Assembly: GCA_014360055.1 (NCBI GenBank)
Contig: JACIYH010000023.1
Location: 1-33,301 of the forward strand
Direction: 5' to 3'
Source of the DNA: Bacillota bacterium
Lineage (GTDB): Bacteria > Bacillota > Sulfobacillia > JACIYH01
DNA: 33,301 nt
In this document: positions 1 through 33,301 of the stretch, piece by piece
Position numbering within the stretch: the stretch's first letter is position 1
How the letters are laid out: each line of letters begins with the position of its first letter
Notes under the pieces: generated by a model
The model's input: the letters and a program-made list of their open reading frames with translations, nothing else
Told to the model about the DNA's origin: nothing
Database searches by the model: none
Translations under genes and position numbers: made by a program

Positions 1-163
1 CGGGCGGCACCTGCGGCCTGCGAGTTGCAAGGCCCGCCCGGAGATGGTCTATCCCCGGTTCCGGGGCGTGATCCCCCGGCGCAAATGGTCGGGAGTGCTG
101 TTCGCCCGGCCTCTCAACAATGCGCAGCTATCCACACTTATTGTTGAGTCTCGAGGAACGGCG
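1..163 (+). repeat. Copy 1 of ~165-bp inverted repeat (IS605-type right end / candidate guide-RNA scaffold)
   Basis: Positions 41-163 match the reverse complement of 3028-3150 at 118 of 123 positions without gaps, and weaker similarity continues through 1-40 to the window edge. The unit contains a hairpin at 113-148 (CTCAACAATG ... TATTGTTGAG, 18-nt gap including a G:T closing pair) and a smaller palindrome (CCCCGGTTCCGGGG) near 54-67. In copy 2 this sequence lies at and beyond the 3' end of a TnpB-related gene, so copy 1 is most simply the right end of a second element of the same family, oriented on the plus strand, whose body lies left of the window. A stand-alone copy without a transposase gene is also possible. 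Confidence 0.8.
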
Positions 164-211
164 AAATCGTGGTATATTTGGCAGGAGAGATCCAGCGGGA
201 GGAGTGACAGC

Positions 212-1063
212 GTGGACGCCATGTGGGGAAACCTCATCTGGATACTGTTTCTGGTGTGGGGGCTGCTCTTGCCGGTCATGTCCAGGCGGCGCCTGGATTT
301 CATGCGCACCCAGGTCATTTACCGGCTTCAGCAGAAGCGGGGGTCCCGGGTGATCTCCCTCATCCACCGCCAGGAGGCGGTGAGTTTCCTGGGCATCCCC
401 CTGGCCCGCTACATCGATATCGAGGACTCCGAGCAAGTGCTGCGCGCCATCCGCCTGACCCCCCCGGATGTGCCCATCGACCTCATCCTCCATACACCGG
501 GCGGGCTGGTGCTGGCGGCGGAGCAGATCGCACGGGCCCTTAGCCGCCATGCCGCCAAAGTCACCGTCATGGTTCCCCACTATGCCATGTCGGGCGGCAC
601 CCTCCTGGCCCTGGCGGCTGATGAGATCCTCATGGATCCCAACGCCGTGCTGGGCCCGGTTGACCCTCAGGTGGGCCAGTACCCGGCGGTGTCCATCCTG
701 GCCGCGGTAGAGCAGAAGGGGCGGGACAGGGCCGACGACCGCACCCTCATCCTGGCCGACATAGCACGCAAAGCCCTCAGCCAGACCAGGGACACGGTGG
801 TGGACATCCTCCTTGACAAAATGGACCGGGAGCGGGCGGAAGAACTGGCGGAGATCTTCACCGACGGCAGGTGGACTCATGATTACCCCATCACCTGTGA
901 GACCCTGCAGGCCCTGGGACTCCCCGCCTGCACGGAGTTGCCCGCTGAAGTCTACCAGTTGATGGAGCTCTATCCGCAGCCGGTCCAGAGGAGGCCCTCG
1001 GTCCAGTACGTTCCCCTGCCCGTGGGTGAGCCGGTGGAGCGCCGGCGTGGTGCCGAGCGCTAG
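212..1063 (+). CDS. Membrane-anchored SDH/Clp-fold serine protease family protein (DUF114-like)
   Basis: The 283-residue protein has an N-terminal membrane segment at about residues 7-23, followed by a basic RRR stretch, then a ClpP/crotonase-fold domain. Typical motifs are HTPGG (94-98), the glycine-rich nucleophile region YAMSGGT with Ser127, and MDPNAVLGPVDPQ (141-153). This pattern fits the SDH-type (Ser-Asp-His) serine proteinase family known in archaea and bacteria, thought to cut proteins at or near the membrane; the substrate is unknown. The GTG start at 212 is chosen because GGGAGGAG (197-204) sits 7 nt upstream; ATG at 221 is an alternative. The reading frame stays open upstream into the repeat, but that part has no start with a ribosome site and is repeat-derived. 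The C-terminal tail after about residue 245 is low-complexity and basic. Confidence 0.85.
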   Translation: MDAMWGNLIWILFLVWGLLLPVMSRRRLDFMRTQVIYRLQQKRGSRVISLIHRQEAVSFLGIPLARYIDIEDSEQVLRAIRLTPPDVPIDLILHTPGGLVLAAEQIARALSRHAAKVTVMVPHYAMSGGTLLALAADEILMDPNAVLGPVDPQVGQYPAVSILAAVEQKGRDRADDRTLILADIARKALSQTRDTVVDILLDKMDRERAEELAEIFTDGRWTHDYPITCETLQALGLPACTELPAEVYQLMELYPQPVQRRPSVQYVPLPVGEPVERRRGAER

Positions 1064-1079
1064 CACCTGGCGCGGGACG

Positions 1080-1107
1080 TTGACGGCCGTGCAGGCCGTG
1101 ATATAAT
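1080..1107 (+). promoter_or_regulatory. Sigma-A-type promoter for the ATP-grasp gene
   Basis: TTGACG at 1080-1085 and a perfect TATAAT at 1102-1107 are separated by 16 bp. The expected transcription start is near 1114, which leaves an untranslated leader of about 120 nt before the ATG at 1236. Confidence 0.75.
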
Positions 1108-1170
1108 CGGGGCGAGACCAATACAGACGCGATCCCGCTGCGGCTCGCGGGTTCAGGGAAGGGATGAAAG

Positions 1171-1205
1171 GAGCCGGGACGTCAGGTTCTGGCTCTTTCT
1201 CTTTT
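1171..1205 (+). terminator. Terminator-like hairpin in the 5' leader (possible attenuator)
   Basis: GAGCCGGGA (1171-1179) can pair with TTCTGGCTC (1187-1195), a 9-bp stem including two G:U pairs with a 7-nt loop, followed at once by the T-rich run TTTCTCTTTT (1196-1205). It lies between the promoter at 1080-1107 and the coding start at 1236, so if it terminates transcription it would act as an attenuator for the downstream gene. No recognised riboswitch class was identified in the rest of the leader. Confidence 0.4.
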
Positions 1206-1235
1206 GCGGCGGGACGCCCAAGGGGAAGGGAAAAG

Positions 1236-2273
1236 ATGGCACGGGTTGGTGTCGCCTTCAACCTGAAGAAGGCCCGGGAGCCCGAGGATGATGAGCCTCC
1301 GGACGCGCAGGCCGAGTACGATTCTCCCGCCACCGTGATGGCGGTGGCGGAAGCCCTCCGCCAGGGCGGACACCAGGTGGTGTTTCTGGAAGCGGACGAG
1401 TTCCTGCCCGAACGGATCCGCGCGGAGAACCCGCAGGTGGTGTTCAACCTGGCGGAAGGTTTGCGGGGGGAAGGCCGGGAGTCTCACGTGCCCGCCCTGC
1501 TGGAGACGCTGGGTATCCCGTACACGGGCTCGGGGGTGCTGTCCCTGGCCCTGTGCCTGGACAAACCCCTCACCAAGGTGGTCCTGAGAGAGTCCGGCGT
1601 GCCCACCCCCGCCTTTCGCGTCATCGCCCCAGGTGAGGAGATCGACGTCGGCGGCCTGCGTTTTCCCCTCTTCGTAAAGCCGGCCCACGAGGGTTCCAGC
1701 ATGGGCGTGGGGCCCGGTTCGGTGGTGTACGGGGAGACGGACCTGGTGCGGCAGGTCAACATGGTACGGGACCTCTACCGGCAGGAGGCGCTGGTGGAGG
1801 AGTTTCTCCCCGGACGGGAGTTCACCGTGGGTCTGGTGGGCAACCGCTTCCTGCACGCCTTCCCCGTTATGGAGATCAACTTCGACCCCGTTCCGCCCGA
1901 GCACGGGGCCGTGTACTCCCGCCATTTCAAAGAGCACTGGGATGAGGACCGGTATTACCTGTGTCCCGCCCCGGTCGACGAACGGTTGGCGGCGGAACTC
2001 GTGGACCTCGCCCGGCGCGCCTTCCGTGCCCTGCGTTGCCGCGATGTTGCCCGGGTGGACCTGCGCCTGGATGGGGCCGGGCACCCCCAGGTGTTGGAGA
2101 TCAACCCCCTCCCCGGGCTGGCCCCCGGCTTCTCCGACCTGCCCCGCGCAGCGGCGGCGGAGGGCTGGACGTATGAGGAACTGGTGAACGGCATCCTGGA
2201 CGTGGCTCTGTTCCGCCTGGGACTGGGCCACCTGGCCAGCGGAGTGCTGGTGGAGAGGCGGATGCTCGCCTAG
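1236..2273 (+). CDS. D-alanine--D-alanine ligase-related ATP-grasp protein
   Basis: The 345-residue protein has the order of a D-Ala-D-Ala ligase: an N-terminal domain with the conserved stretch NLAEGLRGEGRESHVPALLE and YTGSG, the central ATP-grasp loop FVKPAHEGSSMGV, and the C-terminal metal-binding segment VARVDLRLDG...VLEINPLPGL. The key Asp, Glu and Asn for Mg-ATP binding are therefore present. It differs from housekeeping Ddl in its N-terminus and in an insertion with several Tyr/His/Trp residues around YSRHFKEHWDEDRYYLCP, so it belongs to the looser ligase-related group whose substrates are mostly unknown. Start ATG 1236 follows a purine-rich AGGGGAAGGG. It is probably transcribed alone from the promoter at 1080, with a hairpin in its leader. 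The acyl acceptor cannot be told from sequence. Confidence 0.85.
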   Translation: MARVGVAFNLKKAREPEDDEPPDAQAEYDSPATVMAVAEALRQGGHQVVFLEADEFLPERIRAENPQVVFNLAEGLRGEGRESHVPALLETLGIPYTGSGVLSLALCLDKPLTKVVLRESGVPTPAFRVIAPGEEIDVGGLRFPLFVKPAHEGSSMGVGPGSVVYGETDLVRQVNMVRDLYRQEALVEEFLPGREFTVGLVGNRFLHAFPVMEINFDPVPPEHGAVYSRHFKEHWDEDRYYLCPAPVDERLAAELVDLARRAFRALRCRDVARVDLRLDGAGHPQVLEINPLPGLAPGFSDLPRAAAAEGWTYEELVNGILDVALFRLGLGHLASGVLVERRMLA

Positions 2274-2409
2274 CGGGAGTCCCTGGTCACGGTAAGCGCT
2301 TCCGGCCTCTCGAACTACCTGGGCGGTTAGGGGCCACAGCCGCGCACCCGGCAGGTGGCGTTCCCACCCGCAGGGTCTTGTCGCGCTGGATCGATTTACA
2401 TAAAGGGTT

Positions 2410-2456
2410 AACCCTCCCGGCGTCGAATACGTTGGCGGCGAAGACGAGGGAGGGTT
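2410..2456 (+). promoter_or_regulatory. Stem-loop that would bury the GNAT ribosome binding site
   Basis: AACCCTCCC (2410-2418) is the exact reverse complement of GGGAGGGTT (2448-2456), which contains the Shine-Dalgarno sequence for the GTG at 2461. The two arms give an uninterrupted 9-bp stem with a 29-nt loop. Such a structure would limit translation initiation unless opened by temperature, a ligand, a protein or an upstream ribosome. An adjoining perfect 10-bp palindrome (GGGTTAACCC) overlaps the left arm. Function is inferred only. Confidence 0.4.
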
Positions 2457-2460
2457 GCCC

Positions 2461-3063
2461 GTGGACGGGGAGGCCCTAACGTGGAGTGGGCCCGTGCGGC
2501 CCGTCCAACTCACCGCCCGGCAGGTGGCGGTGAACCCCGGGGTAAGAAAGCAGGGGCCCTGGCGCGGCAAGCGTGTCGTGTTGACCCCTCTTGAAGAAGG
2601 ACAGCGGCAGGTGATCCGGGCTTGGCTGCGGGACCCGGAAACCGCCCGATTCATGGGCGCGGGGCCGTGGGATTCCCCTCCGCCCGAGTCGGAGCGGATG
2701 CCCATGGCCATCACCACCTCTTCCGGGCGCCTCATTGGGTACGTGGCCCTGAGGGACGTTTCCTGGCGACTGCGCGAAGCAGAACTGCACATGTGTATCG
2801 GTGAAAAGGACTTCTGGGGCCAGGGGATGGGTGCCGATGCCCTGTGCACCTACCTGGCCTACATATTCTCGAACACCCGGCTGGCGCGCGTGTACCTGCG
2901 GGTTTACGCCGACAATTACCGCGCCATCGGGTGCTACCGCAAGTGCGGCTTCCGGGTCCGGGGTATCCTGCGCGCCGGCAGTCGGCGTGAGAGGGGCTTC
3001 CGCGACCTCCTCCTCATGGAACTCACCCGCCGTTCATCGAAACTCAACAATGAGTGTGGATAG
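2461..3063 (+). CDS. GNAT family N-acetyltransferase (RimJ/RimL-like), 3' end formed by repeat
   Basis: This 200-residue protein carries an Acetyltransf_3-type GNAT domain from about residue 38. The acetyl-CoA pyrophosphate-binding motif is seen as FWGQGMGADAL (118-128), and the characteristic C-terminal block is DNYRAIGCYRKCGFRVRGILR. The substrate is unknown; relatives modify ribosomal protein N-termini, antibiotics or small amines. The GTG start at 2461 follows GGGAGGG by about 6 nt; a TTG at 2455 is in frame. The last eleven codons and the TAG stop (3061-3063) lie inside the inverted repeat, with the stop in the loop of its hairpin, so the insertion of the element has replaced the natural C-terminal tail. 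The domain itself looks intact. Confidence 0.8.
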   Translation: MDGEALTWSGPVRPVQLTARQVAVNPGVRKQGPWRGKRVVLTPLEEGQRQVIRAWLRDPETARFMGAGPWDSPPPESERMPMAITTSSGRLIGYVALRDVSWRLREAELHMCIGEKDFWGQGMGADALCTYLAYIFSNTRLARVYLRVYADNYRAIGCYRKCGFRVRGILRAGSRRERGFRDLLLMELTRRSSKLNNECG

Positions 3064-3194
3064 CTGCGCATTGTTGAGAGGCCGGGCGAACAGCTCTCCC
3101 GACCGTTTGCGCCGGGGGATCACGCCCCGGAACCGGGGATAGACCATCTCCAGGCGGGCCTTGCAGCCAAGGCCTGGCCGTAGGTGCCGCCTGG
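3028..3194 (-). repeat. Copy 2 of ~165-bp inverted repeat (right end of TnpB element)
   Basis: Read on the minus strand this sequence follows the RuvC-coding part of the tnpB-like gene and overlaps its low-complexity 3' end. It contains the hairpin at 3043-3078, here with a perfect 10-bp stem (CTCAACAATG/CATTGTTGAG). The T-to-C difference from copy 1 turns a G:U closing pair into G:C, so the fold is preserved. Placement at the 3' end of tnpB, overlap with its coding frame and a terminal hairpin are the hallmarks of IS200/IS605 right ends and of the omega/reRNA scaffold in active TnpB systems. RNA production is inferred. Confidence 0.8.
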
Positions 3195-4654
3195 GATAGA
3201 GGTAACCCCCTGCCCCAGTTTCCCTCGGAGGGACGCCGACCGCGCGCGCTCCCGGCACGCAGCCCCCGGGATAGACGGCTCCAGTCACTCCAGACGTGCC
3301 TCCCGCGATTCCTTGCAGGTAGCAGGAGGGCGGACCTGGACCGGAGACGCTCCCCAAACCTCAGGCCCCGCCTGGCAATCGCCACCGCCGCCGCAGCGTG
3401 GGGCGAAAGCCCGTAGCCGGGGCCAAACTTCACCTGCCCGATCACGCTGGTCAGGGCAGGGTTTATCCGCATAACCTCCACGCCCTCCCTCGCCGCACGG
3501 GAAAGCAGGAGGGCATGGAACTTGGCGTAGGCAAATCCAGAGAGCATACGAGCGTAACGGACGCCCATCTCCCCAAGGTGCGCCTTCTTCTTCTCGAAAT
3601 CCAGCTTCTCCACCACGACGGGCACACCTTGCGCCCTGGCCCAGGCCACCAGGTCAGCTGCGGCTTCGGCCAGACTGGCCGTGACCTGCTCCTGCCTCCG
3701 CCCCCGCGTCAGCACGGGAATGTGCCGCCAGGATACCGGGTTACCATGGCGGTCAACCTGCGACGCCGCCACCAGACCGGGATTGAGATCCACGCCCAGG
3801 GCACCCAGCAGTCTGCTGGTCACCACCGGGGCATCCTCCTGCTCCAACGTGATCTGCACGTACCACGCGGGCTTGCCCTTCCTCTCCCGGCGCAGGAACC
3901 GGTAGGTGAGCGCCTGGCCCCGCGCCAGGGCCCGGTCAACGGCCTCCTGCCCGTAGCGGAAGCGGATGCCCGGGACGAGCACCCACTTCTTGCCCAGGCT
4001 CTCCGCCAGGACATCGGGAAGCCTGAGCCGCAGCGTGCCGTCAGGAAGCAGGGTGCAGGTCTGATTGCCCCCGGTTTCGTCCTTGGAGCCCAGGCACAGG
4101 AACTGGGAGGAGCGGGCACGGCGCCAGTCCCTGAGCCATTCTCCGTGCGTCCGGTAGCCGTTCTCCTCCAGGTGGAACTGCCGGTAAAAGAGCCTGCTTG
4201 AGCCAAAGCACATGCGGGGCACCACACGGTTGAGGTCCTGTTCCACCAGCGCCAGCCTGGACTCCAGTTGGGCCAGCCGGCGCTTCTTGTGGTGGATCTG
4301 GAACCTGAGCCGCCACCTGGACCCCGGGCCTTCCGCCTGCTCCAGCCGCTCCTTGAGGCAGGCCAGGGATTCCTCCAGCGAGCGGATCTCGGCTTTCAGC
4401 CTGCGAGCATGCCTCTTCCTGGCTTCGTGGGCGGCCTTCACCTTGCCCCCCAGCACCGAGGCCACGCCGTTGAACATGCGGGCGGTGATGCCAAACGCGG
4501 GAAGGTAACGGCGCTTGCAGTCGGCCAGGGGCTCACCCCGCACGTAATGGTCACGGAAGAGGGTCCGCTCGACGCGGCCAAAGAGGGCGGCAAAGGCCTC
4601 CAGCAGGGGATACAAAGACCTGTCTTTGATTCTGGTCTCAAAGGTCACCTTCAC
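3044..4654 (-). CDS. TnpB-related protein (IS200/IS605 OrfB family) with altered RuvC site
   Basis: The protein (536 residues from the GTG at 4654) resembles TnpB-related accessory proteins: a basic, helical N-terminal half (charged coiled-coil-like stretch at about residues 75-140), then a RuvC-like domain. RuvC-I is LGVDLNPG (Asp289) and RuvC-II is VVVEKLDFEKKK (Glu349). RuvC-III reads GLSPHAAAAVAIARRG, with His419 where canonical TnpB has the catalytic Asp of the DxNAA motif, and no CxxC zinc finger is visible between II and III. This family variant may be nuclease-dead or use a rearranged site. The C-terminal ~70 residues after HVWSDWSRL are low-complexity and run into the right-end repeat. 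The frame is open to a GTG at 4711, but that lies only ~7 nt from the predicted transcription start; GTG 4654 preceded by AGGTG fits better. Confidence 0.8.
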   Translation of the reverse strand: MKVTFETRIKDRSLYPLLEAFAALFGRVERTLFRDHYVRGEPLADCKRRYLPAFGITARMFNGVASVLGGKVKAAHEARKRHARRLKAEIRSLEESLACLKERLEQAEGPGSRWRLRFQIHHKKRRLAQLESRLALVEQDLNRVVPRMCFGSSRLFYRQFHLEENGYRTHGEWLRDWRRARSSQFLCLGSKDETGGNQTCTLLPDGTLRLRLPDVLAESLGKKWVLVPGIRFRYGQEAVDRALARGQALTYRFLRRERKGKPAWYVQITLEQEDAPVVTSRLLGALGVDLNPGLVAASQVDRHGNPVSWRHIPVLTRGRRQEQVTASLAEAAADLVAWARAQGVPVVVEKLDFEKKKAHLGEMGVRYARMLSGFAYAKFHALLLSRAAREGVEVMRINPALTSVIGQVKFGPGYGLSPHAAAAVAIARRGLRFGERLRSRSALLLPARNRGRHVWSDWSRLSRGLRAGSARGRRPSEGNWGRGLPLSQAAPTARPWLQGPPGDGLSPVPGRDPPAQTVGRAVRPASQQCAAIHTHC

Positions 4655-4725
4655 CGCCACCACACCTGCCGGTTGCGCCCGAACACACCCTGCGCCGGGC
4701 CATCTCCGCACATCGGTTCGTAGGC

Positions 4726-4754
4726 ATTATACCAGGGGATGACCCCCGCGTCAA
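4726..4754 (-). promoter_or_regulatory. Promoter of the tnpB-like gene with palindromic spacer
   Basis: On the minus strand TTGACG (4754-4749) and a perfect TATAAT (4731-4726) are 17 bp apart. The spacer holds a GGGG-TCAT-CCCC inverted repeat, which could form a small cruciform or serve as an operator. The predicted start of transcription is near 4718. Confidence 0.7.
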
Positions 4755-4781
4755 CACCTGTTCGTCGCTTGCGTTCGTCGC

Positions 4782-4979
4782 TTGGTTGTCGCCTGGTCTC
4801 TTGCAACTATTGCCGGGAACCTCCCGAGATTGTTGAGTATCTTGCTTGCTGCCAGCAACCCCTACATCCTCTGCATCCTCTCGCAGGGTCAGCAGGATAT
4901 CGAGGCCGGGTTCAGAAAGATATCCGAGATCTCCCGGCTGGTGTACGAGTACCAGGAGCAGGTCTACCGCGGCCGCTGA
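4782..4979 (+). CDS. Possible small hypothetical protein, unrecognised
   Basis: A 65-codon frame starting at TTG reads as plausible protein: a hydrophobic, leucine-rich first half (SLATIAGNLPRLLSILLAAS) and a charged, helical second half (QQDIEAGFRKISEISRLVYE). Its base composition is less GC-rich than the neighbourhood. It has no clear ribosome binding site and overlaps the presumed left end of the IS element, so it may be a leftover of an interrupted gene. The family was not recognised. The following 4980-5130 is C-rich and without a gene; it contains a 13-bp direct repeat (GGCGCCCCGCACC at 5053-5065 and 5088-5100). Confidence 0.3.
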   Translation: MVVAWSLATIAGNLPRLLSILLAASNPYILCILSQGQQDIEAGFRKISEISRLVYEYQEQVYRGR

Positions 4980-5130
4980 CAGACTCCCTCGCCGGCTCCC
5001 GTCCCTGCCCGGCCCCCGGCCCTCGCCCGGCCCCACCCGCGCCCGTCGCCCCGGCGCCCCGCACCCGACGGCTTACGTGGAGTCCGCGGCGCCCCGCACC
5101 TGGCGGCTCATGTGGAGGTGGAACGCGACC

Positions 5131-5553
5131 GTGCAGCCTGACGAACTCCGCGAACAGATCAACAACTCCCCTTTTTATCGCCTGATGGGCATCCGCCTGG
5201 TGGAGATCCGCCCCGGGCATTCCCGCCTGGAGGTGGATGTGGATGACGCCCACCTCAACGTGTACGGCACCGCCCACGGCGGCCTGTGCGCCGCCCTGGT
5301 GGACTGCGCAGTGGGAACGGCCCTCATAGGCGACCTGGCCCAGGTGAGCAGGCCTTCTCCCACGGTAGAGATGAAGGTGAACTACCTGGCGCCCGTGAAT
5401 GGGGGCAGGCTGGTGGCCGAGGGCCGCCTGGTGCACCGGGGCCGTACTCTGGCGGTGGGGACGGCCGAAGTGCGAAATGGCGAGGGAACCCTGGTGGCCG
5501 TGGGCACCGCCACCTACCTGTCGGGGGGAAAGGAGCCCAACACCTTCAGGTAG
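5131..5553 (+). CDS. PaaI/YdiI-type hotdog-fold thioesterase
   Basis: The 140-residue protein is the usual size for a single hotdog domain. It has the PaaI-family signature N-V-YGTAHGGLCAALVDCAVGTAL, where the HGG loop and the following Asp (LVDCA) form the acyl-CoA site, and the later strand block VEMKVNYLAPVNGG. Members hydrolyse aromatic or other acyl-CoA thioesters in the cytoplasm; the specific substrate is unknown. The GTG at 5131 is chosen because GGAGGTGG (5114-5121) lies 9 nt upstream; ATG 5110 is in frame but overlaps that site. Its 3' end overlaps the convergent prephenate dehydratase gene by 40 nt, so the two mRNAs are complementary at their ends. Confidence 0.85.
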   Translation: MQPDELREQINNSPFYRLMGIRLVEIRPGHSRLEVDVDDAHLNVYGTAHGGLCAALVDCAVGTALIGDLAQVSRPSPTVEMKVNYLAPVNGGRLVAEGRLVHRGRTLAVGTAEVRNGEGTLVAVGTATYLSGGKEPNTFR

Positions 5554-6377
5554 GTGGTGAGCTGGCCGAGTTCGGCCAGGGCCTCCGCGAGGACCGGGTC
5601 ATCGACATGGCCCTCACAATCAACATAGAAGATGTATTCCCAGGGGCGGGCGCGCGAGGGCCGCGATTCCAGGCGGGTGAGGTTGATACCCCGGCGGGCG
5701 AAAGCACCCAGGCAGGTGTAGAGGGCCCCGGGCCGGTGGGCCGTCCCCATGATGAGCGTGGTTTTGGCCGGCCCGGCGAACCGTAGCGGCTCTCGCCCGA
5801 TGACGAAGAACCTGGTCTGGTTGTCCGGCCGGTCCTCTATCCCCCCGGCCAGTATTTCGAGCCCGTAGATTTCTGCCGCGCGCCCGCCGGCGATCGCCCC
5901 CGCTCCGGCCAGGCCCTGTTCGCGGATGAAGCGCGCGCTCCCCGCCGTGTCCGCGGCCGCCACCGCTTCCAGGGCGTGGCGGCGGATGAAGTCGCTGCAC
6001 TGGGCGAGGGCCTGGGGGTGGGAGTAGACCCGTCGGATCTCCTCCAGGCGCTGGCCGGGCAGAGCGAGCAGGCAGTGGCGGACGGGCAGGATCACTTCCC
6101 CCCGTACATACAGGGGAAAGCTGCGCAGGAAGTCGCTGGTCTCGTTGATGGACCCGGCATAGGAGTTCTCCACCGGGACCACCCCCAGTTCGGCCCCGCC
6201 CTCCTGCACGGCCCGGAACACCTCTTCCACCGTGGCACAGGGCAGCGGCCGGACCTCCACCCCGCCGCTTGCGCCAGGCTGAACGGACACCAGGTCCTGA
6301 CGCATCCACCTCTGCCAGTAACGCCATATGGCCTCTTCGCTGAAAGCCCCCGGCTCGCCCTGAAAAGCAACCCGCAC
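5514..6377 (-). CDS. pheA: Prephenate dehydratase
   Basis: The 287-residue enzyme converts prephenate to phenylpyruvate, the committed step to phenylalanine. The dehydratase domain covers about residues 1-195 and ends with the essential Thr-Arg-Phe motif (NQTRF, 188-190); other signatures are VPVENSYAGSINET and YSHPQALAQC. A C-terminal ACT regulatory domain (about 205-280) holds GAL (217-219) and ESRP (237-240), the residues used for feedback binding of phenylalanine. No chorismate mutase domain is fused, as is usual in Gram-positive bacteria. The GTG start is preceded by GGGAGG at about 11 nt. It is transcribed alone from a promoter at 6407-6436, divergently from the decarboxylase gene. Confidence 0.93.
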   Translation of the reverse strand: MRVAFQGEPGAFSEEAIWRYWQRWMRQDLVSVQPGASGGVEVRPLPCATVEEVFRAVQEGGAELGVVPVENSYAGSINETSDFLRSFPLYVRGEVILPVRHCLLALPGQRLEEIRRVYSHPQALAQCSDFIRRHALEAVAAADTAGSARFIREQGLAGAGAIAGGRAAEIYGLEILAGGIEDRPDNQTRFFVIGREPLRFAGPAKTTLIMGTAHRPGALYTCLGAFARRGINLTRLESRPSRARPWEYIFYVDCEGHVDDPVLAEALAELGQLTTYLKVLGSFPPDR

Positions 6378-6406
6378 CAGATCTCATGCCTCCCTTTGTT
6401 TTTCCC

Positions 6407-6436
6407 AGCATAGCCGCCCGCCTCCCGCGGTGTCAA
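6407..6436 (-). promoter_or_regulatory. Promoter of pheA
   Basis: On the minus strand a perfect TTGACA (6436-6431) is followed after 18 bp by TATGCT (6412-6407), about 30 nt before the GTG start at 6377. It sits in the short divergent region shared with the decarboxylase gene. Confidence 0.6.
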
Positions 6437-6507
6437 CCGCGCGTGCAGGGGACGCTTCGCCCCCATATACTGGCCGGAGAGGAGGCCGGGAGAAGGAGGC
6501 CGGAAGG

Positions 6508-8028
6508 ATGGAGATCATGACCATTACCGCCACACCGCTGGTGGATGCCCTCACCGAGTACGCCCGCCAGGGGGTGATCAGGTTCCACATGCCCGGGCAC
6601 CGGGGAGGTCGGGCCTGCCCCGACCCGCTCCGCGACTGGCTGGGAGAGGCCATGCGCCTGGACGCCACGGGCGTGCTGGGCCTGGACGACCTGCACCAGC
6701 CGGGCGGGGTGCTGCAGATTGCTCAGGAACTGGCCGCCCGCTGCTTCGGAGCCGATCACACCTTCTTCCTGGTGAACGGCACCTCCGCCGGAGTCCACGC
6801 CATGATCCTGGCCACCTGCGGCCCGGGCGACAAGATCGTGGTGGCCCGTAACCTGCACAAGTCCGCCCTGGCGGGGCTGATCCTGTCGGGGGCCCACCCG
6901 GTGTACGTGCGGCCGGAACTCGACGAGGAGTTCGGTGTCAGCATGGGGGTGGAGGCGGCCACCATCGCCGCCGCGCTGGAGGCCCATCCCGGGGTGCGGG
7001 CCGTGCTGGTGGTGAACCCCACGTACTATGGGGTCACGTCGGATCTGGAGGCCATCGCCGCCGTAACCCACAGCCATGACATCCCCCTGCTGGTGGACGA
7101 GGCCCACGGGCCCCACTTCCGCTTTCACCCCGCCCTGCCGACCCCCGCCCTGGAAGCCGGGGCCGATGCGGCCGCCCAGGGTATCCACAAGATCCTCTCG
7201 GGGTTGACCCAGGCCTCCTTCCTGCACCTGAAGGGGCCCCGGGTGGACGCCACCCGCATGGGGGACGTCCTCCGGGTGCTGCAGAGCACCAGCGCGTCCT
7301 ACCTCCTCATGGCTTCCCTGGATGCCGCCCGCGCCCAGATGGTGCGGGAGGGAGGGCACCTGTGGGACCGTGCCCTGGAACTGGCGGCTCTCCTGCGCGA
7401 AGGGGTGGCCGCCATCCCCGGCCTCAGGACCTTCGGGCGCGAACGCGCGGGCACGCCCGGCTTCCACGACCTCGACCCGACCAAGGTCACCGTGCAGGTG
7501 ACCGGCGTGGGGCTCACCGGTCCGGAAGCGGAGCACATCCTGCGCTACCATCACGGCATCCAGGCGGAAATGTCCGACCTGTACAACCTGCTCTTCATCG
7601 TGGGATACGGCAACACGAGAGAGGAGGTCCTGCACCTCCTCGACGCCCTGGCCACCGTGGCCCGCGAGGCGGGCAGAAAGGCAAGCGGGCATCGCGGGCC
7701 CGCGGGGACGCTCTCGCAGGAAAACCGTGTGAGGGGGCAGGTGCCGGCCGCACCCCTTCCCGCCCCGATGCCCCTGCCCCCCATTCCTCCGCTGGAAGTG
7801 TTGCCGCGGGAAGCGTTCTTCCGCCCCGCCCGAAGCGTGCCCCTGGAACAGTCGCGCGGCCGCATTTCGGCGGAGACCGTCACCTGCTACCCCCCCGGCA
7901 TACCGGTACTGGGTCCGGGCGAGGTAGTGACCCCCGAGGTACTGGAGTACCTCCTCACCATCCGCAGCACGGGATTGCGCATCTCGGGCCCGGCCGACCC
8001 CGAGTTGCGACGGCTACGCGTCCTCTAG
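6508..8028 (+). CDS. PLP-dependent Orn/Lys/Arg decarboxylase family protein
   Basis: The 506-residue protein is a fold-type I PLP enzyme of the Gram-positive SpeA/YaaO (Orn/Lys/Arg decarboxylase) group. It shows FHMPGHRGG (26-34), LDDLHQP (59-65), the phosphate-binding VNGTSAG (89-95), VDEAHGPHF with Asp197 and His200, and the Schiff-base lysine in GIHKILSGLTQ (Lys228). The C-terminal domain ends with TVTCYPPGIPVLGPGE, typical of this family. Homologues decarboxylate arginine or lysine in polyamine synthesis; substrate choice cannot be read from sequence. A proline-rich linker of about 40 residues separates the PLP core from the C-terminal domain. Start ATG 6508 has GGAGG 8 nt upstream. Confidence 0.88.
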   Translation: MEIMTITATPLVDALTEYARQGVIRFHMPGHRGGRACPDPLRDWLGEAMRLDATGVLGLDDLHQPGGVLQIAQELAARCFGADHTFFLVNGTSAGVHAMILATCGPGDKIVVARNLHKSALAGLILSGAHPVYVRPELDEEFGVSMGVEAATIAAALEAHPGVRAVLVVNPTYYGVTSDLEAIAAVTHSHDIPLLVDEAHGPHFRFHPALPTPALEAGADAAAQGIHKILSGLTQASFLHLKGPRVDATRMGDVLRVLQSTSASYLLMASLDAARAQMVREGGHLWDRALELAALLREGVAAIPGLRTFGRERAGTPGFHDLDPTKVTVQVTGVGLTGPEAEHILRYHHGIQAEMSDLYNLLFIVGYGNTREEVLHLLDALATVAREAGRKASGHRGPAGTLSQENRVRGQVPAAPLPAPMPLPPIPPLEVLPREAFFRPARSVPLEQSRGRISAETVTCYPPGIPVLGPGEVVTPEVLEYLLTIRSTGLRISGPADPELRRLRVL

Positions 8029-8109
8029 CACGCGGACGTCTCCTCGTTTGCCCCGGAGCCGTTCCTGGCGAACGGGCTTCTCGCATATAGATGAGCCGGG
8101 GGGACACCT

Positions 8110-9756
8110 GTGGAAGGTCTAGTGACCAACGTCTGGACAACGGTGGAACCGGGTCCGGGCGGACAGCCTATTTCCACCGTGGTGCTGGAAAGCACTCGAC
8201 CCCCTGCCACCTGGCAGGTGAAAGAGCGGGGACCCCTGGAAGTGGAGGTCGCCGTGTCCGGTCTGGCCCTCAACTTCCCTCCTTCCCGTGTCGTCGCTCT
8301 GGACGGGCTGGTGCGCGAGGTGGCCGTGACCGGCCAGGAGGGAGTGACCCTCACCATATCCCTCGAGCATCCCGCTCCCCCCAACGTGGGCGTTGAAGGT
8401 GACGGCCCCTACCGCCTCGCCTGCTGGTTCGACCGGTCCCCCCTGCGGAGCATCCTGCAGGGGGTCACCGTGCTGGTGGACCCCGGGCACGGTGGCAGGG
8501 ATGCCGGGGGAAGGGGTCCCATCAACCTGCTGGAGAAGGACGTCACCCTCAAGGTGGCGCGCTACCTGGTAACCGAGTTGCGGGCCTGGGGTGCTCGACC
8601 CCTGGTCACCCGGCGCGACGACCGCGACCTGCCCGCCGCCACGCGCTTCCTCGCCGCCCGCCAGGGCGAAGCGGACCTGGTGGTAAGCCTGCACACCGAC
8701 CACCTGCGCGACCCGGAGGTGCGGGGCGTAAAGACCGCGTACTGGACTTCTCACCCCGACAGTCAGCCCTTGGCCCATCACATCCACCGCTGCCTGCTGG
8801 AGCGTACCGGCTTCCCCGACCGGGGGGTACACCGCAGCGCGCCCCCCGACCCCCACCTGCGCGTGCCCGGGGTCACGGTGGAACTGGTATGTATCAGCAA
8901 CCTCCTCGACGAAGCATGGCTTCGAAGCACCACCTTCCTCTCCCGGGCAGCGCGGGCCATCACCCGGGGCATCAAGGATCACCTGGCGGCTGCCTCCTCG
9001 CGTCCGCCCGCTGAACTGCCACCGCAGGCGGCCCGGGAGATCCGCGCACCCGCGCCGCCTGAGCGGACCCGCACCGCGCCTCACACCCGCAGAGAGCCCC
9101 CCGCCCCTCATGTAACCGGTTTCCGGGTCATACCCGTGCGTACCCACCTCCTCAGCGAAGAAGACGACATGGTGGAAGTGGTCACCCGCTACACCAGGGG
9201 CATTGCCGAACCCGGCGACGTCATCTGCGTGGCGGAATCCCCCCTGGCGGTGACCCAGGGCCGCGCCATCCCCTCTTCCGAGGTAAAGGCCGGCCTGGTC
9301 GCCCGCATCCTGAGCAAGTTCCCCGACCCCGACGGCAGCCTGGGGACCCCCCAGGCCATGCAACTGGCCATCTCCGAGGTGGGCCTGGGCCGCATCCTCC
9401 TGGGCGGTGTGGCCGCTGCGCTCGGGCGGGCCGCGGGCCGACGGGGTGACTTCTTCCGGGTGGCAGGGCAACCCCTCGCCCTCATCGACGACATCGCCGG
9501 CACCATGCCCCCGTACGACCGCCATGTGGTGCTCGGCCCCCGCCACCCCCAGAAAGTGGCCGAAGCCATCAAACGGGCCACCGGCGTGGATGCCCTGATC
9601 GCCGACGTCAACGACATCCGCTGCGTGGACATCCTGGCATCCACCACCGGCTATCCGGAGGCCCTCCTGGTGGAGGCCCTGCGCGACAACCCCTTCGGCA
9701 ATGACGACCAGTGCACGCCCATCGTGGTGCTCAAACCCCTCCGCCCGCGGAGGTGA
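8110..9756 (+). CDS. N-acetylmuramoyl-L-alanine amidase fused to F420-0:gamma-glutamyl-ligase-like domain
   Basis: One uninterrupted 548-codon frame encodes two unrelated enzymes. Residues 1-115 are beta-rich and AMIN-like. Residues 118-292 are an Amidase_3 domain with all expected zinc and catalytic residues: His127 (DPGHGGRDAG), Glu142 (LLEKD), His195 (SLHTD) and Glu258 (VELVCISN). A Pro/Arg/Ala-rich linker (about 295-335) leads to residues 338-545, which match the CofE/FbiB-type gamma-glutamyl ligase family (PF01996): IPVRTHLL, GDVICVAESPLAVTQGR, ALIDDIAGTMPPYD, and NPFGNDDQCTPIVVL near the end. The amidase would cut the glycan-peptide bond of murein; the ligase domain would add glutamate to F420-0 or a related acceptor. 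No signal peptide is evident, so how a wall amidase is exported is unclear. GTG 8110 is the frame's first start, with only a weak ribosome site. Confidence 0.85.
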   Translation: MEGLVTNVWTTVEPGPGGQPISTVVLESTRPPATWQVKERGPLEVEVAVSGLALNFPPSRVVALDGLVREVAVTGQEGVTLTISLEHPAPPNVGVEGDGPYRLACWFDRSPLRSILQGVTVLVDPGHGGRDAGGRGPINLLEKDVTLKVARYLVTELRAWGARPLVTRRDDRDLPAATRFLAARQGEADLVVSLHTDHLRDPEVRGVKTAYWTSHPDSQPLAHHIHRCLLERTGFPDRGVHRSAPPDPHLRVPGVTVELVCISNLLDEAWLRSTTFLSRAARAITRGIKDHLAAASSRPPAELPPQAAREIRAPAPPERTRTAPHTRREPPAPHVTGFRVIPVRTHLLSEEDDMVEVVTRYTRGIAEPGDVICVAESPLAVTQGRAIPSSEVKAGLVARILSKFPDPDGSLGTPQAMQLAISEVGLGRILLGGVAAALGRAAGRRGDFFRVAGQPLALIDDIAGTMPPYDRHVVLGPRHPQKVAEAIKRATGVDALIADVNDIRCVDILASTTGYPEALLVEALRDNPFGNDDQCTPIVVLKPLRPRR

Positions 9757-10179
9757 TGGCCCGTGCGCAGCAGGTCCGACTCGGGCACCCTCCGGATGCT
9801 CGACGGGGCACTAACCTTATCATGCTAGAAGACCCCGGTTAGCTATTGCTTAACCCGCGGTTAAACCTTTTCTCCGATAAGTGGGTGTAGGTGGAGTGGG
9901 GGCGGCAGATTCTGGTAGTCCTTAGGTGCCTTCCACGTCCACGTGGTAGCCCACGTTGACCCGGGCCTTCTTCCACTGGGCGACCGGTGCCTCCGGGGCG
10001 GCAAGGGCTTCACAGCCGCCTTCTCCACGGCCTCATACGGGATGCGGCGGCTGTCCTCCGCCTGCTACGTCGGAACGGCGTCAGACGGGCGGGCCGCATC
10101 ATATTATGTCCAGGAGGAGGGGACCGCTGGGGGTGGCCCGGCACCTGCTTCATCAAAGGAAGTCACGGGGGGGGCGAAG
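9757..10179 (+). other. 420-bp gap before the glycan locus, palindrome-rich
   Basis: No convincing gene is seen. An open frame from 9943 joins the methyltransferase frame but its first 79 codons are low-complexity and unlike any methyltransferase. Palindromes include TTAACC-CGC-GGTTAA (9850-9864), preceded by a second GGTTA/TTAACC pair from about 9836, and CCACGTCCACGTGG (9929-9942). These could be operator sites for the downstream locus. No good TTGACA/TATAAT pair was found. Confidence 0.4.
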
Positions 10180-10665
10180 GTGCGCCTGGAATTAGGGGCC
10201 GGTGAGCATCCTCTTCCGGGTTACGAACACCTGGACAAGAGACCGCTGGACCACATTGAGTACGTGGCGGACGCCCGGCATCTTCCCTTTGACGACAACA
10301 CCATAGACGAAATGGCGGCCTACAACCTCCTCGAGCACTTCCCCAGGGCTGAGGTGGTGCCCGTCCTGCGGGAGTGGCTGCGTGCACTCAAGCCAGGCGG
10401 GTTTCTATTTGTATACGGTCCCAACCTGCACGGGTATGCCCGAGCTTATGTGGAAGGCAGGCCGGGCTGGGACTTCCGGCGTTTCGAGATGTGGGTTTAC
10501 GGCAAGCAGGAGCACCCCGATGACTTTCACCTGGTGGGCTTCAGCCTGGAAACCCTGACGGCTGCTCTGCTGGAAGCAGGATTTGCCCGGGTCGAGCCGA
10601 TCAGCGGTCCCGAGGACGAGGTAATATGCCTGCGCGCGTACAAAGGAGGGGGCCCAGGAGCGTGA
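10180..10665 (+). CDS. Class I SAM-dependent methyltransferase (type 11-like)
   Basis: The 161-residue protein opens directly with the SAM-binding motif VRLELGAGEHPLPGYEHLDKRP, as small methyltransferases of glycan loci commonly do, followed by the acidic motif VADARHLPF, the post-motif NLLEHF and ALKPGGFLFVYGPN. GTG 10180 is therefore preferred, although the frame stays open back to 9943. It likely methylates a sugar, lipid or small acceptor made by the surrounding glycosyltransferases. Its TGA stop overlaps the ATG of the next gene (TGATG), implying translational coupling with the cysteine-rich protein and an operon start here. Confidence 0.75.
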   Translation: MRLELGAGEHPLPGYEHLDKRPLDHIEYVADARHLPFDDNTIDEMAAYNLLEHFPRAEVVPVLREWLRALKPGGFLFVYGPNLHGYARAYVEGRPGWDFRRFEMWVYGKQEHPDDFHLVGFSLETLTAALLEAGFARVEPISGPEDEVICLRAYKGGGPGA

Positions 10666-11216
10666 TGCCGGTCAGCCATCGCATCTGCGCCCGAAGCGGC
10701 GAGCCGCTCGCCGCTCAAGTAGATTGCATCCGCACCGTTCAGGTATTCGACCAGTGCGTGCTCCGCGACACCCGCAGCCAGTGCTTTCCCGTTCCGGAGG
10801 AACTGTGCGGTCCCTTCCCCTTGCCCTCCGGTAGTACAGCCACCGTCCAGGTGGCCAGCATCTCATGCAGCGTCCTCGACATCGTGCCCGCTCCCCCGCC
10901 CCACGGCCCGGATTTCAAGGTCATCACCGTTCTGGTCATGGTCGACCTCGAAATCATCATCCTCACCCAGTACGGTCTGGAAAGGTGCCGGTTTCCTGCC
11001 ACCTTTACCCTCATCCGAAGGGTCATCCTTTTCGTCCCGGACGGGGCCCGGGCTTCCTGCGAAGTGCTGGCGGCTGAGGGTAACTGGTGCCTGATCGTGG
11101 AAGGTTCTGAACCGCTGGTTTGTTGTGAGATCGAACTCTGCGTTCAGGTGGAAGCGAGCGGCACGGTGCACCTGCTCTTGCCCGTGGCCGGATTCTGCCA
11201 GCCTCGCATTATGTAA
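10665..11216 (+). CDS. Cysteine-rich SPOCS/spore-coat-like protein
   Basis: The 183-residue protein has 13 cysteines spread along its length and a strongly beta-type pattern: VQVFDQCVLRDTRSQCFPV (about 25-43), a Val/Ile-rich central strand region (VITVLVMVDLEIII), RVILFVPDGARASCEV, and CCEIELCVQVEASGTVHLLLPV near the end. This arrangement resembles Bacillota proteins annotated as SPOCS/DUF3794-related or spore-coat proteins, including the recurring VxDQC and FxPxGxxxxCEV blocks; assignment is by recalled family pattern, not by a search. No signal peptide is present, which fits a coat protein made in the mother cell. Its overlap with the methyltransferase and position ahead of GDP-mannose genes suggest it may be the protein scaffold or target of the glycan. 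ATG 10665 has GGAG four bases upstream. Confidence 0.6.
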   Translation: MPVSHRICARSGEPLAAQVDCIRTVQVFDQCVLRDTRSQCFPVPEELCGPFPLPSGSTATVQVASISCSVLDIVPAPPPHGPDFKVITVLVMVDLEIIILTQYGLERCRFPATFTLIRRVILFVPDGARASCEVLAAEGNWCLIVEGSEPLVCCEIELCVQVEASGTVHLLLPVAGFCQPRIM

Positions 11217-11240
11217 CCGTCCCCCTGCCGCCAGCATACC

Positions 11241-12422
11241 ATGCAATCAAGCCAGCCAAGCGGCGGCAGGTGGGGTGGTCAGCTGACAATGGAACAAGCA
11301 CTGGAACCCGCTGTCGGTGACAACGTGGTGGGCCTCATTCTGGCCGGAGGGCAAGGCAAGAGACTGTGGCCCAAGAGCACACCCGAGCGGCCGAAGCAAT
11401 TTCTCCGCCTGACCGGAGGTGACCACTCCCTCCTCCAGGCTACTTTCCACCGGCTTCGGCAGCTATTGCCCCCGGATCGCATCTGGGTGGTCACGCAGGC
11501 CACATACGCCGCCGAGGTACGGGATCAGCTACCCAGCCTGCCTCCCGGCCACGTGATTCTGGAGCCGGCCCCTCGCGGCACTGCTGCCGCGGCCGGACTG
11601 GCCTGCGTCATGGCGGGCTGGGAAGCGGGCAACCCCGTCCAGCTAATCGTTCCTGCCGACCACCAGGTGAAGGATGAGTCTCAGTTCGCCCGTACACTTC
11701 TCGAGGCTTCCCTGGTCGCCGATCAGGACCTGATGGTGACCGTGGGTGTCCCTCCTACCCGCCCGGAAACCGCCTACGGATACCTGAAACTGGGCGAGCG
11801 ACTCTCTGGATGGCCTTTCCCCGTGTACAGGGTGCAGCGCTTCCGGGAGAAGCCCAGCCCGCCCACGGCCCGGCGCATCTATCAGGACGGTCGGCACCTC
11901 TGGAACGCAGGCATCTTCGCCTGGAAGGTTTCTGTCTTCCTGACCCAGGTTGCTCTCTACCTGCCTGAACACGCGCGCATACTCAGGCAACTGACCGGGA
12001 CGCCGGCATCCTCCCGCAGCGAGGCGGTGCAGAGCCTTTACCCGCTTCTCCCCGCCATTTCCATCGACCACGGCCTATTGGAAAGGACGCGAACCGGCCT
12101 CGCCGTAGTCCCCGCCCGGTTCGAATGGGCCGACCTGGGGAGCTGGCCGTCACTGGAAAGGACCAGTCCCCCCGATGCTGGTGGCAACCGTTGCCGCGGT
12201 AATGCGCTGCTCCGGGACTGCAGTGGTTGCCTGGTGGACTGGGAAGGCAGGGAAGCCATCATCGTGGGAGTACGGAACCTGATCATCGCCGGAGATGGTG
12301 GCAGGCTGCTGGTCTGCGCCCGGCGCCACAGTCACCTGCTGGCCGACCTGGTGCAGGAACTCGAGCGCCACCGTGGGGAACAGGCCTCCGCTGTCCGGGG
12401 GGATCAGCCGTGCGCATCCTGA
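11241..12422 (+). CDS. manC: Mannose-1-phosphate guanylyltransferase
   Basis: The protein makes GDP-mannose from mannose-1-phosphate and GTP. It shows the nucleotidyltransferase signature LILAGGQGKRLWPKS followed by RPKQFL, the metal-binding VPADHQV, TRPETAYGYLKLG, FREKPSPPTA, and WNAGIFAWK, and ends with the FEWADLGSWPSL block typical of GMPs. At up to 393 residues it lacks the C-terminal phosphomannose isomerase domain of bifunctional enzymes. ATG 11241 has no ribosome site; ATG 11289, preceded by a G-rich AGGTGGGGTGG, may be the true start, giving 377 residues. Its end overlaps the GDP-mannose dehydratase start by 13 nt. Confidence 0.9.
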   Translation: MQSSQPSGGRWGGQLTMEQALEPAVGDNVVGLILAGGQGKRLWPKSTPERPKQFLRLTGGDHSLLQATFHRLRQLLPPDRIWVVTQATYAAEVRDQLPSLPPGHVILEPAPRGTAAAAGLACVMAGWEAGNPVQLIVPADHQVKDESQFARTLLEASLVADQDLMVTVGVPPTRPETAYGYLKLGERLSGWPFPVYRVQRFREKPSPPTARRIYQDGRHLWNAGIFAWKVSVFLTQVALYLPEHARILRQLTGTPASSRSEAVQSLYPLLPAISIDHGLLERTRTGLAVVPARFEWADLGSWPSLERTSPPDAGGNRCRGNALLRDCSGCLVDWEGREAIIVGVRNLIIAGDGGRLLVCARRHSHLLADLVQELERHRGEQASAVRGDQPCAS

Positions 12423-13390
12423 TAACCGGAATAACTGGCTTTGCCGGAAGCCATCTGGCAGAATACGCCCTGGCCCAGCCGGGCGTAGAGGTGTACGGTA
12501 CCGTACGTACCCGCAGCCGCCTCGACAACATCGTCCACTTGACGGACAGGGTGCACCTGGTCGATTGCGACCTGCGCGATCCCTTCGCGGTGCGGCGGAT
12601 GATCGCCGAGGTGAAGCCGGACCGGGTGTTTCACCTCGCCGCCCAGAGTTTCGTCCCGGCGTCCTGGGTGGCTCCGGAAGAAACGTTCACTACCAACGTA
12701 CTTTCCCAGATCAACCTCCTGGAAGCAGTGCGCCACGAATGTCCCGGTGCCCGTATCCAGGTGGCCGGCTCTTCCGAAGAGTACGGGCTGGTCTATCCGG
12801 AAGAAACGCCCATCCACGAGGATAACCCTCTCCGGCCACTCAGCCCCTACGGGGTGAGCAAGGTAGCCCAGGACCTCCTCGGGTGGCAATACCATGCCTC
12901 TTACGGCCTCCAGATAGTGCGCACGCGGGCGTTCAACCACACCGGCCCCCGGCGGGGCGAGGCGTTTGCCACCTCTAGCTTCTGCCGTCAGGTGGCCGAA
13001 ATCGAGTGCGGGCTGGCCCCGCCCGTGTTGCGGTGCGGCAACCTGGACGCGCGGAGGGACCTGACCGACGTCCGCGACACGGTCCGCGCGTACTGGCTGG
13101 TGCTGGAGGCGGGTGAACCGGGCCAGGTTTACAACGTCGCTTCCGGCAGGTGCGTGTCCATGCGCGAGGTGCTCGACATGATCTTGGGGCACGCGCGTTG
13201 CCCGGTGAGGGTAGAGGTCGACCCCGCCCGCCTGCGCCCGTCCGACGTCCCCCTGCTGGTCGGCGACGCATCCCGGCTGCGGGAGCGCACCGGCTGGGGC
13301 CCCACCATCCCGCTCGAGAGAACCCTCACCGACCTCCTGGACTACTGGCGGGAGAAGGTAGCCCGTCAGTGCAGACCCCGCGAAGGGTGA
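12410..13390 (+). CDS. gmd: GDP-mannose 4,6-dehydratase
   Basis: This short-chain dehydratase of 326 residues converts GDP-mannose to GDP-4-keto-6-deoxymannose, the precursor of GDP-rhamnose, GDP-fucose and related sugars. Visible features are the NAD(P)-binding GITGFAGSHL at the N-terminus, CDLRD, FHLAAQSFV, the catalytic region GSSEEYG, the SPYGVSK motif with Tyr and Lys, and FNHTGPRRGEAF. GTG 12410 has GGGGGG upstream and lies inside the manC 3' end, so the two genes are coupled. No reductase (RMD) or epimerase-reductase (GMER) gene follows in the window, so the final 6-deoxyhexose is unknown. Confidence 0.92.
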   Translation: MRILITGITGFAGSHLAEYALAQPGVEVYGTVRTRSRLDNIVHLTDRVHLVDCDLRDPFAVRRMIAEVKPDRVFHLAAQSFVPASWVAPEETFTTNVLSQINLLEAVRHECPGARIQVAGSSEEYGLVYPEETPIHEDNPLRPLSPYGVSKVAQDLLGWQYHASYGLQIVRTRAFNHTGPRRGEAFATSSFCRQVAEIECGLAPPVLRCGNLDARRDLTDVRDTVRAYWLVLEAGEPGQVYNVASGRCVSMREVLDMILGHARCPVRVEVDPARLRPSDVPLLVGDASRLRERTGWGPTIPLERTLTDLLDYWREKVARQCRPREG

Positions 13391-13397
13391 GACAGCC

Positions 13398-13928
13398 ATG
13401 GTCCGCGGCAAGAACATGGTATTCAACGGCTACTTCGACATCGAAGCTGCAGACGCCGAGTTCCCCATGGGATGGGTACCGGTCAACGGCGATGAGGGGA
13501 CCCGGTGGGAGTGGTCGCGCGAGTACGCCGTCCTGGGTGAACACACGGTGAAAGTGTGCAATACCTCTTATACCCGCAGCATGGTGGGAATAGTGCAGGA
13601 TCAGCGGTACGCCATCCCTGTCCGCCCCGGCGAGGCCTGGGAGCTGTCCGCCTGGATGAAGACGGAGAGGCCGGGCGTCCCACTGCGACTCATGGCCGTC
13701 CTCATGGACGACGGTCTCGGGTACCTTTCGGAATACCACCTGAAGTTCAGCTCCACCACCGAGATGCAACGGTACAGCGGGCTGGTGGTCATGCCCGCAG
13801 GGGTCACGCGGGTCAAAGTCGCCTGCGGAGTGCACGATTCCCCCGAGACCCTGCCGTCTATCCTGTGGATCTCGTGGGTCTCACTCCGTCGCATAGGAGA
13901 CTCCTCGGGTGGAGAGGACCGCAGGTGA
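13398..13928 (+). CDS. Carbohydrate-binding-module-like (CBM4_9) protein
   Basis: The 176-residue protein reads as one jelly-roll domain of the CBM4/9 type: NMVFNGYFDIE near the start, GWVPVNG, a middle strand block YAIPVRPGEAWELSAWMKTE, and the final VACGVHDSP...ILWISWVSLRRI. There is no signal peptide and no attached enzyme. Such stand-alone domains occur in Bacillota surface-polysaccharide and spore-coat clusters, where they could hold the nascent glycan or be the structural protein bound to it. ATG 13398 lies 7 nt after the gmd stop; the 3' end overlaps the next gene by 4 nt (GTGA). Confidence 0.7.
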   Translation: MVRGKNMVFNGYFDIEAADAEFPMGWVPVNGDEGTRWEWSREYAVLGEHTVKVCNTSYTRSMVGIVQDQRYAIPVRPGEAWELSAWMKTERPGVPLRLMAVLMDDGLGYLSEYHLKFSSTTEMQRYSGLVVMPAGVTRVKVACGVHDSPETLPSILWISWVSLRRIGDSSGGEDRR

Positions 13929-14722
13929 GCCGGCCTGGCCTTACCATCACCTACGTGGTTAAAGACGAGGAAGAATTCTTCCCGTTCTCCCTGCGATCCG
14001 TGCACAACGTCGCCGACGAGGTGGTGGTGGTCGACAACGGCTCGCGGGACCGGACGCCCGAGATTGCCCTCTCGTTTCCCCGGGTGCGCCTGTACACCTC
14101 GCTGTGCCAGGACTTTTCCGCACTGCGCAACCTGGCCCTCTCTAAAGTACAGACGGAGTGGGTAATGGTCCTTGACGCCGACGAGGTGTTCTATTCCCTG
14201 GTGGAGGACGTCGTGCCGCGACTGCTCGAGGTGCCCGAGGTGGACGGCTATACCTGCTGGTTTTACCACCTGATGAGGAGCTTTTACTACATGCAGAACC
14301 GGGAAGACAAGGATCCCCAGTACCGCCGCATCTTCCTTTTCCGGCTCACGCCCGGGGTGCGCTACGTCGGGGCGGTACACGAGAGACTGGTGGGGCTGGG
14401 CCCCAGTATTCGCGACTCCGGCTTGCATTATGTCCACTACGGGTACACCAAGTCTCCCGTCCTGATCCTCGAGCGCTGGAAGCATTACGCCCGCCTGAGC
14501 GGCCGGGCCGATCCCTATCCGGGAGTCGACCCGGAACACATCCTCGACGGCCGGCCCCTGCATCCGTTCCGGCGTCCCCACCCCGAGGTCATCCGCGCAT
14601 ACGTCGAATCTCGGGCTGCCGAACTGGCGGCCCAGGGACACAAACTGTACCGCCCCCCGCCGCCCGACCCGGAGGAGGAACTTACCGCCCAGCAGGGGGT
14701 AGAGCCACGTGGCTGCACCTAG
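13925..14722 (+). CDS. Glycosyltransferase family 2, paralogue A
   Basis: The 265-residue GT2 enzyme has the A-fold nucleotide-sugar features TYVVKDEEEFFPFSLRSV, VVVDNGSRDRT and an intact DxD motif in VMVLDADEVF. It is closely similar along its whole length to the next gene, including YHLMRS[FY]YYMQN, the RRIFLF block, LHYVHYGYTKSPVLILERWK and the C-terminal LHPFRRPHPEVIR. The pair therefore arose by tandem duplication. It belongs to the soluble GT2 group related to LPS core beta-glucosyltransferases. The start GTG 13925 overlaps the preceding stop and has GGAGAGGA upstream. Donor probably includes GDP- or UDP-sugars; acceptor unknown. Confidence 0.88.
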   Translation: MSRPGLTITYVVKDEEEFFPFSLRSVHNVADEVVVVDNGSRDRTPEIALSFPRVRLYTSLCQDFSALRNLALSKVQTEWVMVLDADEVFYSLVEDVVPRLLEVPEVDGYTCWFYHLMRSFYYMQNREDKDPQYRRIFLFRLTPGVRYVGAVHERLVGLGPSIRDSGLHYVHYGYTKSPVLILERWKHYARLSGRADPYPGVDPEHILDGRPLHPFRRPHPEVIRAYVESRAAELAAQGHKLYRPPPPDPEEELTAQQGVEPRGCT

Positions 14723-15491
14723 CCCGCGACCGACGGTAAGCGCCAACTATATCGTCCTCAACGAGGAAGAGTTTCTTCCCTACTCCATCCGGTCCATATA
14801 CAACGTGGTCGATGAAATCGTGGTGGTGGACAACGGGTCCACCGACCGCACCCTGGAGGTGGCTCGCAGCTTCGCCAAAGTGCGCATATACCACTCGGAT
14901 GCCCGCGACTTCTCCGCCCTGCGCAACCTGGCCCTATCCCACTGCCGGGGTGATTGGGTGATGGTGATGTGCGCAGACGAGGTCTTTTACCGCGACGTGG
15001 AAGAGGTGGTGCCGCGCCTGGTACGCGACCCAGAAGTAGACGCCTATACCTGCCGGTACTACCACCTGATGCGCAGCTACTACTACATGCAAAACTGCTG
15101 CGACCATGACGAACGGTACCGGCGCATATTCCTCTTTCGCCGGCGTCCCGGGGTGCGCTACGAGCGTCCGGTCCACCAGGTGCTGGTAGGGATAGGACCC
15201 CATGTGCGTGACTCGGGACTCTATTACGTCCACTACGGCTATACCAAGGATCCGGTCCTGATACTGGAGCGGTGGAAGCTGTACGCCGAGCTCGAGGGGA
15301 ATCCGGGTATCTACGACCAGCTGGACCCCCAGCACATCCTGGATGACCGGCCGCTCCACCCCTTCCGCCGCCCGCATCCAGAGGTCATCCGCGACTACAT
15401 CGAAAAGAAGGCTGCCGAGCGCGCCGCCAGGGGGGAGAAGCTGTTTCGTAAGCCCCCTCCTGATCCAGAAGGTGATGGCTCTTGCATGTGA
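14709..15491 (+). CDS. Glycosyltransferase family 2, paralogue B (DxD altered)
   Basis: The 260-residue protein is the tandem paralogue of the preceding gene, overlapping it by 14 nt. It keeps ANYIVLNEEEFLPYSIRSI and VVVDNGSTDRT, but the metal-binding motif reads MVMCADEVF, with Cys in place of the first Asp of the DxD seen in paralogue A (LDADEVF). The rest of the fold is conserved, including a pair of cysteines in the MQNCC segment absent from A. It may have lost or changed metal-dependent catalysis, or use the remaining Asp-Glu. The GTG start is in the 3' end of paralogue A. Confidence 0.87.
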   Translation: MAAPSPRPTVSANYIVLNEEEFLPYSIRSIYNVVDEIVVVDNGSTDRTLEVARSFAKVRIYHSDARDFSALRNLALSHCRGDWVMVMCADEVFYRDVEEVVPRLVRDPEVDAYTCRYYHLMRSYYYMQNCCDHDERYRRIFLFRRRPGVRYERPVHQVLVGIGPHVRDSGLYYVHYGYTKDPVLILERWKLYAELEGNPGIYDQLDPQHILDDRPLHPFRRPHPEVIRDYIEKKAAERAARGEKLFRKPPPDPEGDGSCM

Positions 15492-17773
15492 CTGTCGTGG
15501 GACCGCTGGAAGACGCAACCGGCTACGCCGAGATATCCAGGGAGATAGCGCTCGCGTTCCTCCGGCTGGGTGTCCGCGTCCACGCCCACCCCGTGCCCTG
15601 GGGAGTTCCCCGCCCGGACCTCCGACCTGAGGTCAGATATCTCCTCGACCGGCTCCGGGCCCGCTGCCCGGAGTCCGGTCCCGTGCTCTCCATTGGCATT
15701 CCCCCCACGTTCGTGCGTGAACCCGGTCGCCCGGCCGTGGGGCTAACCATGGTGGAATGCGATCGGGTTCCGCCCCGCTGGCTCGATGCTTGCCGGAGGA
15801 TGGACGAGATCTGGGTCCCGTCTTCGTTTAGCGCCCGGGTGTTCACAACCAGTGGTTTCCCTCCCGACAGGGTGCGCCTTTTCCCGCTGGGGGTGGACAC
15901 TTCCCGTTTTCACCCCGGTTCACCACCGCTTCCGCTCCCGGGCGGTCGCCGCTTTGTTTTCCTCTCGGTGTTCGAGTGGACACCCCGTAAAGGGTGGGAT
16001 ATACTCCTTCGGGCCTTCACGCGTGCCTTTACCGACCGGGATGACGTGTGTCTTGTCTTGAAGACGCATTCCAACGGTCCCGACTACGACGCATCCGGAC
16101 GGACCATCTGGGCCTGCGTGCAGGCCATGCTACAACGCGACTGCCGCCGACCGGCCCCGGTGCTGGTGCTGCCCGAGGTCATCCCCCAGGAGCAGATCCC
16201 CTCGCTCTATCGAGCAGCAGACTGCTTCGTGCTGCCCTCGCGCGGGGAAGGCTGGAACCTCCCGGCCCTGGAGGCACTTGCCTGCGGCGTGCCGGTAATC
16301 ACCACCCGGTGGTCGGGGCACCTCGACTACCTGAACGACGACAACGCCTACCTGGTGGAAGTCGAGGCCCTGGAGCCGGCCCGCTGGCCCGGCCACCCGG
16401 CGGATGAAGCATACCGGGGCGGCCACTGGGCGCGCCCGTCGGTCGAACACCTGGCTCACCTCATGCGGTGGGTGTACGAGCACCCGCACGAGGCCCTGGA
16501 GCGGGCGGAACGCGGGCGAAGGCAGGTCGCGGAGCAGCTCACCTGGGACCGCTGCGCAGCCTCCATGCTGCAACGACTGAAGGCCCTGGATGCCCAGCCG
16601 CACCGGGTATCACACCTTCTGCGCACCCTCTGGGGGAGGTTGATCTGGACCCCCTCCTCCACCCCGGCGGAAGAAGCCGGGCATGAACCGGCCACCATGG
16701 CACTGCCGCGACCTCCCGAAGGCACGGGGAACAAGCTTCCGGCGGTGCTGCTGGTAGTGCCGAGTTGGGGCAGCATATGTGGAGTGGCGGAATACACGAA
16801 ATCCCTCGCTTCTGCCCTGCAGGAGATGGGGTGCTCCGTCCGGGTGGCTGGAGGGCAAGATATCGGGCCCGACCGCCTGGCCAAGCTGGTTAGCGCGGGA
16901 GAAATAGTGCACTTCCAGTACGAATACAGTCTCTACGACCTCGAAGTGCTTCGGGCGACCCTCGACCGTCTGCGGACCATGAAAGCGCCCACGGTCCTTA
17001 CGCTGCACTCTTACACGGAAGAAGCCGCCCGGCACAACGACCTCTTGCGGACGGTGCACCCCATCATCGTACACGCGGAATCCACGCGGCAGAAACTCCT
17101 ATCCAGCGGCTGGCAGCCGGCAGGCCTGCATGTGATCCCCATGGGGGTCAAGCGATTCACCCTGCCCCCCCGATCCTCCCCGCCTGAACAGATGGGCCCG
17201 AGGGAGGGCCCTCACATCGGCTTCGTCGGGCTCATGCACTGGCACAAAGGATTGCTGCAGCTGGCCACTGCGGTCAAATATCTGCGCAGGGTCTACCCCG
17301 TCATTAGGTGCCACGTGTTCAGTTCCGTGGGCACCGCCCCCCACTGCCGGAGCTTCCTCACTCATTTCCTCAACGAGTGCCGCGCAGGCGGCCTCGAGGA
17401 GGTCGTCTCACTGCACCTCGGCTATGAGCCGGAGGAGAAACTGGTGGCCAGGCTGCACGCCATGGATGTGAACGTACTCCCGTACGAGGACTGCGGGTAC
17501 TGGTCAACCTCCGCCGCCGTCCGCCTGCTGATGGCCTGCCGCCGTCCAGTCATCACCACCGACGTACCCTTTTTCCGCGACCTGAGCGACCAGGTGATAA
17601 AGATCTCCGAAGCCAGCCCGGAAGCCATCGCCGACGCCATCGCCTTTGTCCTCTCCCAACCCGCGCTGGCAGCGCTCACGGTAGCGGCGGCCGACCGCTA
17701 CCTGGAGGAAAACCCGTGGGAACTGTGCGCCCGGCGGCACCTTCACGTCTACGAACTCGTCAGGGACAGGTAG
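15482..17773 (+). CDS. Two-domain glycosyltransferase (GT4-GT4 fusion)
   Basis: The 763-residue protein consists of two complete GT-B transferases. The first (about 1-375) has ATGYAEISREIALAF, LFPLGVDTSRFHP, LSVFEWTPRKGWDILLRAF and the GT4 EX7E motif SRGEGWNLPALEAL (Glu256 and Glu264). A charged and Pro-rich linker (about 385-418) follows. The second (about 420-763) begins LLVVPSWGSICGVAEYTKSLA and carries VHFQYEYSLYD, IPMGVKRF, FVGLMHWHKGLLQLA and STSAAVRLLMACRRPVITTD. The second half resembles the separate GT4 gene at 19598. One polypeptide would add two successive sugars. The start is TTG 15482 or GTG 15488, both following AAGGTGAT; it overlaps the previous gene. Confidence 0.85.
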   Translation: MHVTVVGPLEDATGYAEISREIALAFLRLGVRVHAHPVPWGVPRPDLRPEVRYLLDRLRARCPESGPVLSIGIPPTFVREPGRPAVGLTMVECDRVPPRWLDACRRMDEIWVPSSFSARVFTTSGFPPDRVRLFPLGVDTSRFHPGSPPLPLPGGRRFVFLSVFEWTPRKGWDILLRAFTRAFTDRDDVCLVLKTHSNGPDYDASGRTIWACVQAMLQRDCRRPAPVLVLPEVIPQEQIPSLYRAADCFVLPSRGEGWNLPALEALACGVPVITTRWSGHLDYLNDDNAYLVEVEALEPARWPGHPADEAYRGGHWARPSVEHLAHLMRWVYEHPHEALERAERGRRQVAEQLTWDRCAASMLQRLKALDAQPHRVSHLLRTLWGRLIWTPSSTPAEEAGHEPATMALPRPPEGTGNKLPAVLLVVPSWGSICGVAEYTKSLASALQEMGCSVRVAGGQDIGPDRLAKLVSAGEIVHFQYEYSLYDLEVLRATLDRLRTMKAPTVLTLHSYTEEAARHNDLLRTVHPIIVHAESTRQKLLSSGWQPAGLHVIPMGVKRFTLPPRSSPPEQMGPREGPHIGFVGLMHWHKGLLQLATAVKYLRRVYPVIRCHVFSSVGTAPHCRSFLTHFLNECRAGGLEEVVSLHLGYEPEEKLVARLHAMDVNVLPYEDCGYWSTSAAVRLLMACRRPVITTDVPFFRDLSDQVIKISEASPEAIADAIAFVLSQPALAALTVAAADRYLEENPWELCARRHLHVYELVRDR

Positions 17774-17784
17774 GGTGATGCCGC

Positions 17785-18855
17785 GTGAAGATCGCTTTCT
17801 TTTACGCTTACCCTGCGGAATGGGACTGGAACGACGAAGACCTGGACACTGCCGGGGTGGGTGGCACGGAAACCGCCCTGATCCTGGTGTCCAGAGAACT
17901 GGCCAAAGACCACCAGGTCGTGGTGTTCAACCGCACCAGGCGCGAAGGTCAATTCCACGGCGTCAGGTACCGAAACGTGTCCACTCTGGACTACGAGGAG
18001 CGCTGGGACGTCTTCGCGGTCATGCGCGGGAGGCCGCCCGACCTGGGGCTGATCAGCGCGCCGGTGAAGATTTACTGGTCCATAGAAGAAGACGCGGTGC
18101 TGGTCAAGGACTGGAACCTGGTGCTGCCCCACGTGCGGGCTGTATTCACCATAAGCCCCTTCCACACGGCCGAGCTTCAGCGGCGATCGGGAATCCCCCG
18201 GGAGAAGATATACGAAACGCGGCTGGGAGTAGCCTGGGAGGAGTACGCTGAGCCCCTGCGCAAGGAGCCGGGCAAGCTCATCTACTGCTCGGTGCCCGGC
18301 AGGGGCCTGCCGTACCTGGCCTCGATCTTCCCCCGCGTCCGGGAGGCATTTCCCTTCGCCCGCCTGGTCATCACCAGCGACTATTCCCTCTGGGGTCGCC
18401 CTGCGGGCACCGAAGGGTACCGGGAGCTGTTCGAACGTATACCCGGGGTGGAATTCCTGGGCAAGGTACCCCGCCCCCGACTGATACAGGAGCAAAAGAC
18501 CAGTGTCCTCCACGTCTACCCGTGCACCGTGGCCGAATTGTTCTGTCTGGCCTCCATCGAATGCCAGGCTGCCGGCACCCCCACGGTGGGCACTGCTCTC
18601 GGCGCCCTCGAGACCACGGTGGTCGACGGTTACTCCGGAGTGCTGGTACGCGCCACCCCGGGTGAGCCTTCTTTCTATACCGGCTTCACGAAGGCGATCC
18701 TGACCCTCCTGGGGAACCCCGCATGGCTGGAGCAAATGTCCCTGCAAGCCCGGGCTCGGGTGCAAGCCCGGTACACCTACGCGGACATAACCCGGGAGTG
18801 GGTTGAACAGTTCGAACGCTGGGCACAAGAACCGACCCGGGAGGGAATACCGTGA
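17785..18855 (+). CDS. Glycosyltransferase family 4
   Basis: The 356-residue GT-B enzyme starts with MKIAFFYAYP and the glycine-rich GVGGTETALILVSREL acceptor-side loop, and has the GT1/GT4 C-terminal donor domain with TSDYSLWGR, LGKVPRP, and the EX7E-like motif AELFCLASIECQAAGTPTVG followed by GYSGVLV. GTG 17785 lies 11 nt after the preceding stop. The 3' end overlaps the next gene by 4 nt. It is one of a run of genes with touching ends, indicating a single transcript through the locus. Confidence 0.87.
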   Translation: MKIAFFYAYPAEWDWNDEDLDTAGVGGTETALILVSRELAKDHQVVVFNRTRREGQFHGVRYRNVSTLDYEERWDVFAVMRGRPPDLGLISAPVKIYWSIEEDAVLVKDWNLVLPHVRAVFTISPFHTAELQRRSGIPREKIYETRLGVAWEEYAEPLRKEPGKLIYCSVPGRGLPYLASIFPRVREAFPFARLVITSDYSLWGRPAGTEGYRELFERIPGVEFLGKVPRPRLIQEQKTSVLHVYPCTVAELFCLASIECQAAGTPTVGTALGALETTVVDGYSGVLVRATPGEPSFYTGFTKAILTLLGNPAWLEQMSLQARARVQARYTYADITREWVEQFERWAQEPTREGIP

Positions 18856-19601
18856 GCGATCTTCAGCCGGGCCTGACCTCCATCGTCCTCATCGCCTACA
18901 ACGGGCTGCACTGGACGCGCCGTGCGGTTCAGGCCATCCTGAATCACACCGGGCCTCCTTACGAGTTGCTGCTGGTGGACAACGGATCCACCGACGGCAC
19001 GGGAGACTACTTCAGGGAATTGGCCGCACAGCACTCTCATGTCACCGCCATCCTCAAGGAACGCAACTATGGCGGGTATGCCCGGACTTTCGGCATGCAG
19101 GTGGCCCGCGGGGAATTCCTCGCCTGGGTGGACAACGATGCCGAAGTCGGCGAGGGGTGGCTCGACCGCCTGCTCTCGACCCTGGAGGACCCCACGGTGG
19201 GGGCGACGGGGCCCGAAGGCGTCGCCTTCCGGGAAAACTGGAACCACCTCTTCCACACGAAAGGGTGGCCACCGGAGCGAGCGGTCGGGCAGAACGTGGA
19301 CGTTCTGGTGGGGTACTGCCTGGTCATGCGCAACCTCGTACGGTACATCGGCTTCCTCGACCCCGCCTTCTACCCCGCCTGGAACGAAGAGGCCGACTAC
19401 TGCCTGCGCATCAAGCTACTGGGTTACCGCCTGGTGGTCACCCCGGTGCCGGTGGTTCACCACGAGCACAAGACGGGATTCCCCGGGGTGACCGACGTGC
19501 GCACCCACATAGGCCGTTTGAACCGGGTGCTGATCGAAAAATGGGACCCCTTCAAGCGCCTGGTCCTGGAGATCTACCGGCGGGAAGGTCCGGGGCAATG
19601 A
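18852..19601 (+). CDS. Glycosyltransferase family 2 (rhamnosyltransferase-like)
   Basis: The 249-residue GT2 protein has TSIVLIAYNGLHWTRRAVQAIL, VDNGSTDGTGDYF, the metal-binding DND in FLAWVDNDAEVGEGW, and the acceptor-side acidic block FYPAWNEEADYCLRIKLLGY. This layout fits the rhamnosyl/galactosyl-type GT2 enzymes of polysaccharide loci. The substrate is not known, but a deoxyhexose donor from the upstream GDP-mannose 4,6-dehydratase is a reasonable possibility. GTG 18852 and the final TGA overlap both neighbours by 4 nt. Confidence 0.88.
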   Translation: MSDLQPGLTSIVLIAYNGLHWTRRAVQAILNHTGPPYELLLVDNGSTDGTGDYFRELAAQHSHVTAILKERNYGGYARTFGMQVARGEFLAWVDNDAEVGEGWLDRLLSTLEDPTVGATGPEGVAFRENWNHLFHTKGWPPERAVGQNVDVLVGYCLVMRNLVRYIGFLDPAFYPAWNEEADYCLRIKLLGYRLVVTPVPVVHHEHKTGFPGVTDVRTHIGRLNRVLIEKWDPFKRLVLEIYRREGPGQ

Positions 19602-20659
19602 AGGCTCTCACCGTAGGATTGATCACCACCTGGAACGCAAAGTGCGGTGTGTCGGAGTACAGCCGGGACCTGGCCGCTTCACTGCGCGCGGCCGGGTGCG
19701 AGGTGATCGTCCTGGCCAGCTATCCGGTGCGTCAGGTCTCCTGGGCGACTGACGACCCTCAGGTCTACCGCTTTTTCCACACCGGGTGGGAAAAGGAAAG
19801 GGGAGTAGACACCGACCTGGCGTTGAATGCAATCAGGCGCCACCGGGTCGAGGTCTTGCATCTGCAGTACCAGAGCTTCATCTATGCTCCCCCGTTCCTC
19901 GAGCAACTTCCCCGCCTGGCGGAAGCGGCACCCCTGGTGGTAACGTTTCACGACCCCTGCATACCGCGCGAATTCCCCATGGCATGCATCCGCCAGAGCA
20001 TCGTCCACAACCACGTTCTGGCAGAAGTGGTCCGTAGCGTTCCCGTCCGGATCATCCCCCCGGGGTGCCACCTTCGCGCCGATCGGCCCTCCCCGGCCGT
20101 GCGTGCCGGCCTGGGCCTGGCGGGCGACCCGGTGGTCACCTCCTTCGGACTGGGGAGGGCCGCTCACGAGCTGGTGCTCGAGGCCGTCGGCGGCCTGCTG
20201 GACAGGTACCCGCACCTCACCTACGCCATCGCCGCCCCCTCCGAACGCATGCCCCCGGTCTACGCCGCAGCCAGGCGCTTAGGCCTGGAGAGTCACCTCG
20301 CGTACATGGGAGACTTCCTGCCGCCCGACAGGTTATTCGACCTCCTGGATGCAGGGGACGTGGTGGTCCTGTATTACCCCGAGTTCGGATCGCGGGGGGT
20401 TTCCTCAGCGGCGGCCCGCCTGGCTGTTGCCGCCCACCGGCCGGTGGTTCTGACCGACGTGCTGCTGTTCGAAGACCTGCCGGCAGAACTCAAGGTGCCG
20501 TTCGGCGACCTGGCCGCACTCGAGGAGAGGCTGCACGCCCTGCTCTCGAGCAGCAAAGAAAGAGCACGCGCGCTGGGTTTGCAGCGCCAGCTGGTACGGG
20601 AAAACGCCTGGCCCGCCGTGGCCCTGCATCACATCGACGTCTACCGTGCAGCCGCCTGA
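19598..20659 (+). CDS. Glycosyltransferase family 4 (paralogue of the 15482 C-terminal half)
   Basis: The 353-residue GT-B protein begins LITTWNAKCGVSEYSRDLAASLRAAG, similar to the second half of the double-domain transferase, and shares with it the LHLQYQSF, VTFHDPC, IPPGC and SSAAARLAVAAHRPVVLTDV blocks. The classic EX7E is weak; the region reads YYPEFGSRGVSSAAARL. ATG 19598 overlaps the previous stop (ATGA). Its stop is directly abutted by the stop of the convergent gene on the other strand, so it is the last plus-strand gene of the main transcript. Confidence 0.84.
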   Translation: MKALTVGLITTWNAKCGVSEYSRDLAASLRAAGCEVIVLASYPVRQVSWATDDPQVYRFFHTGWEKERGVDTDLALNAIRRHRVEVLHLQYQSFIYAPPFLEQLPRLAEAAPLVVTFHDPCIPREFPMACIRQSIVHNHVLAEVVRSVPVRIIPPGCHLRADRPSPAVRAGLGLAGDPVVTSFGLGRAAHELVLEAVGGLLDRYPHLTYAIAAPSERMPPVYAAARRLGLESHLAYMGDFLPPDRLFDLLDAGDVVVLYYPEFGSRGVSSAAARLAVAAHRPVVLTDVLLFEDLPAELKVPFGDLAALEERLHALLSSSKERARALGLQRQLVRENAWPAVALHHIDVYRAAA

Positions 20660-21367
20660 TCAGACCCGGGGACCGCGTCCCCATTTGCGCTCGTAGTACG
20701 CTGCGTTGTGCCTGTCGGCACCCCTCTGGTCAACGTGGCGCCGGGTGCCCATGCCCTGGTGCCACACCGCCGACGCCCACGTTATGGCCACCTGGTACCC
20801 TCTGTCCAGCACACGGTTGTTGTAGTCCCAGTCCTCGTACCCCCCGCACCGCAGGTATCCCTCGTCGAAGAACCCCACTTCTTCCACCACATGCCGGGGC
20901 ATGATCCAGGGACACCCGTTGCCGCCGTGCAACCTGCCTGCATGGGCGGCAGTGAACGCTGCCACGCTCTCGTCGGTGTACTGGCCGGGGTCGCCAGTGA
21001 GGTTGTAGGGAGCAAGCTTCCCCACCTCGGGGTGGGAATCCAGCACCCCGAGCAAGGCTTCCAGCCACCCCCGGAAGAAGAGCATATCGTTGTGAATCCA
21101 GCCTATGTGGGACACGCCAGGAAAGGAGAGGAGAAAGCGCATCCCCTGGTTGAGGGCAGTGCTCAGGGAAACTTCCTCGCTGTTGCGGATGACCGGCACC
21201 CCCTGCAGCTCGAGGTACTCGGGCGTTCCGTCTCGCGAATTGGCGTCCACTACCACCAGCAGATAGGGCGTGGCGGTCGCCCGCTTGAAGCTGGACAGAC
21301 AGCGCCTGGTCAGCTCCAGGAAGTTGTACGTGGTGAGGATAACTCCCGGCCGACCCGGACCTGCCAC
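20660..21367 (-). CDS. Glycosyltransferase family 2, opposite strand
   Basis: The 235-residue GT2 enzyme has VILTTYNFLELTRRCLSSF, VVVDANSRDGTPEYL, the metal-binding position occupied by HND in GWIHNDMLFFRGW, and the acidic acceptor block RCGGYEDWDYNNRVLDRGY. It is the only glycosyltransferase of the locus on the minus strand, tail to tail with its neighbour without intergenic space. GTG 21367 is preceded by AAAGGGGGGTGA, a good ribosome site. It is likely expressed separately and may provide an optional sugar. Confidence 0.86.
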   Translation of the reverse strand: MAGPGRPGVILTTYNFLELTRRCLSSFKRATATPYLLVVVDANSRDGTPEYLELQGVPVIRNSEEVSLSTALNQGMRFLLSFPGVSHIGWIHNDMLFFRGWLEALLGVLDSHPEVGKLAPYNLTGDPGQYTDESVAAFTAAHAGRLHGGNGCPWIMPRHVVEEVGFFDEGYLRCGGYEDWDYNNRVLDRGYQVAITWASAVWHQGMGTRRHVDQRGADRHNAAYYERKWGRGPRV

Positions 21368-21518
21368 CGTTCACCCCCCTTTATCCAAGGTACTGCGCTT
21401 GCTCCTCGTTGGCTCCCAGAAGGGGCCAGAACCGGGCCACCCCGCGCGGCCCCTGCAGGCGGCCTGGGTTGTACTCACCCTGGCAGGGTGTATCGGGCCA
21501 TCGGAACTGCCCGAGCGA

Positions 21519-22373
21519 ATGCAGGGTGCGGAGGACCTGGTGACCCTGCTCCTCCACCATCCCACCACCGAAATGGTCATGCAGGCCGAGCTCATCCAGC
21601 CCGGCGACCTGCGTGGCGCCCTCCTCCGACTGGCGCGGGGCGAACCCTCGGGCCTGCCGGGCCTCAGCCTGGACCGCATCCGGCAGGAGCGCCAGTTTCT
21701 GGGCCAGCGCCTGCGGGAGACCACCGGGGATCTCAGGTGGCTCGCGCAGGCCCGGGAACTGGCTTTCCGTCACCTTCCCTGGCGCGACGAACTGGAGGGG
21801 GAGATGCGCGTATTCCTCATGCTCCTGGGGGCAGGCCTGTTCGACGGCGGGGCGCGGGTATCGGGATCGGTGGTGGACGTCGCCCTGGACCTATTCTTCC
21901 TGAGCGATCCCGACGACCTGCGCGTGGTGGCCGCTCACGAGATCAATCACGCCGGCGTGTACCTGTACTGGCGAGGCAACCATCCCCAGCCCGAAGACCG
22001 GTGGGCGAAACTGCCCGAAACCGTGCGTCAGATGGGCGAACTGCTCTACCTGGAGGGGCTGGCCAGGTTCGCCACCCTGGGCCGACGCTACCGCCCGGAC
22101 TTCGAGTACTGTTTTGCGGTGGTCCAGGAAGTACTCGATCAAGCCAAGGCGGGCACGCCGCCCTCGCGTAACGACCTCTGGCAGGGTGAGGGCGGTGACG
22201 GGCACATCGGCGGGACGGCAGGCGCGTTCATCTTCGAAACTCTTCACGCCACTCTGTCCGACGATGAATGGAACCGAACGCTGCGGGGCGGACCCCACGC
22301 CGTCCTCACCTGCTACGACCGCCTGGCCAGCGCCCGAGGACTGCCCCGGCTGCGCCTTGGCGCCAACGCCTGA
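21519..22373 (+). CDS. HExxH zinc-metalloprotease-like protein, possibly a lipoprotein
   Basis: The 284-residue protein from ATG 21519 has a gluzincin-like active site: His140-Glu141-x-x-His144 (VAAHEINHAGVY) and a downstream YLEGLARF whose Glu179 is placed like a third zinc ligand, as in DUF2268/DUF5700-type predicted proteases. The frame is open further upstream and there encodes a hydrophobic stretch ending in a lipobox-like LAGC (Cys codon at 21489), so the real protein may start near 21399 with an unusual start codon and be an exported lipoprotein. No strong ribosome site decides the matter. It is divergent from the GT2 gene and stands alone; the role is unknown. Confidence 0.65.
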   Translation: MQGAEDLVTLLLHHPTTEMVMQAELIQPGDLRGALLRLARGEPSGLPGLSLDRIRQERQFLGQRLRETTGDLRWLAQARELAFRHLPWRDELEGEMRVFLMLLGAGLFDGGARVSGSVVDVALDLFFLSDPDDLRVVAAHEINHAGVYLYWRGNHPQPEDRWAKLPETVRQMGELLYLEGLARFATLGRRYRPDFEYCFAVVQEVLDQAKAGTPPSRNDLWQGEGGDGHIGGTAGAFIFETLHATLSDDEWNRTLRGGPHAVLTCYDRLASARGLPRLRLGANA

Positions 22374-22411
22374 CCGCGGGCAGTTCACCGCCGGTAGCAG
22401 CCGGCCCCACT

Positions 22412-24991
22412 TCACTGCAGGTAAATGTGTTCCACCTCGGTAAGCAGGTCTGGGGTGTCCAGCTTCCCCCGGTATGCCACCCTGCCTTCCTTGAGAACGT
22501 AACAGGTCACGCCCCAAGAAGCGACCATCCGCGCCGCCTGCTCGACCAGCAGCACGGCGGTACCCCGGGCATTGATCTCGCGCACGTGATCCAGCACGGC
22601 AGCGGCCAGGGCCGGGCTCAAGCCCATGGTGGGTTCGTCCAGGCACAGCAGCCTGGGACGCCCGACCAGCGCCCTGGCGAGGGCCAGCATCTGCTGTTCC
22701 CCTCCCGACAGGCTGCCCGCCGGCTGGTGGAGCCTTTCCTTCAGGCGCGGGAACAACTCCAGCACCCCTTCCAGCGCCTCCATCCCTTCCGCCGCCCGCA
22801 CCCGGTGCGCCGGCGGTGCAGGTTCCGGCCGGATCCCCCCGGGGCCAGGCTGTCCCCGAGCCACGGTCAGGCAGCCCGCCCCCAGCTCCAGGTTCTCTTT
22901 CACGGTAAGGCGCCCGAAGATGCGCCTGCCCTCAGGCACCAGTGCCGCGCCCGCCCGCACGACGTCCTCCGGCCGCCAGCCTACCACGCGCCTGCCGGCC
23001 AGCGAGATGTCACCGGAGAAAACGCGCGCCGACCCGAAGATGGCCCTGAGCAGGGTGCTCTTGCCGGCAGCGTTGGCCCCGAGGAGGCAGGCCAACTCAC
23101 CCTCCCCGACCTGCAGGTCGACCCCCTGCAGCACCGGTCGGCTGCCGTACCCCGCCACCAGCCGAGATACTTCCAGTACGGGCGGCCGGGCCTCGCGGTG
23201 GTCCGCCGGCACCTCCGCGTGGGGGCGACGTGGCGCGGGGCGAGCAGCAGCACCTTGTTCCTGACCCAGGTAGGAGCGGGCCACTTCCGGGTGGGAGAGT
23301 ACGTCCCCCGGCGATCCCTCCACCAGTACGCGACCTTCCGCCATGGCCAGCACCCGGTGGGCAACGCGTCTGACCACCTCCATGCGGTGCTCGATAAGCA
23401 GGACGGCCACGCCGGCATCGGCCAGACGCCTCACCGCCGTGCACAGTTCGTCGACTTCCTGCTCGGTCATCCCTGCGGCCGGTTCGTCCAGCAGGAGAAC
23501 CCGGGGGGCCCCGGCCAGCGCGCGCAATACCTCCAGCTTGCGGCGGTCCGCGTAGGTGAGCGCCGCCGCAGTCACCGCCCCCCCGGAGCCGTCGACTTCC
23601 AGTTGCAGACCGGGCAGGGGCTGAGCCGGTGTGCCTTCACACCGGCGGTCGGCCCCGCGGAGAGCGAATTCCCCGGCGGCCAGGTTGGCGGCGGGTGTGA
23701 GGGAGAGAAACAGCCGCGGGTTCTGGAAGCTCCTCATAACTCCGAGGCTCGCGCGCCGGTACGGCGGCAGGCCATCCAGCGGTACGGGCTCGGGCTGCCC
23801 GTCCACGGTCGCCCGCACGCGCCCGGCGTCGGGTGCCAGATACCCCGATATGACGTCCACCAGGGTGCTCTTCCCGGCGCCGTTGGGGCCGATGACAGCC
23901 AGTACCTCCCCCCGCCGCAACTGCAGGGAGACACGGTCGAGGGCCACCACCCCTCCGAACCGCTTGCTCACACCCTCCACGGCCAGGACCACGTCCGCCC
24001 GACAGGACTGCCGCGCGCGGGTAGCGCGGTGGGTTCGCACGGGGGCGGTCCGGTGGGGGCGGGCCGGGATGAGGCCGTGGGGCCGGGCCTGCATGAGTCC
24101 CACCAGGAGCAGCCCGTAGATCACCATGCGGTAGGAAGCGTAACCCCTGAGCAACTCGGGGAGGATCACCAGGGTGGCCGCACCCAACACTGCCCCCAGC
24201 GGACTGCCCGCGCCGCCCAGCACGGCCATGCAGAATATGGTCACCACCTCGGCCATGGAAAAGGTCTGCGGGAAAACCGCCCCCTGCCAGGAGGCGAAGA
24301 AGACACCGGCCACCCCGGCGATGGCGGCGCCGGCGGCGAAGGCGGCCAGCTTGTACTTCACGGGGTTGATCCCGCAGGCCATGGCCCCCAACTCATCGTC
24401 CCGCAAAGCCTTCCAGGCCAGTCCCGGGCGGGAGGCATCCAGCCGGCAGTACACCAGGTAGACGAGCACGGCGAGGGTGACCATCAGGTAGTACCACTGC
24501 CCCGGCCCTTCCACCACACGCCCGGCGATACGGGGACTGTCGATGCGGATGATGCCGTTGGGCCCGTTGGTGAGGTTGAAGGGCCGGTCCAGGTTCATGA
24601 GCAGGATGCGGATGATCTCGCCGAACCCCAGGGTGACCACGGCCAGGTAGTCACCCCGCAGGCGCAGCACGGGGAAACCCAACACAACCCCGGCCAGGGC
24701 GGCGAGGGCAGCCCCCAGGGGTACGATGACCCAGAAGTTAACGTGCATCCCCAGGTGGGGCGAAGCCAGCAGCCCGCAGGTGTAGGCACCGATGGCGTAG
24801 AACCCGATGTACCCCAGGTCGAGCAGGCCGGCCTGGCCCACCACCACGTTCAGGCCCAGCACCAGCGTCACATACAGGGCTATGGAGGTGGCCACCCGCA
24901 GGTGATAGGCGTTGCCGTCCAACAGGGGGAACACCGCCAGGAACAGCAGCAACCCCGGCACCATCGTGCGGCGCAGATAGAGTTTGCTCAC
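22412..24991 (-). CDS. LivM-LivG-LivF triple fusion: amino-acid ABC permease with two ATPase domains
   Basis: One 859-residue polypeptide holds three proteins normally made separately. Residues 1-305 are the LivM permease with about eight to ten membrane helices and the motif GLNVVVGQAGLLDLGYIGFYAIGAY. After an Arg/His/Pro-rich linker, residues 334-578 are LivG: Walker A GPNGAGKST (368-376), a divergent signature LTYADRRKLEVLRAL, and Walker B LLLDEPAAGM. Residues 604-859 are LivF: Walker A GANAAGKST (638-646), LSGGEQQ signature, LLCLDEPTMGLS, and a Pro/Gly-rich insertion before the signature. The frame is continuous with no stops, so this is not a sequencing join of separate ORFs unless two frameshifts fell exactly in linkers. 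GTG start overlaps the LivH stop by 4 nt (GTGA). Confidence 0.9.
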   Translation of the reverse strand: MSKLYLRRTMVPGLLLFLAVFPLLDGNAYHLRVATSIALYVTLVLGLNVVVGQAGLLDLGYIGFYAIGAYTCGLLASPHLGMHVNFWVIVPLGAALAALAGVVLGFPVLRLRGDYLAVVTLGFGEIIRILLMNLDRPFNLTNGPNGIIRIDSPRIAGRVVEGPGQWYYLMVTLAVLVYLVYCRLDASRPGLAWKALRDDELGAMACGINPVKYKLAAFAAGAAIAGVAGVFFASWQGAVFPQTFSMAEVVTIFCMAVLGGAGSPLGAVLGAATLVILPELLRGYASYRMVIYGLLLVGLMQARPHGLIPARPHRTAPVRTHRATRARQSCRADVVLAVEGVSKRFGGVVALDRVSLQLRRGEVLAVIGPNGAGKSTLVDVISGYLAPDAGRVRATVDGQPEPVPLDGLPPYRRASLGVMRSFQNPRLFLSLTPAANLAAGEFALRGADRRCEGTPAQPLPGLQLEVDGSGGAVTAAALTYADRRKLEVLRALAGAPRVLLLDEPAAGMTEQEVDELCTAVRRLADAGVAVLLIEHRMEVVRRVAHRVLAMAEGRVLVEGSPGDVLSHPEVARSYLGQEQGAAARPAPRRPHAEVPADHREARPPVLEVSRLVAGYGSRPVLQGVDLQVGEGELACLLGANAAGKSTLLRAIFGSARVFSGDISLAGRRVVGWRPEDVVRAGAALVPEGRRIFGRLTVKENLELGAGCLTVARGQPGPGGIRPEPAPPAHRVRAAEGMEALEGVLELFPRLKERLHQPAGSLSGGEQQMLALARALVGRPRLLCLDEPTMGLSPALAAAVLDHVREINARGTAVLLVEQAARMVASWGVTCYVLKEGRVAYRGKLDTPDLLTEVEHIYLQ

Positions 24992-25902
24992 GCCCGCTGC
25001 CCCCTCGCCCGGCCAAGGATCCCCTGGGGCCTCAGCACCAGGGTCAGGATGAGCAGGGAAAAGGCTATCACGTCCCGGTAGACGGGAGACACGAAGGCCA
25101 CTCCCAGGCTCTCCAGCAACCCCAGTACTACTCCCCCCACCATGGCACCGGGAAGGTTCCCGATCCCCCCCAGGACGCAGGCGGTAAAGGCCTTCATCCC
25201 GGCCGAGAAGCCCATGTAGAAGTCGACCTGGCTGTAGAGCAGCCCCACCATGACCCCGCCCACCCCCGCCAGCAGGGAACCCAGCAGGAAGGCGGCGGCC
25301 ACCACCCGGTTCACCGAGACCCCGGTCCAGGCCGCCGCCTCAGGGTCTTCCGCCACCGCCCGCATGGCCTTACCCGTGTAAGTGTGGCGGACCAGGTAGT
25401 CCAGCACCAGCATGAGCAGCGCCGCCACCGCCACCACCATCAGTCTCAGGAAGGAAATGAAGGTGCCCCCCAGCATGACCCCTGCGTCAGGGGAGACGAT
25501 GGCCGAAGTGAGATAGGTCTTGGCCCTGCCCCCCGTGGCGAGCATGACAGCGTTCTGCAGGAACATGGAGACGCCCAGGGCAGCGATCAGGGGGGCCAGG
25601 CGGGGGGCCCGGCGCAGGGGGCGATAGGCGAAGCGCTCGGTGGCTACCCCCACCACCGCCGCCGTCAGGCTGGCCGCCACCGTCACGGGGAGGAGGAGGG
25701 TGGGACCGGACAGGAAGGGCAGGAGGAGGCCCATGGCCAGCCAGCCGCCAAAGGCCCCCACCATGAACACCTCCCCGTGGGCGAAGTTGAGCATTCCCAG
25801 GGTGCCGTACACCATGGAGTACCCGATGGCAATGAGGCCGTACACCGATCCCAGGCTTATACCGTTTACGATCTGCTGCGGTACCTGCGCGAAGAAGGAC
25901 AC
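24988..25902 (-). CDS. livH: Branched-chain amino-acid-type ABC permease LivH
   Basis: The protein is an integral membrane permease of about 304 residues with the LivH signatures QQIVNGISLGSVYGLIAIGYSMVYG, LNFAHGEVFM and the EAA-like RAVAEDPEAAAWTGVSVNRV followed by FTACVLGGIGNLPGA. It would form the channel with the LivM part of the fused downstream protein. GTG 25902 has GGGAGG just upstream; a GTG at 25914 adds four residues. It follows livK after 97 nt of sequence without a gene. The T-box leader upstream of livK should control it too. Confidence 0.92.
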   Translation of the reverse strand: MSFFAQVPQQIVNGISLGSVYGLIAIGYSMVYGTLGMLNFAHGEVFMVGAFGGWLAMGLLLPFLSGPTLLLPVTVAASLTAAVVGVATERFAYRPLRRAPRLAPLIAALGVSMFLQNAVMLATGGRAKTYLTSAIVSPDAGVMLGGTFISFLRLMVVAVAALLMLVLDYLVRHTYTGKAMRAVAEDPEAAAWTGVSVNRVVAAAFLLGSLLAGVGGVMVGLLYSQVDFYMGFSAGMKAFTACVLGGIGNLPGAMVGGVVLGLLESLGVAFVSPVYRDVIAFSLLILTLVLRPQGILGRARGQRA

Positions 25903-25999
25903 GCTGCCTCCCACCGTTCCCCGAAACAGGCCTGCTCAGGTTTTCCTGCACTTCCCCGAACGCCGGGCGACCACCTTGAGCGCCGGCTGCGACGTCCGG

Positions 26000-27235
26000 T
26001 TACTTGCCGCCTATGGGGTAGGCCTTGACCTCCACGAAATCGGGGCCCTTGACCTGGAGGACGTAGATACTGCCTCCCAGCACGTCTCCTTTACTGTCGA
26101 AGCTCACCGGGAACCCCAGGATGCCCCGGTAGCCGCTGGTGGCTGCCACCGCGTCCCGCACCGCCGCGCGGTCGACCTTGCCGTCCTTGACCCCGGCCTT
26201 GCGGAGGGCAGCGATGAGGATGTTGGTGGCCTCGTAGCTCTGGCCCGAGAATATGCTCATGGCCCCGTGCTTCGCCTCGAAGGCCTTCACGAAGCCGGCC
26301 GCCTCGGGCACCTCCCTCACGTCCCGGCCGATGGCGGTGACGTAGAAGCCCTCGGCTGCGCCCTGGGAGCCCGCTATGAGCTGGTCCTTTTCTTTGAGCC
26401 CGTCACCGCCCATGAACTTCGTCTGGATCTTCATGGACCGGGCCTGGATGAGCAGGGCGGCCGCCTGGGCGGGGTTGGGCAGGGCCAGGTACACCAGGTC
26501 GGGAGCCTCCTGCCGCACCCGGGTGAGGATGGCGGAGAAATCCCGGTCGGTGGGCGCGATCTGCCCCCGGGTGACGGTGGCCCCCAGTTCCTTGAGGGCG
26601 ATCTCCACCTGGTCGGCCAGCCCCTGACCGTAGGTGCCCTTGTCGTCGATCATGTAGACCTTGCGGGCCTTGAGTTCCTCGACGATGAAGCGCGCCGCCG
26701 CCGGACCCTGGGCGTCATCCCGCGGGCAGACCCGGAACATGACCCGGTAGCCCTGCTCCGTGAGGGCCGGGTTGGTGGCTGACTGGCTGATGATCACCAG
26801 GCCGGCCTTCTCGTAGATGGGCAGCGCCGCGTTCACGCAGTTGGAGTTCATGGGACCGATCACGCCGACGATGGTGGGGTCGGCGGCGAACTTCTGCGCC
26901 ACCAGGGTTGCCTGGGCGGCGTCGCCGGCGTCGTCGCCCACCTCCACCTCGATCCGGTAGCCGTCCACGCCCCCTGCCTGGTTGGCCTCCTCCACCGCCA
27001 TACGGATGGCGTTCAGGGAATCCAGCCCGATCTTGGACAGGTCCCCCGTATACGGACCCGCCGCGCCAATGCGGATGACGCCCTTGGGCTCCCCTCCGGC
27101 ACCGCCCTGTCCGGACGGCGCCCCCCCGGTGCACGCGGTCGCCACCAGGGCCAGCACCAGTACAGCCACTGCCAACCCCGTCACCCCGAACCTGTTCACC
27201 GCAGCCACCTGCCTCACTGCCACTGTCCGCCTCAC
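26000..27235 (-). CDS. livK: Liv-type amino-acid-binding lipoprotein
   Basis: The 411-residue protein has a lipoprotein signal peptide: basic N-terminus, hydrophobic core at about residues 17-32, and lipobox ATAC with Cys35, followed by a Gly/Ser linker. The mature part is a periplasmic-binding-protein type I (LivK) fold: IRIGAAGPYTGDLSKIGLDSLNAIRMA, VGVIGPMNSNC, IISQSATNPALTEQG and a C-terminal FSGQSYEATNILIAAL. It would capture the substrate at the cell surface. The start GTG 27235 is set by GGAGG 8 nt upstream, which itself lies directly behind the T-box terminator. The leader suggests tryptophan rather than Leu/Ile/Val as the regulating amino acid. Confidence 0.92.
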   Translation of the reverse strand: MRRTVAVRQVAAVNRFGVTGLAVAVLVLALVATACTGGAPSGQGGAGGEPKGVIRIGAAGPYTGDLSKIGLDSLNAIRMAVEEANQAGGVDGYRIEVEVGDDAGDAAQATLVAQKFAADPTIVGVIGPMNSNCVNAALPIYEKAGLVIISQSATNPALTEQGYRVMFRVCPRDDAQGPAAARFIVEELKARKVYMIDDKGTYGQGLADQVEIALKELGATVTRGQIAPTDRDFSAILTRVRQEAPDLVYLALPNPAQAAALLIQARSMKIQTKFMGGDGLKEKDQLIAGSQGAAEGFYVTAIGRDVREVPEAAGFVKAFEAKHGAMSIFSGQSYEATNILIAALRKAGVKDGKVDRAAVRDAVAATSGYRGILGFPVSFDSKGDVLGGSIYVLQVKGPDFVEVKAYPIGGK

Positions 27236-27244
27236 TTTGACCAC

Positions 27245-27632
27245 CTCCGGAAAAAATTGAAGGCCTTTCGTCAGGGACGAAAGGCCTTCGCTTCCGCGGT
27301 GCCACCCTTCTTGGGCCCGGCCCCCGCGCCGGACCCCACTCTTTCGGGTACGGGACCTCTCCGGTCCGATACCCTATCCCGCTAACGGGGGAATCCGTCA
27401 ACCGCTACTTGCCGGGGCCACACGTACGGGCGCTCGCCACCCCCGCGCTCACGCGCCGAACAGCCCGCTGTGCCGGGCGCTCCCTCCGCTGAGCGTCACG
27501 CCCCCCAGGCGTTCGCGTTGCCTCTCCCGGGCCCATTCACACGGGCAACTCTGCACCGGCCTCCCACCCTCCGCCGGCTCGCTGGGCATATGCCCGGCTA
27601 CTCTCCCCGATCATCGAGCTTGCTATAGGTTT
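27245..27632 (-). promoter_or_regulatory. T-box leader, probably tRNA-Trp responsive
   Basis: The minus-strand leader has all T-box parts. Stem I contains the AGTA of the specifier loop (27602-27599) and the distal GAGCCGG...GGTGGGAGGCCGG region, with the 3' specifier strand GTGAATGGGCCCGGGAG (27540-27524). The helix flanks (TCGGG with CCCGG; CGGGCA with TGCCCG) place the specifier codon at 27535-27533, reading TGG (Trp) right after GAA. A GGGTA...TACCC hairpin (27346-27374) precedes the T-box AGGGTGGCACCGCGG (27308-27294), whose bulge TGGC requires a tRNA ending GCCA, that is discriminator G73. tRNA-Trp has G73; tRNA-Leu, -Ile and -Val normally have A73 and tRNA-Gly U73. Uncharged tRNA would allow transcription into livK-livH-livMGF. 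Confidence 0.9.
27251..27289 (-). terminator. Intrinsic terminator of the T-box leader
   Basis: On the minus strand GAAGGCCTTTCGTC and GACGAAAGGCCTTC form a perfect 14-bp stem with a 3-nt loop (27259-27289), followed by AATTTTTT (27258-27251). The ribosome binding site of livK comes a few bases after the T run. Its 5' arm follows the T-box sequence, as expected for the mutually exclusive antiterminator. Confidence 0.93.
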
Positions 27633-27638
27633 GCAGCT

Positions 27639-27667
27639 AATGTAGCAGGTGTCGGCCCCCATGTCAA
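27639..27667 (-). promoter_or_regulatory. Promoter of the T-box/liv operon
   Basis: On the minus strand a perfect TTGACA (27667-27662) and TACATT (27644-27639) lie 17 bp apart, giving a start near 27632 just before stem I. The -35 box contains the TGA stop codon of the upstream amidohydrolase gene, so the liv unit has its own promoter although it follows that gene directly. Confidence 0.75.
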
Positions 27668-29490
27668 GTACCTCGTCCGAGGACGCGGCCGGGCCGGGCA
27701 TCGTGCTGCAGGCCGTCTTCCACCACCACCTGGCCGTTCACCAGAACCCACCTGATCCCCTTCGGGTAGCGGCGGGGTTCCAGGTAATCGCCTCCTTCGT
27801 CCACGCTGGCGGGGTCGAAGACCACCAGGTCGGCGAAGGCCCCCTCGCGGATGACGCCCCTGTCGTCGAAGCCCAGGGCCCGGGCCGGCCGCGAGGTAAT
27901 GCGGGCGATGCCCTCTTCCAGGGACGGTCCCGCGTAGCGGCGCAGGTACCTGGGGAAGACTCCGTAGGTGTTGGGGTGAGGGAGGAAGTAGGGCGGGTGG
28001 CGCACTTCCCAGCGGTCGTCGAAGATGAAGGTGTCACTGCAGGCCATGGAACGGGGGTGACTGAAGAAGACACCCAGCGCCTCCTCCCGGCCCAGCATCC
28101 CCATGCGAGCCCGCAGGCGCGGGTAGCGGCGCACGAGGTCGAACAGGGTGGCCAGGGGGTCGGCAACCCTCCCAGCCGGGCCGCGGCCGGCCGTCTCGCG
28201 GGCGCCCGCGCCGGGGTCGCGCGCCCCGTCGCGGGGGTCGGAGGCCGTCTCGCGGGCGATGGCCGCCAGGCTCTTACCCTCCAGGGAGGCGTCTTCGCAC
28301 TGCAGGATCACGATGGCCTCCGCCCAGCGAGGGTCGGCCTTGGGGTTGAGGGAATACCACTTGCCCGCCTCGATGTACTCCCTGATTTCGGCCTGGTAGT
28401 CCGGGGCGGCCAGGAGTTCGGCCAGCCTTTCCGGTGAACCGGCGTCCCGCAGCCAGGGCGCCAGCAGGGATACCAGGTAGGGGGCAATCACCACTCCCCC
28501 GTCCACGTTGGGGATTACGTCAAACGACACATCCACCCCCCGCCGCAGACCTTCATCCAGTATCTCCAGGGTGGCCTCCGCCGCCGCCCGCAGCAGAGAC
28601 GCGGGCGGATCGGGGAAGATGCGGTACGCTGGCAAGAGGTGGGATACCTGAACCCTGACCCCTGCCTGACGCCCGATTTCCACCGCCTCCTTCAGTCCCT
28701 GCGCCAGGGCCGGTTGGGGAGTCCCCTTGCGGATGCCCGTCCGGCGCCAGTGGGTAGCGTATATCCCCCCGAACTCGGGGAGCACCCGGGCCAGTTCCAC
28801 GATCTCAGACGTCTCCGCGTACCCGCCGGGTTCGTAGTCCAGGCCGGTGGACATCCCCCGGGCCCCCTCCTCCAGGGCCTGCCGGAGAAGGTCACGCATG
28901 GCGGAAATCTCCTCAGGCCGGGCGGGCCGGGAGTAGTCGGTCCCCATCACCATCGTGCGCAGGGCGTTGTGCCCCACAAGAGGGACGTAGTTGACCACCG
29001 GGCGGGCCGCCTCCACCCGGGCCAGGAATTCCCCAAAGGACCGCCAGTCTATGTCCAGTCCGTGCTTCTCCGCCGCCTTGCGGCGCACCGCTTCCAGGGG
29101 CCGCATGGTGGGCTCGTAGTACTTGTACGGGGCCACCTCGTGCCACCAGTCGAACTCCCAAAACGAGAGCACCCACTGGTCGCCCAGCGGGGCGGGCGAA
29201 AAGCCGCAGTTGCCCCCCACGAAGGTGGTGATGCCCTGTCGGACCGCACTGGGTGCCTCGGGGTAGAGGAGCAGGGTCTCGTCCCCGTGGGAGTGGATGT
29301 CGATGAACCCGGGGGAAATGGCCAGGCCAGCGGCATCCAGTACACGGCCGGCGCGCACCCCCTCGGGTACCGGGAGCGCACCCACTGCGGCGATGCGGTC
29401 ACCCCGTACGCCCACCCACCCGGGAAACCCGGCCGCACCCGTCCCGTCCAGCACCTGCCCGCCTGACACGATGATGTCGAAATCTCTCAC
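27664..29490 (-). CDS. D-aminoacylase / N-acyl-D-amino-acid deacylase family amidohydrolase
   Basis: The 608-residue cytosolic metal hydrolase belongs to the amidohydrolase_3 group of N-acyl-D-amino-acid deacylases. Metal-binding features are GFIDIHSHGD (His66, His68), the bridging Cys95 in VGGNCGFSPAP, GHNALR, STGLDYEPG, IYATHWR, VQVSHLLP and the catalytic Asp in ACSDTF. The C-terminal segment ends with GAFADLVVFDP, as usual. It would free D-amino acids from N-acyl forms or act on D-amino-acid peptides. An Ala/Gly/Arg-rich insertion (RETASDPRDGARDPGAGARE) interrupts the C-terminal half. GTG 29490 has GGGAGGGA 5-8 nt upstream; ATG 29505 is in frame but overlaps that site. It follows the peptide permease genes, suggesting it processes imported substrates. 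Confidence 0.87.
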   Translation of the reverse strand: MRDFDIIVSGGQVLDGTGAAGFPGWVGVRGDRIAAVGALPVPEGVRAGRVLDAAGLAISPGFIDIHSHGDETLLLYPEAPSAVRQGITTFVGGNCGFSPAPLGDQWVLSFWEFDWWHEVAPYKYYEPTMRPLEAVRRKAAEKHGLDIDWRSFGEFLARVEAARPVVNYVPLVGHNALRTMVMGTDYSRPARPEEISAMRDLLRQALEEGARGMSTGLDYEPGGYAETSEIVELARVLPEFGGIYATHWRRTGIRKGTPQPALAQGLKEAVEIGRQAGVRVQVSHLLPAYRIFPDPPASLLRAAAEATLEILDEGLRRGVDVSFDVIPNVDGGVVIAPYLVSLLAPWLRDAGSPERLAELLAAPDYQAEIREYIEAGKWYSLNPKADPRWAEAIVILQCEDASLEGKSLAAIARETASDPRDGARDPGAGARETAGRGPAGRVADPLATLFDLVRRYPRLRARMGMLGREEALGVFFSHPRSMACSDTFIFDDRWEVRHPPYFLPHPNTYGVFPRYLRRYAGPSLEEGIARITSRPARALGFDDRGVIREGAFADLVVFDPASVDEGGDYLEPRRYPKGIRWVLVNGQVVVEDGLQHDARPGRVLGRGT

Positions 29491-29519
29491 TCTTATCCCT
29501 CCCATCCGGTACCGGCCGG

Positions 29520-29538
29520 AACTGACCGATCGGCAGTT
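29520..29538. promoter_or_regulatory. Near-perfect 19-bp palindrome, possible operator
   Basis: AACTGACCGATCGGCAGTT is an inverted repeat except for one extra base (AACTG-a-CCGA / TCGG-CAGTT). It lies in the 108-bp gap between the permease gene and the amidohydrolase start. It might bind a dimeric regulator; there is no supporting copy elsewhere in the window. Confidence 0.3.
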
Positions 29539-29598
29539 CGCCGCCGGGACGGCCCCGACCCTCGCCGCCGGATTGCACCGCCCGTAGCGGGAGGCGCC

Positions 29599-30423
29599 TC
29601 AGACCTTGAGGCGGGGATCCAGCAGGTCGCGCAGCCCGTCTCCCAGCAGGTTGATGCCCAGTACCGCCACCACGATGGCGATGCCGGGGAAGATGTAAAG
29701 CCACCAGGCCAGGCCCAGCCACTGCCGGCCCGCGTTGATCATGGCCCCCCACTCGGGCTGGGGAGGCTGCGCACCCAATCCCAGAAAAGACAGGGCGGCC
29801 CCCATGAGGATGGCACTGGCGAAGTGGAGGGTCCCCAGTACGATGATGGTGCTGGCCACGTTGGGCAGTACGTGCCGCCAGAGGATGCGCCGGTTGGGAG
29901 CCCCGGCCGCGGAGGCCGCTTCCACGAACTCCTTCTCGCGCAGGGGCAGGACGGCACTGTGCACCACGCGGGAGAAGCCGGGCACCATGGAAAGCACCAC
30001 CGCCAGCATGGCGTTGCGCAGGGAGGGACCGAGGACGGCCACGATCACGATGGCGAACAGCATGGTGGGAAACGCCAGCCACAGGTCGACCAGCCGCGCG
30101 ATGAACACCCCCAGCCGGGGGTAGTACCCCCACAGCACGCCCACCCCCGTGCCCAGGATGACCGTCAGCACCGTGGCCACCAGGCCCATCTCGAGGGAGA
30201 TGCGCGAACCCCACACGATGCGGCTGAAGACGTCCCGACCGAACTCGTCCGTGCCGCAGAGGTGCCTGAAGGAGGGCCCCTGCAGGCGCTCCTCCACCTG
30301 CATGTCCAGGGGTCCGTAGGGCGCCAGGTAGGGTGCCAGCAGGGCGCACATCACCACCGCCAGCACCATCAGTGCCCCCACCACCATGCCCTTTTGCCGT
30401 CCCACACGCCGCAAAACCGTCAT
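29599..30423 (-). CDS. dppC: Peptide/nickel-type ABC permease DppC
   Basis: The 274-residue membrane protein has the DppC/OppC layout: one N-terminal helix (GALMVLAVVMCALLAPYLAPYG), the HLCGTDEFGRDVFSRIVWGSRIS block that precedes the five-helix BPD_transp_1 domain, and the EAA loop EFVEAASAAGAPNRRILWRHVLPN. It pairs with DppB in the membrane. The gene starts 1 nt after the dppB stop region. No dppD or dppF ATPase gene follows, so the ATP-hydrolysing subunits must come from elsewhere. Confidence 0.92.
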   Translation of the reverse strand: MTVLRRVGRQKGMVVGALMVLAVVMCALLAPYLAPYGPLDMQVEERLQGPSFRHLCGTDEFGRDVFSRIVWGSRISLEMGLVATVLTVILGTGVGVLWGYYPRLGVFIARLVDLWLAFPTMLFAIVIVAVLGPSLRNAMLAVVLSMVPGFSRVVHSAVLPLREKEFVEAASAAGAPNRRILWRHVLPNVASTIIVLGTLHFASAILMGAALSFLGLGAQPPQPEWGAMINAGRQWLGLAWWLYIFPGIAIVVAVLGINLLGDGLRDLLDPRLKV

Positions 30424-30424
30424 C

Positions 30425-31405
30425 TCATCCCTTCACCCGGGGATCCAGGCTGCCGTACAGCAGATCCACCATGAGGTTCACCATCACGAAGGTAGCGGCC
30501 ACCACCAGCACCCCTCCCTGTACCACGGGGAAATCGCGGGTGAGGATACCCTTCACCACGTAGGAACCCACCCCGGGTAGGGCAAAAACCGTCTCGGTGA
30601 CGATGGCACCCCCCAGCAGGTAGCCCAGGTCCAGGCCCACCATGGTCACCACCGGGATGAGGGCGTTCTTGAGGGCGTGCCGGTACAGCACCGCCCGCTC
30701 GGAAAGTCCCTTGGAGCGGGCGGTACGGATGTAGTCCTGCCCCAGCACCTCCAGCAGGCTGGAGCGCGTCACGCGAGCGATGTACGCCGCAGAGAGGATG
30801 CCCAGGGTGAAGGCCGGCAGCACCAGATGGTAGGCCCCCTGGTAGCCACTGATGGGGAACCAGCCCAGCACGAAGCCGAACAGCCACATGAGGGCCAGGG
30901 CCAGCCAGAAGGAGGGCAACGACATGCCCAGGACCGCCACCGAGGTGGTGAGGTAGTCGGTGGCCGAACCCCGGCGTACGGCGGCCAGGATGCCCGCGGT
31001 GACGCCGAGGAAGGCCTCGATGAGCAGGGCGTAGATGGCCAGCTGGATGGTGACGCGGTATCTCTGCAGCAACTCCTGTGCCACCGGCACGCCCGTCAGT
31101 AGCGACCGCCCCAGGTCACCCCGGCCCAGGTTGACGAAGAACCGGGCCAGTTGCAGGTGGGCGGGCAGATCCAGGCCCAGTTCACGCCGCAGCGCGGCCA
31201 CCGCCTCGGGCGTGGCCCGCTCCCCCAACATCTGCCGCACCGGGTCGCCCGGCACCATGTGGATCATCAGGAAGACGATTATCGATACCCCGATCAGCAC
31301 CAGCAGGCCCTGAGCCAGCCGGCGGGCTACAAACTGGTAGCGCAGAGGCAGTACCCCCCGCCCTGGGGAAGGGCTCCGGCCGGCGCGACGCCGCCGGGGC
31401 GCCAA
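30425..31405 (-). CDS. dppB: Peptide/nickel-type ABC permease DppB
   Basis: The protein of up to 326 residues is a DppB-type permease with about six membrane helices, the typical N-terminal block FVARRLAQGLLVLIGVSIIVFLMIHMVPGDPVRQMLG, and the EAA loop DYIRTARSKGLSERAVLYRHALKNALIPVV. The frame's first start is at 31405, but the first about 25 residues are Arg/Pro-rich and differ from the family; the conserved part starts at LRYQFVARR, so a start nearer 31340 is likely. It forms the translocation pore with DppC for peptides delivered by the upstream binding protein. Confidence 0.9.
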   Translation of the reverse strand: MAPRRRRAGRSPSPGRGVLPLRYQFVARRLAQGLLVLIGVSIIVFLMIHMVPGDPVRQMLGERATPEAVAALRRELGLDLPAHLQLARFFVNLGRGDLGRSLLTGVPVAQELLQRYRVTIQLAIYALLIEAFLGVTAGILAAVRRGSATDYLTTSVAVLGMSLPSFWLALALMWLFGFVLGWFPISGYQGAYHLVLPAFTLGILSAAYIARVTRSSLLEVLGQDYIRTARSKGLSERAVLYRHALKNALIPVVTMVGLDLGYLLGGAIVTETVFALPGVGSYVVKGILTRDFPVVQGGVLVVAATFVMVNLMVDLLYGSLDPRVKG

Positions 31406-31426
31406 CGCCGGCCGGAGCCACCCTCC

Positions 31427-33007
31427 CTACTTCTCGATTGAGATGTCGTTGTAGAGCACGCCCACGAAGGGATTGTAGCGCAGGTCCTTCACCCAGGTGC
31501 GGGCGGCCACGAAGCCCTTGCGCACCACCAGCGGCACCCAGGGGGCGCCGTCCAGGATGGCCTTCTGCGCCTGCTCGTAGTACTGGGCCCGCTGGGCGGC
31601 ATCCACCGTGGTGCGCCCCTTTACCAGCAGGTCGTCCAGTTCGTCCGTGCCCCAGTGCATGCGCACGCGCCCGCTGTCCTTGTGGAACAAGAAGTACAGG
31701 ATGTCCGGATCGCTCCAGCCGTACATCCACAGGATGGACTGGTGCAGCCCCTTGGGCGTGCCGTCCCGGATGGCAGCATCCTCCATGACCTGGATGTCCA
31801 CCTTCGCCCCCACGGCGGCAACCTGCTTCTGGATGAGCTGGGCTACCCTCTGATCCACGGGGTCGTTGGTGATCCAGAGGGAGAACTCCAGGGCCTTGCC
31901 ATCCTTCTCCACGATGCCGTCGCCGTTGGTGTCCTTCCACCCCGCCTCCGCCAGCACCTGCTTCGCCCGCTCGGGGTTGTAGCCGTACTCCGCCCTGGCC
32001 TGCTCTTCCAGGGCTTTGGAGTGACCGGGCAGGTGGTGGGGCAGGGCGGTGTAGACCGGGGTGGCCAGGCCGTCGTAGCCCACCCGGGCGATCTCGTCCC
32101 GGTCGATGGCCAGGTTCATGGCCTGCCGCACCTTGACATCGTCAAAGGGCCATTTCTGGCAGTTGAAGCCGAAGTAGCGGATACCGTTTTCGGGGAACTC
32201 CACTACCTGGATGTCCTTGTTCTGCTTCAGCTTCGCCACCTGCTGGGGGGGCACCGTGAGGAGCAGGTCGATGTTGCCCTTCTCCAGTTCCAGGATACGG
32301 GTGGCCTCATCCGGGATAATGCGGAAGATGAGCTTGTCCACCAGAGGAGCACCCTGGTTCTTGTAGAAGGGGGGAGCCCACTTGTAATCCGGGTTCCTCG
32401 CGAAGACGATCTCGGACCCGCGGGTGTGGGAGACGAACTTGAACGGGCCCGCCCCCACCGGGGCCTGGCCGTAATCCTCCCCCTTCTTCTTAAGGGCGTC
32501 GGGGGACATGAAGGAGGCGAAGCTCTGGGCGAAGGTGGTCCACAGCGACACGTCCACCTGGGAGCAGGTGATCTGCACGGTGCGTTCGTCCAGCACCTTG
32601 ATGTCGCTGATGGAACTGACCATCTCCCGGTTGAGCCCCTTAGGGTCATCCCGCATGCGCTCGAGACGGAACTTCACCGCTTCGGCGTCCAGCGCCGTGC
32701 CGTCGTGGAACTTCAGGCCGGGCTTGAGCTTGAAGGTGATCACCTTCCCGTCCGGCGACACCTGCCACGACTCCGCCATGTTGGGCACGAACTTGCCGTC
32801 GAAATCGATGGAAACCAGACCGTAGTCGTACAACACGAAGAACGGGTCCTCAATCCAGGTGGTACGGTCGATGTCGAAGGTGGCCGGGTCGTTGACTATG
32901 CCCACCCTGAGCACCTTCTCCTGGGCAGCCGGCTTTCCACCGCACCCCGCCACCACCAGGCTCAGGGCGAGTGCTGCCACCACCGCTACCATGCTCAGTC
33001 TCTTCAC
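31427..33007 (-). CDS. dppA: Peptide/nickel-type extracellular solute-binding lipoprotein (SBP family 5)
   Basis: The 526-residue protein has a lipoprotein signal peptide (basic MKRLS, hydrophobic core, lipobox VAGC with Cys22) and an SBP_bac_5 domain: LRVGIVNDPATFDI, MAESWQVSPDGKVITFKLKPGLKFHDGTALDAEAVKFRLERM, GAGPFKFVSHTRG, and VRQAMNLAIDRDEIARVGYDGLATPVYTALP. It binds peptides or related ligands outside the membrane and starts the transporter operon. GTG 33007 is set by GGAGGGAGGAG about 5 nt upstream. A second in-frame start, ATG 33073 with GGAGG before it, would add 22 residues ahead of the signal peptide and looks less likely. N-acyl-D-amino acids or D-amino-acid peptides are a possible ligand, given the downstream amidohydrolase. 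Confidence 0.92.
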   Translation of the reverse strand: MKRLSMVAVVAALALSLVVAGCGGKPAAQEKVLRVGIVNDPATFDIDRTTWIEDPFFVLYDYGLVSIDFDGKFVPNMAESWQVSPDGKVITFKLKPGLKFHDGTALDAEAVKFRLERMRDDPKGLNREMVSSISDIKVLDERTVQITCSQVDVSLWTTFAQSFASFMSPDALKKKGEDYGQAPVGAGPFKFVSHTRGSEIVFARNPDYKWAPPFYKNQGAPLVDKLIFRIIPDEATRILELEKGNIDLLLTVPPQQVAKLKQNKDIQVVEFPENGIRYFGFNCQKWPFDDVKVRQAMNLAIDRDEIARVGYDGLATPVYTALPHHLPGHSKALEEQARAEYGYNPERAKQVLAEAGWKDTNGDGIVEKDGKALEFSLWITNDPVDQRVAQLIQKQVAAVGAKVDIQVMEDAAIRDGTPKGLHQSILWMYGWSDPDILYFLFHKDSGRVRMHWGTDELDDLLVKGRTTVDAAQRAQYYEQAQKAILDGAPWVPLVVRKGFVAARTWVKDLRYNPFVGVLYNDISIEK

Positions 33008-33133
33008 CGTGTCTCCTCCCTCCAGGCCGCTGTGGAGAACGATCCTGCGACTGACGGTTTCGGCGACCCCCATCCCCACCTCCCGCGATGCTGCATTTTC
33101 GATACAGTGCATAAATGAAGCGGTTGTTTTTAG

Positions 33134-33163
33134 AGTATAAAACTCCCGGTGGACAAATGTCAA
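33134..33163 (-). promoter_or_regulatory. Promoter of the peptide transporter-amidohydrolase operon
   Basis: On the minus strand a perfect TTGACA (33163-33158) and TATACT (33139-33134) are 18 bp apart. The start of transcription should be near 33127, leaving about 120 nt of leader before GTG 33007. No riboswitch class was recognised in that leader. Confidence 0.75.
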
Positions 33164-33226
33164 CCACCGCGCAGCGCCAGGTACCGCCAGGCCGTAGTGC
33201 CCGACCGCCCCCCCGTCCGCAGCGCG

Positions 33227-33301
33227 TCAGCGGCGGGAGAGTATGTCACGGGCCCGCCACAACTCGTCACCCTCGGGCGGCTCTATGGGTACCGTGCCGT
33301 T
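33227..33301 (-). CDS. 3' end of an unidentified gene, cut by the window edge
   Basis: On the minus strand the frame entering from the right edge encodes 24 residues (NGTVPIEPPEGDELWRARDI then LSRR) before TGA at 33229-33227. The composition is protein-like, and the frame ends before the operon promoter at 33163, so it is probably the tail of the upstream neighbour. Too short to identify. Confidence 0.4.
   Translation of the reverse strand, partial: NGTVPIEPPEGDELWRARDILSRR

Follow-up and report, generated by a model that had tools for sequence, protein, structure and literature searches.

The window, by which we mean the whole 33,301-nucleotide stretch of Bacillota DNA that was analyzed, carries on its minus strand a set of three genes for an ABC importer of the HAAT/Liv type (TC 3.A.1.4). 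The first encodes a livK-type substrate-binding lipoprotein (26000–27235; PF13458) with a GTG start at 27235 and a GGAGG Shine-Dalgarno sequence at 27248–27244. It is followed by a livH-type permease gene (24988–25914; PF02653) and by a single frame for an 859-residue chain (22412–24991) in which LivM, LivG, and LivF, a permease and two ATPases, are fused. All parts of an importer of this class are present: a Peripla_BP_6 domain, two BPD_transp_2 domains, and two ABC_tran domains. These matches agree with the original prediction, which named LivK, LivH, and a fused LivMGF as the products under control. Matches to the NCBIfam LivK and LivH models fell below their curated cut-offs, and the only domains matched by LivK were PF13458, PF01094, and PF13433; its nearest relatives by sequence are leucine- and amino-acid-binding proteins. 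Upstream of the operon and its leader, also on the minus strand, the interval 27664–33163 contains Opp/Dpp-type peptide transporter genes and an amidohydrolase gene (27664–29505) related to N-acyl-D-amino-acid deacylases.

A complete T-box leader of the transcriptional class lies between a promoter and livK, in the interval that separates the end of the amidohydrolase gene from the livK start; all of its features are on the minus strand. The sigma-70-type promoter (TTGACA-17-TACATT with a TG before the -10, 27639–27667) has 10 of 12 matches, was found 0 times in 50 shuffles, and predicts a transcription start at about 27632. The leader RNA itself (RF00230, 27270–27623) is made up of Stem I, a long Stem II/IIA region, the CCGTTA element, Stem III, and the antiterminator. 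Stem I (27516–27620), with an AGUA/GAA loop-E motif, was obtained from the RF00230 model, from single-strand folding, and from alignment folding, and when eight aligned orthologous leaders were folded de novo with no prior structure, 14 of its 23 pairs showed compensatory changes. In the RF00230 alignment the antiterminator, AGGGUGGCACCGCGG...CGUCCCU, occupies 27273–27308. An intrinsic terminator with a 14-pair stem (27289–27259) and a run of six U residues follows at 27253–27289 (folding z -3.4; 0.4 expected by chance). It overlaps the 3′ half of the antiterminator (CGUCCCU), making the two structures upstream of livK mutually exclusive, and the Shine-Dalgarno sequence and then the GTG start come directly 3′ of it. 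The T-box leader that had been proposed for 27245–27632 is recovered by a covariance model, and its limits match the predicted start site and the ribosome-binding site.

The RF00230 match has a score of 40 bits (E 1.9e-7 by cmscan in a 571-base search, 2.2e-7 genome-wide) and spans positions 1–219 of the 219 in the model. At the Rfam gathering threshold (93 bits for this family) there were zero matches in the window; the T-box was recovered by a permissive search, in which it was the only credible match. Such scores are common in this genome: 11 of its 12 T-boxes at E ≤ 0.001 are under the gathering score, including the pheS, thrS, alaS, valS, and metG leaders. We thus attribute the low score of the livK leader to its GC-rich sequence and long insertions rather than to a poor leader.

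The specifier bulge has the form GAA-UGG-N in Stem I as drawn by the Rfam model, by single-strand folding, and by the eight-leader alignment. In the window it reads GAAUGGG, followed by a CCCGG lower helix, which puts the UGG (Trp) codon at 27533–27535. The TBDB rule, by which the codon takes up positions 2–4 from the 3′ end of the bulge (PMC7778990), also gives UGG for this leader. The frame was calibrated by applying the pattern 'codon, five bases, NGAG' to the remaining 11 T-boxes in this genome, with the downstream genes identified by eye from their translations. This reading gave UGC (Cys) for cysE, CCC (Pro) for a proline racemase, UCC (Ser) for a serine-type aminotransferase, UUC (Phe) for DAHP synthase and pheS, ACC (Thr) for thrS, GCC (Ala) for alaS, GUC (Val) for valS, and AUG (Met) for metG, and it matched the amino acid wherever the downstream gene was recognizable. 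Codon and variable bulge base also went together across eight related genomes and two extra loci (Trp with C in 14/14, Thr with A in 6/6, Phe with U in 6/6, His with G in 2/2, and Asp with C in 2/2). The bulge in the window is UGGC (27304–27301), which can pair with the GCCA at the 3′ end of tRNA-Trp, and the genome's own tRNA-Trp(CCA) ends in CCU-G-CCA, that is, with the G73 that pairs with this bulge. Its tRNA-Gly has U73, which rules out a Gly specifier (GGG). An Asn specifier (AAU) is very unlikely, even with G73 on tRNA-Asn, since the codon would overlap the loop-E GAA and AAU accounts for 2% of known Asn specifiers (PMC7778990). The original prediction had set a UGG codon directly after the loop-E GAA, paired the UGGC bulge with a G73 on tRNA-Trp, seen a conflict between Gly and the bulge, and kept Asn as the less likely option; all of this has held up.

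Comparison with relatives was carried out in 154 genomes of the class, where exactly seven others have a LivK orthologue (56–85% identity over the alignment); the search returned no matches between E 1e-126 and 1e-70. In 7/7 of these a T-box with UGG and UGGC lies directly upstream. Scanning 84,980 species genomes added a second Bacillota set with LivK orthologues. The conservation of UGG and UGGC in orthologous livK leaders, proposed earlier as a check, is found throughout: a T-box is present in 32/32 testable Bacillota loci, the codon is UGG in 31/31 that are readable, and the bulge is UGGC in 31 and UGGU in one. At four loci (L069–L072) the T-box is separated from livK by about 3.2 kb and lies before genes for an Fe-S protein and an aldehyde ferredoxin oxidoreductase. 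No T-box was found within 900 bases of livK in two Spirochaetota orthologues and one Actinomycetota relative. A variant Stem I, with GAG-UGG for GAA-UGG and GATC for AGTA on the other side, was observed at L069–L072, L075, L077, L080, L082–L084, L086, L087, L089, L095, and L098, so that the usual loop-E signature is replaced throughout a lineage.

In the LivK tree, 35 proteins form one clade (support 100/100) separate from E. coli LivJ/LivK, Atu2422, and the paralogues of the same genome, and wherever a clade member is readable, its LivM-LivG-LivF is one open frame. In the own-genome paralogues L066 and L067, by comparison, LivM, LivG, and LivF are unfused. At the paralogous loci L049–L051 no T-box was found, which places them outside T-box regulation, and the readable ones are unfused. 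The residues aligned to Trp18, Cys78, Tyr202, and Glu226 of E. coli LivK, which we take to line the ligand pocket of LivJ/LivK, are Ile, Asn, Pro/Ala/Ser, and Asp across the clade, the Cys78 equivalent being Thr in two Spirochaetota members and Asn otherwise. Judging from the alignment, the smaller residues at positions 18 and 202 would give space for a larger side chain. AlphaFold and Foldseek applied to LivK returned the expected Liv fold alone and did not discriminate between ligands.

Leaders with UGG and UGGC also precede the trp operon in genomes that have the transporter (G002, G026, and G028), as well as trpS (G026 and G045) and a trpB-like gene (G029), which makes the transporter part of a tryptophan regulon. 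The genome of the window retains trp biosynthesis genes; its trp operon lies on contig C128, and because this contig stops close to the trpE start, a T-box for that operon is missing from the assembly. On contig C128 of G000 (2392–2626; L004), a Ser T-box (UCC/UGGC) and an aminotransferase gene were seen directly downstream of trpC-trpB on the same strand. Indole-3-glycerol phosphate synthase (IGPS, trpC) is missing from 28 of the 32 T-box-bearing genomes. Within the class it is absent from 4/8 carriers against a background of 30/112, and outside the class from 24/24, these 24 genomes being mutually related and of unreported completeness. With in-class loss not clearly above background and the remaining genomes related, the pattern is suggestive, and we rejected it as stand-alone proof of tryptophan uptake. 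In the majority of T-box-bearing genomes that have no IGPS, trpB is missing as well. Indole or anthranilate would be unusable there after import, which leaves tryptophan or an indole keto acid; the combined loss of trpC and trpB points to tryptophan itself as the cargo. In G166, G170, and G172 (the genomes of L083, L087, and L089), trpB scored over the cut-off with no IGPS while relatives have neither, and these genomes possibly salvage indole.

An operon with a tungsten aldehyde ferredoxin oxidoreductase belongs to the same regulon. UGG/UGGC T-boxes were found before a gene for a TIGR04076-ferredoxin fusion at L069–L072, L253 (7436–8164 and 5568–7454), L259, and L267. The oxidoreductase gene comes after the fusion in L069–L071 and in G011, and is partly masked in L072. 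A related Fe-S gene stands under its own UGG T-box in G011, G059, and G084, with the oxidoreductase in G011. A third UGG/UGGC T-box in G011 (L253 2455–4287; C23:68954–70786) precedes genes for a DcuC/YfcC-type carrier and an amidohydrolase. Through these T-boxes, tryptophan starvation would turn on the Liv-type importer together with the tungsten oxidoreductase and its Fe-S partner. One speculative and rather doubtful use of this pairing, in a group of largely uncultured Bacillota, would be the salvage of an aromatic acid or tryptophan derivative and its reductive conversion to tryptophan by cells that lack the trp pathway. The linked oxidoreductase widens the known tryptophan regulon by an enzyme without a known role in tryptophan supply.

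A separate observation concerns the leuS T-box leader, which in 7/8 genomes examined contains a tRNA-Ala(GGC) gene between Stem I and the antiterminator (L003 1738–1813, equivalent to G000 C123:10291–10366; L144, L145, L147, L153, L162, and L181). In L003 the tRNA gene lies within the Stem III loop, and leuS is downstream of such leaders wherever the sequence is readable. No description of a tRNA-Ala gene within a leuS T-box leader was found in a literature search.

Taken together, the data are best explained by a transcription-attenuating tRNA-Trp T-box that controls a livK-livH-livMGF operon for a Liv/HAAT-family importer with high affinity for tryptophan, a reading to which we assign a probability of roughly 0.8. 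When tryptophan runs short, uncharged tRNA-Trp would accumulate, its CCA anticodon pairing with the UGG specifier and its terminal GCCA with the UGGC bulge. The docked tRNA would hold the antiterminator and allow livKHMGF to be transcribed, while charged tRNA-Trp could not fill the bulge, letting the 14-pair terminator form and stop transcription before livK. The data show the RNA anatomy with its codon and discriminator match, as well as the operon and the conservation; switching in vivo would be expected from the way T-boxes operate. A T-box indicates the regulating amino acid and not the range of substrates. The pairing of a UGG T-box with this transporter in 32/32 testable Bacillota loci suggests that the family most likely imports tryptophan, and we infer L-tryptophan to be the main cargo. 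The original prediction of a tryptophan, indole-precursor, or aromatic transporter, made from the regulation, is strengthened in its tryptophan/aromatic part by the frequent loss of trp genes, and weakened for indole precursors where trpB is missing; in both respects it is a statement about a probable cargo.

An unlikely alternative is that the T-box is truly Trp-specific while the importer is broad, taking up aromatic or neutral amino acids (Trp, Phe, Tyr, perhaps Leu) under control of the scarcest one. Relatives of LivK are often broad, the nearest proteins of solved structure accept several amino acids, and Wels et al. argue along the same lines for LIVCS carriers (PMC2494555). However, UGG alone occurs in the 31 readable leaders, where some drift to Phe or Tyr codons might be expected, and the LivK pocket is strictly conserved and distinct. 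Less probable still is a cargo such as indole-3-pyruvate, indole-3-acetate, anthranilate, or indole that is turned into tryptophan in the cell. HAAT proteins that bind aromatic acids do exist, and the aldehyde ferredoxin oxidoreductase and Fe-S partner in the L069–L072 operon, like the T-box-controlled Fe-S gene of G011, G059, and G084, could fit such a route, but most of the genomes without IGPS could not use indole or anthranilate for want of trpB, and no genes of an indolepyruvate or indoleacetate pathway were traced. That the specifier was misread and the transporter serves Asn or Gly is highly improbable: tRNA-Asn shares G73, but UGG comes out of the de novo structure, the TBDB offset, and the 11-leader calibration alike, tRNA-Gly has U73, and UGG/UGGC leaders stand before trpE operons and trpS in the same genomes. 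Equally negligible is a non-functional remnant before an ordinary branched-chain amino acid transporter, for which the low Rfam score might speak, given the compensatory changes in Stem I, the intact terminator and bulge, and a T-box kept in every testable Bacillota orthologue.

A whole branch of proteins that now carry a branched-chain amino acid transporter annotation probably constitutes a family of tryptophan importers, marked by the M-G-F fusion, an Ile in place of Trp18 of LivK, and the UGG T-box. Tryptophan import would account for the supply of the most expensive amino acid in many anaerobic Bacillota that lack trpC, and the window operon offers a directly testable example of a substrate predicted from a riboswitch. 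Control of a Liv-type operon, or of an aldehyde ferredoxin oxidoreductase, by a Trp T-box was not described in any paper found by a literature search that was largely without subscription papers. In Bacillota and Chloroflexi, trp operons, trpS, and trpB have Trp T-boxes whose codon and bulge are identical to those of the window leader, but they control biosynthesis or charging, whereas the window T-box controls uptake genes. E. coli LivKHMGF/LivJ shares the K-H-M-G-F gene order and the fold (LivK is about 32% identical); the window operon differs in having M, G, and F in one chain, in being under a Trp T-box, and in the pocket changes W18 to I, C78 to N, Y202 to P/A/S, and E226 to D. NSS-family carriers under Trp, Phe, and Leu T-boxes in the Bacillus cereus group (PMC2494555) are likewise amino acid uptake systems that can stand under a Trp T-box, but they are secondary sodium symporters of an unrelated protein family. 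A close parallel in regulation is TrpXYZ of Streptococcus suis, a tryptophan ABC importer behind a transcriptional leader with UGG and UGGC, as in the window, that is induced by tryptophan limitation in a tryptophan auxotroph (PMC9382623). TrpXYZ consists of three genes, for the binding protein TrpX, the permease TrpY, and the ATPase TrpZ, whereas the window has LivK, LivH, and fused LivMGF, and its binding protein matches Peripla_BP_6 in the domain search and is therefore not TrpX-like. The best reading is that control of uptake by a Trp T-box is already known from TrpXYZ and the NSS carriers, and that its use on a transporter of the Liv/HAAT type is new relative to TrpXYZ.
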